DNA from: Candidatus Coproplasma stercoravium
Lineage (GTDB): Bacteria > Bacillota > Clostridia > Christensenellales > Borkfalkiaceae
Length of the DNA stretch: 64,000 bases
Assembly (NCBI GenBank): GCA_018713165.1
Contig: DVFR01000008.1
Coordinates: 1 to 64,000, forward strand
Direction of reading: 5' to 3'
Shown: positions 1 through 64,000 of the stretch, one piece after another
How positions within the stretch are numbered: the first letter of the stretch is position 1
Layout: each line of letters begins with the position of its first letter
Notes under the pieces: model-generated
Database searches by the model: none
Seen by the model: only the letters and a program-made list of their open reading frames with translations
Told to the model about the DNA's origin: nothing
Position numbers and translations under genes: made by a program

Positions 1-131
1 GCACAAATACATATTCTACTGGAACAACAAGAGAATTTCTCGCAAATTAAAAGGAATGAGCCCGGTGCAATACCGAACTCATTACCAAACAATTTAATTA
101 AATTTTTGTCCAAACTTTGGGGTTCACTTCA
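1..131 (+). mobile_element. 3' end of an IS3-family (IS150-like) insertion sequence
   Basis: The first 131 bases hold the last codons of an IS3-type transposase followed, within 35 bases, by an end that reads TGAAGTGAACCCCAAAG on the reverse strand (about 106-131). That is the usual form of IS150-group terminal inverted repeats. The rest of the element lies left of the window, so its integrity cannot be judged. Confidence 0.7.
2..97 (+). CDS. IS3-family transposase OrfB, C-terminal fragment
   Basis: Frame 2 is open from the window edge and ends at TAA 95-97. The 31 visible residues include YIFYWNNKRIS and KLKGMSPVQYR, the hallmark C-terminal signature of the DDE integrase core of IS3/IS150 OrfB proteins (usually YxxYYNxxRIxxKLKGxSPVxYR). 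The function of the complete protein would be cut-and-copy transposition of its own element. Only the tail is visible; the catalytic residues lie outside the window. Confidence 0.75.
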   Translation, partial: HKYIFYWNNKRISRKLKGMSPVQYRTHYQTI

Positions 132-226
132 ATTTTGCAGGCGGTTTTTTAATTGAACGGCACATATGCCGCAACAATCGGCGCATTGTTCTGATAAATT
201 GCTGTAAAAACAGTGAAAAACTGAGC

Positions 227-1108
227 TTATTTTTGGGCGTTCCTCGTCTCCAGAAGGTCGTTTACGTGCTTTTGTTCAAGCTTTTCGTAGGCGGCGGTCT
301 TGTCGATTATTGCCTTTACCAGCCTGTCAATCTCGCTGCCCTCGGTATAGTCGGCGGGCGCGAAATAACGTATGCGGTTGTTTTTTAAAAGGGAATAAAC
401 CTTGCTTTTATCGCCCGTCGCCCCGTCGTACACGCCAATCGAGTGCCCGCCGTACGAGTTTACCAGCTTCATGCAGGGGATATCGGTGTCGCTGTCGCCG
501 AGGTAAACGATGTTGCGCAGGGGTACGCGTATGTTTTCGGGCGGAATGTATTCGTTTACGCCGCCGTGGTCGTTTATGTCGAGGCAGCCCTTTTCGATGC
601 GGAACAAAAACTGCGTTTTGTTGGTGTAGTTTATCGTCTGCGCGGGCCATTCGGGCACGCCGTATTCGTCGAACGCGAACGAGCTCGCGTAAATTTTTTT
701 AAATTTTTTGGCGATTTTTGTGCCCTCTATCATCTCTTTTAGCCCCGAGGAGATGATGTAGTGCTCAACGATTATGCCGCGGCTGTCGCCGTATTCGTCA
801 ATGCGGTCGAACCATTCGGGAACGCCGTCGTACAGCTTAACTCCGGCTCCGTATTCGGCGAGCTTTTCCCTCGTCATATAAAATTTGCCCTTGCACTTTT
901 TTACCATCGTCAGCATATATGCAAGGTTCATGTCCATATCGTTGCTTTTTGCAAGCTCGTTCGACTGCCGCCAGAACTCCTTTACGTTCTCGCCCACCGA
1001 CTGTATAAAGCCCTGCGCCTGCATGTCGTCGGGCGAGAGCGTGCGGTCGAAGTCGTAGCACACCGCAAGCACGGGGCGGTCTTCTTTTTTTAGCCTTTCG
1101 TATTCCAT
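227..1108 (-). CDS. HAD-superfamily phosphatase
   Basis: A 293-residue soluble protein with the haloacid dehalogenase motifs in order: motif I DFDRT (residues 19-23, nucleophile Asp19 and acid/base Asp21), motif II Ser in YIISSG (about 118-122), a lysine-rich motif III segment (about 131-138) and motif IV GDSDTD (about 204-209). The insert between motifs I and II is helical, as in C1-cap HADs. It probably removes phosphate from a small metabolite; the substrate cannot be read from sequence. I chose the ATG at 1108 because AGAGG lies 7 nt upstream; an in-frame ATG 30 nt earlier has no ribosome site. It is monocistronic, with its own promoter at 1141-1169. Confidence 0.8.
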   Translation of the reverse strand: MEYERLKKEDRPVLAVCYDFDRTLSPDDMQAQGFIQSVGENVKEFWRQSNELAKSNDMDMNLAYMLTMVKKCKGKFYMTREKLAEYGAGVKLYDGVPEWFDRIDEYGDSRGIIVEHYIISSGLKEMIEGTKIAKKFKKIYASSFAFDEYGVPEWPAQTINYTNKTQFLFRIEKGCLDINDHGGVNEYIPPENIRVPLRNIVYLGDSDTDIPCMKLVNSYGGHSIGVYDGATGDKSKVYSLLKNNRIRYFAPADYTEGSEIDRLVKAIIDKTAAYEKLEQKHVNDLLETRNAQK

Positions 1109-1140
1109 ACGTGCACCTCTTTTTTTATGGTACTGCATTT

Positions 1141-1169
1141 ATTATAGCATTTTTTCGCCCGCGGCGCAA
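1141..1169 (-). promoter_or_regulatory. Promoter of the HAD phosphatase gene
   Basis: On the reverse strand: -35 TTGCGC, 17-bp spacer, -10 TATAAT. It lies 33 bases before the chosen start codon. Confidence 0.55.
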
Positions 1170-1286
1170 TATAATTTTTTATGATTTGCCAAGACTACAA
1201 AATTCGCGTTAATTCGGCAATATATGCGCCTTATTTTGCATATCTGCGGCTATAATCTTTATATAATTTAAAAGGGTAAATTTTTT

Positions 1287-1880
1287 ATGCTGACAGATTT
1301 TTTCAACAATGTGTATTCGCTCGCGGCTTCGCTCACGCTGGAGGTGTCGCTGTATATCTGCTGGGGCGCGTTCGCCTTCGTGTTTTTGTGCACGCTGCTT
1401 CTAACTATTTTTAACCGCGGCGTGCGCGCCGCCGATAAGCGCCCCTATTTCGCGCTGGTAAACGCCTTTGCCGCGGTTACGTTCGCACTTGCGCTCACAA
1501 AGAGCGAACTTTCGTTTTCAGTCCTGCTTGCGGTGACTTTCTGGTGCTTCGGGTATCTCACATACGGGTTGATTGCCCTCATCTCCCGCAGAAAGAGGAG
1601 GGAGGAGCGCTACGTCCTGCCCGAAGTTCCCCCGCCCGCCGAGAGGTTTACGCCGTCCTATCGCCCCGCAAAGCCGAACGTGCGCACCGAGCACGCGCTC
1701 TCAGTCACCGAAAAGTTGCTTGCAAAAGACCTCGGCCGCGGCGACAGGCAGGAGACCGAGCGCATAAAGGCCTCGCTCGGCTTTATGCAGGCGAAGGGCG
1801 ACCTCTCGCCCGAGGATAACGAGCGCCTCAACGACAACTTCAACACGCTTTTAAAACTTATGGCAAAGTACAACGTATAG
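1287..1880 (+). CDS. Hypothetical membrane protein with cytoplasmic tail
   Basis: A 197-residue protein with three likely membrane helices in the first half (about residues 15-42, 54-70 and 76-98). An Arg/Lys-rich stop-transfer (SRRKRREER) follows, then a Pro-rich linker and a charged, helical C-terminal domain of ~75 residues. No family is recognised. The positive-inside rule puts the tail in the cytoplasm. AAAAGGG lies about 10 nt before the ATG. The gene stands alone between divergent and convergent neighbours and is followed by a strong hairpin at 1904-1932. Function unknown. Confidence 0.6.
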   Translation: MLTDFFNNVYSLAASLTLEVSLYICWGAFAFVFLCTLLLTIFNRGVRAADKRPYFALVNAFAAVTFALALTKSELSFSVLLAVTFWCFGYLTYGLIALISRRKRREERYVLPEVPPPAERFTPSYRPAKPNVRTEHALSVTEKLLAKDLGRGDRQETERIKASLGFMQAKGDLSPEDNERLNDNFNTLLKLMAKYNV

Positions 1881-1903
1881 GCAAAGACGGAAGAAGGTAA
1901 GAA

Positions 1904-1932
1904 GGCGGGCGCGCAAATTTTGCGCGCCCGCC
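1904..1932 (+). terminator. Terminator-like hairpin after the membrane-protein gene
   Basis: A GC-rich stem GGCGGGCGCGCAAA pairs with its complement around a minimal loop. The stem can be lengthened by flanking AAGAAGG/CCTTCTT. The following bases are only partly T-rich. Confidence 0.5.
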
Positions 1933-2004
1933 TGCCTTCTTGCCTATCGGCAGAAGATTTTTGTGAACAAATAATGTGCGCAAGGCGAATTTAGTTCGCC
2001 GCTT

Positions 2005-2206
2005 GTGCAAACAATCCCTCCGTCACGCCCTCGCCATGCTCATGCGTGCCACCTCCCTTAAAACAAAGTGTTAAGGGAGGCAAGGGGCTCGCTGGGTGAG
2101 CGCGCATAATTATATTAAAGGAGAGCTTTTAAGATTATGCGCGCGAGGGCAAAGCCCTTAAATCACGAAGATTTTCCGCGCTTCACCTGTGCGGAAAATC
2201 TGTGAG
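2005..2206 (+). repeat. Hairpin repeat family A, copy 1
   Basis: The leading module has CCCTCCGTCACGC and a long stem around AAAACAAAGTGTTAAG. The three-hairpin core follows. H1 pairs GCGCGCATAAT with ATTATGCGCGC (2100-2144). H2 pairs AGGGC with GCCCT (2146-2158). H3 is bounded by TCACG and GTGA (2163-2205). This copy ends 6 bases from the stop codon of the convergent PRC-barrel gene. Confidence 0.8.
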
Positions 2207-2210
2207 TTTT

Positions 2211-2720
2211 TTATATTGTTTTAAGCCAGGCCTGAAAGTATTCGCCAGCCTCTTCTGCCTTTTTAAGCGCCTCGGGCGTGAGCGGCGACCCCTTTTTCAA
2301 TATGACGGCGCCGTCTGCCGTTACGTTTTCTTTTAAAGTGCGCGGCGGGTGCACAATCAGAACGTCGCCGACCGAGATGTATTCGGGTCGGTATTTTTTT
2401 CTGCCTATCACATAAAAAACGCCCTCTTTTCCGACCGAAATGTCGCTCAAATTGCCCAAAAATCTGCCTGTGTCGTCGTAGGCGGGCAATCCGAGCCGAA
2501 GGGGGGAGCAGTTCTTTTTCTCCGCAGCCCTGTCGTCGAAAATTATCTTGTCGCCGATATGTACTATGTCTTTCCAGTCGACGTCGAACTCGCGTTCCTC
2601 CCCGTCGAAGCACTGCAAAAACTGCGGCGCGCCGCCCTTTCCCAGCACCGAGCGCACCCAGCCGCGCCTCTTTTTGTCTTTGCTTTCAACCTCTTTTCCG
2701 TAAATATCCGAAAGTTTCAT
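2211..2720 (-). CDS. PRC-barrel domain protein
   Basis: A 169-residue soluble protein resembling tandem PRC-barrel beta domains (YlmC/YmxH-like, also the RimM C-domain fold). The first repeat is MKLSDIYGKEV...RRGWVRSVLG and the second AYDDTGRFLGNLSDISVGKEG. PRC barrels are small beta-folds seen in RNA-processing and photosynthetic proteins; the role of stand-alone versions in Bacillota is poorly defined. The start has an excellent GGGAGGA site 7 nt upstream. It is monocistronic and convergent with repeat copy A1, which ends just after its stop. Confidence 0.65.
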   Translation of the reverse strand: MKLSDIYGKEVESKDKKRRGWVRSVLGKGGAPQFLQCFDGEEREFDVDWKDIVHIGDKIIFDDRAAEKKNCSPLRLGLPAYDDTGRFLGNLSDISVGKEGVFYVIGRKKYRPEYISVGDVLIVHPPRTLKENVTADGAVILKKGSPLTPEALKKAEEAGEYFQAWLKTI

Positions 2721-3007
2721 AAAATCCTCCCCGTCGGCGCGCGCTCAAAGTCGCGTTTTTTACACCTGCAAGAATATAATACTTAAAAGAGGGCGGCGGT
2801 AGTGTGCCGATTTTTGCAAACTTTTGCCGAAAACGGGCGTATGCGGCGTTTTTACCCCGCGCAGGCCCTGCGGCGATGTTATAATTTACCCCAAAGGCGG
2901 CTTTTGCCGCTTTTCAGCGCCCGACTGCGCGGCGTAAGGCGGGCGGATTGTAATATAAGTTTCACAAATTTGTTAAAAAATTTCATTTTAAACGGCGTTA
3001 AAAAAAC

Positions 3008-3048
3008 TTTACACATAACTTGACAGGTGTAAACTTTTAGTGTAAACT
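3008..3048 (+). promoter_or_regulatory. Promoter and likely NiaR operator of the nadBC operon
   Basis: The -35 TTGACA (3020-3025), 17-bp spacer and -10 TAAACT (3043-3048) form a good sigma-A promoter. TTTACAC (3008-3014) and GTGTAAA (3027-3033) are a perfect inverted repeat bracketing the -35, and a second GTGTAAA (3040-3046) overlaps the -10. A gene for the NAD repressor NiaR lies downstream at 6001, so repression by NiaR when NAD or nicotinate is plentiful is the natural inference. Confidence 0.65.
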
Positions 3049-3362
3049 TAGTGCAATCTCAGGAAAGACGAGGGTGTATAGCCCTGCGGAGAGAGGGACT
3101 CTCTGCCTGGGAACGGTGCGTAAATGCGCGCGGGCGGCGGTGTATTACCGGCAGGGCGCATACGACGGCAAAACGCTCGTTTTGCCGCTTACGGCCGAAA
3201 GAACGGGACTTGCTGCGGGGCCGGTGTATTTCCGTCCGCTCAAAGTTCTCCGCTCTTATGTGGGCAGGCTCGCGGGGCCGGTGTATTTCCGTCCGCAAAA
3301 CCGCCTGACAGCAAAAGGTATGCCGCGGCGGTATCTCCCGTCGCGGCTTTACTTTTTCTTTA
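3049..3362 (+). promoter_or_regulatory. Structured leader of nadBC ending in an intrinsic terminator (attenuator candidate)
   Basis: About 280 transcribed bases separate the nad promoter from nadB, with no convincing gene. A 25-base unit (GCGGGGCCGGTGTATTTCCG plus GTCCGC-like end) occurs exactly twice, at 3215-3239 and 3272-3296, with a diverged third copy near 3133-3153. Each can fold on CGG/CCG. The leader ends in hairpin 3323-3346 followed by the T-rich CTTTACTTTTTCTTT, and a second hairpin lies at 3366-3381. A terminator before the first gene implies attenuation. The layout does not match a known NAD riboswitch that I can recognise. Confidence 0.5.
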
Positions 3363-3417
3363 AACCTCCGCGCGGCGGAGGCGGCTTTTAAAATCTGTAA
3401 CACGCGAGGTGTTTATA

Positions 3418-4740
3418 ATGATAGAGCTTGACAAATATTACGACGTGATAATCGTCGGCGCGGGCGTAGCGGGGCTCAACTGTGCGCTCAACCTTCCGCA
3501 GGACAAAAAGATTTTAATAATCTGCAAGGACACGCCCGACAAGTCGGACAGCTATCTCGCGCAGGGCGGCATATGCCGTCTCGTGGACGAGAACGACTAC
3601 GACGGTTATTTCGAGGACACTATGCGCGCTGGGCATTACGAAAACAATCCCGCCACGGTCGACTGCATGATTAGAAATTCGCAGGAACTGATAGACGATT
3701 TGATTGCCTGCGGCGTGCACTTTGCGCGAAACGACGACGGTTCGCTCGCATACACGCGCGAGGGCGGACATTCCCGTCCCAGAATCTGCTTCCACGAGGA
3801 CTGCACGGGCAGGGAGATAACCACCCACCTCATGGCAAAGGTGCGCGCGCGCAGCAACATACTCGTCGTGCCCTACGTCACCATGGTCGACATTATCTGC
3901 GGGGGCAACGAATGCTACGGCATTGTCGCCAAAGACAGCAAAAACGGCAAGCTTTACAGGCTGTATGCCGACTATACCGTGCTCGCCTCGGGCGGCCTCG
4001 GCGGCGTGTTTGAAAATTCAACCAACTTCCGCATTTTAACGGGCGACGCGCTGGCAATCTGCTTAAACCACGGCGTTGCCGTAGACCACATAAACTATAT
4101 CCAGATTCACCCCACGACGCTCTATTCAAAGACGAAGGGCAGGAGATTCCTTATATCCGAGAGCGTGCGCGGCGAGGGCGCCGTGCTGCTCGATAAAAAC
4201 TTCAACCGTTTCTGCGACGAGCTTCAGCCGCGCGACGTGGTTACCAAAAACATACTCGCGCAGATGAAGAAGGACGGCACCAAACACGTATGGCTGGACA
4301 TGCGCCCCATACCGAGGGAGGAGGTTATAAACCACTTCCCCACGATAGTGCAGCGCTGCCTCGACGAGGGCTACGACGTATTCCGCGAGTGCGTGCCTGT
4401 CGTTCCCTCGCAGCACTATTTTATGGGCGGCATACGCTCCGACCTCGAGGGTAAAACTACGATGGACAGGCTGTACGCCGTGGGCGAAACGTGCTGCAAC
4501 GGCGTGCACGGCGCAAACAGGCTGGCTTCCAACTCCCTGCTCGAAAGTCTGATATTCGCAAAGCGCGCCGCAAAGGACATTCAGAGCCGCTATTCGCGCA
4601 TAGATACGGCAAAGGCGGAGAGCGCGGAAAAGGCGCTCGACTTAGACAAATATTCCAACGTGCCCGCCCTTTTGAAGAGCTACAAGGGCATAGTGCTTAA
4701 AGCTATAGAGGAGGCTGAAAATGAACAACCCCATAACTGA
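3418..4740 (+). CDS. nadB: L-aspartate oxidase
   Basis: A 440-residue flavoprotein that oxidises L-aspartate to iminoaspartate, the first step of de novo NAD synthesis. The N-terminus has the FAD dinucleotide fold GAGVAG (about residues 14-19). SYLAQGGI, the HxxHPT-like IHPTTLY, LISESVRGEGA and GEVCCNGVHGANRLASNSLLE-type sequences are typical of the NadB/fumarate-reductase flavoprotein family. It is shorter than the ~530-residue E. coli enzyme, lacking most of the C-terminal helical extension. The ATG at 3418 follows GCGAGGTG; a GTG nine bases earlier is less likely. It overlaps nadC by 20 bases. No quinolinate synthase (nadA) is present here. Confidence 0.9.
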   Translation: MIELDKYYDVIIVGAGVAGLNCALNLPQDKKILIICKDTPDKSDSYLAQGGICRLVDENDYDGYFEDTMRAGHYENNPATVDCMIRNSQELIDDLIACGVHFARNDDGSLAYTREGGHSRPRICFHEDCTGREITTHLMAKVRARSNILVVPYVTMVDIICGGNECYGIVAKDSKNGKLYRLYADYTVLASGGLGGVFENSTNFRILTGDALAICLNHGVAVDHINYIQIHPTTLYSKTKGRRFLISESVRGEGAVLLDKNFNRFCDELQPRDVVTKNILAQMKKDGTKHVWLDMRPIPREEVINHFPTIVQRCLDEGYDVFRECVPVVPSQHYFMGGIRSDLEGKTTMDRLYAVGETCCNGVHGANRLASNSLLESLIFAKRAAKDIQSRYSRIDTAKAESAEKALDLDKYSNVPALLKSYKGIVLKAIEEAENEQPHN

Positions 4741-5578
4741 AAAACTGCACGCCGACGAACTGATAAAAATGGCGCTTGCGGAGGATATTTCCAACGAGGA
4801 CATAAGCACAAACGCCGTCATGCCCGATTATAAAAAGGGAACGGTGGAGCTCATATGCAAACAGGACGGCGTTATATGCGGACTGCACGTATTTGCGCGC
4901 ACTTTTACACTTCTCGACGAAAACACGCAAATCGAGCTCTATAAAAAGGAGGGCGACGAGGTGAAAAAGGGCGAGCATATCGCAACCGTTACGGGCGATA
5001 TCCGCGTCCTTCTCTCGGGCGAACGCACGGCTTTAAACTATCTCCAGCGCATGAGCGGCATCGCAACCTACACGCGCAGGGTGGTAAAACTGCTCGAAGG
5101 CTGCAAAACCAAGCTTTTGGACACCCGCAAAACGACGCCCAATATGCGCATATTTGAAAAGTACGCCGTTAAAGTGGGCGGGGGCGTAAACCACCGCTAT
5201 AACCTCTCCGACGGGATTCTCTTAAAGGACAACCACATAGGCGCGGCGGGCAGCGTTGCCGCCGCCGTTAAAATGGCGCGCGAGTATGCTCCATTCGTCC
5301 GCAAGATAGAGGTGGAGGTCGAAAATCTCGATATGTGCCGCGAGGCGGTCGAGGCGGGCGCCGACATCATAATGCTCGACAATATGTCGGTAGACGAGAT
5401 GATTGCCGCCGTAAAACTCATAGACGGCCGCGCCGTAACCGAGTGCAGCGGCAACGTAACCGAGGAGAATATTCCGAACATAAAGCGCACGGGCGTCGAC
5501 TACGTCTCCAGCGGCGCGCTCACCCATTCGGCGCCGATACTTGATTTGTCGTTAAAGAACTTACATCCGATTGACTAA
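4721..5578 (+). CDS. nadC: Quinolinate phosphoribosyltransferase (decarboxylating)
   Basis: A 285-residue enzyme making nicotinate mononucleotide from quinolinate and PRPP. Family signatures are visible: LSGERTALNYLQRMSGIAT, LDTRKTTPNMR, the strongly conserved KYAVKVGGGVNHRYNLSDG, LLKDNHI, and EVEVENLDMCREAVEAGADI followed by IMLDNMS. Length matches the family (270-300). The start has GAGGAGG 6-7 nt upstream inside the end of nadB, so the two are translationally coupled and share the regulated nad promoter. Confidence 0.95.
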   Translation: MNNPITEKLHADELIKMALAEDISNEDISTNAVMPDYKKGTVELICKQDGVICGLHVFARTFTLLDENTQIELYKKEGDEVKKGEHIATVTGDIRVLLSGERTALNYLQRMSGIATYTRRVVKLLEGCKTKLLDTRKTTPNMRIFEKYAVKVGGGVNHRYNLSDGILLKDNHIGAAGSVAAAVKMAREYAPFVRKIEVEVENLDMCREAVEAGADIIMLDNMSVDEMIAAVKLIDGRAVTECSGNVTEENIPNIKRTGVDYVSSGALTHSAPILDLSLKNLHPID

Positions 5579-6000
5579 AATTTCACCGCAGCAGAGTCTC
5601 CCCTTATCCACACCGTGCCCCCCTTGTGTAAAGGGGGGATTAAAGGGGGGATTGTCGTTGCTTAAAATTATGAGTTTCCTTGCGGAAATACGAAGGGTAA
5701 TGATTACGCCTTGCGGCGCAGGTTATGATTTATGATTTGCGCTTCGCGTAAAGTTTTGGTGGAATAACACCGTTATTTAGAAAAACAATCCCTCAGTTTG
5801 AACCTTGCGCGCCATTCTCAAACGGCGTAAGGGGAACGCCGTTTTCGGTCACCGCAAACGCCTTTCACTTTGCGTTTGCTCATCTCACATTTCTCAAACA
5901 GCGTGTGTCCGCTGTTTGTAGAACAGCAATGTTCGTCCCTTTACACAAGGGAGCCTGCAATGCGGCATGCATATCGTTTTATGGAGGAAAATCCTGAAAA
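5579..6000. other. Intergenic region with repeats, no gene seen
   Basis: A GGGGGG-rich inverted segment (about 5616-5655) pairs CCCCCCTT with AAGGGGGG twice. A copy of repeat family D lies at 5838-5945. I see no coding gene with a ribosome site. A GGAGG at 5983 lies 13 bases before niaR. Confidence 0.5.
5838..5945 (+). repeat. Palindromic repeat family D, copy 1
   Basis: Palindromic modules: GGTCACCGCAAACGC ... GCGTTTGCTCATCTC, then an inverted pair around AAACAGCG/CGCTGTTT, then a conserved tail. The same module order occurs at 12478-12590 and, inverted, at 28664-28788. Confidence 0.6.
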
Positions 6001-6513
6001 ATGAAAGCTGAATCAAGAAGAAAAGAAATACTTGCAATCGTCGGCAACAGCGATAACGCTCTGCCTGCCGCCGTGCTCGCCGAAAAACTCGGAGTTTCGC
6101 GCCAGGTTATAGTGCAGGATATCGCCATTCTGCGCGCCAACGGGTACGACATAATCTCCACCAACCGCGGATATATTCTCGCCACCAAAAAGAGTTCGGC
6201 AAGCCGCGTGTTCAAGTGCAGGCACACCTTTGAACAGATTGTCGACGAGGGTTATCTCATAATCGGACTGGGCGGCAGGGTGGAAGATATTTTTGTAAAC
6301 CACCGCGTATATGGCCGAATTACCGCGAGGTTGGAGCTGTATAACAATACCCACGTGGAGGAACTGTACCGCTCGCTTGTCAGCGGCGCTTCAAAGCCGC
6401 TGATGGCGGTGACCGACGGCTATCACTACCACACCGTGTCGGCGCCCGACGAGCAGACTCTCGACAAAATCGAGTCGGCTCTGCGCGAGGCGGGATATCT
6501 GATTGAAATTTAA
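6001..6513 (+). CDS. niaR: NAD biosynthesis transcriptional repressor NiaR
   Basis: A 170-residue regulator with an N-terminal winged helix (residues about 1-60; LAEKLGVSRQVIVQDIAILRANGYDI) and a C-terminal 3H ligand-binding domain. The three family histidines are visible in FKCRHTFEQ, YNNTHVEELY and DGYHYHTVSA. NiaR (YrxA) proteins bind nicotinate and repress NAD synthesis and salvage genes. Its place behind nadB-nadC and the inverted repeat on the nad promoter fit this. The long gap from nadC suggests its own transcription. A 57-residue gene follows 11 bases later. Confidence 0.85.
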   Translation: MKAESRRKEILAIVGNSDNALPAAVLAEKLGVSRQVIVQDIAILRANGYDIISTNRGYILATKKSSASRVFKCRHTFEQIVDEGYLIIGLGGRVEDIFVNHRVYGRITARLELYNNTHVEELYRSLVSGASKPLMAVTDGYHYHTVSAPDEQTLDKIESALREAGYLIEI

Positions 6514-6524
6514 GGGGCGCGTTT

Positions 6525-6698
6525 ATGACTATTCACCACGATAAAATGGCATACGGCAAGCTTGAAAGTTTAAGCGAAAAGTTTTCCGACGAAAAACTTG
6601 CAAAAATGGCGAAACTGCTCTCAGAAAATAACGGCGGTGCGCAGGAAAAAGAGGAGAAGGGCGCGGCGGAGAATAAAAAAGACGGCTCTTCCCGCTGA
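6525..6698 (+). CDS. Small highly charged protein, 57 residues
   Basis: A short gene beginning ATG 6525 with AAGGGG 8 bases upstream and ending TGA 6696-6698, 11 bases after niaR and so probably cotranscribed. The first half (MAYGKLESLSEKF, then DEKLAKMAKLL) looks helical. The second half is low-complexity Glu/Lys/Ala. No cysteines, signal peptide or membrane helix. No family is recognised; the site and codon use argue that it is real. Confidence 0.5.
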   Translation: MTIHHDKMAYGKLESLSEKFSDEKLAKMAKLLSENNGGAQEKEEKGAAENKKDGSSR

Positions 6699-6858
6699 GC
6701 GGCGTTTCGCCGCGTTTGCGCTTTGTTTTTTCGGCGTTTTGCCGCGTTCAAATTTGCCGAATTTTTCAATTAAATAAAATTGCCGCGGGGCTTTTGCCCT
6801 GCGATGTAGCGGCGCCCCGCAAAATGCGTGGCGCCGCTCTCTGTTTACAAAAATATTT

Positions 6859-6907
6859 ATTAACCGCGGTTAATTTATTTGACAATATAATTACAAAGTA
6901 TTAAAAT
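6859..6907 (+). promoter_or_regulatory. Orphan promoter with perfect 16-bp palindrome
   Basis: ATTAACCGCGGTTAAT (6859-6874) is a perfect palindrome. Five bases on, -35 TTGACA (6879-6884), a 17-bp spacer and -10 TAAAAT (6902-6907) form a strong promoter reading right. No gene on this strand follows for 3.8 kb; the next gene is convergent. The palindrome resembles LacI-family operators in its central CG. Confidence 0.6.
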
Positions 6908-6913
6908 AAAAGT

Positions 6914-7100
6914 GCTTTCAGGGACGCGGCGGCGTGCGGCGCGGCTGTCAGGCGCAGGGGCAAAACCTTCGCCCGGCAAAAGCTCTGTCCGCCGCCCGTT
7001 TCTCCCCCGGCATATATGCTCACAAAATTGCGCTTTGAACAGTTGCGATTCCTCCCAATAAATTAAGTGCGGAGCGGCGAAAACGCCGCTCCGCACTTTA
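6914..7100 (+). ncRNA. Candidate small RNA between an orphan promoter and a shared terminator
   Basis: Inferred only from the flanking promoter and the bidirectional hairpin at 7063-7100, which would give a transcript of about 190 bases. The interval is GC-rich and can form several short stems (for example GGGGCAAAACC...CCCGGC). No open frame with a ribosome site is present; the longest is 16 codons. It matches no RNA family I can name. Confidence 0.3.
7063..7100. terminator. Bidirectional terminator after the pectate-lyase gene
   Basis: A 17-bp stem (TTAAGTGCGGAGCGGCG with its near-complement) around AAAA lies 5 bases beyond the lyase stop. The reverse strand continues into TTAATTTATT. Confidence 0.65.
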
Positions 7101-7104
7101 ATAC

Positions 7105-9579
7105 TTATTTTATAGTGAGGTAATACAGCGCGGTTTCTGTGTCTCCGCGCGAAACGGTGTGCGCGCCCGCGTTTAACGTTACCGTTATAACGTAGCAGCC
7201 GTCGGTAAGTTGGTTTGCCGTGTATATTTTGCCGTCAACTTTAATGTTTCCCACCGTAAGGTATAGCGTAAGCGTTCTCTCGCCGTCTGTCGTAAAGGCG
7301 ATGGTGGGGCCGCTGTCGATTTTAAGCGCGTCGTCTTTGCCGAACGATATTCCGTCAATCGTAACTTCGGGTACATTTTGTTTAAAGGCAGGTTCTTTGC
7401 CTTCCTTATAGGTCACGGTAATTGTGCTGCCGTTTCCGCCTGTTCCGTCCTGCACGGGGATATAAGTAACCGTTTCGGCTGCGGGCGGTTCGGGATTTTC
7501 GGGTTCGTCGGGTTCGGTCGGTTCTTCCGGGTCGGTTACCGAGCCGCCGGCGTCGATATTGGCGTTGCGCCGCATAACGCCCGCAAGTTCGGGTACGAGC
7601 TCCTTGGTCTCCTCTGCCGTGAGCATATTTTCGACGTCGGACTTTCCGTCCGAATAATAGAATGCTTTGCCGTTCGTGTCGAAGTCTTTGGCGAAAATGT
7701 TGTCGTTTTCAACGCTCTGCGCGCGGTCGGTTACTAGCGTTACGTTATAACTTTCCTCGTCGAGCGATTGACCGCTGAATATGCAGCCGTAAATTTTCGC
7801 TACGCCGCGTTTGCCGTCGCCGTCCTGCGTGGTTACGGGATTTTTTGCATTATCGAAATAGCAGTTTTCGATAAACGCATACGCACCCGCGCGCAAAGAC
7901 ATATTGGTGCCCGTGCTGCCGTCGTAGTAGTTGTTATACATATGCATGTTCGCCTGCCTGCCGAGGGGGAGGCGGCTGTTGCAGTCCTCGTACCAGTTGT
8001 GGTGGAAGGTAACGCACGCCGTGGTCTGGCTGTCGCTTCCGCCGATAAGTCCCGTTTTATGGTTTTTGTAGTAGTGGTTGTAAGATACCGTTATGTAAGC
8101 CGAGCGCTTGAAGTCGGTGCCGCCGTCTCCCTCGTGTTTGTCCTGTTCGGCGGTCACGTCCCAATAATTTATGCCCTCGTTTATGGTGTTGTTGTGCACC
8201 CATAAACTGTTGCTGTTAAAGCCGTCCGTCGTCGTGGCGTTTGTAGAACCCTCGAAGGAGCAGGCGTCCTCCGTGTAGTCGTCAAAGGTTATGTTGCGCA
8301 CCTCTACCGAGTTGCAGTTTTTCCACGTAAGCCCCCACTGAAAAATCTCCGCGTCCTCACCTATGCCCTCGAGCGTCACGTTTTCGGCGTTCTGAATATT
8401 GCAGTTGTTGTATGCCGAGTCGAATTCGCCGCCGTCGAAGTTTATCTTGCTCGAAAGTCCGTTGAGTATGGAATATTGCGACGTGTTTAGGGTATTGTAT
8501 CCGCCCGCAATCAGTTCTTCCTGAGAGAGGCTTTCTTTTGGCAACGCCTCTCCGTTTGCTCCGATAACTTTATCGGCGGGAAGTTTATTTTTGCTGCTGT
8601 ACTTTCCGTTGGCGTTATAGTCTATTTTGTTCCACGTTGCGGCGGAAATCTGCCCGATAATGCGCACGGCAACGGGAGCTGTCGCCTTTGAAAGGTTGCC
8701 GAGGATTTCGACGAGTCCCGTATAGTTCCTGCCGCCGAGGTTGGCGGTTACGGTATTTTTCGTCTCTTCGGTGACGTAAATCACCTGCGCGCCCGATTTA
8801 AGCGTGCCGTCGTCGTTATAGGCGCCGACGCCTTCGTAATAATTGAAGTGCGCATAGCCCGAACGGTCGTAAGAGGAAATTTTTACGTCCTCTATGCTGT
8901 ATGCCTGACCGTTTTCGAGCGTGATTTTAAAGTCGTAAGTTTCTCCGCCTTTCAGTCCCACTATGTCTACCCTGTCGGTGTTAGAATCGACGGCTCTTAT
9001 CAGTTCGTCGTCGACGTCGGCATATGTTTGCGAGGAGGAGAGTTTGTACTGAACGGATTTCGTGCCCGATACGCCAGTGTCGTATTCAAACGCCGCGCTC
9101 TCGTAACCTGCGTGCGCATATGTGATTGCTCCGTCAAGCTCCGCATCGCCGCCGGGGTTTTCCGGCTCTTCGGGGGCGGTGGGCTGCTCGGGGTCGGTGG
9201 GTTCTTCGGGGTCGGTGGGTTCTTCGGGGTCGGTGGGTTCTTCGGGGTCGGTGGGCTGCTCGGGGTCGGTGGGCTGCTCGGGGTCGGTGGGCTCTTCGGG
9301 GTCGGTGGGCTCTTCGGGGTCAGTAGGCTCGTCGGGGTCAGTAGGCTCGTCGGGGTCAGTAGGCTCGTCGGGGTCAGTAGGCTCGTCGGGGTCAGTAGGC
9401 TCGTCGGGGTCAGTTGGCTCGTCGGGCTCCGAAGGGGTGGAAGGGTTTTCGGGTTGTTCCGTCTGCTGGTTGTCGCCGCTCTGGTCGGGGTCGTTGTCGT
9501 TTGAAGCGCACCCGACGAACGAGCACGCCATTAATAGCGCGCCCGCGGCGCAGGCGATACGAAGTAAAAGTTTTTTCAT
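7105..9579 (-). CDS. Pectate-lyase-like lipoprotein with Pro-Thr-Asp repeat linker
   Basis: An 824-residue exported lipoprotein with four parts. (1) Signal peptide with lipobox SFVGC, cleaved before Cys24. (2) Linker of about 14 repeats of EPTDPD/EPTDPE (about residues 50-135). (3) Parallel beta-helix with polysaccharide-lyase family 1 signatures: YNHYYKNHKTGLIGGSD, VTFHHNWYEDCNSRLP, MHMYNNYY. (4) A second short linker and a C-terminal beta-sandwich (about 715-824) that may bind carbohydrate. PL1 enzymes cleave polygalacturonate by calcium-dependent beta-elimination, so this protein probably attacks plant pectin at the cell surface. GGAGG lies 5 nt before ATG 9579. It is monocistronic with its own terminator. 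Confidence 0.85.
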   Translation of the reverse strand: MKKLLLRIACAAGALLMACSFVGCASNDNDPDQSGDNQQTEQPENPSTPSEPDEPTDPDEPTDPDEPTDPDEPTDPDEPTDPDEPTDPEEPTDPEEPTDPEQPTDPEQPTDPEEPTDPEEPTDPEEPTDPEQPTAPEEPENPGGDAELDGAITYAHAGYESAAFEYDTGVSGTKSVQYKLSSSQTYADVDDELIRAVDSNTDRVDIVGLKGGETYDFKITLENGQAYSIEDVKISSYDRSGYAHFNYYEGVGAYNDDGTLKSGAQVIYVTEETKNTVTANLGGRNYTGLVEILGNLSKATAPVAVRIIGQISAATWNKIDYNANGKYSSKNKLPADKVIGANGEALPKESLSQEELIAGGYNTLNTSQYSILNGLSSKINFDGGEFDSAYNNCNIQNAENVTLEGIGEDAEIFQWGLTWKNCNSVEVRNITFDDYTEDACSFEGSTNATTTDGFNSNSLWVHNNTINEGINYWDVTAEQDKHEGDGGTDFKRSAYITVSYNHYYKNHKTGLIGGSDSQTTACVTFHHNWYEDCNSRLPLGRQANMHMYNNYYDGSTGTNMSLRAGAYAFIENCYFDNAKNPVTTQDGDGKRGVAKIYGCIFSGQSLDEESYNVTLVTDRAQSVENDNIFAKDFDTNGKAFYYSDGKSDVENMLTAEETKELVPELAGVMRRNANIDAGGSVTDPEEPTEPDEPENPEPPAAETVTYIPVQDGTGGNGSTITVTYKEGKEPAFKQNVPEVTIDGISFGKDDALKIDSGPTIAFTTDGERTLTLYLTVGNIKVDGKIYTANQLTDGCYVITVTLNAGAHTVSRGDTETALYYLTIK
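9160..9435 (-). repeat. Coding 18-bp tandem repeats in the lyase linker
   Basis: About 14 tandem units of 18 bp, in two sequence classes (GGGGTCGGTGGGTTCTTC-like and GGGGTCAGTAGGCTCGTC-like on the + strand), encode the six-residue linker repeat. Identical neighbouring units suggest copy number can change by slippage. Confidence 0.85.
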
Positions 9580-9823
9580 TTAAGCCTCCATAAATGCCGG
9601 ACGGTTTTTCAGTTTTTCGTTCCGGCATGTTGCAAAACGCAAACCGCGCGCTTTTTAATCCCTGAAAAATTTTAAAACAAACTTTATGTTTTCGGCGGTT
9701 ATTTGTTGTTTGCGGCATATTACGGGGGCAATCGCAATTTTTTATAAATCGGTTGGCCGGATGCCAATAGTTTGAAAGCCCTTAAGGCGGCTTTTGTAAT
9801 ATTTAAAACATTACCTCAATTTT

Positions 9824-9852
9824 AAGATATATCAAAATATGAAAAATGTCAA
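9824..9852 (-). promoter_or_regulatory. Possible promoter of the pectate-lyase gene
   Basis: Reverse strand: -35 TTGACA (9847-9852), 17-bp spacer, weak -10 TATCTT. It would leave a ~240-base 5' leader. The stretch 9580-9932 otherwise holds no gene. Confidence 0.35.
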
Positions 9853-9932
9853 TTAAACGAAGCGGCAGTTTTTAAATATTAACATTTTTTGTGTTTTATT
9901 AACAATATAAATCGGGTTAACCCGGGCAGCAA

Positions 9933-9965
9933 AAAAAGTACGGCGCGTAAAAACGCCGTACTTTT
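9933..9965 (-). terminator. Intrinsic terminator of the 76-residue protein gene
   Basis: On the reverse strand AAAAGTACGGCG pairs with CGCCGTACTTTT-type sequence and runs into seven T residues. The loop is TTTTTACG. Confidence 0.75.
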
Positions 9966-10021
9966 GAACTTGTATTCCATTATATAAGGATGGCGGAACG
10001 GTTGCCTTTTATCCGCGCATG

Positions 10022-10252
10022 TCAGCGTGAGAGCATCCACCCTTTCACGTCCTCGCGGGCGATGGGCACTATGTCTTCGCTGGGATATTTTGAGTTTTTG
10101 CCGCCATAGGTGTACACGAAGTATTTTCCGTCTTTGGTTATGTAAAGGGTCTCTTCGTAACCGCACGGGTCGCCGGGTGCACCGTATGTGAATTTCTTAT
10201 CGACGGTAGAGTTTAAAGTGTCGTAAACGACGCCCTCTATTACTTTACGCAT
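10022..10252 (-). CDS. Hypothetical 76-residue protein
   Basis: A small soluble beta-rich protein (VVYDTLNSTVDKKFTYG, ETLYITKDGKYFVYTYGGK, DIVPIAREDVKGWML). The pattern of an aromatic strand followed by a short C-terminal helix is seen in small uncharacterised Clostridia proteins; I do not recognise a named family. AAAGGTAG lies about 9 bases before the ATG. It has a strong promoter at 10373-10401 and its own terminator, so it is a genuine single-gene unit and probably well expressed. Confidence 0.65.
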   Translation of the reverse strand: MRKVIEGVVYDTLNSTVDKKFTYGAPGDPCGYEETLYITKDGKYFVYTYGGKNSKYPSEDIVPIAREDVKGWMLSR

Positions 10253-10372
10253 AATTATTCACTACCTTTCAATATTTTTTCCGAAATTTAAGTGCGCGGC
10301 GTTAAAGCAAGAGCAAGTGGCGCGTCGCGCCGCACAGTCGGCGCATACGTTTTTTTGCCGCAATACGGTCTT

Positions 10373-10401
10373 ATTTTATCACGCCGCATTTTTTATGTCA
10401 A
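10373..10401 (-). promoter_or_regulatory. Promoter of the 76-residue protein gene
   Basis: Reverse strand: consensus -35 TTGACA (10396-10401), 17-bp spacer, -10 TAAAAT (10373-10378). It leaves a leader of about 115 bases. Bases 10402-10560 show nothing else. Confidence 0.65.
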
Positions 10402-10560
10402 CGTGCAGCCGCGCCGTTTGGAGAATGGGCTCTTTATTGTTAAAAATCTAATATATTTGTAAACTTTTAACACGGAGTTGCCGCATGTGCCGCGCATTTC
10501 TCTGCACCGCACGGCCGCGCGCCGCGGGAACAAAATTTTTTGTTAATTTATAAAAAAGTA

Positions 10561-10589
10561 TTGCATAAGTATGTTTCGGGTGCTATAAT
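10561..10589 (+). promoter_or_regulatory. Promoter of the pilin-like beta-helix gene
   Basis: -35 TTGCAT, 17-bp spacer, -10 TATAAT. The leader runs about 115 bases to a TACGGAGG ribosome site. Confidence 0.65.
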
Positions 10590-10712
10590 TTTCTTATAAG
10601 GAATATTTTTTATTCCCGCCCGTTCGGATTTTTAGGTCGGACAATATTCGGTATTAATAAATAGGGGGAGCATAAGTTCCCTTAAAATAATTTCATTTTA
10701 CGGAGGTTTTTT

Positions 10713-12248
10713 ATGCAAAAGTTACTTAAAACCTGCGGAATGAACGGGGGGGGGGGGCTACAGAGTAACTCCTCTTTAAAGCAACGCATAAAGCGCGGCT
10801 TTACTATTATGGAACTTGTAATAGTAATCGCTGTAATCGCGGTTCTCGCGGCGGTGCTTATCCCGACTTTCGCAAACGTTATTGAAAGGGCAAATCTTTC
10901 TAACGACACGGGCACGGTGCGCAATATAAACGAAGCTCTCCTTGCCGACGAAGTTTTAAACGGTAAAGCCGAAACTATGGGCGATGCACTTCGCGTTGCG
11001 CGCGAAGCGGGGTATGACATACAAAAAATTTCGCCGAGCGCCGACGGCTATGTGTATGCATGGGACGATGAAGAAAATCAGTTCAGGCTGCTTGAAAATA
11101 ACAACGGAAATTTCAGCGTATATTATCCCGAAGGCGCAGAGATAACCGCCGATAAAACCTGGGTAATTGCGGACGACGACAATTACGCCGATTTCCAAAC
11201 GGCAGGCTATCATATATTCCGACTTACCGAAAGTTCGCAGGACGTTGCCGACCTCATTTCGGGCGGCGAAACGGACTACATACTGCTCGGTAACGATGTG
11301 GATATAAGTCAAGTTTTATCTCTTTCAAGCGAGCTTGATAACATTACCATGGATTTAAATGGTAACACCTTGAATATTCAAGGAGATAATCAAGCTGATG
11401 CGCTTGTTGTGACGAGCGATGCTTCGCTTACAATATCTAACGGGAACATATCAGTTGATGGTAGTGCTGTGGAGGCCGCTAATATTACTGTATCCTATGG
11501 TGGAGAACTTGTTCTTGATAGTGTCAATTTGTCAGCATTAAATTCTACTGGCATTTATCTCGGTGGTGATAGCACAAACGCTGCGAAACTGACAATTCGG
11601 AATTCAACAATTAAAGCAGAAGGGTATGTAATTGGTACTAACGCCGGCACACCTGGGCAGTCTGTTGATGTTACCATTGAAAATTCTGTAATAGAGGGCG
11701 ATTCGGATAATGTCGGCACAGCCTTTTTCTTGACTATTCCTGGTACCATTAATATGACAAATGTTTCTATAAATGGTTATTTGCAGGGTGTAGTTCTTCG
11801 TGGTGGCGGTATAACTGCTAATTTGACAAACTGTTCAATTAAGAATGATATGACGGTAAATTCAGCATTAGCATGGAATTATTTTCTGTCAGGTCATAGT
11901 GCCAAACAGTGGGGTACGGGTAATAGAGTTCCTCTTTCTTGTCTTACGATAGGTAATGACGCAACAGCTCCCGGAGGCTATAATACCACTGCCCCCAGCA
12001 CCGTAACACTTACTAACTGCACATTTGAATCGATAGGCGCTGACAGTTCCGGTCACAAATATATGACTGTATATATTGAAGGCGCAAATTCTACCGCAAA
12101 TGTAACGCTAAATTATGATTCGGCGACTGCGGCGAGTATCGACGGAACGGGCTACGGCCTTGTTCACGGCGCCAACGTTGTGATTAACGGTGCGGCTATG
12201 GCAGATAACGGAAGCGACTGCAATAACATAAAGGCATCTGAACATTGA
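10713..12248 (+). CDS. Type IV pilin-like surface protein with beta-helix domain and G12 tract
   Basis: A 511-residue protein. Residues 1-29 form a charged prepilin leader ending RIKRG. After the G29/F30 cleavage site comes FTIMELVIVIAVIAVLAAVL with the pilin Glu at +5, then a helix (to ~90). Residues ~170-500 contain repeated short beta-strands rich in Asn, Ser and Thr (LTISNGNISV, LTIRNSTIKA, VTIENSVIEG, VTLTNCTFES), typical of a right-handed parallel beta-helix. It is probably exported by a type IV pilus or pseudopilus and may bind glycans. Codons 12-15 are a run of 12 G. The part from about 11340 to 12110 is AT-richer than the ends, as in a swapped cassette. No pilus assembly genes lie nearby. 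Confidence 0.75.
   Translation: MQKLLKTCGMNGGGGLQSNSSLKQRIKRGFTIMELVIVIAVIAVLAAVLIPTFANVIERANLSNDTGTVRNINEALLADEVLNGKAETMGDALRVAREAGYDIQKISPSADGYVYAWDDEENQFRLLENNNGNFSVYYPEGAEITADKTWVIADDDNYADFQTAGYHIFRLTESSQDVADLISGGETDYILLGNDVDISQVLSLSSELDNITMDLNGNTLNIQGDNQADALVVTSDASLTISNGNISVDGSAVEAANITVSYGGELVLDSVNLSALNSTGIYLGGDSTNAAKLTIRNSTIKAEGYVIGTNAGTPGQSVDVTIENSVIEGDSDNVGTAFFLTIPGTINMTNVSINGYLQGVVLRGGGITANLTNCSIKNDMTVNSALAWNYFLSGHSAKQWGTGNRVPLSCLTIGNDATAPGGYNTTAPSTVTLTNCTFESIGADSSGHKYMTVYIEGANSTANVTLNYDSATAASIDGTGYGLVHGANVVINGAAMADNGSDCNNIKASEH
10746..10757 (+). repeat. Homopolymer of 12 G in the pilin leader
   Basis: Twelve consecutive G bases encode Gly12-Gly15, upstream of the pilin hydrophobic segment. 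Any change not a multiple of three would frameshift the protein before its membrane helix. Confidence 0.9.
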
Positions 12249-12271
12249 TACAAATCTTACAATGAGCATCA

Positions 12272-12317
12272 TAAAAAGCACGCCGCGCGGGCAAATGCAC
12301 GCGCGGCGTGCTTTTTT
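12272..12317 (+). terminator. Terminator of the pilin-like gene
   Basis: Stem AAAAAGCACGCCGCGCG with its complement around a 10-base loop, followed by a T run. Because the A and T arms pair too, it can work in both directions. Confidence 0.8.
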
Positions 12318-12623
12318 ACGGGGAGATTTCCTCATCTCCGAGTCCCCCTTTTTAAAGGGGGAAATTAAAAGGGGGATTGAATCCCTCCGCCTCGCATATG
12401 CTCGGCACCTCCCCTTAAAAGAGGAGGCTTTGTTGCGGAACCGATGCTCGCACTGTCTTGCCGCCATTAAGGTAATGTTATGGCGGCGCGGTCACTGCAA
12501 ACGCAACATGTTATGCGTTTGCTCATCTCGCTGCGGCACGCACAACGGTTGTCCGTTGTGCTATGAAATGTCTTGCTCGTCCTTAAAAGAGGAGGCTCCG
12601 CAAGGCATGCTTTTTTATGTGCA
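12318..12623. other. Intergenic repeats before the SRP operon
   Basis: Contains CCCCCTTTTTAAAGGGGG-type hairpins (12340-12375), a diverged piece of family A (12376-12430) and a family D copy (12478-12590). No coding gene is supported. Confidence 0.5.
12478..12590 (+). repeat. Palindromic repeat family D, copy 2
   Basis: Holds the GCAAACGC/GCGTTTGC stem, the GCACAACGG/CCGTTGTGC stem and the ATGAAATG tail. It is the inverse of 28664-28788. A CCGCCATTAA/TTATGGCGG stem precedes it. Confidence 0.6.
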
Positions 12624-12671
12624 ACTTGTCAAGTAAAAACACTTGACAAGTTTATGCGCAAGGACTATAAT
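12624..12671 (+). promoter_or_regulatory. Consensus promoter of ylxM-ffh overlapped by a palindrome
   Basis: -35 TTGACA (12643-12648), 17-bp spacer, -10 TATAAT (12666-12671). The perfect inverted repeat ACTTGTCAAGT-N6-ACTTGACAAGT (12624-12651) covers the -35, a typical repressor position. Confidence 0.75.
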
Positions 12672-12702
12672 ATGCGTAGCAAATATCGGGGAGGCACGGC
12701 TT

Positions 12703-13095
12703 GTGGCCGACTTAAAGTTTTTGCGGCTTTGGGATATCTATTCGCCGCTTCTCACGCCGACTCAGCGCGATATCGGCGATTTATTTTTTAATCTCGATCT
12801 GACGATATCCGAGATTGCCGAACAAAAGGGCATATCGCGCCAGGGGGTTTCGGAAAGCCTTTCCCAGACAAAAAAACAGCTCAACGAATACGAGCAAAAG
12901 CTCGGTGTTTTGCGCATAGTGCGGGGGGAATCGCTTAAATTTGCGCTTGCTGCCTCGCGCGCGGAGAGCTTTTTGCAAAAGCAAAGGCAGGCTCATCCCG
13001 AAATGAATTCGTGTTTCGACGAGCTTGAGGCCATACTGAAAAAAGATTATTCCGCCGAGGCGGAAGCCCTTATAAATAATACGGATAAGGAGTGA
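12703..13095 (+). CDS. ylxM: YlxM/p13-like helix-turn-helix protein
   Basis: A 130-residue protein of the YlxM family (UPF0122). These proteins pair with ffh and resemble sigma region 4. LTPTQRDIGDLFFNLDLTISEIAEQKGISRQGVSESLSQ is split by an obvious helix-turn-helix (IAEQKGISRQGVSESL). Known members bind the SRP machinery or influence its expression. I chose GTG 12703 because GGGGAGG lies 8 bases upstream; any longer reading would run into the promoter. It ends one base before the ffh start, so the two are coupled. Confidence 0.85.
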   Translation: MADLKFLRLWDIYSPLLTPTQRDIGDLFFNLDLTISEIAEQKGISRQGVSESLSQTKKQLNEYEQKLGVLRIVRGESLKFALAASRAESFLQKQRQAHPEMNSCFDELEAILKKDYSAEAEALINNTDKE

Positions 13096-13096
13096 C

Positions 13097-14407
13097 ATGG
13101 GAGCTTTTTCCTCTCTTTCTGAAAGACTCAATCATATATTTTCAAAGCTCACGAAGCGCGGCAGGCTCACCGAACTTGAAATAAAGACGGCCATGCGCGA
13201 AGTGCGCGTGGCGCTTTTGGAGGCCGACGTAAACATTCAGGTCGCCAAAAAGTTCTGCGCCGACGTCTCCGAAAAGGCGGTAGGGCAGGAGATTTTAAAG
13301 AGCCTCAACCCTGCCCAGCAGGTTATAAAGATTGTAAACGACGAGCTTATCGCCCTGATGGGTTCGTCGAACTCAAAGCTTACAGTTGCCCCGAAGCCGC
13401 CCACGGTTATAATGATGTGCGGCCTTCAGGGCGCGGGCAAAACCACGCTCTGCGGCAAGCTCGCCGTCCACTTAAAAAAGAACGGCAAGCGCCCCCTTCT
13501 CGTCGCGTGCGACATTTACCGTCCCGCGGCTATAAACCAGCTCAAAGTAGTTGGCAAAAACGCGGGGGCGGAGGTCTTTGAAAAGGGTACGCAAAACCCC
13601 GTTAAAACTGCGAAGGAGGCGGTTGAATACGCTCGCTCGCAGGGGTACGACACCGTTATTATCGACACGGCGGGCAGGCTCGAGATAGACGAAAAGCTCA
13701 TGCAGGAGCTCGAAGATATCTGCGCCGCGGTGGAAGTTACCGAAATACTCTTAACCGTCGATTCGATGATGGGCCAGGTTGCAGTAAACGTCGCCAAAAC
13801 CTTTAACGAACGCCTCGAGATTACGGGCATAATCCTCACAAAACTCGACGGAGACACGCGCGGCGGCGCATGTCTTTCGATAAAGGCGGTAACGGGCAAG
13901 CCCATCAAATTTATCGGCACGGGCGAAAAGCTCGGCGATTTGGAGCCCTTCTATCCCGACCGTATGGCATCGCGCATACTCGGCATGGGCGACGTGCTCA
14001 CGCTGATTGAAAAGGCGCAGCAGGCAGTCACCGAAGAGGACGCCAAAAAGATGCAGCAGAAGCTGCGCGAAAACTCGTTCACCCTTGAAGATTATCTCGA
14101 ACAGTTCGAGAGCATGAAAAAGATGGGCGGATTGCAGTCGGTAATGTCGATGCTCCCCGGCGTAGGCGGAAAGCTCAAGGCGGGCGATATCGACGAGAGC
14201 AAGATGGAGCGCACCAAGGCTATCATCCTCTCCATGACAAAAAAGGAGAGGGAGGAGCCCGCTATAATAAACGCCTCCCGCAAGCGCAGGATAGCCGCAG
14301 GTTCGGGCACTTCCGTGCAGGAGATAAACCAGCTTTTAAAGCAGTTCGACCAGGTTAAGACGTTGATGAAGCAATTAAAGAGCGGTAAGCGCAAATTACC
14401 ATTCTGA
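13097..14407 (+). CDS. ffh: Signal recognition particle GTPase
   Basis: A 436-residue SRP54 protein. The N domain (residues 1-90) is followed by the NG GTPase with P-loop GLQGAGKTT, DTAGRL (G3) and TKLDGDTRGGA (G4/G5 region), then the Met-rich M domain (about 300-436) containing GMGD, FTLEDYLEQFE and MLPGVGGK, which binds SRP RNA and signal peptides. It targets nascent membrane proteins to FtsY and SecYEG. Length is near the usual 440-450 residues. The SRP RNA gene is not seen here. Confidence 0.97.
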   Translation: MGAFSSLSERLNHIFSKLTKRGRLTELEIKTAMREVRVALLEADVNIQVAKKFCADVSEKAVGQEILKSLNPAQQVIKIVNDELIALMGSSNSKLTVAPKPPTVIMMCGLQGAGKTTLCGKLAVHLKKNGKRPLLVACDIYRPAAINQLKVVGKNAGAEVFEKGTQNPVKTAKEAVEYARSQGYDTVIIDTAGRLEIDEKLMQELEDICAAVEVTEILLTVDSMMGQVAVNVAKTFNERLEITGIILTKLDGDTRGGACLSIKAVTGKPIKFIGTGEKLGDLEPFYPDRMASRILGMGDVLTLIEKAQQAVTEEDAKKMQQKLRENSFTLEDYLEQFESMKKMGGLQSVMSMLPGVGGKLKAGDIDESKMERTKAIILSMTKKEREEPAIINASRKRRIAAGSGTSVQEINQLLKQFDQVKTLMKQLKSGKRKLPF

Positions 14408-14415
14408 GCGCCGCT

Positions 14416-14535
14416 AAACCTCGCATATACTTCGCATTTCATTGTCGCGCTTACGGGTATGTTCGGTCATGTACGTCTCTGTACACTCCCTCACATCTTC
14501 CGCGCGCTCCGCGAACTGCTCGTATCTCCGAGGTT
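14416..14535 (+). repeat. Structured repeat family B, copy 1
   Basis: A 120-bp unit starting AAACCTCG and ending CGAGGTT. The centre is shared almost unchanged with 26961-27080: GTTCGGTCATGTACG, then CTGTACACTCCCTCACA. The ends are inverted and the middle can form a GTACG/TGTAC stem. It lies between ffh and rpsP. Confidence 0.7.
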
Positions 14536-14655
14536 TTGTCGGAGGGGGTCTCGCCCGCTATTTCGCACGAGGCGACAGCCCGCAGTCGTGAAATCTTAGC
14601 TCAATAAACCAAATTAAAAATAAAATTTTTATATATTATTAAGGAGAATATTACA

Positions 14656-14955
14656 ATGGCAGTTAAAATGAGACTTACCAGAATGGGCGACAAAAAATCC
14701 CCCTTCTACCGCATCGTCGTAATCGACAGCAGAAAGGCACGTTCGGGCGAATATATCGACAAGGTCGGCTATGTTGACCCCCTCAAAACGCCTGCTGAAA
14801 TCAACATCGATGTTGAAAAGGCAAAGGACTGGCTCTCCAAGGGCGTTCAGCCTACCGAAACGGTTAAGAGCTACCTCGTTGCCGCAGGCGTGATTGAAAA
14901 GAGCGCAAAGCTCTCTGCGCCCAAGACCAACGACAAGAAAAAGAAGAAGGACTAA
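14656..14955 (+). CDS. rpsP: Ribosomal protein bS16
   Basis: A 99-residue 30S subunit protein. The N-terminus VKMRLTRMGDKKSPFYRIVVID and the YIDKVGYVDP segment are strongly conserved in bS16. The C-terminus is a lysine-rich tail that contacts 16S rRNA. AAGGAG lies 9 bases before the ATG. It starts the common Bacillota run rpsP-khpA-rimM-trmD. The neighbouring codons are enriched in favoured synonyms, as expected of a highly expressed gene. Confidence 0.97.
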   Translation: MAVKMRLTRMGDKKSPFYRIVVIDSRKARSGEYIDKVGYVDPLKTPAEINIDVEKAKDWLSKGVQPTETVKSYLVAAGVIEKSAKLSAPKTNDKKKKKD

Positions 14956-15018
14956 TCTGCAGGGGCTTTGCCCGTACGGCGCGCCCTGCGCGCCATGTAA
15001 TTCAAGGAGCATAATACT

Positions 15019-15255
15019 ATGTTGGAACTCGTTAAATATGTCGTTGAGCAGTTCGCCGAGCATAAGGACGCCATAGAGTATAAGGAAGAGGAAAAGGAAA
15101 ACAGCGTTGAAATAACCGTTTACCTCGAAGATTCCGATATGGGCAAAGTAATCGGCAAGCAGGGCAAAATCGCCAAGGCTTTGAGAACGCTCGTAAAGGC
15201 GGCTACCCCCAAGGGCGCTAAAAAGTACGTCGTTGAAATCAAGGTTAAAGAATAA
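15019..15255 (+). CDS. khpA: KH-domain RNA-binding protein KhpA
   Basis: A 78-residue single KH domain (YlqC family) with the RNA-binding GKVIGKQGKIAKALRTLVKAA loop-helix (the GxxG is GKQG). KhpA forms a dimer with KhpB/Jag in Gram-positive bacteria and binds many RNAs, affecting cell elongation and division. CAAGGAG lies 9 bases upstream of the ATG. Between rpsP and rimM as in most Clostridia. Confidence 0.93.
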   Translation: MLELVKYVVEQFAEHKDAIEYKEEEKENSVEITVYLEDSDMGKVIGKQGKIAKALRTLVKAATPKGAKKYVVEIKVKE

Positions 15256-15267
15256 CAGACCGATACA

Positions 15268-15301
15268 ACAAAGAGCCGTGTTTTTTTGCACGGCTCTTTG
15301 T
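15268..15301 (+). terminator. Hairpin between khpA and rimM
   Basis: ACAAAGAGCCGTG pairs with its complement around a T7-containing loop. It lacks a T run after the stem, so it may only lower read-through into rimM. Confidence 0.5.
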
Positions 15302-15405
15302 GGACTATGCGATTGTTTTACCCCGTTAATTTGCGCATAGTATGCGGTGAATTGCCTTTTAGGGTAAGTTTAAGGCGCGTTTTTTCGCGTGGTAAAAAGG
15401 ATAAT

Positions 15406-15906
15406 ATGAAAAAATATCTCACGGTGGGCACCGTTTTAAAGCCGCAGGGAATACGCGGCGAAATCAAGGTTATGCCCCAGACCGACAGCGCGGAGGAGTT
15501 CAAAAACTTTTCCTCCGTAAAAATAGACGATAGCGAATATAAGGTGCTTGCGTGCAGGGCGGCGGGAGGATATGCTTACCTTACGCTCCGCGGCGTGCCC
15601 GACAGGAACGCCGCCGAACTTCTGCGCGGCAAGGAATTGCTCGTCGACAGGGACGATGCTCCCGAGCTGCCCGAGGGCAGGTTTTATATCGCCGACGTGA
15701 TAGGCTGCGCGATAGTTACTACCGATGGCGAAACGCTGGGCGAAGTGCTCGACGTAACGCCCGCGCGCACCGATATTTACACCGCGCTCATAGGCGGAAA
15801 AGAGGTTATGTTTCCCGCGGCGGACGGCGTGATTGCCGACATCGACGTCGGGGGCGGCAAGGTCACCGTAAATAAAAAGCGTTTTGAGGAAGTTGCTCTG
15901 TTGTAG
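15406..15906 (+). CDS. rimM: Ribosome maturation factor RimM
   Basis: A 166-residue 16S rRNA processing factor that helps 30S head assembly around protein S19. The RimM N-domain is visible in YLTVGTVLKPQGIRGEIKV (residues 3-21). The PRC-barrel C-domain starts near LPEGRFYIADVIGC (~95) and ends GVIADIDVGGGKVTVN. The ATG at 15406 aligns with family N-termini; upstream in-frame codons lie in the hairpin region. It stands 55 bases before trmD. Confidence 0.93.
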   Translation: MKKYLTVGTVLKPQGIRGEIKVMPQTDSAEEFKNFSSVKIDDSEYKVLACRAAGGYAYLTLRGVPDRNAAELLRGKELLVDRDDAPELPEGRFYIADVIGCAIVTTDGETLGEVLDVTPARTDIYTALIGGKEVMFPAADGVIADIDVGGGKVTVNKKRFEEVALL

Positions 15907-15961
15907 AGCTTCGGCGTTTGCGCGCGGCGCAGCCGTAATGACAAAAAATTTGAATTGACCC

Positions 15962-16627
15962 ATGGATATTACCGTTTTAACGCTGTTTCCCGAGATGTTT
16001 GCCCCGCTTAAAGAGAGCATAATCGGCAGGGCTGTAAACGGCGGAAAACTTAATATAAAAGTCGTAAACATACGCGACTATGCCGAAAATAAGCACTTTA
16101 AGTGTGACGACTATCCCTTCGGCGGCGGCGCGGGAATGGTTATGATGCCCCAGCCGATAGGTTCGGCGATAGAGGCGGTCGACCCCGAACACAGGGCGCA
16201 CCGCATATTTATGTCGCCGCGCGGGCGCACGTTTTCGCAGAAAATTGCCGTGGAATTTGCGCAAAAGGAGAATTTGCTCCTCCTGTGCGGGCATTACGAG
16301 GGCGTTGACCAGCGCGTGATAGATATGTATATCGACGAGGAACTCTCTATCGGCGACTACGTTTTAACGGGCGGCGAATTGCCCGCAATGGTCGTGTGCG
16401 ACTGCGTTGCGCGCTACGTCGACGGCGTGATATCGGGCGAGAGCCTCAAAGACGAGAGCTTTTCCGCGGGGCTTCTGGAGTATCCGCAGTACACCCGCCC
16501 CGCCGTGTATAAGGGCGTGCCCGTGCCCGAGGTGCTCCTTTCGGGCAACCACGAAAAGGTGGACGAGTGGCGGCGGGAAAAGTCGTTCGAACTTACGCGC
16601 AAAAACCGCCCCGATTTGTTGAAGTAG
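15962..16627 (+). CDS. trmD: tRNA (guanine-37 N1) methyltransferase
   Basis: A 221-residue SPOUT enzyme that methylates G37 of tRNAs with G36, preventing +1 frameshifts. Visible signatures include MDITVLTLFPEMF, the DDYPFGGGAGMVMMPQP knot segment, LLLLCGHYEGVDQRV and ELSIGDYVLTGGELPAMV. It is about 20 residues shorter than many TrmD proteins at the C-terminus but includes the substrate-closing ARPAVYKG-type TRPAVYKGVPVPEVLLSGNH. No strong ribosome site precedes the ATG. Confidence 0.95.
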   Translation: MDITVLTLFPEMFAPLKESIIGRAVNGGKLNIKVVNIRDYAENKHFKCDDYPFGGGAGMVMMPQPIGSAIEAVDPEHRAHRIFMSPRGRTFSQKIAVEFAQKENLLLLCGHYEGVDQRVIDMYIDEELSIGDYVLTGGELPAMVVCDCVARYVDGVISGESLKDESFSAGLLEYPQYTRPAVYKGVPVPEVLLSGNHEKVDEWRREKSFELTRKNRPDLLK

Positions 16628-16694
16628 TTAAATTTAAAGATAAATACTATGCGCAAGCATGGTTTTTCGCCATTATATTCTAAAATAAATCACG

Positions 16695-16922
16695 TCGCAA
16701 GGCGGGTTTCCCGCCGCAGCAGGACACAATTTGCCGCGAAATCCCTCCGTCACGCTTCGCGTGCCACCTCCCTTAAAACAAAGTGTTAAGGGAGGCAAGG
16801 GCTCTACCTAAGTGAATTACCGCGATAATATAATCATGGACTAACACAAATCGCGGCAAGAGAAACTTGGTTTCTAAAATCACGGAAATTGTCGCGCGCG
16901 GCCCGCGCGACAATTTTGTGAG
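16695..16922 (+). repeat. Hairpin repeat family A, copy 2 (before rbgA)
   Basis: Leading module AAGGCGGGTTTCCCGCCG, the CCCTCCGTCACGC module, then core hairpins H1 CCGCGAT/ATCGCGG (16820-16856), H2 AGAAAC/GTTTCT (16861-16875) and H3 bounded by TCACG and GTGAG (16880-16922). Its last bases GTGAGGTG serve as the ribosome site of rbgA. Confidence 0.85.
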
Positions 16923-16930
16923 GTGATATT

Positions 16931-17785
16931 ATGAAAACTATTCAATGGTTTCCCGGTCATATGACCAAAGCCATGCGTATGATGAAGGACAATGCGGCGC
17001 TGTGCGACGGGGCGATTATCGTGCTCGACGCGCGCTGCCCTGCGTCATCGTTCAACGAAAAACTTAAAAAAGTGTTTGCGGGCAAGCCGATTTTATACGT
17101 TCTGAACAAGTCAGACCTTGCCGAAAAGACCGACGAATGCGTAAAGCTCATCCGTTCGTCGGGCGGGGCGGCCGTAGCTTTAAACGCCACAGAGAGCGGT
17201 TGCCGCAGGCAGCTTCTCGCCGCGTGCGATTCTGTCGTAAGGGAAAAGCGCGAGCGCGCAAAGGAGAAGGGGTATGAACGCACCTTCCGCTTTATGGTGC
17301 TCGGCGTTCCGAATACGGGCAAGAGCACGGTTATAAACCTCCTTTCAGGCTCAAAGCGGACGGTTACGGGCGACAAGGCGGGAGTAACGCGCGGAAAGCA
17401 GTGGATAAGGCTCGACGGGTTTGAACTTCTCGATACCCCCGGCACAATGCCGCCTGCGTTTGAAAACCAGACCTATGCGCGGCGGCTTGCGTACGTCGGC
17501 AGTATCAACGACGATATTCTCGACTTCGACGACATAGCGCTTGCCCTACTTGCGGATATGGCCGAAAAGTATCCCGAAAGGCTCTCGGAGCGCTACGGAA
17601 TAACCGATTTTTCGTCGGCACTCGGTATGCTCGATGCGGTGTGCGTGCGCAGGGGCTTCATCCTCCGCGGCGGCGATTACGATTACGACAGGGCTTGCAG
17701 GGCGGTAGTGGACGACCTGCGTAAAGGGCGTCTGGGCGCCGTAATGCTTGACAGCTTAGACGACGTCCGCAATACGAACTTTTAA
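16931..17785 (+). CDS. rbgA: Ribosome biogenesis GTPase RbgA (YlqF)
   Basis: A 284-residue circularly permuted GTPase that acts late in 50S assembly. The G4 motif NKSD comes before the P-loop GVPNTGKST and G3 DTPG, the diagnostic permuted order. The N-terminus IQWFPGHMTKAMRMM is a classic YlqF signature. The C-terminal ANTAR-like helical domain follows about residue 190. The ribosome site GAGGTG is the end of a family A repeat. Confidence 0.95.
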   Translation: MKTIQWFPGHMTKAMRMMKDNAALCDGAIIVLDARCPASSFNEKLKKVFAGKPILYVLNKSDLAEKTDECVKLIRSSGGAAVALNATESGCRRQLLAACDSVVREKRERAKEKGYERTFRFMVLGVPNTGKSTVINLLSGSKRTVTGDKAGVTRGKQWIRLDGFELLDTPGTMPPAFENQTYARRLAYVGSINDDILDFDDIALALLADMAEKYPERLSERYGITDFSSALGMLDAVCVRRGFILRGGDYDYDRACRAVVDDLRKGRLGAVMLDSLDDVRNTNF

Positions 17786-17867
17786 TTAAGCTATAAATTA
17801 TTTAATTGATGCGGCAATATGCCGCAACTATTTAAATTAAGGCGCGCTTTGCACGCATTTTTTTACC

Positions 17868-18464
17868 ATGGATAAACTTAACTTCGAGAGAGAGCTTAAA
17901 CAAAAAGGTTATAACTTCGTCTGCGGCGTCGACGAGGTGGGCAGGGGGCCGCTCGCGGGGCCCGTCGTGTGCGCGGCGGTAATAATGCCGCTTGAAAATA
18001 TCGTCGAAGGCGTCGACGACAGTAAAAAACTCATCGCAAAAAGGCGTGAAAAACTCGACGTATTTATCCGCGAAAATGCGATTGCCTACGCAATATGCCG
18101 CATCGAACCGCAGGTTATCGACGAAATTAACATACTCGAGGCAACAAAACTCTGCATGAAAAATGCCGTCGAAAGCCTCAGCATTTCTCCCGATTTCGTG
18201 CTCACAGACGGCAACATGACGCTCGATATAACCATACCGCAGAAGTCGGTTATCGGCGGCGACGCGGCGTGCTATTCCATCGGCGCCGCCTCGATAATCG
18301 CCAAAGTTTACAGGGACAAACTGATGGGCGAATATGCCGTACAGTACCCGGCATACGGGTTTGAAAAGCACAAGGGCTACGGCACGGCGGCACACATAAA
18401 GGCAATAAAAGAGTGCGGACTATGCCCCATTCACCGCAGGAGTTTTACAAAAAAATGGAGCTGA
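17868..18464 (+). CDS. rnhB: Ribonuclease HII
   Basis: A 198-residue endonuclease that nicks at ribonucleotides in DNA. The active-site DEVGRG begins VCGVDEVGRGPLAGPVV (Asp and Glu), followed by DDSKKL and the conserved GDAACYSIGAASIIAKVYRD and HKGYGT segments. Length is normal. It overlaps yraN, and the rbgA-rnhB-yraN order is common in Bacillota. Confidence 0.95.
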   Translation: MDKLNFERELKQKGYNFVCGVDEVGRGPLAGPVVCAAVIMPLENIVEGVDDSKKLIAKRREKLDVFIRENAIAYAICRIEPQVIDEINILEATKLCMKNAVESLSISPDFVLTDGNMTLDITIPQKSVIGGDAACYSIGAASIIAKVYRDKLMGEYAVQYPAYGFEKHKGYGTAAHIKAIKECGLCPIHRRSFTKKWS

Positions 18465-18835
18465 AAACGCCGACTGAAAAGGGCATAAAAAAGTTCAACC
18501 GCATAAAGGGCGACAGGGGCGAAAAAATGGCGGCGAAGTTTTTAAAGCGGAGCGGCTATAAAATACTCGAACGCAACTACAGGAGCCCTTTCGGCGAGGT
18601 TGACATTATCGCGGGCAAGGGCGACGTCGTGGCGTTCGTCGAGGTAAAGACGAGGTCTTCCGACAGGTTCGGTTTGCCCTCCGAGGCGGTTGACCGCCGC
18701 AGAATGGAGAGGTATGCAAACGCCGCGCGCTTCTATTTTTCGGGCAGGGAGATTGGCTGCACCGTGCGTTTCGACGTGATTGAGGTGTTCGGCAAAGAGA
18801 TAAACCATATAGTTTCCGCCTTCGAGGCGCATTGA
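18455..18835 (+). CDS. YraN-family endonuclease-like protein
   Basis: A 126-residue protein of UPF0102 (YraN), a small restriction-endonuclease-like fold. KMAAKFLKRSGYKILERNYRSPFGEVDIIA carries the Glu/Asp, and AFVEVKTRSS the EVK, of the PD-(D/E)XK core. The cellular role is unproven; a DNA repair or recombination link is inferred from context. I chose ATG 18455 (CAGGAG 12 bases upstream); it overlaps the end of rnhB by 10 bases. Confidence 0.85.
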   Translation: MELKTPTEKGIKKFNRIKGDRGEKMAAKFLKRSGYKILERNYRSPFGEVDIIAGKGDVVAFVEVKTRSSDRFGLPSEAVDRRRMERYANAARFYFSGREIGCTVRFDVIEVFGKEINHIVSAFEAH

Positions 18836-19163
18836 GTTTTCAAGCTTCTGTCAGCAAACTGCCCGCTATTTATATTCCATATAAATAAATGGGGTCTCTG
18901 CGAGGTTCGTTCGGCTGCGCTCAGGACGACGGCAGAGCCTGATTTTGCTCAGTGCGACAGTTGACGGTTCGCTCGAAGCGGGGTTAAGTTTAAAATATTT
19001 AACCTTAGCACTCGACGAAAAGAAAGCTTTTCGTCGAAGAGGAGAAACCGCGGCAAAAGGTGTGGCGGGCAGGTTTTTCCTGCCCGTCCGCTAAGGCACG
19101 CGTGTTTCGACGAGGGGTGTATCACAATTTTCACAAAAAATCGCAAATAGCGGGTAAAAGCGC
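18836..19163. other. Intergenic region with hairpins, no gene seen
   Basis: Contains the perfect hairpin CGACGAAAAG-N4-CTTTTCGTCG (19014-19037) and a GCGGGCAGG-TTTTT-CCTGCCCG hairpin (19066-19087). A small AT inverted repeat lies near 18870-18888. No open frame with a ribosome site was found. Confidence 0.5.
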
Positions 19164-19192
19164 TTGATTTTTTTTGCATGGTTTGGTACAAT
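19164..19192 (+). promoter_or_regulatory. Promoter of rplS
   Basis: -35 TTGATT, 17-bp spacer, -10 TACAAT. rplS has its own unit here instead of following trmD. Confidence 0.6.
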
Positions 19193-19198
19193 ACCGTT

Positions 19199-19282
19199 CG
19201 TATTCGACAAAACGGGGCGGTCCTCTGCAAGCAAATGCCGCGGCGCGGCGCTGCACGAACGCTCTTTCAGGAGGTTAAGGCT
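19199..19282 (+). promoter_or_regulatory. rplS leader, possible L19 autoregulatory RNA
   Basis: An ~85-base GC-rich leader (GGGGCGGTCCTCTGC ... GAACGCTCTTTCAGGAGG) between the promoter and rplS. Bacillota often have a structured L19 leader here; I infer the same role from position and foldability, not from a confirmed match. Confidence 0.35.
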
Positions 19283-19627
19283 ATGAAAGGTCTTGTAGAA
19301 GCAATCGAAAAGGAAGGCATGAAGGAGAGCGTGCCCGCGTTCAACGTCGGCGATACCGTAAGGGTCGGCTTCAAGGTTATCGAGGGTACGAAGGAGAGAA
19401 TCCAGAACTTCGAGGGCGTAGTTATCGCCAAGAAGCACGGCGGCATCAGGGAGAGCTTCACCGTAAGAAGGCTTTCCTTCGGCGTCGGCGTAGAACGTAC
19501 TTTCCCCGTTCACTCGCCCAAGATTGCGTCTATCACCGTTGTTAAGCGCGGCAGGGTAAGGAGGGCTAAGCTCTACTATCTCCGCGGTCTTACCGGTAAG
19601 GCGGCTAAAATTCAGGAAATTAAATAA
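19283..19627 (+). CDS. rplS: Ribosomal protein bL19
   Basis: A 114-residue 50S protein at the subunit interface. Conserved blocks: [59 protein letters not shown] and [20 protein letters not shown] sits 8 bases before ATG 19283. Monocistronic between its own promoter and a strong terminator. Confidence 0.97.
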
Positions 19628-19630
19628 GCC

Positions 19631-19661
19631 AAAAAAGAGCCTGCCCGTCAGGTTCTTTTTT
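19631..19661 (+). terminator. Terminator of rplS
   Basis: AAAAAAGAGCCTG pairs with CAGGTTCTTTTTT around CCCGT and ends in a T run. Confidence 0.85.
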
Positions 19662-19792
19662 AATTTTGGCGGTTTTTTACGCAAAAAAACTTGTGCCGCC
19701 CGCCCGAACGTGTCAGTCGGTTGCTAAAAGCCTGAGCGGCGTTTTAAGCGGGCAGATTGCGGCACGCGCGAATATACATTTTTGGTGAAAAA

Positions 19793-21319
19793 ATGCTTTC
19801 AAAGGTGATAAGTTTTGCTCTCTGCGGGCTGGAAGGCGTGCCCGTGGAGGTGGAAACCGATATAAATAAGGGACTTGTTTCGTACGATTTGGTAGGGCTG
19901 CCCGACGCGGCGGTAAAGGAGAGCAAGGAGCGCGTGCGCTCCGCCGTTAAAAACAGCGCGATGCACTTTCCCGTGAGCAAGATTACGGTAAACCTAGCCC
20001 CCGCCGACATAAAAAAAGAGGGCTCGCACTACGACCTGCCGATAGCCGTAAGCATTTTAAAGGCGAGCGACCAGCTCCCCTTTAATACCGACGGAACGGT
20101 GTTTCTGGGCGAACTTGCGCTCGACGGCGCGCTCCGCGCGGTGACAGGCATTCTGCCAATGCTGATTTCGGCAAAGGCGAAGGGCTTTTCGCGGTTCGTC
20201 GTGCCCGCCGCAAACGCAAACGAGGCGAGCTTTATAGAGGGCGCGGAGGTCTATGCGCTCGGCTCGCTCAAAGAGGTGGCGGAACTGCTCTCGGGCAGTC
20301 GCACTTTTGCTCCCGTGGCGCACAGAAACTACGATTCGGTAAAGCGCGAAAAGACCTACGACTGCGATTTATCCTTCGTAAAGGGGCAAAAAGTGGCAAA
20401 GCGCGCTTTGGAGATTGCCGTTGCGGGCGGGCACAACATTTTGCTCGTAGGCCCTCCGGGCACGGGCAAGACCATGCTCGCGCGGTGCATACCCACAATC
20501 ATGCCCGACATGACGTTTGACGAGGCTCTCGAAGTTACCAAGATTCACTCCGTTGCGGGCGAGCTTTCGGAGGAGGGGATAGTAACTCTCCGCCCGTTCC
20601 GCACACCGCACCACACGGCGACCACCGTTTCGCTCTGCGGCGGAGGCGGCGGGCGCGTGCGCCCGGGTGAAATTTCAAAGGCGCACGGCGGCGTTCTCTT
20701 TCTGGACGAACTGCCCGAATATTCCCGTTCGGCTTTAGAGGCGCTCCGCCAGCCGCTCGAGGACAGAAAGATAACCATAACCCGCGCGGGCGGCGCGGCT
20801 ACTTTCCCCGCCGATTTTATGCTGTGCGCCAGCATGAACCCCTGCCCGTGCGGCAACTACGGCTCGGCAGAGCTCGTATGCACCTGCACCCCGTCGCAGA
20901 TAAAGCGCTACCGCGCAAAAATTTCCGGCCCTCTTCTCGACAGGATTGACCTGCAGGTGGAGGTCGACTCGGTGAAGTACGACGACCTCATATCCGAGGG
21001 CGCGGAGGAGTCGAGCGCGCAGGTAAAAGCGCGCGTTGAGGCGGCGAGGGCGGTACAGCGCGAGAGATTTTCCGGCGAAGGGGTGCGCACCAACGCCAAC
21101 ATGGGCGAGCGGCAGATAAAAAAGTATTGCAGGCTCTCGGCAGAGTGCGAGGACGTTTTGCGAAGGGCGTTCGAAAGTCTGCACCTCTCCGCGCGCGCCC
21201 GTTCGAGGATAATAAAGGTTGCGCGCACGATTGCCGACCTCGACTTTTCGTCCGAAATTCAGCCGCGCCACATACTCGAGGCGGCGTCATACCGCAGTTT
21301 CGACGGTGAAAACATATGA
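19793..21319 (+). CDS. comM: ComM/YifB family Mg-chelatase-like ATPase
   Basis: A 508-residue hexameric AAA+ protein. Residues 1-180 form the ChlI-like/Lon-protease-fold N-domain. Walker A is GPPGTGKTMLAR, Walker B VLFLDELPEY, and sensor-like NPCPCG and C-terminal helical bundle follow. In competent bacteria ComM is a branch-migration helicase that extends recombination of incoming DNA. It overlaps dprA by 4 bases, a pairing that supports a role in DNA uptake or recombination. ATG 19793 gives the expected N-terminus. Confidence 0.92.
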   Translation: MLSKVISFALCGLEGVPVEVETDINKGLVSYDLVGLPDAAVKESKERVRSAVKNSAMHFPVSKITVNLAPADIKKEGSHYDLPIAVSILKASDQLPFNTDGTVFLGELALDGALRAVTGILPMLISAKAKGFSRFVVPAANANEASFIEGAEVYALGSLKEVAELLSGSRTFAPVAHRNYDSVKREKTYDCDLSFVKGQKVAKRALEIAVAGGHNILLVGPPGTGKTMLARCIPTIMPDMTFDEALEVTKIHSVAGELSEEGIVTLRPFRTPHHTATTVSLCGGGGGRVRPGEISKAHGGVLFLDELPEYSRSALEALRQPLEDRKITITRAGGAATFPADFMLCASMNPCPCGNYGSAELVCTCTPSQIKRYRAKISGPLLDRIDLQVEVDSVKYDDLISEGAEESSAQVKARVEAARAVQRERFSGEGVRTNANMGERQIKKYCRLSAECEDVLRRAFESLHLSARARSRIIKVARTIADLDFSSEIQPRHILEAASYRSFDGENI

Positions 21320-22386
21320 AAAATTACTCCGAAGCCGAGCTTGACGCAATGGTTTTAGACAGCTTCGGCGAGCTTACCTATAAAATACGGTTTGAGATAA
21401 CCGACGGCTTTTCTTCCCCGCGGCCGCTCAAAAAATACGAAGATTTTCTGATTAAAACGCTCGGCGCGAGCGTATATAATAAAATAAGGGGTCTGTTTTA
21501 TTCCGAAGAGTACCGCAAGGGTGTGCTCGCCGATATGGAGAGGGCAAAAGTCGTCTGCGTGACTTACTTTTCGGAAGAATATCCCGATAAACTCAAAAAT
21601 ATTCCCGCGCCGCCGCTTATATTGTATTGCAGGGGCAACACCTCTCTCCTTTCGCGGCGCGCGTTCGGCATAGTCGGTTCGCGCCGCACCCTTCCCAATA
21701 TTTTAAAGGAGTGCAAAAAGCTGAGCGGGCAGATTGCCGGAGAGTTCGCCGTCGTAACGGGCACGGCGGACGGAGCGGATACGGCAGCGGCGGAGGGCGC
21801 CCTTGCAAGCGGCAACCTGATTTTCGTCGCCGCGCAGGGACTTGCGCACGTTTATCCCGCAGGTAGCGCAAAGTTATACAGGGAGGCGGCCGAAAAGGGG
21901 CTGCTTATGTCGGAACAGCGCCCCGAAGTGGGCGCAAAGGCGTATCTCTTTCCAGTGCGCAACAGGCTGATTGCCGCGCTTTCGGAGGGCGTGCTCGTCG
22001 TGTCCGCAGGCGAAAAGAGCGGTGCTTCGATAACCGCCGAATATGCCTTCGAATACGGCAAAGACGTTTTCTGCTTTCCATACTCTCTGGGCGTTCCGTC
22101 GGGCAAAGGGTGCAACCGCCTGCTTAAAAAAGGCGCATACCTTGCCGAAAATATACTTGACATTTTCAGCGCGTTTGGGTTAGACTTTACTGCGCAAAAG
22201 AAAATTGAGCTCACCCCGCGCGAGGCTGAGGTGCTCGCCGCGCTCAAAGAGTACGGTGAGGCGCACATCTCGCAGATATCCGCAAAACTCGGCTGTCAGA
22301 GCTTCGAACTTCTCGCCGAACTCTCCTCGCTGGAAGTTAAGGGGCTTGTTGCACGTCTCGGCGGGAACAGATTTTCGGCATTATAG
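21316..22386 (+). CDS. dprA: DNA processing protein DprA/Smf
   Basis: A 356-residue protein that loads RecA on incoming single-stranded DNA. A SAM-like N-domain is followed by the Rossmann core with GIVGSRRTLPN, VTGTADGADTAAAEGAL (the family motif is SGxAxGID; here it is TGTADGAD) and SAGEKSGASITAEYA. A winged-helix C-domain (LTPREAEVLAALKE to end) is present. It is coupled to comM by an ATGA overlap. Confidence 0.92.
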   Translation: MKNYSEAELDAMVLDSFGELTYKIRFEITDGFSSPRPLKKYEDFLIKTLGASVYNKIRGLFYSEEYRKGVLADMERAKVVCVTYFSEEYPDKLKNIPAPPLILYCRGNTSLLSRRAFGIVGSRRTLPNILKECKKLSGQIAGEFAVVTGTADGADTAAAEGALASGNLIFVAAQGLAHVYPAGSAKLYREAAEKGLLMSEQRPEVGAKAYLFPVRNRLIAALSEGVLVVSAGEKSGASITAEYAFEYGKDVFCFPYSLGVPSGKGCNRLLKKGAYLAENILDIFSAFGLDFTAQKKIELTPREAEVLAALKEYGEAHISQISAKLGCQSFELLAELSSLEVKGLVARLGGNRFSAL

Positions 22387-22552
22387 GCGCTTTCCCTTGC
22401 ATATGCGTCGCGATAGGTGGAGGCTACAATGCGGAATAGATTTTTCGACTTCGGCTATCGCCTTCGCTCAAAATGACAATAATTTTTTGAAATGAATCGC
22501 GTGCGCAAGCAGGGTTTCTTTGCAATTAAATTTAAAATAAATAACGTTTCAA
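22387..22552. other. Intergenic spacer between dprA and the topA leader repeat
   Basis: A short stretch (22440-22475) resembles one arm of the GTCATTTCGA repeat at 30834. GTGCGCAAGCAGGGTTTC at 22501 looks like the head of a family A element. No gene is seen. Confidence 0.4.
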
Positions 22553-22734
22553 GCAAGGTTTCCTTGCGCAGAAAGACCCTATTTGCTGCGGTCAGCAGGC
22601 TCACCAAAGGGGGAATTACCCCGATTATATAATAAGAGAGCCCCTAAGAGAGCCCCTAAAATCGGGGTAAAGGGGAGCTGGCTCCCCCAAATCACGAATT
22701 TTTTCGTGTGTCACCAACACGAAAAAATTGTGAA
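22553..22734 (+). repeat. Hairpin repeat family A, copy 3 (before topA)
   Basis: Head CAAGGTTTCCTTGCGCAG, then H1 CCCCGAT/ATCGGGG (22619-22667), H2 GGGGAGC/GCTCCCC (22672-22688) and H3 bounded by TCACG and GTGA (22692-22734). It ends 13 bases before the topA start codon. Confidence 0.85.
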
Positions 22735-22747
22735 CTAAGGTACTTCT

Positions 22748-25123
22748 ATGGATTTAATAATAGTTGAGTCGCCTTCCAAGGCGAAAACAATTTCAAAATA
22801 CTTAAAGGGCAAGTATAAAGTCGACGCCTCGGGCGGGCATATACGCGATTTGCCCGAGCGCACCCTCGGTGTTAAGATTACCGATAATTTCGAGCCGAGG
22901 TACGAGGAATCTCCCGGTAAAAAGGAGATAATCGCGCGCCTTTCGGGCGAGGCGAAAAAGGCGGGCAAAGTATATCTTGCGACCGACCCCGACCGCGAAG
23001 GCGAGGCGATAAGCTGGCACTTGCAGACCGTCCTCGGGCTCGACCCGAACGGCGAAAACAGGATAGAGTTCAACGAAATCTCTCCCAAAGCCGTGCAGAA
23101 CGCGCTCCGGCACCCCAGAAAGATAAACTACAACCTCGTCGACGCCCAGCAGGCGCGAAGAGTACTGGACAGGCTGGTGGGCTATAAACTCTCGCCCCTT
23201 CTCAACAACCGCATTCAGAACGGACTGTCTGCGGGCAGGGTACAGTCTGTGGCACTCCGCCTCATCGTCGACAGGGAGCGCGAAATTAAGGCGTTCGTGC
23301 CCGAAGAGTACTGGAACCTCGTTGCCATGCTTCGCGACGAGGAGGGCAGGTATGCCCCGTTCAAGGCGGTCTGCCAGTTAAAAAAGAGCGGCAAGAGCAT
23401 AGGCAAAGAGCAGGCGGAGGAGGCCGAAGCCAAGGTCAAGGCGGCGGGCTTTACCATAACCAAGGTAAAGAGCGGCGTTTCCAAACAGCACGCGCCCGCA
23501 CCCTTCACGACCTCCTCTCTTCAGCAGGACGCCTCAAATAAATACGGCATGTCCTCGCCCGAAACCATGCTCGTCGCGCAGCACCTGTACGAGGGCATGG
23601 ACGTCGGCGGCGACCACATCGCGCTAATAACCTATATAAGGACGGACTCCGTCCGCGTCTCCGAAGAGGCGCAGGCAAACGCGCTCGAATTCATAAAAAA
23701 GACCTACGGCGAAAATTACGCGCCCGCAAAGCCCAACAGGTATGCCACGAAGAAGGGCGCGCAGGACGCGCACGAGGCTATACGCCCCATAAATCTTTCG
23801 ATTACCCCCGAGAGCGTGAAGCACTCTCTCGATAAAAAACACTATAATATCTATAAACTCGTCTACGACAGGTTCATCGCCTCGCAGATGGCTGAGGCGC
23901 AGTACAACACCATGCAGATAGAGGCGACGAGCGCGGGCTACGTGTTCAAAGCCAGCGGCAAATCGCTGTTGTTTGCGGGATATACCGCGGCCTATCAGGA
24001 TTCCGCACCCAAGGAAAAGGACGAGGGCGACGAGGAGGCGGCAAAACTTCTGCCTCCCCTCAAGGAGGGCGACAGACCCGTTTTAACCGATTTTTCAAAG
24101 GAACAGAAGTTCACCCGCCCGCCTTTAAGGTACACCGACGCGTCGCTCGTCAAGGCGATGGAGGAAAAGGGTATTGGCCGTCCCTCGACCTACGCGAGCA
24201 TAATATCGGTGCTCACGCGCAGGCACTACGTCGAAAAGGACGGCAAGTATATGGTGCCCACCGAGGTTGCCTATAAGATAACCGACATGCTCGTGCACTA
24301 CTTCGACGACATCATGGACGTCGGCTTCACCGCGAGAATGGAGGACGACCTCGATAAGATTGAAGAGGGCGGCACCGACTGGCACAAGATAATAGCCGAT
24401 TTCTATCCCGGGTTTGCCGAAAAGCTCAAAACGGCGTCTACCGACGGCGACGAGCTCACCGACATAAAGTGCGAAAAGTGCGGCCACCCCATGATAAGGC
24501 GCGTGGGCAAATACGGCAAATACCTCGCCTGCTCCAACTATCCCGCCTGCTCCAACATAATAAGCGAATCAGAGCAGGAGGTCTCCTCCGTGCGCTGCCC
24601 CAAGTGCGGCGCCAACATGGTGGTAAAGAGCGGCAAATACGGCAAATTCCTCGCCTGCCCCAACTATCCCGAATGTTCGTCCATTCTCCCCATGGACGCA
24701 AAGATATCGGAGGAGAAGTGCAAAGAGTGCGGCGGCGAAATGCTCATAAAAAAGGGGCGCTACGGGCAGTATCTTGAGTGTGCCAAATGCGGCGCAAAGC
24801 GCCCGCTCGGCGGCGAAGGTTCTGCGCGCGAGGGCGAAAAACACGAGGGTATATGCCCCGAATGCGGCAAGCCCATGCGCAGAATGCGCTCCAAAAACGG
24901 CAAGATATATTACGGCTGCACGGGCTATCCCGAGTGCAAATTTTTAAGCTGGGACGTCCCCACGGGCGAAAAGTGCCCCAAGTGCGGCAAGGGTTACCTC
25001 GTTAAAAAGGGCAAGGAGATAAGGTGCTCCGAAAAGTCGTGCGACTATTCGGCGCCCGCGCCCGAGGAAAAGCAGGAAAACAGAGAAGAGAAGCAGGAAA
25101 ACGGCGATGGCGCGCAGGGTTAA
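22748..25123 (+). CDS. topA: DNA topoisomerase I
   Basis: A 791-residue type IA topoisomerase that relaxes negative supercoils. The Toprim domain opens IIVESPSKAKTISKYL and contains ATDPDREGEAISWH. The catalytic tyrosine lies in LITYIRTDSVRVS. The C-terminus carries five Cys4 zinc ribbons (CEKCG, CPKCG, CKECG, CPECG, CPKCG), most repeating KYGKYLACSNYPAC-like sequences; three is more usual. A Glu/Gln-rich tail ends the protein. It overlaps trmFO by 17 bases. Confidence 0.97.
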   Translation: MDLIIVESPSKAKTISKYLKGKYKVDASGGHIRDLPERTLGVKITDNFEPRYEESPGKKEIIARLSGEAKKAGKVYLATDPDREGEAISWHLQTVLGLDPNGENRIEFNEISPKAVQNALRHPRKINYNLVDAQQARRVLDRLVGYKLSPLLNNRIQNGLSAGRVQSVALRLIVDREREIKAFVPEEYWNLVAMLRDEEGRYAPFKAVCQLKKSGKSIGKEQAEEAEAKVKAAGFTITKVKSGVSKQHAPAPFTTSSLQQDASNKYGMSSPETMLVAQHLYEGMDVGGDHIALITYIRTDSVRVSEEAQANALEFIKKTYGENYAPAKPNRYATKKGAQDAHEAIRPINLSITPESVKHSLDKKHYNIYKLVYDRFIASQMAEAQYNTMQIEATSAGYVFKASGKSLLFAGYTAAYQDSAPKEKDEGDEEAAKLLPPLKEGDRPVLTDFSKEQKFTRPPLRYTDASLVKAMEEKGIGRPSTYASIISVLTRRHYVEKDGKYMVPTEVAYKITDMLVHYFDDIMDVGFTARMEDDLDKIEEGGTDWHKIIADFYPGFAEKLKTASTDGDELTDIKCEKCGHPMIRRVGKYGKYLACSNYPACSNIISESEQEVSSVRCPKCGANMVVKSGKYGKFLACPNYPECSSILPMDAKISEEKCKECGGEMLIKKGRYGQYLECAKCGAKRPLGGEGSAREGEKHEGICPECGKPMRRMRSKNGKIYYGCTGYPECKFLSWDVPTGEKCPKCGKGYLVKKGKEIRCSEKSCDYSAPAPEEKQENREEKQENGDGAQG

Positions 25124-26408
25124 AGTCGTCGGCGCGGGGCTTGCGGGCTGCGAAGCGGCGTGGAGGCTCGCGGAAGAGGGACTTAAAGTCGAACTCTCCG
25201 ACATAAAGCCGAAGTCGTTCACGCCCGCGCACGAAAGTTGCGATTTTGCCGAGCTTGTGTGCTCGAATTCGCTCAAAAGCAACGATATATACGGCAACGC
25301 ATGCGGACTTTTAAAGGAAGAGATGCGCATTCTGGGCTCGCTCACGATGGAGGCGGCGGCACGTTCCGCCGTACCTGCGGGCGGCGCGCTTGCGGTCAAC
25401 CGCGAAGAGTTTGCGGCGTATATCACTAAAAAAATAAAGTCGCACCCCAACATAGAGGTCGTGTGCGAAGAGGCGGAAAGTATTCCGCCGGAGCCCTGTA
25501 TAATCGCCACCGGCCCGCTCACCGCGGGCAGACTCGCGGAGGACATATCGCAAAAGCTGGGCGGCGGACTGCATTTTTACGACGCGTCCGCGCCGATTGT
25601 TTCGGCTGGCAGCATAGATTATTCCCGCGCTTTCGTCGGCGGGCGCTACGGTAAGGGGGACGACTACCTCAACTGCCCTATGAACAGGGAGGAATACGGC
25701 GCGTTCTATTCTGCGCTCGTATCCGCCGAGCGCGCACAGCTCCACTCTTTTGAAAAGAGAGAGATTTTCGAGGGGTGCATGCCGCTTGAAATAATGGCGG
25801 CTCGCGGGGAGGACACGCTCCGCTTCGGCCCGTTCAAACCCGTGGGACTGCGCGATAAGGAGGGCAACGCCTACTACGCCGTGCTCCAGCTCAGGAAGGA
25901 GAATCTCGAAGGCTCGGCGTACAATCTCGTCGGCTGCCAGACAAATTTAAAGTTCGGCGAGCAGAAGCGCGTTTTTTCGCTCATACCCGCGCTTAAAAAT
26001 GCCGAATTTCTGCGCTACGGCGTTATGCACAGGAACTCGTATCTCAATTCCCCCGAAGTTCTCTCCGCCGATTTTTCGTTAAAGGCGGGCGGCGACGTGT
26101 TCTTCGCGGGGCAGATTACGGGCGTGGAGGGGTACGTCGAATCGGCGGCGAGCGGCATACTCGCGGCAATTCACCTCTCGCGCAGATTACAGGGAAAAGA
26201 GGCGGCTCTGCCGCCCGAACATACGGTGTGCGGCGCGCTGTCGCGCTATATTGCCGCACCTAACGCAAATTTTCAGCCGATGAACGCCAATTTCGGGCTC
26301 CTGGGCGCCGCCGCAACGGGCATACGCGACAAAAAGGAGCGCTATAAACACCTCGCCGAAAGGGCGCTCGGCCAAATAAGGGAGTATAAAGAATTATTAT
26401 GTCAGTAG
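25107..26408 (+). CDS. trmFO: Methylenetetrahydrofolate-tRNA (uracil-54 C5) methyltransferase
   Basis: A 433-residue folate- and FAD-dependent enzyme that makes m5U54 in the T-loop of tRNA. The FAD fold is [21 protein letters not shown]. Family blocks [48 protein letters not shown] and MNANFGLLG are all visible. topA-trmFO-hslVU is a standard Bacillota neighbourhood (xerC and codY are missing here). Start overlaps the topA end. Confidence 0.96.
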
Positions 26409-26938
26409 AATTTCATGCGACGACCATCTGCGCCGTAAAAAAGGACGGCGTAACCGCCATCGCGGGCGACGGTCAGGTGACGATGGGCGAAAGCGTCATA
26501 TTCAAAAACAGCGCCACCAAGGTGCGCAGGATATACGGCGGCAAGGTTGTTCTGGGCTTTGCGGGCTCCGTGTCAGACGCATTTTCGCTGAGCGAAAAGT
26601 TCGAGGGCATGCTCAACAAATTTTCGGGCAACCTCATGCGCTCCGCCGTGGAGCTTGCCGAACTCTGGCGCTCGGACAAGATGGTGCGCAAGCTCGAAGC
26701 GCTCATGATTGTCGCCGATAAAGACACTATGCTCATAGTTTCGGGCACGGGCGAAGTTATCGAGCCCGACGGCGGCGTATGCGCCATAGGCAGCGGCGGC
26801 AACTATGCCCTCGCGGCGGCGCGCGCCCTCATTCAGAATACAGATTATTCCGCACCCGAAATCGCTACCAAGGCACTCAAGATTGCCAGCGAGATTTGTG
26901 TGTTTACTAACGATAATATAAAATGCGAGACGGTTTAA
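26399..26938 (+). CDS. hslV: ATP-dependent protease subunit HslV
   Basis: A 179-residue peptidase of the proteasome beta fold, forming dodecamers capped by HslU. The N-terminus FHATTICAV places the catalytic Thr of the ATT motif a few residues in, to be exposed by processing. [23 protein letters not shown] and [16 protein letters not shown] are family signatures. It overlaps trmFO by 10 bases; hslU follows after a repeat B copy. Confidence 0.95.
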
Positions 26939-26960
26939 CGGACGACGTAGTTAGTCCGTT

Positions 26961-27080
26961 AAACCTCGTATAAGCGGCGCAATACTGTGTCGTGTTTACG
27001 GGTGTGTTCGGTCATGTACGCCTTTGTACACTCCCTCACACCTTCCGCACACTTCTTGTCTTGCTTGCTTCTCCGAGGTT
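26961..27080 (+). repeat. Structured repeat family B, copy 2
   Basis: Same 120-bp length and AAACCTCG...CGAGGTT ends as at 14416-14535, with GTTCGGTCATGTACG and TGTACACTCCCTCACA unchanged. It lies between hslV and hslU. Confidence 0.7.
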
Positions 27081-27127
27081 AGTAATTACCTTTTATAACA
27101 AGGTGGAATTTTAATAGGTGAACGAAA

Positions 27128-28444
27128 ATGGATTTATCACCCAAACAGATTGTTAACGAATTAAATAAGTATATAATCGGGCAGGACGAGGCCAAAAAGG
27201 CCGTCGCCATCGCCCTTCGCAACCGTTACAGGCGTTCAAAACTCACGCCCGAACTCATGGACGAAATCACGCCGAAAAATATCATTTTAAAGGGCCCCAC
27301 GGGCGTGGGTAAAACGGAGATTGCAAGGCGCCTTGCAAAGCTCGTAAAGGCGCCCTTCTTAAAGGTCGAGGCGACAAAATATACCGAGGTCGGCTACGTC
27401 GGCAGGGACGTCGAATCTATGGTGCGCGACCTTGCCGAATGCGCCATACGCCTCGTGCGCGAGGAAAAGACGGCGGAGGTAGAATACAAGGCTCGTGCCG
27501 TTGCCGAACGCAAGGTTGCCAAAGTGCTTGCCGAAAACAATAAGGCAGACCGCGGCGAAATGTCGAAGGAGCTCTTCGAGCAGAACTTCGTCGACGCCAT
27601 TCACGAGGGCAAGTACGACCACGCCGTGATAGAGATTGACGTGGCCGACCAGCCCAAGCCGCTCGAACTTTCGCCCGGCAGCGGCGCGGCGATAGATTTG
27701 GGCTCTATCTTCGGCGGAATGGGTCTGCCCGGAAAGAGAAAGCGCCGCAAACTCACCGTGCGAGAGGCTGTCAACCTTCTCATGGCAGAGGAGGCGGACA
27801 AGCTTATCGATAACGACGCGGTAAACGCCGAGGCTATACGCCGCGCCGAAAACGACGGCATAATCTTCATCGACGAGATAGACAAGATTGCCGGCAAGGG
27901 TAACTCCTCGGGCGCCGACGTCTCGCGCGAGGGTGTGCAGAGGGATATTCTGCCCATCGTAGAGGGGTGCACCGTTATGACAAAGTACGGGCCCGTCAAA
28001 ACCGACTATATCCTCTTTATCGCCGCGGGCGCGTTCCACGTTTCGAAGGTGGAAGATTTGATTCCCGAGCTTCAGGGCAGGTTCCCCGTTCAGGTGGAGC
28101 TTTCCTCGCTCACCAAACAGGACTTTATCGACATTCTCACCCAGCCCGAAAACGCAATAACCAGGCAGTATTCGGTGCTCCTCGCCGTCGACAACATAGA
28201 TTTGCACTTCACGCCCGACGCGATTGAAAAGATAGCCGAAATCGCCGTCGACATCAACTCCACTTCCGAGGATATCGGCGCAAGGCGCCTGCACACCGTT
28301 ATGGAGTATCTTCTGGAAGATATCTCCTTCAACGCGGGCGGCGGCGACTATCCCGTAATCCCCGTGGAGATAAACGCGAAGTACGTGGAAGAGCATCTGG
28401 ATAAGATTATCAAAAACCGCGACCTTAAAAAATACGTACTTTAA
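27128..28444 (+). CDS. hslU: HslU unfoldase ATPase
   Basis: A 438-residue AAA+ ATPase that unfolds proteins for HslV. Walker A GPTGVGKTEIARRLAKL (about 58-74), an intermediate domain (about 110-240), Walker B GIIFIDEIDKIA, and the C-terminal IIKNRDLKKYVL tail that docks into HslV. Length is normal. No strong ribosome site beyond AGGTG 9 bases upstream. Confidence 0.96.
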   Translation: MDLSPKQIVNELNKYIIGQDEAKKAVAIALRNRYRRSKLTPELMDEITPKNIILKGPTGVGKTEIARRLAKLVKAPFLKVEATKYTEVGYVGRDVESMVRDLAECAIRLVREEKTAEVEYKARAVAERKVAKVLAENNKADRGEMSKELFEQNFVDAIHEGKYDHAVIEIDVADQPKPLELSPGSGAAIDLGSIFGGMGLPGKRKRRKLTVREAVNLLMAEEADKLIDNDAVNAEAIRRAENDGIIFIDEIDKIAGKGNSSGADVSREGVQRDILPIVEGCTVMTKYGPVKTDYILFIAAGAFHVSKVEDLIPELQGRFPVQVELSSLTKQDFIDILTQPENAITRQYSVLLAVDNIDLHFTPDAIEKIAEIAVDINSTSEDIGARRLHTVMEYLLEDISFNAGGGDYPVIPVEINAKYVEEHLDKIIKNRDLKKYVL

Positions 28445-28446
28445 GG

Positions 28447-28660
28447 CTCACAGATTTTACGGCTGGTGACGCCGTAAAATCTTCGTGAGTTTGAGGAGCT
28501 CCGCTCCTCTTCGCGCGACCATTCAGAGCCCACAATTATATAGTCGCGCGAATTCACCTCAGGTGAGCCCTTGCCTCCCTTAACACTTTGTTTTAAGGGA
28601 GGTGGCACGCGAAGCGTGACGGAGGGATTTTCGCGACAAATTGTGTCGCGCTAACGCAGG
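28447..28660 (-). repeat. Hairpin repeat family A, copy 4 (inverted)
   Basis: Reads on the reverse strand. H3 lies at 28447-28489 (bounded by CTCAC and GTGAG, AGATTTTACGGC stem), H2 GAGGAGC/GCTCCTC at 28493-28509, H1 CGCGCGAC/GTCGCGCG at 28512-28550, then the TTAACACTTTGTTTTAA and GTGACGGAGGG module. It starts 3 bases after the hslU stop and may end its transcript. Confidence 0.8.
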
Positions 28661-28663
28661 ACG

Positions 28664-28788
28664 AATGAGCCATTTCATAGCACAATGGACATCCATTGTG
28701 CGTGGCAAAATGAGATGAGCAAACGCATATGTCAAAGCGTTTGCGGTGACAGAGCCGCCATACCATTACTTTAACGGCGGCGAGACGC
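28664..28788 (-). repeat. Palindromic repeat family D, copy 3 (inverted)
   Basis: Contains TTTCATAGCACAATGG, GAGATGAGCAAACGC and GCGTTTGCGGTGAC, then GCCGCCATACCATTA: the inverse of 12478-12590. Confidence 0.6.
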
Positions 28789-28794
28789 CCTGCT

Positions 28795-29000
28795 TGCGCA
28801 CGTTATTTATTTTAAAATTTAACACGTCGCAAGGCGGGTTTCCCGCCGCAGCAGGCCTCGATTTGCTGCGGCAGCAGGCTCGCTGGAGGTGAATGGCGGC
28901 ATTTCTATAATATGTGGGCACTTAAATATGCCGCCAGAGGAACTTAGTTCCTCAAAATCACGGAATTTTTCGGGCGCGGCCCGAACGAAAAATTCGTGAG
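28795..29000 (+). repeat. Hairpin repeat family A, copy 5 (before hisS)
   Basis: Head GCAAGGCGGGTTTCCCGCC, then H1 GGCGGCAT/ATGCCGCC (28895-28935), H2 GAGGAAC/GTTCCTC (28937-28953) and H3 bounded by TCACG and CGTGAG (28958-29000). The terminal GTGAGGAGG is the ribosome site of hisS. Confidence 0.85.
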
Positions 29001-29011
29001 GAGGATTTATT

Positions 29012-30274
29012 ATGATTAATATTCCCAAAGGGACAAAGGACGTTTTGCCGCAGGATAGCTATAAGTGGCAATACATAGAGAGCGTGGCGCGCAAAGTCGC
29101 AAAAGACTATAACTTAAAGGAAATACGCACGCCCGTATTTGAACACACCGAGCTCTTCCAGCGCGGCGTGGGCGACACTACCGACATTGTAAACAAGGAG
29201 ATGTATACCTTTAAGGACAAGGGCGACCGCTCTATAACGCTCAAGCCGGAAGGCACTGCGGGCGTTGCGCGCTCCTTTATAGAAAACGGTCTTTCCAACA
29301 GCCCCCTGCCCGTTAAAATGTACTACGTCATTCCCGCATTCCGCTACGAACGCCCCCAGGCGGGCAGGCTGCGCGAATTCCATCAGTTCGGCATAGAGGT
29401 GTACGGCTCCGCTTCGCCCGATACCGACGCGGAGGTCATTTCGGCGGCGGCTCTCTTTTTAGACAGGCTGGGCATAAAGAACGTCCGTCTCAACATAAAT
29501 TCAATCGGCTGCAAGGAGTGCCGCACCCGCTACAACGCGCAGCTTCGCGCATACCTTCTGCCACACCTCGACGAAATGTGCGAAACCTGCCGCAGCCGCT
29601 TCGATAAAAATCCGCTCAGAATTCTCGACTGCAAGGAGGAGAAGTGCAAGGCTATTACGCTCGATGCGCCGAGGATAGTCGACTTTCTCTGCGACGAGTG
29701 CGCCGAACACTTCAAAAAGGTGCAGGAATATCTCGGTTGCGCGGGCATAGAGTACAGCGTAGACCCCAATATAGTGCGCGGGCTCGACTACTACACCCGC
29801 ACGGTGTTCGAGTTCGTTTCGGGCGATATAGGCGCGCAGAGCACGGTGTGCGGCGGCGGCAGATACGACGGGCTGATTGAAGAGCTCGGCGGAAACTATA
29901 CACCCGCCGTGGGCTTTGCGGTAGGTCTTGAAAGGTTGCTTTTGCTCATGGAAAACACGGGCGTCGGCTTCCCCGAGGACGAGGGCCCCGACGTGTTCTT
30001 TGCGGGCATGGATGACGACAGCCGCAAGGCAGCTTTCTCGTTCGCGCAGAAGGTGAGGGAAAGCGGCTGCTCCGCCGAGTGCGACCACATGGGCAGGTCG
30101 GTAAAGGCGCAGTTCAAATATGCAGATAAAATTCACGCGAAATACGTTGTAACGCTCGGCGGAAGCGAGCTTGAAAGCGGCGCTTGCAGGGCAAAGCGCA
30201 TGTCGGACGGCAGCGTATACGAGCTTAAATTTGAGGACATTCCCGAATTTTTCAAAAAATTAAAAGAGCAGTAA
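29012..30274 (+). CDS. hisS: Histidyl-tRNA synthetase
   Basis: A 420-residue class II aminoacyl-tRNA synthetase. Motif 1 region EIRTPVFEHTELFQRG, motif 2 RYERPQAGRLREFHQFG, the histidine-specific GLDYYTRTVFEF and GGGRYDGL, and motif 3 AVGFAVGLERL are present, with a C-terminal anticodon-binding domain (about 325-420). No T-box leader precedes it, unusual for a Bacillota synthetase; a family A repeat fills the leader instead. Confidence 0.96.
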   Translation: MINIPKGTKDVLPQDSYKWQYIESVARKVAKDYNLKEIRTPVFEHTELFQRGVGDTTDIVNKEMYTFKDKGDRSITLKPEGTAGVARSFIENGLSNSPLPVKMYYVIPAFRYERPQAGRLREFHQFGIEVYGSASPDTDAEVISAAALFLDRLGIKNVRLNINSIGCKECRTRYNAQLRAYLLPHLDEMCETCRSRFDKNPLRILDCKEEKCKAITLDAPRIVDFLCDECAEHFKKVQEYLGCAGIEYSVDPNIVRGLDYYTRTVFEFVSGDIGAQSTVCGGGRYDGLIEELGGNYTPAVGFAVGLERLLLLMENTGVGFPEDEGPDVFFAGMDDDSRKAAFSFAQKVRESGCSAECDHMGRSVKAQFKYADKIHAKYVVTLGGSELESGACRAKRMSDGSVYELKFEDIPEFFKKLKEQ

Positions 30275-30394
30275 TTGCGGCATATATGCGGGGCAATTTG
30301 CTTTGTTTTAACTTTTTTGTAAAATATGCGTTTATTTTGCGCACAATAGTTTTATATAAAATTAAGCAAATTTACGAACAGGACGGATTAATTT

Positions 30395-30706
30395 ATGAAA
30401 AAGATAAACCAGCAGCAGTTCAACGAACTTATATCGGGTTCCAAGCCCGTAGTGTGCGATTTCTTCGCAACGTGGTGCGGCCCCTGCAAAATGCTTGCGC
30501 CCGTGCTTGAAAAGGTTTCGCAGGACTATGCCGACAAGGCTGAATTTGTTAAGGTCGACGTGGACGAGGCTCCCGCGCTCTCCGCACAATACGGCATAAT
30601 GAGCATACCCTTCGTTGCCGTATTCAAGGACGGCGACATTGCGGCAAAGTCGGTCGGCTTTATGCCGGAGGGCGAGGTCAGGCAGTTCCTCGACGAAAAT
30701 CTTTGA
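30395..30706 (+). CDS. trxA: Thioredoxin
   Basis: A 103-residue thioredoxin with active site FFATWCGPCKMLAP (Cys-Gly-Pro-Cys), cis-Pro in MSIPFVAVFKDG, and DVDEAP buried acid region. It reduces protein disulfides in the cytoplasm. AGGACGG lies about 11 bases before ATG. Apparently monocistronic with its own terminator. Confidence 0.95.
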   Translation: MKKINQQQFNELISGSKPVVCDFFATWCGPCKMLAPVLEKVSQDYADKAEFVKVDVDEAPALSAQYGIMSIPFVAVFKDGDIAAKSVGFMPEGEVRQFLDENL

Positions 30707-30743
30707 TGGTTTAAAGACTGAAAATAATTTTTGCATAAATGCG

Positions 30744-30781
30744 GTGCGCGGCTTATTTTAAGCCGCGCACAGCATTTTTTT
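30744..30781 (+). terminator. Terminator of trxA
   Basis: Stem GTGCGCGGCT/AGCCGCGCAC (30744-30770) followed by AGCA and an eight-base T run. Confidence 0.85.
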
Positions 30782-30833
30782 ACTATATATTCCGAAAAAA
30801 CGTGCATAAGCAGAATCAACTTCCTATATGTCC

Positions 30834-30933
30834 GTCATTTCGACTAAGTGAGCAACGCGAACGCATGGAGAAATCTTGTTCTGAAGGGGTATTTCCGGGA
30901 TTTCTCCGCTCGCTATCGCTCGGTCGAAATGAC
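30834..30933. repeat. 100-bp inverted-repeat element (GTCATTTCGA type)
   Basis: GTCATTTCGA (30834-30843) and TCGAAATGAC (30924-30933) are perfect inverted ends. Inside, GGAGAAATC and GATTTCTCC are also inverted. Such non-coding palindromic elements are widespread in bacterial genomes. Confidence 0.75.
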
Positions 30934-30984
30934 AGATAATTGAGCGTATAGACCTTCGGGAACGCATTTTTTTTGTTTTGTCTA

Positions 30985-31013
30985 TTTACAAAAACGCGCG
31001 CGTGCGCTATACT
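30985..31013 (+). promoter_or_regulatory. Promoter of the iron alcohol dehydrogenase gene
   Basis: -35 TTTACA, 17-bp spacer, -10 TATACT. A ribosome site GGAG follows about 7 bases before the ATG at 31057. Confidence 0.65.
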
Positions 31014-31056
31014 GTAAGAGAATAAAACGCGCGGAGCTTCCGCGCACGGAGATAGT

Positions 31057-32226
31057 ATGCAGTTTGAATTTTTCGTGCCCACGCGCATAATTTTCGGCGA
31101 GGATTCGCTCTCCGAACTTTCATCGCGCAAAATGCCGGGCAAAAAGGCGCTTCTGGTGACTTCTTGCGGCAGGTCAGCCAAAGCAAGCGGAGCGTTCGAC
31201 AGGGTATATTCGGCACTCAATTCGGTCGGCGAGCCTCCCGCAGTGTATCCGTGCATAGGCGCAAATCCCACGCTTGACTCGGTGAACGAGGGCGCCAAAC
31301 TTGCAAGGAAGGAGGGGTGCGACTTCGTCGTCGCGCTCGGCGGCGGTTCGGTTATGGACGCTTCCAAGGCGATAGCCCTCACCGCGCCCAACGGCAAAAA
31401 CTACTGGGATTTTGTCGCGGCGGGCACGGGCGGCGGCAAACCCGTCGAAAACGCGCCCCTGCCTCTCGTTGCCGTAACCACGACCGCGGGCACGGGCTCC
31501 GAGGCGGACGCTACCGCAGTCGTGACTAATATGCAGACGGGCGAAAAGATAGGGTTCGTGCACCCCGGAATGTTCCCCGTGTTATCGGTGACGGACAGTT
31601 CTTTAACGCTCGGCGTGCCGCCCTCGCTCACGGCGTATCAGGGGTTCGACGCGCTCTTCCACGCCACGGAGTGCTATGTCTCCAACAAGGCGAACAAGAT
31701 GAGCGATATGCTCGCCATAACTTCCGTTTCTTACTGCGCGAAATATCTCGCCCGCGCCGTGAACGACGGCTCCGACGGGGAGGCACGCGACGGAATGTCG
31801 TTTGCAAATATGCTCTCGGGAATGGTGATGACGCTTTCGGGCTGCACATCGAAGCACGGCATGGAACACGCGATGAGCGCGCTCAGTCCGCGCCTTGCGC
31901 ACGGGGCGGGGCTTATAATGCTCGCACCGTCGTATTACGAACATATGCTTTCCGTGCACGCCTGCGACGAAAGGTTCATTTCTCTTGCGCGGGCGATGGG
32001 CTGCGGCGGGGCAGGCAGTCCTCACGACTTCGTCGACGCCCTTAAAAAACTGATGCGCGAGTGCGGGGTGGAGGGGCTGAAAATGTCGGACTACGGCATA
32101 CAGCCGAAAGATTTCACCGCCATGGCGGAAAACGCCATGACTTCCATGAAGCGCGTGTTCTCGAACGACCGCGTTCCCCTTACAAAGGACGACGTTATAG
32201 CCATTTACTCGCGCGCATACAGATAA
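31057..32226 (+). CDS. Iron-containing alcohol dehydrogenase
   Basis: A 389-residue group III alcohol dehydrogenase. The NAD(P)-binding GGGSVMDASKAIAL is followed by TTAGTGSEADATAVV. The metal ligands fit Asp near TAYQGFDALFHATE, the His in that motif, and later His in CTSKHGMEHAMSAL and LAHGAG. It interconverts an aldehyde and an alcohol, probably in fermentation. The substrate (ethanol, butanol, 1,3-propanediol or lactaldehyde) cannot be told from sequence. Single gene. Confidence 0.88.
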   Translation: MQFEFFVPTRIIFGEDSLSELSSRKMPGKKALLVTSCGRSAKASGAFDRVYSALNSVGEPPAVYPCIGANPTLDSVNEGAKLARKEGCDFVVALGGGSVMDASKAIALTAPNGKNYWDFVAAGTGGGKPVENAPLPLVAVTTTAGTGSEADATAVVTNMQTGEKIGFVHPGMFPVLSVTDSSLTLGVPPSLTAYQGFDALFHATECYVSNKANKMSDMLAITSVSYCAKYLARAVNDGSDGEARDGMSFANMLSGMVMTLSGCTSKHGMEHAMSALSPRLAHGAGLIMLAPSYYEHMLSVHACDERFISLARAMGCGGAGSPHDFVDALKKLMRECGVEGLKMSDYGIQPKDFTAMAENAMTSMKRVFSNDRVPLTKDDVIAIYSRAYR

Positions 32227-32303
32227 GCGCCCGCCGCGGGCGGCGCTTTCACAGCGATTCTTTATTAAAATAAAGCGTCGGCCAAAAAGTTGGGTAAATA
32301 TTA

Positions 32304-32332
32304 TTGTAAAACGCCGTAAAGTATGCTAAAAT
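32304..32332 (+). promoter_or_regulatory. Promoter of glyA
   Basis: -35 TTGTAA, 17-bp spacer, -10 TAAAAT, 30 bases before the glyA ribosome region. Confidence 0.5.
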
Positions 32333-32367
32333 AAATATTGAACTAAATTTATTACGGAGCGATAAAT

Positions 32368-33618
32368 ATGATAGATATCTCTTTGATTGAAAAAACCGAC
32401 CCCGAAGTGGCAGAGGCGATGAGGCTCGAACTTTCCCGCCAGCAGGGCAATATCGAGCTGATTGCAAGCGAAAACTTTGTTTCCCCCGCGGTAATGGCGG
32501 CGGCGGGCAGCCACCTAACCAACAAGTATGCCGAGGGCTATCCCGGACACCGCTACTACGGCGGCTGCCAGTTCGTGGATATCGCCGAAAACCTCGCGCG
32601 CGACAGGCTCAAAGAGATATTCGGCTGCGAGTACTGCAACGTTCAGCCGCACAGCGGCGCCCAGGCAAACCTTGCGGTGTTCTTTGCCGTGCTTCAGCCC
32701 GGCGATACCGTTATGGGCATGAACCTTGCCCACGGCGGACACCTCTCGCACGGCTCGCCCGTAAACATTTCGGGCAAGTACTTCAATATCGTGCCCTACG
32801 GCGTAAGACCCGAGGACGAGCGCATCGACTACGACGAGATGGAGCGCATCGCCCTCGAATGCAAGCCCAAAATGATAGTGTCCGGCGCGAGCGCCTATCC
32901 CCGCGTGATAGATTTCAAGCGTATCCGCGAAATATGCGACAAAGTCGGCGCGTATATGATGGTGGATATCGCCCACATTGCAGGTCTCGTTGCGGCGGGA
33001 CTTCACCCTTCGCCCGTGCCCTATGCCGACTTCGTTACGACGACCACGCACAAAACGCTGCGCGGACCCCGCGGCGGCGCCATAATGTGCAAGGAAGAGT
33101 ACGGCAAGGCGATAGATAAAGCCGTGTTCCCCGGCATACAGGGCGGCCCCCTTATGCACATAATCGCGGCAAAGGCGGTTGCCTTCAAGGAGGCGCTCAC
33201 CCCCGAATTCAGGCAGTACCAGGCCCAGATTGTAAAGAACGCGGCGGCTATGGCCGACGAGTTTGATAAACTCGGCATAAAGATGGTTTCGGGCGGCACG
33301 GATAACCACCTCATTCTTTTAAACCTCACCGACAAGGGTCTTACGGGCAAGGAGCTCGAAAAGATGCTCGACGAGGTACACATCACCGTAAACAAAAACG
33401 CCATTCCCTTCGACACGCAGAAGCCCTTCGTAACCTCGGGCATCCGCATCGGCACGCCCGCAATGACTTCGCGCGGAATGAAGGAAGAGGAGGCGCGCAC
33501 GGTAGCCCGCCTCATCGCAAAGATAATAGAGGAAAAGGAAGGGGCGTTCGGGTACGTAAAGGCAGAGGTTGCAAAACTCTGCGCGGCGTTCCCTCTCTAT
33601 GCAAACGACGTAAAATAA
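32368..33618 (+). CDS. glyA: Serine hydroxymethyltransferase
   Basis: A 416-residue PLP enzyme converting serine and tetrahydrofolate to glycine and 5,10-methylene-THF, the main one-carbon source (also used by TrmFO). Visible: [45 protein letters not shown] and the PLP lysine in [23 protein letters not shown] lies about 8 bases upstream. Terminated at 33676-33715. Confidence 0.97.
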
Positions 33619-33675
33619 GCCGTTTTCAAATTTTCGCGACCTGCGAATCGTATAATGCGAACCGTATAGTTAAAT

Positions 33676-33715
33676 AAAAAAACAGCTTTTGCAATTTAGC
33701 AAAAGCTGTTTTTTT
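33676..33715. terminator. Bidirectional terminator between glyA and a zinc-ribbon gene
   Basis: AAAAAACAGCTTTTGC pairs with GCAAAAGCTGTTTTTT around AATTTA; both strands end in T runs. Confidence 0.9.
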
Positions 33716-33718
33716 AAG

Positions 33719-34048
33719 TCAGTAGTAAATGTACGAGGCAACTCCCGCAATAAACACGATGCCCCATATCAGCAGCACCAGCGCGGCCTCGACTATCACG
33801 CCTATCAGCGCGCCCTTGCCGCAAGATTTAGCGCGGAGAGGCATTGTGTCGTGCCATACGAGATAGAGTATGAGTCCCACCACGGGGAAAAAGAAGCACA
33901 GCACGGAAAAGCCCGTGCTCGGCGCGTCGTTTTCGGCGGGCGCGGGCGTGCGGCTCTGCTGTCTGTAAAAGTTATCGGTGGGGCAACCGCAATGCGGGCA
34001 TACCACGGCGTTGTCGTCGAGCCGGTTGCCGCAGTTCTTGCAAAACAT
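33719..34048 (-). CDS. Zinc-ribbon membrane protein
   Basis: A 109-residue protein. Residues 1-25 form a zinc ribbon (CKNCGNRL and CPHCGCP). A polar linker and two membrane helices (about 49-66 and 80-105) follow. Such zinc-ribbon plus membrane proteins are common and uncharacterised in Clostridia. AAGGAGG lies 11 bases before the start. It is paralogous in layout to the next gene. Confidence 0.65.
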   Translation of the reverse strand: MFCKNCGNRLDDNAVVCPHCGCPTDNFYRQQSRTPAPAENDAPSTGFSVLCFFFPVVGLILYLVWHDTMPLRAKSCGKGALIGVIVEAALVLLIWGIVFIAGVASYIYY

Positions 34049-34109
34049 TTTTCATATCCTCCTTAAAAATTCTTATCCGCAGGTATTAATATACTCAACG
34101 TATATATTC

Positions 34110-34138
34110 ATTATACCATCTGCCCGTTTGCCCGTCAA
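34110..34138 (-). promoter_or_regulatory. Promoter of the zinc-ribbon gene at 34048
   Basis: Reverse strand: -35 TTGACG, 17-bp spacer, -10 TATAAT. Confidence 0.65.
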
Positions 34139-34244
34139 TAAGTTTTCAAAATTTCGGGCGAGCGCAAATGAGAAAAATTTTACCCTGCGCGCGCAAAAAA
34201 CTGCGGCCGTTTTTTGCGTTGTTTCAGGCATATATGCGGGGCAA

Positions 34245-34285
34245 TTAAAAATGCGGGCGGCAAATTTTGCCGCCCGCATTTTTAA
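34245..34285. terminator. Bidirectional terminator of the second zinc-ribbon gene
   Basis: A 20-bp perfect stem containing ATGCGGGCGGCAAA around one base, bordered by A and T runs. Confidence 0.8.
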
Positions 34286-34301
34286 TTTAAAATAAAATTG
34301 T

Positions 34302-34673
34302 TTAAAGTACGGCTGCCGCAATAAGAACGTATATCCATACCGCGGCAGTGATTACAAGGCCGAGTATCGAAAATACCAGCCCCGTGATTGCCATTTTGCG
34401 GCCTTTTTTTAAAGTTTGCGCTTTTACAATTCCGAGCGTGCTGAAAATAATGCCGAGGATGGGCAGAAATATGAATACTATGCTGCTGCTTATCACCGCT
34501 ATGCTCACGATAAACCCTGCAATGCCGAGCAGTGAACCGGCTATCGCAAAGCCGTTTACAGTGCTTTCTTTCTTTTCGGGCTTTTTCGGTTGTGCGTTTT
34601 CTGTCGGGGTGCCGCAGTGAGGGCATTTCACAGCCTTGTCGTATATTTTACGGCCGCACTTTTTGCAAATCAT
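34302..34673 (-). CDS. Zinc-ribbon DUF4190-like membrane protein
   Basis: A 123-residue protein with an N-terminal zinc ribbon (CKKCGRKI and CPHCGTP) and three hydrophobic stretches (about 43-60, 63-80, 95-120). The Gly-rich NGFAIAGSLLGIAGF and GRKMAITGLVFSILGL are typical of DUF4190 membrane domains. Function unknown. It has its own promoter and terminator. Confidence 0.65.
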   Translation of the reverse strand: MICKKCGRKIYDKAVKCPHCGTPTENAQPKKPEKKESTVNGFAIAGSLLGIAGFIVSIAVISSSIVFIFLPILGIIFSTLGIVKAQTLKKGRKMAITGLVFSILGLVITAAVWIYVLIAAAVL

Positions 34674-34727
34674 ATCAAATCTCCGTTGTCTGTTCTTCGG
34701 AATATATCTGTGTGCAATATCTGCATA

Positions 34728-34757
34728 ATTATAACACTTTGCAAATATTCAAGTCAA
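34728..34757 (-). promoter_or_regulatory. Promoter of the DUF4190-like gene
   Basis: Reverse strand: -35 TTGACT, 18-bp spacer, -10 TATAAT. Confidence 0.6.
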
Positions 34758-34844
34758 TGATTTAACGGTAAGGGCGGCGGCAAAAAGCTGCCGCCGCCCC
34801 GTTTTATGTATTTTTTGTGCACAATGTAAATAAACGCATGGGTA

Positions 34845-35690
34845 TTATTCGGCGATGAACAGCACGCCGAGCGTGTTTTTGCCGCAGTGCCCCGTAACCA
34901 CGCCGCCTGCAACCGTTTCTAAAATTTCGTCGAACGTAAACAGGTTTTCAACCATTCCGCGCACCATGTCGACGACTTCCTTTTCGCAACTGCTGTGCGT
35001 TATAAAACAGCGCGTTTTGTCGTAGTGCGGGTATTCCGCCACGAGGTCGCTGATGTAGTTTTTAAGGCAGCGCGTAAGCCCGCCCATATATTTTTTGGAG
35101 GCGTATAGCTGCCCCTCGTTCATCTCTATCATGGGGTGGAGTTTTAAAACCTTTGCTCCCATCAGTGCGGCGAGCGAGCACCTGCCGCCCTTGTGCAGAT
35201 ATTCGAGCGAGTCGGGCACGAAGGAGGTGTTTACCTTCGGGCGGAGCGCCTCTACCGCAGATACAATCTCGTCGGGCGTCTTTCCTTCGGCGGCGAGGTC
35301 GCACGCCTTTAAAACGAGCAGCCCCTGTCCCGTGGAGAGGGCTAAACTGTCGACGACTTTAACTTTCCCGCCGAAGCGCTTTGCCGCCTCGGTTGCGTTG
35401 CGGTGGGTGACCGAAGCCTTTGAGGAGATGTTGAAGTGAATGAGCGCGTCGTATCCGTCCAAAAATTTTTCAAACTGTTCGGCGTACGATTCCTCTGTGC
35501 ACGCAGCAGTTTTGGGCAGAGTGCCCGTTTGGGCAACGTAGTCGAAAATCTGCTGCGGCGTGACGTCTATGCCGTCGTAGTATATCTTGTCGCCGAGGAT
35601 TACCGAGAGGGGGACGATGCCGATGTTGTACCTTTTAACCAGTTCTTCGCCGAGGTCGCAGGTCGAATCGGAAGTTATTTTGATTTTCAT
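34845..35690 (-). CDS. DegV family fatty-acid-binding protein
   Basis: A 281-residue protein of the DegV/FakB family. The N-domain KITSDSTCDLGEELVKRYNIGIVPLSV and FDYVAQTGTLPKTAACTEESY, and the FISSKASVTHRN-like and GQGLLVLKACDLA segments, are typical. FakB proteins hold a fatty acid for phosphorylation by FakA. The partner kinase is not in this window. AGGAGG precedes the start by 9 bases. Confidence 0.88.
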   Translation of the reverse strand: MKIKITSDSTCDLGEELVKRYNIGIVPLSVILGDKIYYDGIDVTPQQIFDYVAQTGTLPKTAACTEESYAEQFEKFLDGYDALIHFNISSKASVTHRNATEAAKRFGGKVKVVDSLALSTGQGLLVLKACDLAAEGKTPDEIVSAVEALRPKVNTSFVPDSLEYLHKGGRCSLAALMGAKVLKLHPMIEMNEGQLYASKKYMGGLTRCLKNYISDLVAEYPHYDKTRCFITHSSCEKEVVDMVRGMVENLFTFDEILETVAGGVVTGHCGKNTLGVLFIAE

Positions 35691-35752
35691 AATTTTCCTC
35701 CTGTAAGGGCATAAAAAAGCAGTAAAAAGGCGCTTGTTGTGCCGCTGTTTTT

Positions 35753-35781
35753 ATGATAACATAAATTTTTTTAAATTTCAA
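35753..35781 (-). promoter_or_regulatory. Promoter of the DegV gene
   Basis: Reverse strand: -35 TTGAAA, 17-bp spacer, -10 TATCAT. Confidence 0.5.
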
Positions 35782-35875
35782 CAGTTGACTTTATTTTATG
35801 CTTATTTATTTAAATTTTAGTGCCGCTGTATAAATTTTTCATAAATTTTGTCACGCGCGCGAGGATGAATTTTAT

Positions 35876-35938
35876 AATTAAGCTTATAGTATAAGCTTAA
35901 TTTTTAACTATTGACATCTGAATTTTTTCTGCTATACT
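35876..35938 (+). promoter_or_regulatory. Promoter and 27-bp palindrome of the pectinesterase-like lipoprotein gene
   Basis: AATTAAGCTTATA-G-TATAAGCTTAATT (35876-35902) is a perfect palindrome. The -35 TTGACA (35911-35916), 16-bp spacer and -10 TATACT (35933-35938) follow. The palindrome lies just upstream of the promoter, as an activator or repressor site would. Confidence 0.65.
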
Positions 35939-36025
35939 TGCCTTAACGTGGGGCTGTGTGGGTCTTGTCTCTGAATCCGGCAGAGCGCAGGCCTCGCCCC
36001 GAATATCTATGATAAGGAGAAAATA

Positions 36026-38926
36026 ATGAGAAACACAAAAGCAAGTAAGCTGAAATGGCTCAGCCTTTTGCTGGCGGTTGTCTTCTCGCTGTCGGTGTTT
36101 GCGGCGTGCACGCCCGACGACCCGAGCGGCGGCGGTGAAAATCCTCCTCCCGCAGACGAGCAGGATAGCTACTACACCGTAACCTTCCTCGACGAAGACA
36201 ATACGACGAGCCTGAGAAAGCAGACGGTAAAACCAGGCGACAACGCGTTCGACTGGACGCCCGAAAAATCGGGCAAGGACTTTGCTGGCTGGTATTCCGA
36301 CAGCGCCCGCACGAAAGTGTTCAGCTTCGGCACGGCGATAACCGCCGATACGAGCCTGTATGCCAAGTTTACCGACAAAGTGCCCGGTGAACCTACGCCC
36401 GAAGAACTTCAGTTCCCCGTAACGCTTGCAAAAGACGGACTTTCTTTCACATACGGCTGGGAGGGCGAGGAGACCACCGTCGAGATAAACGAAAAGAACA
36501 TCTATATCGACGGCAGCCTCTCCGACGAACAGATAGAGGGCTACGACAACGTTTATAATTCCTTCAAGCAGGCGATGAGCCACCTCGTCGACGGCACTGC
36601 GGACGAACCCATGAACGTTTGGATTGCGCCCTGGGTTTATTGGATTCACAATCCCAATTCTACGAGCACTTCCGAAGCTTACGGCATGTATATAACGTGC
36701 GAGAACCTGCACATCACAGGCCTTACCGACGACCCTTACAATGTAGTAATAGCCGGCAATTACGGACATAACGAAGGGTACGACGGCGGCAACTGGACGA
36801 TGTTCAGCGTAAGCGGCGACGGACTCACTTTAAAGAACGTAACGTTCGGCGACTACTGCAACGTAGACCTCGTTTATCCTCTCAATCCCGATTTGAACGT
36901 GGAAAAGAGGACGGATAACATTACGCAGGGCCAGATAGCCTCATACAGGGGCGACAAGCTCTATGCCGAAAACTGCAACTTTATAAGCCGACTCAACATG
37001 ATGCCCTTCAACAACAGCGGACGCGCGCTTTACGTCGACTGCCATATGGAGAGCACCGACGACTCGCTCAACGGTTCCTCAAAGGCCGTTTACGTCGGCT
37101 GCGACTTCGAGTTCTACGGCACGAAGCCGTGGGGCGGTTCGAGCGGCGTTACCCTTTTGGACTGCACGATGACTTCCTGCAACTATAACGTAAGGGATTC
37201 CGTTTCGCAGTATCTGAGCAAGGGCGCGGGGCGCTTCACCGTGATAGACAGCGAATTCATAAGCGATTACGACGTTCCCGTAACCTTCGGCTGGTCGGAC
37301 GTTATAGGCGATTCCTTCCGCAGCTATTATTCCAACGTTACGCACAACGGCGTTCAGATTACCATGGACGACGGCGGCAAGAGACCCGACGCCAGCGTCG
37401 ACATCACGGGCACCGGGATGCTCAAGGGCTATAAGCTCGTCGACGACGACGGCACGGTAATATACAATGTTTACAACCTGCTCCGCGGCACCGACGATTG
37501 GGACCCCTTCGGACAGAAAGAGACTGTAACAAAACTCGGCGCGACCGATGTCGCAACGGGTATGTCGGCTTCCATCTCCGAAGGTTCTTCGACGATAGAG
37601 GCGGGCGCAAGCACGGCTACTCTCACCTATGAGCTCTCCGGGCCGCAGAGTACCGATTATACCTCCAAGGCAAAAGTTACGTGGAGCGTTGAGCCCGAAG
37701 ACGAAAAGTATGTAAAGCTCACTCCTTCCGCAGACGGCAAGACCTGCCTCGTTGAATCGCTGAACGATTCCGACGAGATTCCCACCGTCGTTGTAACGGC
37801 AAAAGACGAATCCGGTCTCGAGGGCGCCGTTGCCCTCCAGGTAAGGGCTTCCGTCCTTCCCGTACCCGAATTCTCGTCGACCCCCAAAATCACGCAGAAT
37901 TCCGACGGCACCGCACAGGTTGACTATGAGCTTGAGGGCGGACATGCCGACAACTCCCAGATAATCTGGTCGGTATGCGACGACGCGAACGGCACGAACG
38001 CAATACAGATTGCCGTAGGCCGCACGAGCGAACCGCTCAAAAAGATTACCCTCGACCAGGCTTATGTAGGCAAGTACCTTCAGGTTTCCGTTTTAAGGAA
38101 AATCGTGCGTTCCGACTATGCGGAAGAGGCCGATGTATTTACGAGCACCACGCCCGTAGCGCAGGAGGGAATAACCGCGCAGAGCACGCTGACCACCGAT
38201 TTCTCGACGTTCTCCACGGCTCCCCAGACTTCCGTAATCAAGGGTATGTGGACGGTGGATTCGTATTGCCCCGCAGATACGCAGGAAGGTTATATTCCTC
38301 TCGACGGCACTGAAGTGAGCGACAAGTATTCCTCCAAGGTAGCCGGCAAGTGGACTCCCGGACATATCGATAACACCAGAGATGCGTGGTCGTACGGCAC
38401 GGGCGCCAAGGTAGGCTATAACGGCTACTCGGGCATAATGAACACTCAGCGCGGCGCGAGAATCATGTATACTCCGCTTGAGAGCGGTTCCAAGGATATG
38501 GACGTAACGCTTATGGTTGCGCCCGGCAAAGAGGCTTCGCAGGGCTTCGGTTCCGACTACCAGTATATGGACATAATGGTTCAGTTCGATACGCAAACCC
38601 TCACCGGTTACGGCCTCAGGATTTACCGCAAGAGCGGCAACAGCTGCGAATTCGTCCTTATGGAGCACAAAGACGGCAAGAGCAAGGAGCTCTGCACGCC
38701 CGTTGAATCTTCGGCATACCTCACCGAATGCACCATACACGTATGGACTGAAAACGGCAAGCTCAACGCGCACGTCGAAAGCAGCCAGATTTCCGACGAT
38801 AAGGTAGACCTTTCCGTTGAAATGGACAAGACTTATACCTACGGCGGCTTCTGCCTGATAAGCACGGGCACCACGGGCGACAACTCGATGTATCTCTGCG
38901 ACCTTTCCATCGAATGGAAAAATTAA
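36026..38926 (+). CDS. Large lipoprotein with InlB-type repeat and pectinesterase-like beta-helix
   Basis: A 966-residue exported lipoprotein. The signal peptide has lipobox VFAAC (Cys28). Residues ~50-115 form a Listeria-Bacteroides (InlB B-type) repeat: TVTFLDEDN ... FAGWYSDSA ... SLYAKFTD. Residues ~130-460 form a beta-helix with pectinesterase-like features (QGQIASYRGDKLYAENCNF, then RALYVDCHMESTDDSLNG, a variant of the family VDFIFG block). Ig-like (~500-720) and C-terminal concanavalin-like beta domains (~740-966) follow. It probably acts on or binds pectin at the cell surface, alongside the lyase at 7105. Catalytic residues are altered, so binding rather than catalysis is possible. Confidence 0.7.
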   Translation: MRNTKASKLKWLSLLLAVVFSLSVFAACTPDDPSGGGENPPPADEQDSYYTVTFLDEDNTTSLRKQTVKPGDNAFDWTPEKSGKDFAGWYSDSARTKVFSFGTAITADTSLYAKFTDKVPGEPTPEELQFPVTLAKDGLSFTYGWEGEETTVEINEKNIYIDGSLSDEQIEGYDNVYNSFKQAMSHLVDGTADEPMNVWIAPWVYWIHNPNSTSTSEAYGMYITCENLHITGLTDDPYNVVIAGNYGHNEGYDGGNWTMFSVSGDGLTLKNVTFGDYCNVDLVYPLNPDLNVEKRTDNITQGQIASYRGDKLYAENCNFISRLNMMPFNNSGRALYVDCHMESTDDSLNGSSKAVYVGCDFEFYGTKPWGGSSGVTLLDCTMTSCNYNVRDSVSQYLSKGAGRFTVIDSEFISDYDVPVTFGWSDVIGDSFRSYYSNVTHNGVQITMDDGGKRPDASVDITGTGMLKGYKLVDDDGTVIYNVYNLLRGTDDWDPFGQKETVTKLGATDVATGMSASISEGSSTIEAGASTATLTYELSGPQSTDYTSKAKVTWSVEPEDEKYVKLTPSADGKTCLVESLNDSDEIPTVVVTAKDESGLEGAVALQVRASVLPVPEFSSTPKITQNSDGTAQVDYELEGGHADNSQIIWSVCDDANGTNAIQIAVGRTSEPLKKITLDQAYVGKYLQVSVLRKIVRSDYAEEADVFTSTTPVAQEGITAQSTLTTDFSTFSTAPQTSVIKGMWTVDSYCPADTQEGYIPLDGTEVSDKYSSKVAGKWTPGHIDNTRDAWSYGTGAKVGYNGYSGIMNTQRGARIMYTPLESGSKDMDVTLMVAPGKEASQGFGSDYQYMDIMVQFDTQTLTGYGLRIYRKSGNSCEFVLMEHKDGKSKELCTPVESSAYLTECTIHVWTENGKLNAHVESSQISDDKVDLSVEMDKTYTYGGFCLISTGTTGDNSMYLCDLSIEWKN

Positions 38927-38971
38927 ATGCTTATGCGGCATAGTATGCCATGAGCATTAACATAGCGCTTG

Positions 38972-39007
38972 CTCCGCGGGGGTGTGCACGCTCCCGCGGA
39001 GTTTTTT
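38972..39007 (+). terminator. Terminator of the pectinesterase-like gene
   Basis: CTCCGCGGG/CCCGCGGAG stem followed by six T. Confidence 0.85.
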
Positions 39008-39017
39008 ATAATAAAGT

Positions 39018-39044
39018 AGTGCGGCACGCAAAACGTGCCGCACT
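39018..39044 (-). terminator. Terminator of the YwaF-like gene
   Basis: AGTGCGGCACG/CGTGCCGCACT stem; the reverse strand continues ACTTTATTATAAAA. Confidence 0.6.
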
Positions 39045-39084
39045 ATGCTTTATTTATTCAATTTTTAAGCTGTGGCAAGCGCTC

Positions 39085-39684
39085 TTACCTGATTGCGTTT
39101 TCCTTTGGCGCGCGGTAGGTAAAGGGAATAACCTGCCTCTTTTTCGCCGCCCACGCAAGCAGGCGGAAGTAGAGGTATAAAACAATTAAAAACGGGTACA
39201 GGTAAAAATACGGCACGGGGATAAGCTCGTATAACAGGTCGAATATTATTATTCCCTCGGTGTTGAATACGAACGAAAAACTGTTCTCCGCCGTAATCAC
39301 CCCGTTTTCAATCAGCAGCCAGCTTACGCCCGCAACTATCGTGAAATACGCAAATACGCACCCGAGCACGGGCAAGACGTATTTTTTTTGCGGCTTTAAC
39401 CTGCGCGCCGCCATCATGAACAGCGGCAGAGCCACCGCAAACACGTGGTTGAGCCACGAGTTTAAAACGGTTGCGCTGTACCACTCTAAATCCGCCCACG
39501 AGGAGGCGGGGGAGAGGAAGGTGGTGATTGCGCTCACCATCGAAAACATGCACGAATATTGCCGCGCGAGTTCAAATTTGGGTATCAGCATCAGGGGGAG
39601 CAGAATAAAGTTGAAGTTGCACACCTGCAACATTTCCATTGCAAGGGTGCCGGGCGTAAACGCGCCGCCAAACTTCATGCCCAT
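39085..39684 (-). pseudogene. YwaF-like (TIGR02206) membrane protein, probably lacking its N-terminus
   Basis: 199 residues with five hydrophobic segments. CNFNFILLPLMLIPKF and SWADLEWYSATVLNSWLNHVFAVALPLFMM correspond to the middle and end of the TIGR02206/YwaF family, which usually has 230-250 residues and one or two more N-terminal helices. The frame upstream contains no start before a stop near 39730, and no ribosome site precedes the first ATG. I read it as a 5'-truncated copy, though a short functional protein is possible. Confidence 0.5.
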
Positions 39685-39848
39685 TCCGTAGCGGAAAAAT
39701 ATTCCGCCGCTGCATAAAACGGCAAGCGGTTAGCTGAAAATTTATGGCAAAAATTAATAAAAAAATATAATAACTGCGGTAAATTATCAGTATAAATGAC
39801 AGTACCTGTCGGTCGGGAAGCAAAAAGTTTTATATAGCTATGCGATGT

Positions 39849-39877
39849 AGTTGACAGCGGCGTTATTGCGTTATATA
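39849..39877 (+). promoter_or_regulatory. Original chromosomal ribU promoter (now cut off from ribU)
   Basis: Consensus -35 TTGACA, 17-bp spacer, -10 TATAAT, preceded by ATGTAG exactly as in the copy at 53229. It reads into the truncated riboswitch at attL and the terminator at 40116. Confidence 0.75.
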
Positions 39878-39982
39878 ATTATTCACAGAATAAATATGCC
39901 GAAACGCGGTAGCACGAATTCAGTTCGGGCATTGAGCCGCGTTACGACAGCTTTTGCCTCACGGAAAAAGATTTTGCCGCAG

Positions 39983-40054
39983 GAAATCCCCCCGTCACGC
40001 TTTGCGTGACACCCCCCCCTTTAGGCAAGGGAGGCAAGACGATTTTTCGTGAAC
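39983..40054 (+). repeat. Remnant of hairpin repeat family A
   Basis: GCAGGAAATCCCCCCGTCACGC and the GGCAAGGGAGGCAAG module are followed only by the 3' arm of H3 (TTTTTCGTGAAC). H1, H2 and the 5' arm of H3 are missing. Confidence 0.6.
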
Positions 40055-40060
40055 ATAAAA

Positions 40061-40097
40061 TTTTAAAGTAAGTTCTTTGGGGCGGGGTGCAATTCCC
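40061..40097 (+). other. attL: 37-bp direct repeat, 5' part of the FMN riboswitch
   Basis: Identical over 37 bp to 53448-53484. It includes GGGGCGGGGTGCAATTCCC, the first conserved block of the FMN (RFN) aptamer. The sequence after it is unrelated to the riboswitch. Confidence 0.85.
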
Positions 40098-40115
40098 GAG
40101 TAAATCACTGATTTT

Positions 40116-40156
40116 GCCCGTTTTTGAGCCAAAAATGCTCAAAAACGGGCTTTTTT
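40116..40156 (+). terminator. Terminator supplied by the element just inside attL
   Basis: GCCCGTTTTTGAGC pairs with GCTCAAAAACGGGC and is followed by six T. It stops transcription from the old ribU promoter 20 bases after the attL repeat. Confidence 0.9.
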
Positions 40157-40223
40157 ATGCCATTTTTTATGAACTCAAATTTTGACTTTTGCAATTTTTG
40201 GGGCATATTTCGGGGCATAAAAT

Positions 40224-41429
40224 TCAGTAATTTAGCTTCTGCGCCTCGGCATATAGGTATTCGTCCGACAGGTCTGTGTAAGCCTTTGCAAGCGCGCCCG
40301 CAGAGTGTCCCATGAACTCGTCCCTAGCGGCGTCGGCAACTCCGCACTCGCGGCATCTCGTGTAAAAGGTAGTGCGCAAATCGTACAGCTTGTGCCCCTT
40401 AACGTGCCTGTTCATGTGCGTTCGCATACTCTCCACATAGGGAAAGTTTAGTTCGCTCACGCCTTCAAGGTATGGCTTTAACATCGGCGAAATTGCAATG
40501 CGCTTGTACTCAACTTTCTTGGTCTTGCGCTTGCTGTTTACGGCAATTATAAAGTTGCCCTCAATGCGCGCCGTCTTGTACTCGTTGGGGCGCATCCCTG
40601 TGTACAGAGCTACGGCAAAGGGGATGAGGTAGTTTGTTCCTTTCAAACCTTCAAGCAACGCTCTTTCTTCATCCTTTGTAAGCGCCTTGCCGTGTTCGCG
40701 CTCGTGCTGGGTGTGCACGACGGTCGTAATGGGGTTACGCTCTACAATGTTGTGCGCTATCGCCATTTTGAAGATTTGGTTTAAAAGTGAATGAACTTCG
40801 TCCGCCGTCTTGCCCATACCCTGTTCGGTGTACTTGTCAAGCAGTTTCTGGCACTGCCCCGTCGTAATGTTTTTGATTGGCACATCTTTAAAGTGCGGGG
40901 CAATATGCTTGTTGTACCTACCCAAGTCACTCTTATAGGTTTCGGGCGACACCTTTTTCTTCTTGAAGTTTTCAAAGTAGTACATTGCAAACTTGTTGAA
41001 GGTGGTGGGGACTTTTTGCTGTTCGTCCTGCCTGTCGGCGTTTTTGAGCGCGTCGATAAACTTTTCCTTGGCTTTTTCAAAATCGTTGCTCGAAACGGAA
41101 ATATTGTAGCCGTTCCTTCGATAGCGGATTTCGTAGTTTACCGTCTTTTTGCCGCTCTTGCGCCTGCGGCATCTCACAAGCCTGTCGTTTAAAATAAATT
41201 GTTTTCTGAATTGTATCGGCATCTTTGATAATTCCTTTTTAGTGAATTTCAAAAAGACCGAACTATCATTGTCGGAATTATTTTCTTCACCGATCAGTTT
41301 TTTAAGCGTTTCCGTAGTAATACTGTCAGCCGCCATATTCAGCGAAAGCTGAAGTATTCTGTCGCGCTTGCCGCTGTCGGGAATGTCCTTTAAGAGTCGC
41401 AAAAGCTCCTCTAAGTTGTTGTAGTTCAT
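40224..41429 (-). CDS. int: Tyrosine recombinase (integrase)
   Basis: A 401-residue phage-type integrase. The N-terminus has an arm-binding region (about 60-130), then the SAM-like core-binding domain (about 135-235) and the catalytic domain. Box I Arg is in ALYTGMRPNEYK. Box II reads YDLRTTF, where HxLR usually has His, so the His is Tyr here. Box III is FMGHSAG, and the nucleophile Tyr lies in KAYTDLSDEYL. It should catalyse integration and excision at the FMN riboswitch. No clear ribosome site precedes ATG 41429. Bases 41430-41770 hold only a small GATAAACTCAGCTTATC hairpin. Confidence 0.9.
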   Translation of the reverse strand: MNYNNLEELLRLLKDIPDSGKRDRILQLSLNMAADSITTETLKKLIGEENNSDNDSSVFLKFTKKELSKMPIQFRKQFILNDRLVRCRRRKSGKKTVNYEIRYRRNGYNISVSSNDFEKAKEKFIDALKNADRQDEQQKVPTTFNKFAMYYFENFKKKKVSPETYKSDLGRYNKHIAPHFKDVPIKNITTGQCQKLLDKYTEQGMGKTADEVHSLLNQIFKMAIAHNIVERNPITTVVHTQHEREHGKALTKDEERALLEGLKGTNYLIPFAVALYTGMRPNEYKTARIEGNFIIAVNSKRKTKKVEYKRIAISPMLKPYLEGVSELNFPYVESMRTHMNRHVKGHKLYDLRTTFYTRCRECGVADAARDEFMGHSAGALAKAYTDLSDEYLYAEAQKLNY

Positions 41430-41770
41430 ATCCGTGGTAACGGATGACAGATAAACTCAGCTTATCTGCCGCCCGCGATTGTGCGGATACGATATTCTCT
41501 TTCCTGATGGTTACAATATTCTCTCACCAGTACCACAATTTTTCCTCCTTATTTTATTTTCGCCGCAAAAGCGCACTTACGCACAAATAGTCCATTCAGC
41601 TATAAGGCGCCCGAACACTTTCCGCGAATACGTTTTGCAGGCGCACGCTCTTCGCAACTTCGCGCCCGCACGTTGATTGTTTTAAATTGTTCGTAAAATA
41701 TTACCATGTTTTACCGCAGAAATCAAGGCTCTGCGCACAATTTTTCAATCGGTTGCATTGAAACATTCTG

Positions 41771-42586
41771 CTAATACGGTATGTCGTCATAGGGTGGCAG
41801 CTCGTCGTACCTGTCGCCCTGCTCGCGATTGAAGCGCCTTGCCTGCTCGGCGTTGGTATTTTTTATGAGAGACTTGCTCTCTCCGCGTTCTGCACCATAG
41901 CGGGAAGAAATCCTCTTGTAGAAATCTTCCTGTAAGTCGGAAAAGGACGTCAGCCCGCCGCGTTTTTTCCAGAACTCCGTGCTTGAAAGCCGAGGTTCGT
42001 CTATTTCGCAGTGGTAGCGGTAGAGGGGCTCATCAAACTCGTCGCGAAGTTGTAAAAGATTGCCGCTTTCATTCCGTTCATTGCTCATAACCTTGGTGTG
42101 CCATGTTTCGGTTACGGGCAGATACCAGACGAAGAGATTTCGTCGCACCTTCTCGGTTATGATTGCCGCGCAGATTATGTTCTCGTCAGTTTTTAAAAAT
42201 CCGATTTTATTTTCGGCGTAGGCGTAGCATTCGGCAAAGTATTCACTTATAGCCGCTTCGCTCTCAAAGCCGCCCCAAAACTCTTTGTTTCCGCCGAATT
42301 GCAGGCACTCTAAAATAGTATTCTTTCCGCGTGGAAATAGTTGGGCATTCAGCTCCTTCATTGTGTTTTTCCACGCAGAGAGGGTGGTGCCGTTCAGCCG
42401 TTTCAGGTATTCAACCATAAACCGCTGTTCGCAGTCGCATAAATAGTCGTCCACGGCAGAGAGCTTCCCCATCATGTGTTTGATTACCGAAATGGTAGCG
42501 TGTCTGCCTTTCGGCAGTTGTCTGGCGACTTCCGGTTCGGCATGGACATACCGTTCGTTAATATCGCTCCTTTGACCTATAAGCAT
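41771..42586 (-). CDS. Mob/Pre-like protein without the HUH histidines
   Basis: A 271-residue protein resembling the N-terminal half of MobV/Pre plasmid mobilisation relaxases from gut Clostridia. GGNKEFW...AAISEYFAECYAYAEN fits the region before the active site, and YLPVTETWHTKVMS and SFSDLQEDFYKRISSRYGAERGE fit the region after it. The segment where the family has HxDExxPHxH reads AAIITEKVRRNLFVWYLP, with no histidine, so relaxase activity looks lost. GGAGGT lies 2-3 bases before ATG 42586 region (AGGAGGTAA). It may bind DNA or a partner. Recognition is by motif layout only. Confidence 0.5.
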   Translation of the reverse strand: MLIGQRSDINERYVHAEPEVARQLPKGRHATISVIKHMMGKLSAVDDYLCDCEQRFMVEYLKRLNGTTLSAWKNTMKELNAQLFPRGKNTILECLQFGGNKEFWGGFESEAAISEYFAECYAYAENKIGFLKTDENIICAAIITEKVRRNLFVWYLPVTETWHTKVMSNERNESGNLLQLRDEFDEPLYRYHCEIDEPRLSSTEFWKKRGGLTSFSDLQEDFYKRISSRYGAERGESKSLIKNTNAEQARRFNREQGDRYDELPPYDDIPY

Positions 42587-42713
42587 TTACCTCCTGTAAT
42601 TATTTCTGCTTGCGCAGAGCGCAACTGTCATTCGGCAATGCGCTTTCGACTTTTGATATATAAAACGGCGCAAACCTGTTCGGCAACTTGCGCCGGAATT
42701 ATAAAAATAAAAG

Positions 42714-42740
42714 TGCAGGCATCCATTCTGTGTGCCTGCA
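42714..42740 (-). terminator. Hairpin upstream of the Mob-like gene
   Basis: TGCAGGCA/TGCCTGCA stem, followed on the reverse strand by CTTTTATTTTT. It may be an attenuator in the leader of the Mob-like gene. Confidence 0.45.
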
Positions 42741-42754
42741 TTATAACATAGAAT

Positions 42755-42775
42755 ATATGACATATATTGTCATAT
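42755..42775. promoter_or_regulatory. Operator-like palindrome
   Basis: ATATGACA-N5-TGTCATAT is a perfect dyad. The rest of 42587-43057 is AT-rich with no gene; the only other signal is the promoter at 42997. Confidence 0.4.
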
Positions 42776-42996
42776 AATATAAAATTTTTTGATTAAAATT
42801 TAAGATAATTTTGTGCTGATGCCTATATAGGCATTGACATACAAATAATGTGGCAAATTTGTACCAAAAACCAATGCCTAAGCAGGTTAAGGAAGGTGGG
42901 ATAAATCCCACCTTCGACTGCCCTCGCATGGTTCGCTCGTATCAAGCGGGAAACCCGCTTATATAGCTTTGTCTTCAAAATATAATCTACCAGGTA

Positions 42997-43025
42997 TCGA
43001 CATCGTGTATTAAATATGTTATACT
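42997..43025 (+). promoter_or_regulatory. Promoter of the DUF4238 operon
   Basis: -35 TCGACA, 17-bp spacer, -10 TATACT, 33 bases before ATG 43058. Confidence 0.65.
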
Positions 43026-43057
43026 ATTTGTGTAATTTAATTTTTGAGTAGAAAGTT

Positions 43058-44290
43058 ATGATTAATTCTCATTACGTGCCGCGCTTTATACTGAAAAAAT
43101 TCAGTGATAAACTCAGTCTATATAATATTCATACAGGAGAATTTACTGAAGATATAAATGTCGATAAGGCATATTCGCAGAAAGGGTTTTATGATGACGA
43201 CACGGAGAAGAATCTCAACTTAAAACTTGAATCGCAGTTCGGTAATCTTCTCGCTAACAAGTTGCTTAAAGCTGAAAATAAAATTGAGTTGAACAGGGCT
43301 GAGTTGCGGTTAGTAAAAAAATTTATTCTGATTTCTACCTTGCGCAGTTTGGGTAATGAGCCTTTCTTGCAGAAGGAAAAGCAATTTTACAAAACTTCAG
43401 TAGAGTATTGGCGCAATTTTTGCCGTCAGCATAGCATTTCTGTGCAAGAGTGCGAAAGAGGCATCAAGGATATGCAGCCACCCTTTGAGGAGAGGCAGAT
43501 TCCCGGAGAAACTCCGTACGACTATTGGATGCGCACTCTTAATGTAATATTAGATACGGACGGCTCACCACAAGAGATATTTAACCACCCCGATAAAACA
43601 TATCCTGCACACAGGTGGTCGCAAATAATTGCGGCAGGCTATCTCGCTTTTTGGGATTCGGAGTATAGACACGACGAATTTGTGATTACAGATATAGGCA
43701 TGACTTCTGAAAACGAAAAAGGGTGGAATGGAGTAACGGTTCATAATAGCAAGAAATTATTGTTTTTGATTGATTTATTAAAAAAGGAAAAAGATTCTGA
43801 ATTTATTAAATTACTACAAAATCAGATATATTTACAAGAGTTTTTCCATGAAAATTTTGAAATGTATCCTATTTCTGCAAGCCGTATGATTGTTGAAATA
43901 TCGCCCTTTTATAAGTTCAGGCAAATATATTCATGGCTTTATAAGATGCCGGAATTAAAAGATTTGACAGAATTACCCAATGAAAACTTATATGCACCCA
44001 ATCTTGCAGCATATGTAAAAACTCAAACAGATGTGTTAGTTCCGCGGTACCATCCTGATGATTTGTATATATATGACATCAAGCAACTTAGCTCGGCAGA
44101 AACGCGATATTGTAATGAGCTGTTTTTAGACAGGATAAATACACACTTGGGCTTTTCTTCCCTGCGAAAAGCCGTCAGAAGTATAGTGCAGTATAAGAGA
44201 GATAATTCGTATCCTTATACGCCACGCGTTGACTATACCAATTTATATAAAATAATCGAAGAAAGATATGGCGGTAATTTGAATGTTTGA
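43058..44290 (+). CDS. DUF4238 family protein
   Basis: A 410-residue soluble protein. The N-terminus HYVPRFILKKFS (residues 4-15) is the signature of DUF4238 proteins, and the HRWSQIIAAGYLAF-WDSEYRHDEFVITD region (about 180-210) is also typical. The biochemical role is unknown; family members are often on mobile elements. It is first in a three-gene unit and overlaps the next gene by 8 bases. AT-rich codon use sets it apart from host genes. Confidence 0.7.
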   Translation: MINSHYVPRFILKKFSDKLSLYNIHTGEFTEDINVDKAYSQKGFYDDDTEKNLNLKLESQFGNLLANKLLKAENKIELNRAELRLVKKFILISTLRSLGNEPFLQKEKQFYKTSVEYWRNFCRQHSISVQECERGIKDMQPPFEERQIPGETPYDYWMRTLNVILDTDGSPQEIFNHPDKTYPAHRWSQIIAAGYLAFWDSEYRHDEFVITDIGMTSENEKGWNGVTVHNSKKLLFLIDLLKKEKDSEFIKLLQNQIYLQEFFHENFEMYPISASRMIVEISPFYKFRQIYSWLYKMPELKDLTELPNENLYAPNLAAYVKTQTDVLVPRYHPDDLYIYDIKQLSSAETRYCNELFLDRINTHLGFSSLRKAVRSIVQYKRDNSYPYTPRVDYTNLYKIIEERYGGNLNV

Positions 44291-45104
44291 TTTTTTAAAA
44301 CAGTTAGACCAAAGGCTATATGAACGCTACCTCACGTTGGAGCGCAACATAAAAGCTGCAAGCAATTCATTTTACGATTCGTTTCTTGATTTGCAGGAGC
44401 AATTCATAAAGTTTGTAATTGCGCAGTTTGATATTGACGTGTCAGTTAGGGAAACGTGCGGCGCACTTTTAAAACGGGATGATGTGAGCGCCGTTTTTAA
44501 AGACCAGTTGCATATCGACGACTATACTTTCAATAAAATGAGCGATTACACGCTCAAAGTCAATGCGCATAAGCATAAAGGGGAAAAGCGTATTCAGGTT
44601 GAAACGGTAGTTTCTTATATGCGCGTCATATACAATGCGTTTTCCGCTTATTGTAACTATAATGGTATAGAATGCGATAATTTTGATGGCAACTATTTCA
44701 TAAACCTGTTCGGCATATTCGAAAGGGAGAATATTGAACTTAAAGCTCAGGCGACTTCTTTAAAGGAGGAGTTGGCATCATCTGTTCAACAACACAAGCT
44801 AAAAGAAAAAGATATAGATGAATATCGCAATTTAATTTCACAGACGCAGTTGGAAAAGCTGTCTTTGGAAGAGCAGAATGTTGAACTCCAAAGGGTAATA
44901 AGCAAATTAAAGGATATAAAACTCAGTTCAATGGAAGAAAAGCTCAACAAGACTATTGACCTGCTGTTGGAACTTAAACCTGCCATTGAGGAAAACAGAA
45001 TTATAGTAAAGGCAGTCGGCAGTCAGGTTGGCGGACTTATAAACGGCGACAGGGACGTGGACGCGTGGATAGAGGCCGAAAGACAAAAGAGGGGGGATAA
45101 ATAA
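44283..45104 (+). CDS. Coiled-coil protein of unknown function
   Basis: A 273-residue protein. The N-terminal ~140 residues are mixed helical (FLKQLDQRLYERYLTLERN ... RVIYNAFSAYCNYNGIE). Residues ~145-235 form a long coiled coil rich in Glu, Lys, Leu and Gln (ELKAQATSLKEELASSVQQH). The C-terminus is AVGSQVGGLINGDRDVDAWI. No family is recognised. It overlaps both neighbours (8 bases and 1 base), which implies translational coupling and possibly a complex. Confidence 0.6.
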   Translation: MFDFLKQLDQRLYERYLTLERNIKAASNSFYDSFLDLQEQFIKFVIAQFDIDVSVRETCGALLKRDDVSAVFKDQLHIDDYTFNKMSDYTLKVNAHKHKGEKRIQVETVVSYMRVIYNAFSAYCNYNGIECDNFDGNYFINLFGIFERENIELKAQATSLKEELASSVQQHKLKEKDIDEYRNLISQTQLEKLSLEEQNVELQRVISKLKDIKLSSMEEKLNKTIDLLLELKPAIEENRIIVKAVGSQVGGLINGDRDVDAWIEAERQKRGDK

Positions 45105-45799
45105 TGGCAGAAAGCAATATCTTTGAAAAACTTGACGAAATCAAGAGCGGAATAGACGAAATAAAGCGACCTCCTGCACAGGACGAGGCAAAATTAAAGG
45201 AATTTATTGCAAATGCCGAGCGTGTATTTGTGTACTGCGGTCAGAAATCGGAGTATGTCTATGATAAAAAAATTTTTTGCGTGGGCCGCATAGTTTCTGT
45301 TGTTCTATTGTTAATCAACATGGTTATTATGGCGCTTCCCATGATATTTTACAGAGATAGTGCGAATTTGCTTTGTATCCCGTTTATCCCTGTGGCAGTA
45401 TTTAATGTCCTGTATATAGCGTTATGCATTTTACAACTTAAATATGTAAAATCTCAAGGGTATGAGGTCGCGTATGATAAAATAAAAGCTCCGTGGATGT
45501 TTTACTTGTATGACGACAACGGTATTATCTGCGGGACAAAACAAAAACTGCCTTTCAAAATATTAAAGATACTTACGCCGCTTATCAATATATTAGCCGG
45601 TTTTGCCGCGATGATGTTGTGTTTGGCAGAAAGTCTTGTATGTGATCTGGTCTTCGGTTGTGTTTTTGTGCTCATTTTGATATTTATATTTTTAGATGTT
45701 AAGAAAATGAATGGGTACATTTTGTATTTTCGTGATAAAAATAATACTATTCCCTATGGACAGCTATCCAAATTTATGAGCAATGACAACTTAAATTAA
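45104..45799 (+). CDS. Four-helix membrane protein of unknown function
   Basis: A 231-residue protein. Residues 1-50 are soluble and charged (NIFEKLDEIKSGIDEIKRPP). Four likely membrane helices follow (about 63-85, 90-113, 150-172, 176-195), arranged as two hairpins, with a short C-terminal tail. The TAATG stop-start overlap couples it to the coiled-coil gene. With a DUF4238 protein and a coiled-coil protein it looks like a sensor/effector operon with a membrane end point; this is inference. Confidence 0.6.
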   Translation: MAESNIFEKLDEIKSGIDEIKRPPAQDEAKLKEFIANAERVFVYCGQKSEYVYDKKIFCVGRIVSVVLLLINMVIMALPMIFYRDSANLLCIPFIPVAVFNVLYIALCILQLKYVKSQGYEVAYDKIKAPWMFYLYDDNGIICGTKQKLPFKILKILTPLINILAGFAAMMLCLAESLVCDLVFGCVFVLILIFIFLDVKKMNGYILYFRDKNNTIPYGQLSKFMSNDNLN

Positions 45800-45810
45800 C
45801 CAGAAGCCCG

Positions 45811-46452
45811 TCATTTCTGGCGGGCTTCTGATTTTGAAGAAAAGACAGATAGTGTTTCTATAAGTGCTTCATTAAATATCTGAAAAGATTTTTTAGCGGG
45901 ATATTTACCGTGTGATTGCACTTCTCTTTTCTGTAAGTAGCGTTCTCTTAAAGTTTTCCACATATCTGCCCCTTTTATTTTAGACAGATTGCTGGTGTAA
46001 TCACGCATATCGGGCAACTCATTCCATGTGTAGACATTTTCACTGTGTCTTATTATTTTTTGAGGGGTTGCATTAGCATCAATGATTACTATATCATAGC
46101 CAAATGCTATTTTACTGTTAGTATCAACCTTTTTAATTGTAATGGCGGTGGTGGAGTTCTCGCAAGGGTTAAAACCTTTCGGCAGGTTTTTATTAAATGA
46201 AGCTATGAGTTTTTCCTTAATTTGTTTTGGCGATAGCTGCTTTTTGTTTTTCTGCAAGAATATTTGGTAATCACAGTCGAAAGGCTTATTCGGATAAACT
46301 ATTATCATATTCCGCTTTGCACTGCCTACCAGGTTGTAAGAAAAAGTAATGCCTTCATTTCGTATATCTTTTTGTACCTTCTGAATAACATCTGTAAAAA
46401 TCTGTTTGCACTTACTTTCCTTAATTGTTTTCTTTGATATGTATTCCAACAT
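45811..46452 (-). CDS. Nucleotidyltransferase-fold protein (possible antitoxin)
   Basis: A 213-residue protein with nucleotidyltransferase hallmarks: NLVGSAKRN (Gly43-Ser44), the paired acids in FDCDYQ (Asp59, Asp61) and a third acid on a strand in GYDIVII (Asp120). Its start lies inside the HEPN gene (32-base overlap), with GGAGA 6 bases before ATG 46452. In HEPN-MNT modules the nucleotidyltransferase neutralises the HEPN RNase, usually by AMP-ylation. It is longer than a minimal MNT (about 100 residues). Convergent with the DUF4238 operon, 11 bases apart. Confidence 0.6.
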   Translation of the reverse strand: MLEYISKKTIKESKCKQIFTDVIQKVQKDIRNEGITFSYNLVGSAKRNMIIVYPNKPFDCDYQIFLQKNKKQLSPKQIKEKLIASFNKNLPKGFNPCENSTTAITIKKVDTNSKIAFGYDIVIIDANATPQKIIRHSENVYTWNELPDMRDYTSNLSKIKGADMWKTLRERYLQKREVQSHGKYPAKKSFQIFNEALIETLSVFSSKSEARQK

Positions 46453-47110
46453 CCGTTATCTCCAAGTAAAATTTATTTAAATATTTTTGCTCATTTCTGC
46501 CGTTAAGCTTGTTTATGTCACTTAAAAAGCCTTGACGATATTCTTCTGGCAGTAATTTAACAAAAGCATTCAGTTGCTTTTCCAAAGACTTAAAATTATC
46601 TTTTGCTTCCTTTAAATTATGTGCCTGTCCAAACAGCAACATAGAGTGATGCATGGTGTGGTTACGTAATTTATTTAACTGCTGTTTCTGAACATTATCA
46701 ATTTCAATTATGTTTTTTTCATAACACACCTGAAGTAGTGCCTCAAAATCTATATTTAATTTATAGTATAGAATAGAGGGGGTGTCAAGGGAACGTGCTT
46801 TCAGATTATTAAGCAAATTTTTTATTTCGTTGGGATAATGTATATATTTACTGCTCACATTGGCATCATATCTATCGGTTAGTTGTGCCTTTAAGTATTC
46901 TTCTGCGGTGGCAAAGTAAATATATAATTTGTCGCGCAGTTTTTTGTCATATCTTATAAGCGAGCTTAATTCATAATAGGTCACACTGCCGTTGTTTGCT
47001 TCGCTTAAAATATCGTAAACCTGTTTGTGTAGGCATTCCCCTTTTAAATGTATGTATTTGGCGAACTCTGTTTTTTCAGCGTCGCTATTGAAAGTAAGAT
47101 TGTCAAACAT
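46421..47110 (-). CDS. HEPN/Abi-like protein (possible RNase toxin)
   Basis: A 229-residue all-helical protein. RNHTMH (Arg149 to His154) fits the HEPN RNase motif RxxxxH, placed after LNKL as in HEPN helices. YELSSLIRYDKKLRDKLYIYFATAEEY resembles Abi_2/AbiD-type abortive infection proteins. I chose ATG 47110 (GAGG 6 bases upstream) instead of 47122. The overlap with the nucleotidyltransferase gene supports a toxin-antitoxin or phage-defence pair. Confidence 0.6.
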   Translation of the reverse strand: MFDNLTFNSDAEKTEFAKYIHLKGECLHKQVYDILSEANNGSVTYYELSSLIRYDKKLRDKLYIYFATAEEYLKAQLTDRYDANVSSKYIHYPNEIKNLLNNLKARSLDTPSILYYKLNIDFEALLQVCYEKNIIEIDNVQKQQLNKLRNHTMHHSMLLFGQAHNLKEAKDNFKSLEKQLNAFVKLLPEEYRQGFLSDINKLNGRNEQKYLNKFYLEITDVGIHIKENN

Positions 47111-47150
47111 AAAATACCTCATTAGTTTTATAACCTTAAAATTGCAGGTA

Positions 47151-47189
47151 TAAACCGCGCTTGCAATGTAGCGCGGTTTATGATATAAT
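47151..47189 (+). promoter_or_regulatory. Promoter and operator of the Cro-like regulator
   Basis: -35 TTGCAA (47161-47166), 17-bp spacer, -10 TATAAT (47184-47189). A perfect dyad TAAACCGCGC-N10-GCGCGGTTTA (47151-47180) straddles the -35. It lies between the divergent HEPN and regulator genes and could control both. Confidence 0.65.
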
Positions 47190-47221
47190 ACGGTTGTTCT
47201 TTAATTGAACCTTCCGGAGCA

Positions 47222-47238
47222 TTGCTTAGGCTAAGCAA
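47222..47238 (+). promoter_or_regulatory. Second palindrome, next to the regulator ribosome site
   Basis: TTGCTTAG-G-CTAAGCAA runs directly into AAAGGAGG, so protein binding or hairpin formation here could limit translation. Confidence 0.45.
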
Positions 47239-47252
47239 AGGAGGCGGATATT

Positions 47253-47468
47253 ATGGAACATAATAACCAAGACCTTGGCTTAGTTGCCGGGGCAAAATTA
47301 AAATGTCTTTTAAAGGAAAGGGGCATGACGCAGGAAGATTTTGCAGATGAGTTCGGCGTTGACGTCAGAACCATTCGCAGGTGGGTAAAGGGCGGCGTGT
47401 ACGACCTTCGCCAGCTTCAGCAGATTGCTGACTTTTTTAAAATCGACGTTTTTGCTATCCTCTCTTAA
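47253..47468 (+). CDS. XRE/Cro-family helix-turn-helix regulator
   Basis: A 71-residue DNA-binding protein. LKCLLKERGMTQEDFADEFGVDVRTIRRWVKGGVYD contains the Cro-type helix-turn-helix (MTQEDFADEFGVDVRTIRRW). Strong AAAGGAGGCG lies 9 bases before ATG 47253. Palindromes at its promoter and ribosome site suggest autoregulation. It may also repress the HEPN pair or the nrd operon. Confidence 0.85.
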   Translation: MEHNNQDLGLVAGAKLKCLLKERGMTQEDFADEFGVDVRTIRRWVKGGVYDLRQLQQIADFFKIDVFAILS

Positions 47469-47496
47469 CGGGAGGATAGACTTTTATACGGCGAAA

Positions 47497-47530
47497 GAAC
47501 AGGACAAATCGTGCCCTGTTCTTTTCTTTT
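47497..47530 (+). terminator. Terminator of the Cro-like regulator gene
   Basis: GAACAGG/CCTGTTC stem followed by TTTTCTTTT. Confidence 0.8.
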
Positions 47531-47574
47531 GTTTCGTGAGATAATCAAATCACAAAAACGAAGGAGATGCCGAT

Positions 47575-47994
47575 ATGAAATATTTTATCGTAACAACAAA
47601 ATGCGGACATGTAGGCAAATGGAACTGTATATGGATTGACTTCGCTGTGGCTGCTGAAAACGCTGCGGAGGCTGCCCAAAAGGCTAAAACATGTAAAAGA
47701 GTCAAAAGGCATCACAAAGATGTAATTGCACTTGTTGTGGAAATTACGTCTGATGAGTATATGAAGCGGCGTTCTGATAACGACAACGACCCATATCTGC
47801 ACTGTAAAAATATTCAGCAGCAGCGGCTGATAGAGGATATAAATCAAAGAATGCAGCCAGACACATGGAACATTGAGCGCAACTTCAAAAAACAACCTAA
47901 AAAGAAATGCAAAGAGTACATAGTCAAAAAGAATAGGATTGCCGAAAGGGAATGGGCAAAGCAAATTGAGGAGTACGAGGAGGATGCGGCATGA
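47575..47994 (+). CDS. Hypothetical first protein of the nrd operon
   Basis: A 139-residue soluble protein. KYFIVTTKCGHVGKWNCIWIDFAVAAENAAEAA begins with a strand pair containing CGH; AEYxA-type Ala-rich helix follows, then a charged helical C-terminus (KEYIVKKNRIAEREWAKQIEEYEED). No family is recognised. AAGGAG lies 6-9 bases upstream, and the end overlaps nrdG (ATGA), so it is probably made together with the reductase system. Confidence 0.55.
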   Translation: MKYFIVTTKCGHVGKWNCIWIDFAVAAENAAEAAQKAKTCKRVKRHHKDVIALVVEITSDEYMKRRSDNDNDPYLHCKNIQQQRLIEDINQRMQPDTWNIERNFKKQPKKKCKEYIVKKNRIAEREWAKQIEEYEEDAA

Positions 47995-48440
47995 AGATAG
48001 TCATAAATTCTATTCGTTTTAACCGCAGCCTTGTTGACGGGCCTGGAGTGCGGACGGTACTTTTCTTGCAGGGGTGCGATATTCGTTGTGCTGGGTGCCA
48101 GAATTCCTCTGCATGGGAAATTGCTGACGGCATACAGACCGATACATCCGAGCTTGCTGCTCTGCTTAAAAAGGATTGCATAAACAAAAAACTCACCATT
48201 TCCGGCGGTGAGCCGCTCATGCAGGCAGCTGCCGTGTATGATCTGATATGCAAACTTGAAGATTTCGACACTGCTTTGTATACAGGGCACGAAAAGGAAG
48301 ATGTTCCGCAGGATATTTTAAATAAAATCCGCTATTTAAAGACAGGGAAATTTATTGCAAAGCAAAGGACGACCATAATGCCCTACGTCGGCTCAACCAA
48401 TCAGCAATTTGAGGAGGTAAACCATGCGCAACAACGATAA
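47991..48440 (+). CDS. nrdG: Anaerobic ribonucleotide reductase activating protein
   Basis: A 149-residue radical-SAM activase. The iron-sulfur motif CDIRCAGC gives Cys29-x3-Cys33-x2-Cys36, after LFLQGC. SNQ-type SGGEPLMQ is the GGE SAM-binding motif. It generates the glycyl radical on NrdD under anoxic conditions. Length is normal (about 150-170). It overlaps nrdD by 17 bases. Confidence 0.9.
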   Translation: MKIVINSIRFNRSLVDGPGVRTVLFLQGCDIRCAGCQNSSAWEIADGIQTDTSELAALLKKDCINKKLTISGGEPLMQAAAVYDLICKLEDFDTALYTGHEKEDVPQDILNKIRYLKTGKFIAKQRTTIMPYVGSTNQQFEEVNHAQQR

Positions 48441-50112
48441 CGCCGCAAACAGGTACAGCTATATCGGAGAGATATATTCGCTCGGCGAACAACTAAAAAA
48501 GAAACTGATTCTTGAAGGTATGCCCGAAAAGTGGCGTAAACTTAATGAAGAGGGATATATCCATATTCATGACCTCGACGCCTACGGCATGACTTATAAT
48601 TGCCTTACCTTCAATATTTTGGAAGATTTTCCTTGCGAAAAGTTTAATGCCCTTACCGACGAGAAGAAAGTGGCAGGAGTGTTCGGATATATCACCAACC
48701 TGATGACCGATATGGGCAATGAGCAATCCGGCGGCATGGCTTTTGCCAACTTCGACGACGAACTGGCAAAAATTTTTGCACAGCTCAATCTGTCTTTGAG
48801 CGATGTAAATAAGTGGCTTATCAGTGCGGCGATGTGCGAACTTATATTGTGGTGCAACGACACTCATACGAGAATGGGACAGACGAGTTACTATGTAACC
48901 TTCAATATCGGGCTGGCGGGTAGCGATTTTGCGCGGTTTATTGCCTATACTCTTATAGACGAATTTGAAAAATGCGGCGAAACGGTGTTCAAGCCAAATA
49001 TCGTATTCAAGGTTAAAAAAGGTACAAACAGGTTTAAAGGCGATAAGAACTACGATTTATTTGTAAAGGCTCTGCTCTGTACGGCAAAGAAGATGATACC
49101 AACATATCTTTTGTGTGATTGTGAGGAGGATAAAAATATTCCGCCTGAACGCCTCGCCGTTATGGGGTGCCGCACGCGCGTTGCTGATGATGTGTTTGGG
49201 CACACCACGTCAATCGGAAGGGGCAATATAGATAATATTTCCATCAATCTTCCCCGCCTTGCGTTGGAGGCAGAGATAGAGACTTGCAATGTGTCCGTCG
49301 AAGAAAAAATGCAGGCGTTTACGCAAAAATGGGACGAGGTAGCTGCGACAGTAAAGGACATACTTTTAGACAGATTTGAAAAGGTATGCTCGCGCAATTT
49401 GACTGATTTCCCCATAAACGCCAGACATAAGTTGTGGTGCGTACCGTTTGACGATATAAAACATGTATTTAAACACGGCACTCTTTCAATAGGATTTATC
49501 GGGCTTTCGGAGGCAATGGAAGTTATCACGGGTAAAAGGTTCTATCTCGATGCGCAGACCTGTGTCTATGCGCTCGGTTTCGTAAAGCATATGCGCGAAT
49601 ATTGCGATTTTTTACGCAGACAGTACAATCTCAACTTTTCATTGCTTGCTACCAGCGGTGAGCTCATATCGGGCAGATTTATCGAAAAGGACAGAGTGGT
49701 ATTCGGTGAAAATTATAGTATCTTCAATAAGGGTTTCTATACGAATTCCTTCCATGTAAATGTCGACAGTAATCTGTCCGCGTTTAAAAAAATTGAGGTG
49801 GAGGGTATGTTCCACGAGTACTGCAACGGCGGAAGCATAACCTACGTTGAATTGGGCGAAGCGCCTATATCCAACGACGAGGGTTTGCGCGAGTATATCG
49901 AGTGCGCTGTAAACAGCGGAGTACATTACCTCGGTTTTAATTTTCCGAAAGATGTATGCAAAGAGTGCGGCGCAAGCGGAGTGTTTGATATCTGCCCTGT
50001 ATGCGGCAGCAGTAAGATTACAAGGATACGCCGCGTAAGCGGATATCTTGAAATACTCGACGGTTTCACGTCGGGCAAGAAGAACGAAGAAAAGACGAGG
50101 AGGGCAAATTAA
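48424..50112 (+). CDS. nrdD: Anaerobic ribonucleoside-triphosphate reductase
   Basis: A 562-residue class III reductase. HIHDLDAYGMTYNCLTFNI, NEQSGGMAFANFDDEL, MGCRTRVADD and NISINLPRLALEAE match the catalytic barrel. A C-terminal Cys4 zinc site (CKECGASGVFDICPVCGSS) precedes RRVSGYLEIL, whose glycine (about 540) should carry the radical. It lacks the N-terminal ATP-cone of chromosomal NrdD (about 700 residues), so feedback by dATP is probably absent. It makes dNTPs anaerobically, and on an element may support its replication or a phage-like life. Confidence 0.88.
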   Translation: MRNNDNAANRYSYIGEIYSLGEQLKKKLILEGMPEKWRKLNEEGYIHIHDLDAYGMTYNCLTFNILEDFPCEKFNALTDEKKVAGVFGYITNLMTDMGNEQSGGMAFANFDDELAKIFAQLNLSLSDVNKWLISAAMCELILWCNDTHTRMGQTSYYVTFNIGLAGSDFARFIAYTLIDEFEKCGETVFKPNIVFKVKKGTNRFKGDKNYDLFVKALLCTAKKMIPTYLLCDCEEDKNIPPERLAVMGCRTRVADDVFGHTTSIGRGNIDNISINLPRLALEAEIETCNVSVEEKMQAFTQKWDEVAATVKDILLDRFEKVCSRNLTDFPINARHKLWCVPFDDIKHVFKHGTLSIGFIGLSEAMEVITGKRFYLDAQTCVYALGFVKHMREYCDFLRRQYNLNFSLLATSGELISGRFIEKDRVVFGENYSIFNKGFYTNSFHVNVDSNLSAFKKIEVEGMFHEYCNGGSITYVELGEAPISNDEGLREYIECAVNSGVHYLGFNFPKDVCKECGASGVFDICPVCGSSKITRIRRVSGYLEILDGFTSGKKNEEKTRRAN

Positions 50113-50115
50113 TTA

Positions 50116-50691
50116 TTGGTACATATATCTGTTGAAGGAATGGACGGCGTAGGAAAGACAACTACCTGCAAATTGCTCGCTCAAAGATTGGGGTATATTT
50201 TCGTGGATAAAAATCTGCGCTTTCTTTTTGACAAGGACGGAGGCTACGAAAATTATTTTCGCATCCGCGACAAAGTCAACGCCAGCCCCGACAGGCTGTT
50301 TACTGCGTGGTTTTACGGCCTGGGAAATATATATCTGCACACGGTGTTCAAAGACCAAAAGGTAGTAACCGACAGATATTTTCTTTCTAACTACGCTTGG
50401 AGTGGCACGGAGCAAAATATTGAAGTTTACGATTTGCTCGTAAAAAAACTCGGCTTTCCCGACCTTACGGTAATTTTATATGCCGACGATGCCGCCATTG
50501 CTGCGCGAATCAAGGGCAGGGACGAGCACGACCGCGACATTGAAAAGGTGCGCCTTGCAAAGCAGAAGTACGAAAAGATGATATTCTTCTGTGAAAGATA
50601 CGGTATGCCCTGTATGGTTATTGACACAAGTAATCTTTCGCCGGACGAAGTCGTCGAATGTATAGTAAAGAGGATAGAGGGCAAGGCATGA
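50116..50691 (+). CDS. Thymidylate-kinase-like deoxynucleotide kinase
   Basis: A 191-residue P-loop kinase. Walker A is GMDGVGKT (residues 8-15). VTDRYFLSNYAWSG carries the DR motif. A LID-like region has RIKGRDEHDRD. It resembles Tmk and deoxynucleoside kinases and should phosphorylate a dNMP (or deoxynucleoside), matching the reductase upstream. The start is TTG 50116, with GAGGAGGG 12 bases before it. It overlaps the LRR gene by ATGA. Substrate unproven. Confidence 0.75.
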   Translation: MVHISVEGMDGVGKTTTCKLLAQRLGYIFVDKNLRFLFDKDGGYENYFRIRDKVNASPDRLFTAWFYGLGNIYLHTVFKDQKVVTDRYFLSNYAWSGTEQNIEVYDLLVKKLGFPDLTVILYADDAAIAARIKGRDEHDRDIEKVRLAKQKYEKMIFFCERYGMPCMVIDTSNLSPDEVVECIVKRIEGKA

Positions 50692-52253
50692 TTTGCAAGG
50701 ATATGAAATATACCGCCCTCTACTGGGCGTTGCGCTTTTTTGAAGTAGAGGAGAACGTTCACGTTAAAAACTACAATGGCTATAAAGTAAAAATAGATGC
50801 GGAAGCTCAGACAGTAGGCTACGGCGATAAAATCAAAGTGCTTTCCGATAGTTTACATTATCTCAAAAGGCATAAGGATTTTGTAATTCTCGAATGCGTG
50901 GACAGATTGCTTTCAGCAGGTGTCCAACCTGTTGATATTTTGCTCGACGGCAGACAGGGGCATCCCGACATTATCACAAAAGAGCACCATATAAACTGCG
51001 AACAATGGGGCGAAGATTACGAAAATGCATTAAAAAATTTTAACGGTGACGGTTTGATTTATACCTCCCGCCTTGTGAGCGGCTTGCTTGAATGTCACAC
51101 CTCGGAAATGCTTTTCAATAAAGTTGAAGGTAGTGAAGATTTCGAAATATATAATGACGAACTTGTTTTCTACCATGGCAAAGAAAAGGTGGTAAAAATT
51201 CCCGAAGGAATAAAGACAATTGCGGCAAGCGCGTTCTGGAATAACGTGTTTATCGAAGAGGTCATTCTTCCCGAAAGCCTTGTTCAGCTCGGTGGCGATT
51301 GCTTCTATTGCTGTTACAATCTTAAAAAAGTGAATATCCCAGCAAAGGTCAGTTTGATGGGTAACAACCCGTTCGCAGGGTGCCCCAAACTTGAAATCAG
51401 TAATTTTAGCCCTTGCTTCAAATTGGTTGGCGGAGTGTTGTACAGTGCAGACGGGGGCAACCTCATTCATTATACAATTGCAAATACCGCCGGGCAGTTT
51501 AATATTCCGCAGGGCGTAATCTGTATCGGCAAGCACAGTTTTTTTATGTGCGATAATCTTAAAAAGATAGTCATTCCGTCGAGTGTTGAGCGCATGGAAA
51601 ATAATCCGTTTTCGGGCTGTACGAAACTTACGGTAGAAAATCACAGTGCGGCATATCATTTTGAAAGTGGCGTTATCTACAATAAGTGGCGCAGCAACAT
51701 CATAGGCTGTCTAAACGGTAGCACCATTGAAAAATTAGTTGTCCCAGACAGTGTAACGGCAATAAACCGCAACTCTTTCTGGAATTGTAAGGGTGTCAAA
51801 AATATTATAATCGGCAGAAATGTAACGCGCATAGGCTACAACCCCTTTGCCTGGTGCGATAATTTATTGCTTGAAAGTATATCGCCCGATTTTCCGTGCG
51901 AGAACGGCATAATTTACGATAAAGATTTTACGCACATGCTCTGTGCAACCAATCGCGCTGTGGGTAAAAGTTTCAGGGTGAAGGACGGTGTAACGCATAT
52001 AAACCGCGGGGTGTTCAGCGGTTGTACAGACCTTAAAGATATAGACCTGAACGGTGTAATATATATAGATAAAAGCGCGTTCACCAATTGCACGGCGTTG
52101 CAATATGTTTTTATTCCCGATGGCGTAACATATATCGGAGAGTGGGTGTTTGCTCATTGCACTTCGCTTAAACGAATAAGCATACCGCGCAAAACCTTTA
52201 TAGATAAAAACGCATTTAACGAGTGCAATGCTGAAATCGAGTGGAGGGACTAA
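50688..52253 (+). CDS. BspA-type leucine-rich-repeat protein, cytoplasmic
   Basis: A 521-residue protein. Residues 1-150 form an unrecognised domain (YWALRFFEVEENVHVKNYNG, FVILECVDRLLSAGVQPVDI). Then come ~15 LRR_5 (BspA/TpLRR) units such as KVVKIPEGIKTIAASAFW and KKIVIPSSVERMENNPFSGC. BspA proteins are normally exported; this one has no signal peptide and sits inside a nucleotide-metabolism operon, which is unusual. I chose ATG 50688 (overlapping the kinase stop), with AGAGG upstream. Possible roles include recognition of a partner protein. Confidence 0.75.
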   Translation: MICKDMKYTALYWALRFFEVEENVHVKNYNGYKVKIDAEAQTVGYGDKIKVLSDSLHYLKRHKDFVILECVDRLLSAGVQPVDILLDGRQGHPDIITKEHHINCEQWGEDYENALKNFNGDGLIYTSRLVSGLLECHTSEMLFNKVEGSEDFEIYNDELVFYHGKEKVVKIPEGIKTIAASAFWNNVFIEEVILPESLVQLGGDCFYCCYNLKKVNIPAKVSLMGNNPFAGCPKLEISNFSPCFKLVGGVLYSADGGNLIHYTIANTAGQFNIPQGVICIGKHSFFMCDNLKKIVIPSSVERMENNPFSGCTKLTVENHSAAYHFESGVIYNKWRSNIIGCLNGSTIEKLVVPDSVTAINRNSFWNCKGVKNIIIGRNVTRIGYNPFAWCDNLLLESISPDFPCENGIIYDKDFTHMLCATNRAVGKSFRVKDGVTHINRGVFSGCTDLKDIDLNGVIYIDKSAFTNCTALQYVFIPDGVTYIGEWVFAHCTSLKRISIPRKTFIDKNAFNECNAEIEWRD

Positions 52254-52255
52254 AA

Positions 52256-53071
52256 TTGAAATCAATGCTCATTGAGGGCGACAACCTTGTCGCCATGCAG
52301 AGTTTGTTGGCTGAATTTGAGGGTAAAATCGATGTTATGCCCATTGACCCGCCGTACAATACGGCTATCGGTTACACAGGTTATAAAGATAGCGGGTTTG
52401 CCGGCAGCTGGGCGCAATTTATGCGCCCGCGCCTTGAAATTGCTTATAAGTTGTTGAGCGAGCACGGTGTAATGTTCATAAACATTGATGAAAACGAATT
52501 TTGTAGCCTGTATTTGCTATGCCGTGAAATTTTTGGCGCGCGCAATGTTATGAGCATGGTATGGAAAAAGACTAACCCACGGTTTGATAAAAACAGGGTA
52601 GAAAAGCCGTTGGAGGCTGGTATCCGCCGCACCCACGAATTTATTGTAGTATGCTTTAAGAATAAGGCTAATACTGTGCTCAATCCTGTAATGCAGCCTG
52701 TATGGGATGGGAGTAAATATGAGGATAGGTTACAGCCTCTCGAAACAATCATAGACGATATGGGCACAAATTCTTCCGCAAAGGATGAACTTGAAGATAT
52801 ATTTGGCGAAAGAAACTTATTTCAGACGCCCAAACCCGTTAAAATGATAAAAGAGTTAATCCGGGCGGCGAGCGGTAAACAATCTGTCGTTATGGACTTT
52901 TTTGCGGGAAGCGGCACCACAGGGCAGGCTGTAATGGAGCTGAATATGGAGGACGGCGGAAGCAGAAAGTGTATTTTAATAACCAATGACGAAAATAATA
53001 TCTGCAAGAGGATAACGCTGCCGCGTCTTCAAAAAGTTGTGGCACTATATGGCTATCAGGAAGAAATTTAG
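52256..53071 (+). CDS. Adenine-specific DNA methyltransferase, beta class
   Basis: A ~271-residue orphan methyltransferase. Motif IV DPPYNT (about residue 31) precedes motif I VMDFFAGSGTTGQAV, the beta-class order typical of type III Mod and phage N6-adenine or N4-cytosine enzymes. The target domain is short, about 150 residues. No restriction gene adjoins it. GGAGGG 7 bases before TTG 52256 decides the start; ATG 52262 is an alternative. It may modify the element DNA or help escape host restriction. Confidence 0.8.
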   Translation: MKSMLIEGDNLVAMQSLLAEFEGKIDVMPIDPPYNTAIGYTGYKDSGFAGSWAQFMRPRLEIAYKLLSEHGVMFINIDENEFCSLYLLCREIFGARNVMSMVWKKTNPRFDKNRVEKPLEAGIRRTHEFIVVCFKNKANTVLNPVMQPVWDGSKYEDRLQPLETIIDDMGTNSSAKDELEDIFGERNLFQTPKPVKMIKELIRAASGKQSVVMDFFAGSGTTGQAVMELNMEDGGSRKCILITNDENNICKRITLPRLQKVVALYGYQEEI

Positions 53072-53228
53072 TTTAAAAGCATGGTATAAAATACCCTGCC
53101 GCGTTCCGCGGCAGGGAAAATTTCTGACAATGTAGTTTGGCCTTTCTGATTGAATGAAATTTAAAAAATTTTGGGACAGGATTGGGGCATAAAATGTAAT
53201 TTGCCTCAAAAAACCCCATATAATGTAG
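53072..53228. other. Right end of the element, no gene
   Basis: GCCGCGTTCCGCGGC-type hairpin (53097-53113) after the methyltransferase may be its terminator. GGGACAGGATTGGGGCATAAAA (possible recombinase arm sites, near 53172-53193) follows. Confidence 0.4.
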
Positions 53229-53229
53229 T

Positions 53230-53258
53230 TGACATAGCAAAAATTACGCTATATAATA
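53230..53258 (+). promoter_or_regulatory. Second ribU promoter, carried by the element
   Basis: -35 TTGACA, 17-bp spacer, -10 TATAAT, preceded by ATGTAG as at 39843. It now drives the riboswitch and ribU. Confidence 0.8.
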
Positions 53259-53266
53259 AAATTAAG

Positions 53267-53440
53267 TTGCAAGCAGGGTTTCCCTGCGCAGCAAGCCCCA
53301 ATTTGTCGCGTGAGCGAGCTCACCAAAGGGGGAATTGCTGCGATTATATAATAAGAGAGCCTTGCATATCGCAGCAAGGGGGAGCTGGCTCCCCCAAATC
53401 ACGAAAATTTTTCGGTGACACCAGCCGAAAAATTTTGTGA
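53267..53440 (+). repeat. Hairpin repeat family A, copy 6 (in the ribU leader)
   Basis: Head GCAAGCAGGGTTTCCCTGC, H1 GCTGCGAT/ATCGCAGC (53337-53375), H2 GGGGGAGC/GCTCCCCC (53378-53395) and H3 bounded by TCACG and GTGA (53399-53440). It lies inside the element, 8 bases before the attR repeat. Confidence 0.85.
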
Positions 53441-53447
53441 ACATAGT

Positions 53448-53484
53448 TTTTAAAGTAAGTTCTTTGGGGCGGGGTGCAATTCCC
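53448..53484 (+). other. attR: 37-bp direct repeat within the FMN riboswitch
   Basis: Identical to 40061-40097; here it continues into the rest of the aptamer. Confidence 0.85.
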
Positions 53485-53622
53485 CACCGGCAGTGATTGC
53501 CTTCATGTGCGCAGAATTTTTGCGCGCGGCGGGCATAAGTCTGCGACGAAGGCGGCAAATCCCGCTTTCCTGATTCGGTGAAATTCCGGAACCGACGGTA
53601 TAGTCCGGATGGTAAAAGAATT
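53459..53622 (+). promoter_or_regulatory. FMN riboswitch (RFN element)
   Basis: Complete aptamer: GGGGCGGGGTGCAATTCCCC, ACCGGCAGTGAT, GATTCGGTGAAATTCCGG, ACCGACGGTATAGTCCGGATGG, with a P1 of GTTCTTT with AAAAGAA-type bases. It binds FMN and lowers ribU expression. A terminator follows at 53644-53682. Confidence 0.93.
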
Positions 53623-53643
53623 TTTTATCAAGCCGCATTTTCG

Positions 53644-53682
53644 CGCGCCCTTTTGCTTTAACCGCATGAGGGCGCGTTTTTT
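53644..53682 (+). terminator. Riboswitch-controlled terminator before ribU
   Basis: CGCGCCC/GGGCGCG stem followed by six T: the OFF state of the FMN switch. Confidence 0.8.
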
Positions 53683-53733
53683 CGCGGACGGAAGAACTGC
53701 TTTGAAAAATAAATTTTTAAGGAGTTCTTTAAA

Positions 53734-54549
53734 ATGGAACAAAATCAATTTATCGCTCAGGAAAGTGAGAATATTCCTGATAAACGTGACGATGTGCAGC
53801 AAGATTTCTCAAAAATGTCTGTTTCAACTTCGGATGCGCATAAAGCGGTTGAAAATGTTGAACATACATACGGACAGGTAGCCACCCCAAAAAAACAGAG
53901 AGGGAAAAAAGTAAAGGAGTTTTTCTCAAACTACTTCACGGCGACGCGCATTGCGTATCTCGCTGTTTTTACCGCTCTCTCGTTTGTGCTTAGGTTGCCA
54001 CCGTTTGAATTTTCTATTTTTCCCGCCGTTCCCTTTTTACAGATTGACTTTTCTAATACTTTTGTAATGATAGCTGGCTTTGCTCTCGGTCCTACTGCTG
54101 GTGTGATTGTAGGCGTGTTAAAGGAGCTGTTATATGGCATATCTTTTTCGCAAACGGTCGGGATAGGTGAGCTTGCAAACGTTTTATTCATACTTTCGTA
54201 TATATTGCTTCCTGCCATCGTATATAAAAAGCACAAAGGAATTAAAGTGGTAATTTTAACCCTTTTGGGCGGGAGTCTGTTGCAGGTTATAATGTCCGTT
54301 CCCATTAATTACCTTTTAAACTTTCCCTTCTATTTTACTGTAATGGGCGAAAGCTGGAGTGCCGGTATGGACTTTTATCTCAGCGTATGGTATTGGGCGG
54401 TGTTGTTTAATTTGGTAAAAGTAGTGCTCATAACAGTGGCTACATTGCTCCTGTATAAGCCGCTTTCCCGCCTGATAAAAGCTACTAATGCAAAATTTGT
54501 TGCTATACAAAACAAGCATAAGGGTAATGATGGCAAAAATGCCGCTTGA
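53734..54549 (+). CDS. ribU: Riboflavin transporter RibU (ECF S component)
   Basis: A 271-residue membrane protein. Six hydrophobic segments (about 67-88, 95-118, 125-145, 148-170, 178-200, 225-248) and the S-component helix ATRIAYLAVFTALSFVLRLPPF match RibU. The ~65-residue soluble N-terminus (Gln/Glu/Lys-rich) is longer than usual. It imports riboflavin with the shared EcfAA'T module, not in this window. AAGGAG lies 11 bases upstream. FMN-riboswitch control confirms the substrate. Confidence 0.92.
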   Translation: MEQNQFIAQESENIPDKRDDVQQDFSKMSVSTSDAHKAVENVEHTYGQVATPKKQRGKKVKEFFSNYFTATRIAYLAVFTALSFVLRLPPFEFSIFPAVPFLQIDFSNTFVMIAGFALGPTAGVIVGVLKELLYGISFSQTVGIGELANVLFILSYILLPAIVYKKHKGIKVVILTLLGGSLLQVIMSVPINYLLNFPFYFTVMGESWSAGMDFYLSVWYWAVLFNLVKVVLITVATLLLYKPLSRLIKATNAKFVAIQNKHKGNDGKNAA

Positions 54550-54613
54550 ATGCGCATATAACCTTTTAGGTGTTTCTTTGCGGAATGCGCTTAAAATTAA
54601 AACTTCATTTTAA

Positions 54614-54642
54614 TTGCCAAAAACTGCCGTGCGCGCTATAAT
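54614..54642 (+). promoter_or_regulatory. Promoter of tsaE-tsaB-rimI
   Basis: -35 TTGCCA, 17-bp spacer, -10 TATAAT (54637-54642). Transcription should begin about 54648-54651, at or next to the ATG. Confidence 0.65.
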
Positions 54643-54650
54643 ATATGCGT

Positions 54651-55052
54651 ATGGCAGTTTTCATTTCCCGCTCTGCGGAGGATACGAAAAATTTTGCAAG
54701 GGACTACGCGCGCGCTTTAAAGGGCGGCGACGTGGTGCTTTTAAACGGCGACATGGGCGCGGGCAAAACGGTGTTTGCCAAGGGCGTGGCGCAGGGTCTG
54801 GGCATAGACGACGAGGTATTGAGCCCTACATATGCCTACATGAACGACTACGGCGGGAAATTATATCACTATGATTGTTATCGCTTTTCGTCGGGCGCGC
54901 AGGCAGAGGCGCTCGGGCTGTGCGACTATTTTTACGGCGACGGCGTGTGCCTTATCGAGTGGGCGGAGAACATAAAGGACGTTCTGCCCGAAAACTGCAA
55001 AACCGTTACTATAAATAAAATAAGCGAGAACGAACGCGAAATAATTTATTGA
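54651..55052 (+). CDS. tsaE: tRNA threonylcarbamoyladenosine biosynthesis ATPase TsaE
   Basis: A 133-residue P-loop ATPase needed for t6A37 on tRNA with TsaB and TsaD. Walker A is GDMGAGKTVFAKGVAQGLG; LSPTYAYMNDY and YHYDCYRF are family motifs, and LIEWAENI ends the core. The promoter -10 lies 9 bases before ATG 54651, so the mRNA may be leaderless; an ATG six bases earlier is too close to the -10. Gene order tsaE-tsaB-rimI is standard. Confidence 0.92.
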   Translation: MAVFISRSAEDTKNFARDYARALKGGDVVLLNGDMGAGKTVFAKGVAQGLGIDDEVLSPTYAYMNDYGGKLYHYDCYRFSSGAQAEALGLCDYFYGDGVCLIEWAENIKDVLPENCKTVTINKISENEREIIY

Positions 55053-55119
55053 ATTTTTAATTTGGTTTTTGCGTTGGTTGCGGCATATATGCCGCTGAAT
55101 TTAAGTTTAAAGGTATTTG

Positions 55120-55746
55120 ATGGACGGAGAAAAAACAGCAAAATTCAATAAATTTCTTGCCGTGGACACGGCTTCGTCCCATCTCACCGCCCTTGCGGTG
55201 AACGGGGAAAAGGTCGTCCGCCGCTACATTGAAAACTGCGCGCTGAAACACTCGGTGCTCCTTATGGACGAGGTCGGCGCGGCGATGGACGGGGCTTTTC
55301 TTTCGCCCTCGGACTGCGATTTTTTCTGCGCGGTGACGGGTCCCGGCTCGTTCACGGGCATACGCATAGGAATTTCTGCGGCGAAGGGCTTTGCCCTCGC
55401 GACGGGTAAGCCGCTCATGCCGCTCACGTCGTTCGAGCTCGTTGCATATAATGTAAACAGCGACGATTTTTACGCCGTGGTCGACGCGGCGCACGGTCAT
55501 CTCTACGCCTGCCGTTTCAGCCTCGGCAGGGCGGGCGAACCCGTGTATATTTCAAAGGAAGAACTTATAAAAACGGGTCTGCCGCTGTACGGCTTTCAGC
55601 CGCTCGGACTGCCCTCATATACACAGCTTTGCGCGGGCGGCTGCCTTATGGGCGCGGTCGTAAAAAAGCTTGAAGGCGATGCCCCGTTCGGTGAAATGCA
55701 CGCGCTGTATGCGCGCAAGTCGCAGGCGGAGGAGGGCAGAAAGTGA
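55120..55746 (+). CDS. tsaB: tRNA threonylcarbamoyladenosine biosynthesis protein TsaB
   Basis: A 208-residue ASKHA-fold protein that scaffolds Tsa[16 protein letters not shown] and [23 protein letters not shown] are diagnostic; [15 protein letters not shown] follows. Start ATG 55120 with AAAGG upstream; a TTG three bases before is unlikely. The GTGA overlap couples it to rimI. tsaD is not in the window. Confidence 0.93.
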
Positions 55747-56177
55747 ACCTGCGGCGGTGGAAATATGAGGATATATTGCGCATATCCGAGCTTGAAAAGG
55801 AGTGCTTCCCCCAGGAGCCGTGGAGCTACCGCATGCTTGCCGACAGTTTTGAAAACGAAAAGTTTATCGGCGTTTTATGCGACGACGGCGGGGAGATTGC
55901 GGGCTACGGCGGGCTGACGCTCGGCTATGATACCGCTGATATCGACAATATCGCCGTTTCCGAAAGCTACCGTGGCGGCGGGATAGGCGGGGCCATGCTC
56001 GAATGGCTGGTTGCCGCCGCGGCCGAGCGCGGCATGACGCGCGTGTTTCTGGAAGTGCGCGTTTCAAACTCACGCGCCATGGCGCTATATTTAAAGCACA
56101 ATTTCAAGGGCGTTTACGCGCGCACGCGCTACTATACCGACGGCGAGGACTGCCTCGTGATGGCGAGAGAGATTTAA
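55743..56177 (+). CDS. rimI: Ribosomal protein alanine N-acetyltransferase
   Basis: A 144-residue GNAT acetyltransferase. Motif A is IAVSESYRGGGIGGAMLEWLV (acetyl-CoA loop RGGGIGG), with EVRVSNSRAMALYLKHNFK afterwards. Predicted to acetylate the N-terminus of ribosomal protein bS18. The start is GTG 55743 overlapping the tsaB stop. A 60-bp repeat begins at its stop codon. Confidence 0.88.
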   Translation: MNLRRWKYEDILRISELEKECFPQEPWSYRMLADSFENEKFIGVLCDDGGEIAGYGGLTLGYDTADIDNIAVSESYRGGGIGGAMLEWLVAAAAERGMTRVFLEVRVSNSRAMALYLKHNFKGVYARTRYYTDGEDCLVMAREI

Positions 56178-56328
56178 AAGTTATAAGTTGCCTGCGGCAA
56201 CGCGGGCAGTGATGAGCGCCTTCGGCGCGTTATGGGTTGCGCTGTGCGCAACGTTGCGGCGATGGGACATTTAAAAGTTATAAGTTGCCTGCGGCAACGC
56301 GGGCAGTGATGAGCGCTTTCGGCGCGTT
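56172..56328 (+). repeat. 60-bp direct repeat (two copies, 97 bp apart)
   Basis: 56172-56231 and 56269-56328 differ at one base. Each starts ATTTAAAAGTTATAAG and ends TTCGGCGCGTT, and includes the GCCTGCGGC-type stem. The first copy contains the rimI stop codon; the second lies in the start region of the hydrolase. Confidence 0.85.
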
Positions 56329-57100
56329 TTTGTGTTGCGGCGGTTGCCGCGCGGGGGTAATTGCTATTTTTATCGACGGACGGCACGTCGCCGTATACAG
56401 CGGCGGCTCGGGCGGGGACGTTTTGTTTCTGCACGGATATCTTTCGTGCAAAGAGAGCTTTTACTACAATATAAAAGAATTTGAAAAAACTTACCGCGTA
56501 ACCGCTCCCGATTTTCCCGGCTTCGGCGCCTCGGCGCCGCTCGGAGAAGCATGGTCGGTGGGCGATTACTGCAACTGGCTTAAAAAGTTTATTGCCGAAA
56601 GCGGGCTTTCGCGCCCGCATATTATTGCTCATTCCTTCGGCGCGCGGGTGGCGATAATGCTCGCCGCAACCTGTCCCGATTGTGTGGGCGACCTCGTGAT
56701 AACGGGCGGTGCGGGCATAGTAAAACCGCGCACGCGCGCGTACAAAAGAAAGGTGGCGGCATACAGGCTTGTAAAGAGGTTTGCGCCTGCGTTTGCCGAA
56801 AGGCACTTCGGCAGCGCGGAATACCGTTCGCTCTCCCCGCTCATGCGCGAGAGCTACAAAAAGATTGTAAACGAGGACCTTATTGGTTTTGCCCAAAAAA
56901 TACGGGCGCGCACTCTGCTTGTATACGGGAAGGACGATGCCGTAACTCCCGCAGGCGAGGAGGGGCGCGCGTTCTGCGGCGCGATAGAGGGTTCGGCTCT
57001 TGAAATAATAGACGGCGGGCACTTCTGCTTTGCCGAAAATTATAGAATATTTAACGAAAAGGTTGCCGCTTTTTTATCGGGGAGCGGCAGGGAGAGGTAA
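56309..57100 (+). CDS. Alpha/beta hydrolase
   Basis: About 263 residues. The oxyanion-hole LFLHGYLSCKESFYYN, nucleophile elbow IAHSFGARVAIML (Ser in HSFGA), DDAVTPAGE acid and final GGHFCFAEN His make a complete Ser-Asp-His triad, so an esterase or lipase-like enzyme of unknown substrate. The start is uncertain: the chosen ATG 56309 lies within the second 60-bp repeat, and the first clearly conserved residues begin about 20 codons later. It overlaps murF by one base (TAATG). Confidence 0.75.
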   Translation: MSAFGAFLCCGGCRAGVIAIFIDGRHVAVYSGGSGGDVLFLHGYLSCKESFYYNIKEFEKTYRVTAPDFPGFGASAPLGEAWSVGDYCNWLKKFIAESGLSRPHIIAHSFGARVAIMLAATCPDCVGDLVITGGAGIVKPRTRAYKRKVAAYRLVKRFAPAFAERHFGSAEYRSLSPLMRESYKKIVNEDLIGFAQKIRARTLLVYGKDDAVTPAGEEGRAFCGAIEGSALEIIDGGHFCFAENYRIFNEKVAAFLSGSGRER

Positions 57101-58698
57101 TGGGTATATTCGTATCTGTCGGAAAAACGGTTGAATGCGTGCTGATTGCGCTGTGTTTCGGCGCATTTTTAACCATGTCTTCGGCAAAGCTTCTGGGCGC
57201 GCTGCAGGGCTGCAACTACCGCAGCGGCAAGCTTTTCCGCTGGGCGGCAAAGCGCAACAATATGTCGTTCGAGCGGCTCGCGCTCCTCGGCATGCTCTGC
57301 GTCCTCTCCTCGGCGATAGTTTCTCTCTGCTTCTCGTTTGCGGGCGAGTGGGCGGCGGTGGTGGGACTCGTGCCCTACGCCGTGTTCTTCGGGCTGTATA
57401 TATATTCCGACGGAAAAATCGCGCTCCGCGTTCCCGCCGTGCGCACCAAACGGTTCAAGCGGCTTGAAGCCGTTCTCTTCGTCGTATGCGCGGTGATATC
57501 GTATATTATAATCACCCTTTTAAACTTTGCCGACGAGGTATGGGGCGCGCCCCTCTTTTCGGTACTGCGCTATTGCCCGCTCGCAATTCTGCCCCTTCTG
57601 CTCATTCCAATGATTTGCCTTGCGAACGAGATTGCGAAGATTTACGAAGTGCCGCACAACAGAACGTATATAAAAAAGGCGACCGAAAAGATTGCCTCTT
57701 CCGATATAACGGTGATAGGCATCACGGGCAGCTACGGCAAAACGAGCACGAAAAACATTCTCTCAGCGATGCTCGGCAAAAAGTTCAGGGTGCTCACCAC
57801 GCCGCGCTCGCACAATACTCCGATAGGCATAGCCCTCGCGGTGAACGCCAACGACCTCAAAAATTTCGATATATTCATAGCCGAAATGGGCGCGCGCAAT
57901 GTCGGCGACATCGCTGAACTTTGCGAGATATGCCCGCCCGACTATTCTCTCATAACGGGCATATGCGCCCAGCACCTCGAAACTTTTGAAAGCCTTGATA
58001 ATATAATAAAGGCAAAGGGCGAAATTCTTTCGGCGACGCGCAAAAAGGCGTACCTTGCCGCCGACTGCGCCGAATATTTCAAAGACAGCCCCTGCGAGTG
58101 CGAGACGTGCTCGTGCATATCCGAAGTGGAGGCTGGCGCCGACGGCACGTCGTTCACGCTCACCCTCGGCGGTGAGAGCGTTCGGGTAAAAACCATGCTT
58201 CTGGGCGCGCACTGCGCGTATAACATAGGCCTTGCGGCGGGCCTCGCCTTTGAACTCGGCGTAAGCCTCAAAGATATCGCCTCGGCGGCGGAGGAGCTCG
58301 AATTTGTCGAACACAGGTTGCAGCTCACGACCTCGAACGGCATAAACATCCTCGACGACGGCTACAACGCAAACGTAAAAGGCGCGCGCGCCGCGCTCTC
58401 CGTGCTGCGTGCGTTCGGCGGCAGGAAGATTATCGTAACGCCCGGCATCGTTGAGCTCGGAATTCTGGAGGAGAAGGAGAACAGGGAATTCGGCGAACTT
58501 CTTGCGGGGCTCGACTTTGTAATTCTCGTCGGCGATACGCTCGTCACGCCCGTAAAGGAGGGGTATCTCTCGGCGGGCGGCGACCCCGAAAAGCTCGCCG
58601 TGCGCGAAACGCTCAAAGACGCGCAGACCGAACTCAAAAAGATTCTCGCGCAGGGGGATACCGTTCTGTTTCTGAACGATTTGCCCGACATATATTAA
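57100..58698 (+). CDS. murF: MurF-like ligase with an N-terminal membrane domain
   Basis: A 532-residue protein. The first ~180 residues hold four to five membrane helices (about 10-30, 58-82, 85-105, 125-147, 155-175). The rest is a Mur ligase: ATP loop GITGSYGKTSTKNIL, RSHNTPIGIAL, AEMGARNVGDIAELCEI and C-terminal domain with DDGYNANVKGARAAL. MurF adds D-Ala-D-Ala to UDP-MurNAc-tripeptide, and ddl follows. The usual N-terminal UDP-binding domain seems replaced by a membrane domain. Confidence 0.8.
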   Translation: MGIFVSVGKTVECVLIALCFGAFLTMSSAKLLGALQGCNYRSGKLFRWAAKRNNMSFERLALLGMLCVLSSAIVSLCFSFAGEWAAVVGLVPYAVFFGLYIYSDGKIALRVPAVRTKRFKRLEAVLFVVCAVISYIIITLLNFADEVWGAPLFSVLRYCPLAILPLLLIPMICLANEIAKIYEVPHNRTYIKKATEKIASSDITVIGITGSYGKTSTKNILSAMLGKKFRVLTTPRSHNTPIGIALAVNANDLKNFDIFIAEMGARNVGDIAELCEICPPDYSLITGICAQHLETFESLDNIIKAKGEILSATRKKAYLAADCAEYFKDSPCECETCSCISEVEAGADGTSFTLTLGGESVRVKTMLLGAHCAYNIGLAAGLAFELGVSLKDIASAAEELEFVEHRLQLTTSNGINILDDGYNANVKGARAALSVLRAFGGRKIIVTPGIVELGILEEKENREFGELLAGLDFVILVGDTLVTPVKEGYLSAGGDPEKLAVRETLKDAQTELKKILAQGDTVLFLNDLPDIY

Positions 58699-58717
58699 TT
58701 TTACGCAGTAAAAAACG

Positions 58718-58751
58718 GCGCGCGGGCGCACATGGTAATGCGCCCGCGCGC
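58718..58751 (+). terminator. Terminator-like hairpin between murF and ddl
   Basis: GCGCGCGGGCGCA/TGCGCCCGCGCGC stem. The T tract is weak (CTTCAAAAAT), so some read-through is likely. Confidence 0.5.
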
Positions 58752-58828
58752 TTCAAAAATAAACACGTAGGGCGGCAAATATGCCGCAATAAACTCACCA
58801 AAGCAAAAAAAGCGGAGGTGATTTTTTT

Positions 58829-59926
58829 ATGCTTTTGGGAAATGTCGCCGTGGTGTTCGGCGGGCAGTCGAACGAGAGCGAAATTTCTGTCATCACGGGC
58901 ACGATGACGGCAAACGTTTTAAAGAGCGGCGGCGCGCGCGTCATTCCCGTGTACATATCGGCGGGCGGCGCCTTTTACTGCGGCGAAGAGCTTGCGGATA
59001 TAAACGTGTTCAAACGCGGCGAGGAACTTAAAAGTCCGCGCTGCATCGTGGAGGGCGGCGGACTCCATATTTTCGGGAAAAGGGGCAAAATTAAAAAATT
59101 CATGCCCATATATGCCGCAATCAACTGCTGTCACGGCGGCATAGGCGAGGGCGGCGGCATAGGCGGTCTGTTCGCTTCGGCGGGCATTCCCATGGCCGGC
59201 GGCGACATATTCGGCGGCTCGGCGTTCATGGATAAGTACTACACAAAAATTTTGTTAAAAGGGCTGGGAGTGAAAACGCTGCCCTATTTTGTGGCGGAGA
59301 GCGTTTCCGACGTCCCCGCCGCGGAAAAGGTTACGGGGCTTCCCGCGATAGTAAAGCCCGCGCGGCTGGGTTCCAGCATAGGCGTGGCGCGCGCCCGGAG
59401 TTCGGGCGAGTATTCCTTTGCCGTGGAGAGCGCGCTGTGCTACGATAAGCGTGCGCTGTGCGAACCGTATATTGCCGACCGCCGCGAAATCAACTGCGCG
59501 GCTTATTATGCCGACGGGAAAGTCGTCGTCTCAGAGTGTGAGGAGGCTTTCTCCTCGGGTGGGCTGCTCACCTTCGACGATAAGTACTCGGGCGGCGGAA
59601 GGTCGGTTATCCCCGCTGATATCCCCGAACAAACGGCGGCGGAGATAAAAGAAATCACGCGCTCTGTTTATTTCTCGCTCGGCATGCGCGGCATATCGCG
59701 GTTCGACTATATCCTCTCGGGCGGCGAAATTTTCCTCAGCGAGGTGAACACCGTGCCCGGTTCTATGGCGTGGTACCTGTTTGCACCGTCGTTTAGGGCG
59801 TTTTATCCCGTTTTAAAGGCCGTTATCGAGCAGGCCGTCCTCGATTTCAGGGCGGAGAAGGGCAAACTGCTGCTAAAAACCGGAATACTTGCCTCCGTTC
59901 CTCAGTTCGGCGGAAAGCTGAAATAA
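58829..59926 (+). CDS. ddl: D-alanine--D-alanine ligase
   Basis: A 365-residue ATP-grasp ligase. The N-domain starts VAVVFGGQSNESEISVITG; GGIGEGGGIGGLFASAGIPMAG, AIVKPARLGSSIGVARA and LSEVNTVPGSM are typical. It makes the D-Ala-D-Ala used by MurF upstream. GGAGGTG is 8 bases before the ATG. The family SVTG glutamate block HEVS is ESEIS here, a minor variant. Confidence 0.9.
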   Translation: MLLGNVAVVFGGQSNESEISVITGTMTANVLKSGGARVIPVYISAGGAFYCGEELADINVFKRGEELKSPRCIVEGGGLHIFGKRGKIKKFMPIYAAINCCHGGIGEGGGIGGLFASAGIPMAGGDIFGGSAFMDKYYTKILLKGLGVKTLPYFVAESVSDVPAAEKVTGLPAIVKPARLGSSIGVARARSSGEYSFAVESALCYDKRALCEPYIADRREINCAAYYADGKVVVSECEEAFSSGGLLTFDDKYSGGGRSVIPADIPEQTAAEIKEITRSVYFSLGMRGISRFDYILSGGEIFLSEVNTVPGSMAWYLFAPSFRAFYPVLKAVIEQAVLDFRAEKGKLLLKTGILASVPQFGGKLK

Positions 59927-60037
59927 ATTTAATTGACCCGCATATATACCCGTTTTATTCGGGGTATTACCGTTAAACCGTGTGCGTGCGCGGACGAAAG
60001 TCGTCCGCGCACGCACGCCATATGTCTGCCCATTTAT

Positions 60038-60067
60038 TTGACAAACGCCCCGTTTTTTATATATAAT
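60038..60067 (+). promoter_or_regulatory. Promoter of icd
   Basis: -35 TTGACA, 18-bp spacer, -10 TATAAT, 55 bases before ATG 60123, which has AGGAGG 9 bases upstream. Confidence 0.65.
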
Positions 60068-60122
60068 TTAAAGGAACGGTAATTAATTTACAGGAACAGA
60101 AATTTTTCAGGAGGCACTGCAT

Positions 60123-61331
60123 ATGTCGGACAAGATAAGAATGACGACGCCGCTCGTCGAGATGGACGGCGACGAGATGACGCGCATTCTCTGGAAGTGG
60201 ATAAAGGAGATACTCATAGAGCCGTACGTCGATTTAAAGACGGAGTATTACGACCTCGGTTTGCCCGAGAGGGACAAAACCGACGATAAAGTTACCGAGG
60301 ACGCAGCGTACGCCGCCAAAAAATACGGCGTTGCCGTAAAGTGTGCCACCATAACTCCCAACGCGCAGCGCGTGGAGGAATACAAGCTCAAACAGATGTG
60401 GAAGAGCCCCAACGGCACCATAAGGCGCATACTCGACGGCACCGTGTTCCGCGCTCCCATAATCGTAAAGGGCATAACGCCCTACGTGCCCGGCTGGAAA
60501 CAGCCCATCGTGCTCGCCCGTCACGCCTACGGCGACATATACAACTCCGTGGAGGCGCGCGTTTCGGCGGGGCAGAGCGCATACATCACCATATGCGACA
60601 AAGACGGCAACGAGGTTTCGCGCCGGCTTATCAAGCAGTTTTCGGGCGACGGCATAGTGCAGGGCGTGCACAACCTCGACAAGTCGATACGAAGTTTTGC
60701 CGTAAGCTGTTTCAACTACGCTTTGGAGAACAAAATTCCCCTTTGGTTCGGCGCAAAGGATACCATATCCAAAACTTACGACCACCGCTTTAAGGATATC
60801 TTCAACGATATATACGAGCGCGACTATAAAGAAAAGTTTGAAGAGGCCGGCATATACTTCATGTACACGCTGATAGACGACATCGTCGCGCGCATAGTGC
60901 GCAGCGAGGGAGGCGTTTTGTGGGCGTGCAAGAATTACGACGGCGACGTCATGAGCGACATGGTTGCAACCGCCTACGGCTCGCTCGGAATGATGAGCTC
61001 TGTGCTCGTATCCCCCGAGGGCAACTACGAATACGAGGCGGCGCACGGCACCGTAACCCGCCATTACTACAAATATCTCAAAGGGGAGGAGACCTCCACG
61101 AACTCCGTTGCGACGATATGGGCGTGGACGGGCGCCCTTTGCAAGCGCGGCGAGCTCGACGGCATCCCCGAGCTCTGCGAGTTTGCAAAAAATGTCGAAA
61201 GGGCTGTGATTGAAACGATTGAGTCGGGCGAAATGACGGGCGATTTGATTCCGCTCTTTAAGCGCGACGGCATAACGCCCAAAAAGCTCGAAAGCCGCGA
61301 ATTTTTGCAGGCCGTTGCTTCGAGAATTTAA
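60123..61331 (+). CDS. icd: Isocitrate dehydrogenase, NADP type (eukaryote-like)
   Basis: A 402-residue enzyme of the subfamily shared by eukaryotic cytosolic IDH and some bacteria. [49 protein letters not shown] (substrate arginine) and [31 protein letters not shown] are diagnostic. It oxidises isocitrate to 2-oxoglutarate, mainly for glutamate synthesis in anaerobes with an incomplete citric acid cycle. Monocistronic. Confidence 0.95.
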
Positions 61332-61377
61332 AAAGGAGCGGCAATATGCCGCAACTATTCATCAAATATTATAACTG

Positions 61378-61416
61378 AACGGCGCGCGCCGAAACTTTCG
61401 GCGCGCGCCGTTTTAT
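61378..61416 (+). terminator. Terminator of icd
   Basis: AACGGCGCGCGCCGAAA with its complement, followed by TTTTATA. Confidence 0.85.
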
Positions 61417-61513
61417 ACTGTTTGGTATTAGTTATAAGCATCGTTTTAAAAAATTTTATAATATCAGTTGCAGGCTCTGCCGCCGCCGTGTTAAAATAAA
61501 CGGGAGGTGAACT

Positions 61514-62893
61514 ATGGCTTCTTACGATTTATCGGGCAAAAACAAGTATTATACGCTGTACGAAGGTATCCGCGAGGATATTCTGCGCGGCGCCTGGCGC
61601 GCGGGCGAAAAACTCCCCGCAAAGCGCACGCTTGCGGCGGAGCTCGGCGTGAGCGTGGTAACCGTGCAGACGGCATACGACCAACTGCTCGCCGAGGGAT
61701 ATATCAGCTCGAAAGAGCGCAGCGGCTACTATGTTTGTCCGCTCGATATAACGGGGCGCACAGGCAAAAGCGCCCCTTTATCCGCAGACCTTTCCGCAGA
61801 GGATAAAGGCGGAGCGGGTACGGGCGTCGGCGCGGTGATTGCCGATTTTGCAAAGGGCAGCGCGCCTGCGGAGTTGTTTCCGTTTTCAAGCTGGGCAAAG
61901 CTCATGCGCGCGGTGCTCTCCGACTGCGGGGAGCACCTTCTGGAGCGCGTGCCTTGCGACGGCGATACCGAGCTTAAATGCGCCATATCCGCCTACCTTT
62001 GCCGCGCGCGCGGCATTTTTGTCGAGCCTGAAAGGATAGTGATAGGCGCGGGCGCCGAACAGCTCTACGGCACAATCGTTCAGCTTATAGGGCGGGATAA
62101 GCTCTATGCCGTAGAAAATCCCGGCTACCGCAAGATAAGCGAAACGTACATGCTCAACGGCGCCCGCTGTGCATTTGTGGATGTGAACGCCGACGGAATG
62201 GACGTGGAGGGGGCGATATCTCTCGGCGCCGACGTTTTTCACGTTTCGCCCGCGCACCAGTTTCCGACGGGCGCCGTCATGCCCGCCTCGGCGCGCGCCA
62301 GGCTCATCGCCGCGGCAAAGGCGAGCGGCGCCTATATAGTAGAGGACGACTACGACAGCGAGTTCCGCCTCGTCGGCAAGCCGTTGCAGAATATGTATGC
62401 CCTCGATTCCGACAGGGTTATATACCTCAATACTTTTTCAAAGACGCTCGCCCCCTCGATGAGAATGGGTTATATGGTGCTGCCGCCCGCACTCTATAAA
62501 AGGTACGTTGAAATGTTCGGCAGAAATTCGTGCTGCGTGCCGCTGTTCGAACAAAAAACGCTCGCGCGGATGATATCGGGCGGCGCGTTCGAGCGGCATA
62601 TAAACAGATTGAAAAATTATTACCGCGGCGTGCATGAAATTCTGCTTGAAAAGCTCGCCTCCCTCAGCTGCCTTAACGAGCTGCGCGACAGCGCCAGCGG
62701 ACTTCATTTTACCGTAAAATTCCCCTCGGCGCCCTTCGACGGCTCTATAAAGGAGAGGGCAATGGAACTCGGCATAAGAATAAAGTGCCTTTCGGACTAT
62801 CTCCTCGCCCCGCGCACGGGGTGCGAAAAAACGGCCGTGGTCAACTTTTCGGGCACCACGCGCGAGGTTGCGCTTGCCATTGCGCCCGCCTGA
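61514..62893 (+). CDS. MocR/PdxR-type GntR-aminotransferase regulator
   Basis: A 459-residue transcription factor. The GntR winged helix (about 18-75) reads LRGAWRAGEKLPAKRTLAAELGVSVVTVQTAYDQLLAEGYI. A class I aminotransferase-like domain follows, with the PLP-lysine segment NTFSKTLAPSMRMGYMVLP and VEDDYDSEFR. Relatives (PdxR, GabR, TauR) sense PLP with an amine and control vitamin B6 or amino-acid genes, often a neighbour. The neighbour here is the small-peptide operon, which ends in a convergent terminator. GGGAGGTG lies 6 bases upstream of ATG. Confidence 0.9.
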   Translation: MASYDLSGKNKYYTLYEGIREDILRGAWRAGEKLPAKRTLAAELGVSVVTVQTAYDQLLAEGYISSKERSGYYVCPLDITGRTGKSAPLSADLSAEDKGGAGTGVGAVIADFAKGSAPAELFPFSSWAKLMRAVLSDCGEHLLERVPCDGDTELKCAISAYLCRARGIFVEPERIVIGAGAEQLYGTIVQLIGRDKLYAVENPGYRKISETYMLNGARCAFVDVNADGMDVEGAISLGADVFHVSPAHQFPTGAVMPASARARLIAAAKASGAYIVEDDYDSEFRLVGKPLQNMYALDSDRVIYLNTFSKTLAPSMRMGYMVLPPALYKRYVEMFGRNSCCVPLFEQKTLARMISGGAFERHINRLKNYYRGVHEILLEKLASLSCLNELRDSASGLHFTVKFPSAPFDGSIKERAMELGIRIKCLSDYLLAPRTGCEKTAVVNFSGTTREVALAIAPA

Positions 62894-62933
62894 CTTTAAG
62901 CGGCGCGCTTATTGTTTGAAGGCGCGCTTATTG

Positions 62934-62968
62934 TTAAAAAAATAAAGAGGCAGCCGCGCGGCTGCCTC
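62934..62968 (-). terminator. Terminator of the small-peptide operon
   Basis: GAGGCAGCCG-CG-CGGCTGCCTC (62947-62968) is a perfect stem; the reverse strand continues TTTATTTTTTTAAC. Confidence 0.9.
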
Positions 62969-63038
62969 TACGGTTTCTCGGACGAATTTTTACATTCGTT
63001 TTTAACTTAAATCAGTAAAATTCTGTTGTCGGCTGAAA

Positions 63039-63140
63039 TCAGTGAGCGCAGCCGAGAGCCACATAGGAGAGGGGTTCCACGCCGTAGTCGCTCTTGTTGT
63101 CTTCGCTTTCGATTTCATTAAGCATTTCATAAATACTCAT
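63039..63140 (-). CDS. Small paralogous peptide 1 (33 residues)
   Basis: Third gene of a three-peptide operon. It begins MSIYEMLNEIESED, an acidic, probably helical N-part, then ends YGVEPLSYVALGCAH, mostly uncharged with one Cys at position 31. GGAGG is 8 bases before ATG 63140. It has no signal peptide or obvious cleavage site, and no family is recognised. Nearly identical to peptide 2 (26 of 33 residues). It could be a modified-peptide precursor, a signal or a small regulator. Confidence 0.75.
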   Translation of the reverse strand: MSIYEMLNEIESEDNKSDYGVEPLSYVALGCAH

Positions 63141-63225
63141 AATTAAAACCTCCTTCAATAAGAGTTCTGCGTTTTTAAAAGGTAATAAAGTTCTTTGCCG
63201 CCCGTGCGGCGCCCGGCCCTGTTTT

Positions 63226-63327
63226 TTATCTTGCGCAGCCGAGTGCTACGTAAGAGAGGGGTTCAACCCCGTAGTTGCTTCTGTTCTCTTCGCTTTCGAT
63301 ATCGTTAAGCATTTCGTATATACTCAT
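63226..63327 (-). CDS. Small paralogous peptide 2 (33 residues)
   Basis: Middle gene, beginning MSIYEMLNDIESEE and ending YGVEPLSYVALGCAR. Differences from peptide 1 are conservative (Glu9Asp, Asp14Glu, Lys16Arg, Asp18Asn, His33Arg), a pattern of selection on protein sequence. AAGGAGG is 7 bases before ATG 63327. Exactly 85 bases separate it from each neighbour. The single Cys at 31 is conserved with peptide 1. Confidence 0.8.
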   Translation of the reverse strand: MSIYEMLNDIESEENRSNYGVEPLSYVALGCAR

Positions 63328-63412
63328 AATAAAACCTCCTTTTCAAGGTCTTTGTATTCAATAATTTTTTTGTATTCGTTCGTTTTGTTCGGCCTCACGC
63401 CGAGCGCGGCTC

Positions 63413-63520
63413 TTATACTCTGCCGTAGGTGAGGGCGAGATAGACAAGGGGAAGATAGGCCATTTTGTTGTTTTCGGCTTCTTCTCTTTCTGCCTGCTGT
63501 ATGAGTTCGTTGAATATCAT
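63413..63520 (-). CDS. Small paralogous peptide 3 (35 residues)
   Basis: First gene, nearest the promoter. It begins MIFNELIQQAEREEAENNK and ends YLPLVYLALTYGRV. It is diverged but alignable: acidic N-part, then Pro-Leu-x-Tyr-x-Ala-Leu shared with the other two (PLVYLAL against PLSYVAL). No Cys. AAGGAGGT is 8 bases before ATG 63520. The hydrophobic C-part could insert in a membrane or serve as a peptide core. Confidence 0.75.
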   Translation of the reverse strand: MIFNELIQQAEREEAENNKMAYLPLVYLALTYGRV

Positions 63521-63551
63521 GGCGTTTACCTCCTTCTTATTCGTTGTTTCC

Positions 63552-63569
63552 ATCAGGTTCTCCCCTGAT
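63552..63569 (-). promoter_or_regulatory. Hairpin or operator at the peptide transcript start
   Basis: ATCAGG-N6-CCTGAT lies about 10 bases downstream of the -10, at the 5' end of the mRNA. Confidence 0.5.
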
Positions 63570-63578
63570 TTCGCTTAC

Positions 63579-63607
63579 AGTATAGCATTGCTGTTTTTGT
63601 TAGTCAA
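63579..63607 (-). promoter_or_regulatory. Strong promoter of the small-peptide operon
   Basis: Reverse strand: -35 TTGACT (63602-63607), 17-bp spacer, -10 TATACT (63579-63584). The rest of 63608-63906 is very AT-rich without a gene. Confidence 0.75.
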
Positions 63608-63906
63608 TAACATTTTAAAAAAATTTTAAAATTTTAAATTTGTTAATTGTTAACATTATTTTATGATGGCACCGATAAAAAATGTTAATTCAGAATTTTA
63701 AATTTCAAATTCTGTGAAAAGTTTTCACTATTTTTTAAAGTTAACATTTTTTTCACTTCTCTTATAAACGCCTTTTACAACTTAAAACAGATTGTTTGTA
63801 AAAAATATTTTTTTATCGGTTTGCCTTCCCTTTTTAATGGCGCGCCCGAAAAGCGTTTCATTGCCGTTTTACAATCATCGGGCAACGCCTCATTTAAAAT
63901 GCTTCC

Positions 63907-63935
63907 TTGACGGGACGGCATAATTACGCTATAAT
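63907..63935 (+). promoter_or_regulatory. Promoter of the gene at the right edge
   Basis: -35 TTGACG, 17-bp spacer, -10 TATAAT, 52 bases before ATG 63988. Confidence 0.7.
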
Positions 63936-63987
63936 AGTAGTAACCGCGCGCGTAGGCGCGCTACTTGAATGAGGAGAAAATTTACAC

Positions 63988-64000
63988 ATGGCAAAAAAAT
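63988..64000 (+). CDS. Start of a gene cut by the window edge
   Basis: ATG GCA AAA AAA (Met-Ala-Lys-Lys) follows GAGGAG by 11 bases and a good promoter. Too short to identify. Confidence 0.55.

What the first reader, a model, noticed from the sequence alone, without database searches (positions are those of the whole stretch)
62934..63613. Stand-alone operon of three paralogous 33-35-residue peptides
Three tiny genes, each with a consensus AGGAGG site, lie between a strong promoter and a perfect terminator. Peptides 1 and 2 differ by conservative changes only. Peptide 3 keeps the acidic N-part and the Pro-Leu-x-Tyr-x-Ala-Leu core. Spacing between genes is exactly 85 bases both times, which implies recent tandem duplication with selection. 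I recognise no family. Likely classes are modified-peptide precursors, secreted signals or membrane-active regulators. No modifying enzyme or transporter is in the window, so the partner may act from elsewhere.
Basis: partly seen in the sequence, partly recalled or inferred. Interest (0 to 1): 0.78.

Follow-up and report, generated by a model that had tools for sequence, protein, structure and literature searches.

The report
Swappable mini-peptides behind one conserved promoter
In the gut bacterial genus Candidatus Coproplasma, a 190-base promoter region that hardly changes switches on an interchangeable set of tiny (20-48 amino acid) proteins of unknown job; the three in this window are one such set, the genes look real and under selection, and no known family contains them.

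Summary
On the minus strand, 63520-63039, three ORFs (35, 33 and 33 aa) each have an AAGGAGGT site and lie between TTGACT-N17-TATACT and a terminator. They are coding: peptides 2 and 3 differ at codon positions 1/2/3 by 2/3/14 bases, and homologs with dN/dS about 0.4 occur in 72 of 93 genomes of the genus but not reliably outside it. No Pfam, NCBIfam, PHROG, plasmid, phage or viral relative was found.

The promoter belongs to a conserved module of roughly 190 bp: TGTTA-N5-TAACA palindromes 43 bp apart, one over the -35, A/T tracts, an extended -10 and a covarying 5' hairpin. It occurs about once per genome in 76 of 93 genus members and is essentially absent from 305 sister-genus genomes. All 68 sites examined are followed by short SD-led peptides, 16 of them without any member of the window's main family. 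About 20 peptide families are mixed in 1-6-gene operons.

Function is unproven. I favour leaderless, exported competition or signalling peptides (0.35); intracellular microproteins come close (0.30).

The parts
63683..63687 (-). upstream half-site TAACA (offset -75 from the -35 palindrome)
   Evidence: exact TAACA at this offset in 35 of 57 aligned module sites; conserved in the alignment
63641..63655 (-). second palindrome TGTTAACAATTAACA, starting 43 bp upstream of the -35 palindrome
   Evidence: 61 of 66 module sites have at least 9 of 10 arm matches at exactly -43
63598..63612 (-). palindrome TGTTA-TTGAC-TAACA overlapping the -35 element
   Evidence: unique in the window genome at up to 2 mismatches; within 2 mismatches in the full promoter pattern in 76 of 93 genus genomes
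63579..63607 (-). promoter TTGACT-17-TATACT with extended TG
   Evidence: conserved across loci
63552..63569 (-). 5' UTR hairpin ATCAGG-GGAGAA-CCTGAT at the predicted start of the mRNA
   Evidence: best-stem score >=5 in 71% of 66 sites vs 8% of shuffles, 36 distinct stem sequences
63528..63535 (-). Shine-Dalgarno AAGGAGGT of peptide 1
63413..63520 (-). peptide 1 (family 11), MIFNELIQQAEREEAENNKMAYLPLVYLALTYGRV
   Evidence: orthologs in G030 and G069 and a further member in L062; its core PLVYLALTYGR matches the main-family core with z 6.0
63334..63341 (-). Shine-Dalgarno AAGGAGGT of peptide 2
63226..63327 (-). peptide 2 (main family 12), MSIYEMLNDIESEENRSNYGVEPLSYVALGCAR
   Evidence: homologs in 72 of 93 genus genomes; AlphaFold2 helices 2-11, 13-19, 23-28 at pLDDT 74.5
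63148..63155 (-). Shine-Dalgarno AAGGAGGT of peptide 3
63039..63140 (-). peptide 3 (main family 12), MSIYEMLNEIESEDNKSDYGVEPLSYVALGCAH
   Evidence: differs from peptide 2 at codon positions 1/2/3 by 2/3/14 bases
62946..62969 (-). intrinsic terminator AGAGGCAGCCGCGCGGCTGCCTCT followed by a T tract

Best explanation
This is one copy of a genus-wide peptide locus. Shown by sequence: a conserved module of roughly 190 bp (array of TGTTA/TAACA half-sites, palindrome over the -35, A/T tracts, extended -10, 5'-terminal hairpin) heads an operon whose 1-6 short ORFs (mostly 19-48 aa) are drawn from about 20 peptide families and evolve as translated proteins. Inferred: a dedicated dimeric regulator binds the palindromes, which lie about four helical turns apart, and switches the promoter strongly on or off; the 5' hairpin stabilises the message; the peptides are made without a leader, leave the cell through an exporter encoded elsewhere, and act on competing bacteria, on kin as signals, or on host surfaces, which would explain why the cargo turns over while the control region stays fixed. 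The confidence given is for this functional reading. That the operon is real and belongs to such a system I put at about 0.95; that a dedicated regulator reads the module, at about 0.7.
For: Module: about one site per genome in 76/93 genus genomes, while 305 other genomes of the family gave only two hits at 2 mismatches, both lacking the left palindrome arm. Second palindrome at exactly -43 in 61/66 sites. Half-sites in -150..0: 4.40 against 1.02 expected. Hairpin. Cargo: 68/68 sites, including 16 without the main family, have an SD-led peptide within 170 nt, against 3.1% of random positions and 0/18 other TTGAC-N17-like promoters in the same loci. About 20 families in mosaic operons, e.g. L173 with three cysteine-rich peptides, two main-family peptides and one of a third family. 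Purifying selection in eight families, dN/dS 0.14-0.74. Nine genomes have a second module; those read head peptides of other families. Variable cargo behind a fixed promoter resembles the pneumococcal blp bacteriocin system, whose transcripts share a highly conserved promoter element found at no further sites in that genome (PMC5295010).
Against: No exporter, immunity gene, processing enzyme or GG-type leader is linked to the operon. The peptides are mostly acidic (median charge -3) and the main family is not specially amphipathic (z 0.64), unlike typical cationic bacteriocins. Its C-terminal core GVSPLSYVALNCAR is strongly conserved across the genus, which fits a fixed intracellular partner at least as well as an arms race. 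Export was not tested.
Confidence: 0.35

Rival explanations
1. Intracellular microproteins: the peptides stay in the cytosol and dock through a conserved hydrophobic C-terminal segment to a conserved partner (a kinase, a protease adaptor, a sporulation or cell-envelope factor), like small regulators such as Sda or MciZ of Bacillus (comparison from memory).
For: C-terminal core conserved across the main family and shared by family 11 (z 5.7) and, more weakly, families 13, 10, 15 and 7 (z 2.3-3.9); no signal sequence seen; predicted helices; the usual flanking gene is SpoIIQ-like M23 and Spo0A is present in 8/8 genomes tested.
Against: Many families at the same module lack the core and cargo turnover is high; no single gene is a constant neighbour; absent from sister genera that have the SpoIIQ-like gene.
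Confidence: 0.3
2. Precursors of modified or processed signalling peptides (RiPP or pheromone) whose enzyme and receptor are encoded elsewhere.
For: Short size, tandem paralogs, near-invariant C-terminal Cys and terminal Arg in the main family.
Against: The Cys is replaced by Tyr, Asn, Ser, Met or Leu in aligned paralogs; there is no conserved leader with a variable core; no linked maturase or transporter; no NCBIfam or Pfam match.
Confidence: 0.15
3. The RNA is the functional product; the ORFs are by-products of a structured, highly expressed transcript.
For: Conserved promoter module and a 5' hairpin kept with changing stem sequences.
Against: Each ORF has its own SD; changes fall at third codon positions (2/3/14); dN/dS < 1 in eight families; sequence beyond the 5' hairpin is not conserved; no Rfam family.
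Confidence: 0.07
4. Type I toxin-antitoxin-like small toxins, with the conserved upstream divergent promoter-like element making a regulatory RNA.
For: Conserved TATG[AT]T-like hexamer on the opposite strand.
Against: Peptides are mostly acidic and lack a clear transmembrane stretch; the divergent transcript would run away from the ORFs, not antisense to them; no folding signal upstream by RNAalifold and a mean per-sequence z of only -0.98.
Confidence: 0.06

Closest known systems
Pneumococcal blp bacteriocin immunity region (PMC5295010)
   Same: one highly conserved regulatory promoter element confined to the locus drives a set of small peptides
   Different: here no GG leader, no immunity genes, no linked pheromone, kinase, regulator or exporter; peptides are about half the length (sizes of blp peptides from memory); regulator unknown
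Staphylococcal phenol-soluble modulins (psm-alpha and psm-beta operons; export by an ABC transporter, PMC10941976)
   Same: leaderless 20-45 aa paralogs in tandem, own SD each (from memory), exporter encoded elsewhere
   Different: no sequence match; main family not amphipathic; many unrelated families share one promoter
Two-peptide leaderless bacteriocins (e.g. enterocin L50, from memory)
   Same: tandem paralogous leaderless peptides
   Different: those are cationic with linked transport and immunity genes; here acidic and unlinked
PqqA and other very short radical-SAM substrates (from memory)
   Same: very short precursors whose maturase can be unlinked
   Different: no Pfam match; no conserved crosslinking residues across families
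Sda, MciZ and Spo0E-type sporulation microproteins (from memory)
   Same: 30-60 aa helical proteins in spore formers
   Different: no Pfam or NCBIfam match; paralog arrays with family turnover; genus-restricted

Membership tests
Leaderless bacteriocins / phenol-soluble modulins | sequence match to a described family | tested here: not met
   no Pfam or NCBIfam hit for the window peptides; no NCBIfam hit for ten accessory peptides
Leaderless bacteriocins / phenol-soluble modulins | amphipathic helix | tested here: not met
   helical-moment z 0.64 (main family) and 0.08 (family 11); only families 5 and 15 are clearly amphipathic
Leaderless bacteriocins / phenol-soluble modulins | export and extracellular activity | not testable with these tools
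   needs culture and peptidomics
blp-type class II bacteriocin loci | double-glycine leader and linked immunity/ABC genes | tested here: not met
   no GG leader seen by eye in the 134 distinct peptides; recurrent neighbours are GntR/aminotransferase, IDH, Ddl, MurF, CorA, M23, AdeC, Fe-ADH
blp-type class II bacteriocin loci | conserved dedicated promoter element with variable peptide cargo | tested here: met
RiPP precursors | modifying enzyme in the neighbourhood | tested here: not met
   none among recurrent neighbours in 42 loci; an unlinked enzyme cannot be excluded
RiPP precursors | invariant modifiable residue | tested here: not met
   Cys replaced by Tyr/Asn/Ser/Met/Leu in paralogs
Sporulation microproteins | organism carries the sporulation regulator | tested here: met
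   Spo0A_C in 8/8 genomes
Sporulation microproteins | homology to Sda/Spo0E/SpoVM/MciZ families | tested here: not met
   no Pfam or NCBIfam hit at E<=10 beyond a chance RodZ match at 0.11
Phage or plasmid cargo | presence in phages or plasmids | tested here: not met
   no match in viral contigs, phages or plasmids; chromosomal neighbours

The most novel reading that the evidence does not exclude
A new kind of locus: one hyperconserved, nearly single-copy control module (palindrome array plus 5' RNA hairpin) works as a fixed expression dock at which a genus keeps exchanging, duplicating and inventing very short leaderless peptide genes, so that the promoter defines the system and the encoded protein family does not.
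Probability: 0.45. Interest if true: 0.82.

Novelty: new variant of a known kind. Interest (0 to 1): 0.66.

Why it matters
Peptides this short are usually missed by annotation, and each of these families alone would be an orphan. Because the promoter is the conserved part, it gives a key for finding all of them, including families too short or too diverged for homology search. If the peptides act outside the cell, this is an uncharacterised peptide arsenal or signalling system in gut Clostridia (rabbit, chicken and other MAGs). If they act inside, it is a set of new microproteins with a shared switch. Either way the locus may show new short genes arising under a standing promoter, which makes gene birth directly testable.

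Tried and rejected
Chance ORFs: rejected. The 85-nt spacing as a signal: rejected. Cys as an essential modified residue: rejected, it is substituted in paralogs. A fixed functional neighbour: rejected, flanks differ between subclades. Wider regulon of the palindrome: not found; in four genomes other exact TGTTA-N5-TAACA sites are scattered singletons. One of those lies just before a DeoR-type regulator gene (L212), but the close relative G030 has no exact site matching it. Phage or plasmid origin: none. Rfam: no match. PDB sequence profile: only chance hits. PHROGs: only chance hits.

Faults of mine: one search was run with the spacer one base short and serves only as a rough negative control; one search failed on the same slip; single-linkage clustering over-merged, so average linkage was used, and the family count of about 20 depends on its cut-off; RNAalifold on MAFFT alignments found no consensus for the 5' hairpin, probably because stem and loop lengths vary, so the hairpin rests on per-sequence statistics with mononucleotide shuffles. 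No fold search was made: the model is 33 residues at pLDDT 74.5 and pTM 0.32, where matches would mean little.

Full report
CHECK. The three ORFs, their Shine-Dalgarno sites, the promoter and the terminator are all present, on the minus strand. Peptides 2 and 3 differ by 19 of 102 bases, split 2/3/14 over codon positions 1/2/3: the mark of selection on a protein. Peptide 1 is related: its core PLVYLALTYGR scores z 6.0 against the main-family core. No Pfam or NCBIfam model fits, apart from a chance RodZ match at E 0.11.

DISTRIBUTION. A search with peptide 2 found tandem homologs throughout the window's genus. Named contigs of GTDB species genomes identify it as Candidatus Coproplasma and unnamed Clostridia MAGs. 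A profile of 40 members hits 72 of 93 genus genomes. In a sample of 396 genomes from the order, no genome outside the genus scored better than E 0.0056. Consensus: M-x(0-3)-[IL]Y[ED]xLNxx[DE]...YGVSPLSYVALNCAR, with Y, L and Y invariant and V, P, L and C near-invariant. AlphaFold2 gives helices 2-11, 13-19 and 23-28 at moderate confidence.

NEIGHBOURS. The commonest arrangement is corA, an uncharacterised 139-aa exported protein, a SpoIIQ-like M23 protein, the peptides, then a convergent GntR/aminotransferase (MocR-type) regulator, isocitrate dehydrogenase, ddl and murF (ddl and murF named by eye). In the window's subclade adenine deaminase replaces the left flank; in the chicken Coproplasma type an Fe-alcohol dehydrogenase and an HTH regulator flank the operon. 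The operon stays while both flanks change, so it is stand-alone. No maturase or exporter recurs.

THE PROMOTER MODULE. Nearly all loci carry the same promoter, TTGACT-17-TGnTATACT. Aligning them showed that conservation extends far beyond a promoter: a palindrome TGTTA-TTGAC-TAACA over the -35, a second TGTTA-N5-TAACA starting exactly 43 bp upstream in 61 of 66 sites, a TAACA half-site at -75, A/T tracts between, a conserved TATG[AT]T-like hexamer on the other strand, and a 5' UTR beginning with cGAAATC that folds into a hairpin. The hairpin's best-stem score reaches 5 in 71% of sites against 8% of shuffles, with 36 different stem sequences, so structure is kept while sequence changes. Half-sites in the 150 bp upstream number 4.40 per site against 1.02 expected. 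In the window genome the -35 palindrome is unique even with two mismatches.

THE MODULE DEFINES THE SYSTEM. A search of 398 genomes of the family with the module pattern found it (<=2 mismatches) in 76 of 93 genus genomes, mostly once. In 305 genomes of other genera it gave two 2-mismatch hits, both lacking the left palindrome arm, plus 3-mismatch background (counts made by hand from the listing). Some hits were in genomes without the main peptide family and some were second sites. Reading downstream: all 68 distinct sites are followed within 170 nt by an SD-led ORF of about 20-48 aa; 16 of these operons contain no main-family member. Random positions meet the same criterion in 3.1% of cases, and 18 other strong promoters in the same loci in none. 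Average-linkage clustering gives about 20 peptide families, combined in mosaic operons of 1-6 genes. Families 11 and 13, and more weakly 7, 10 and 15, share the C-terminal core of the main family; the others do not. Pooled close-pair dN/dS lies between 0.14 and 0.74 in the eight families that could be measured.

MECHANISM. Shown: peptides under purifying selection in their reading frames, one conserved control module, cargo turnover. Inferred: a dedicated regulator binding palindromes about four helical turns apart; strong, stable mRNA; peptides that act without a leader. Fixed regulation with changing cargo is the pattern of bacteriocin and pheromone loci such as pneumococcal blp, whose transcripts share a highly conserved promoter element found at no further genomic sites (PMC5295010). 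Phenol-soluble modulins show that leaderless peptides can use an ABC exporter (PMC10941976). I therefore favour exported competition or signalling peptides at 0.35. The conserved, non-amphipathic, acidic main family fits an intracellular partner nearly as well (0.30). Spo0A is present in all eight genomes tested, so a sporulation role is possible.

LIMITS. Nearly all genomes are MAGs; absence in 17-21 genus genomes may be assembly gaps or divergence. About fifty of the 68 module sites were first found through the main peptide family; the sixteen without it are the independent evidence for the promoter-first claim. The regulator, expression and export were not observed. The hairpin is shown per sequence and not by a formal covariation test on an alignment. 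The novelty label follows the favoured reading; if the peptides turn out to be intracellular, the locus would have no close known kind.

Noticed in passing
L032-L073, clusters C0 and C4 (e.g. L032:4441-5572): A 139-aa exported protein family without a Pfam or NCBIfam match (..NYYCSADLPYSVxLYGxxINLHICVxxxxVxVASPIIFGGY) lies directly upstream of the SpoIIQ-like M23 gene in most loci of the genus.
   Followed up: partly
window:63660-63690: Conserved TATG[AT]T-like hexamer on the strand opposite the peptide promoter suggests a divergent promoter sharing the palindromes; what it would transcribe is unknown.
   Followed up: partly
module offsets -124, -134, -144: TGTTA half-sites recur at 10-bp steps in subsets of the module sites, suggesting further regulator contacts on one DNA face.
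   Followed up: no
L173 (G465), three peptides after the module: Three tandem 30-aa cysteine-containing peptides MDMYxNLTQTCxxHCMNYC.. share the operon with main-family peptides; possible metal-binding or disulfide peptides.
   Followed up: no
L213:4226 (window genome contig C23:82825): A lone TGTTA-N5-TAACA palindrome sits upstream of promoter-like TTGACAAACAAAAAATTCATGTTATACT and a 598-aa lipoprotein-like gene.
   Followed up: partly
L212:2067 (window genome contig C17:19966): A TGTTA-N5-TAACA palindrome lies between promoter and SD of a DeoR-type regulator gene; no exact counterpart was found in the close relative G030.
   Followed up: partly
window:63907-63935 (+): Near-consensus promoter TTGACG-17-TATAAT in front of the adenine deaminase gene that starts at the window's end.
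   Followed up: no
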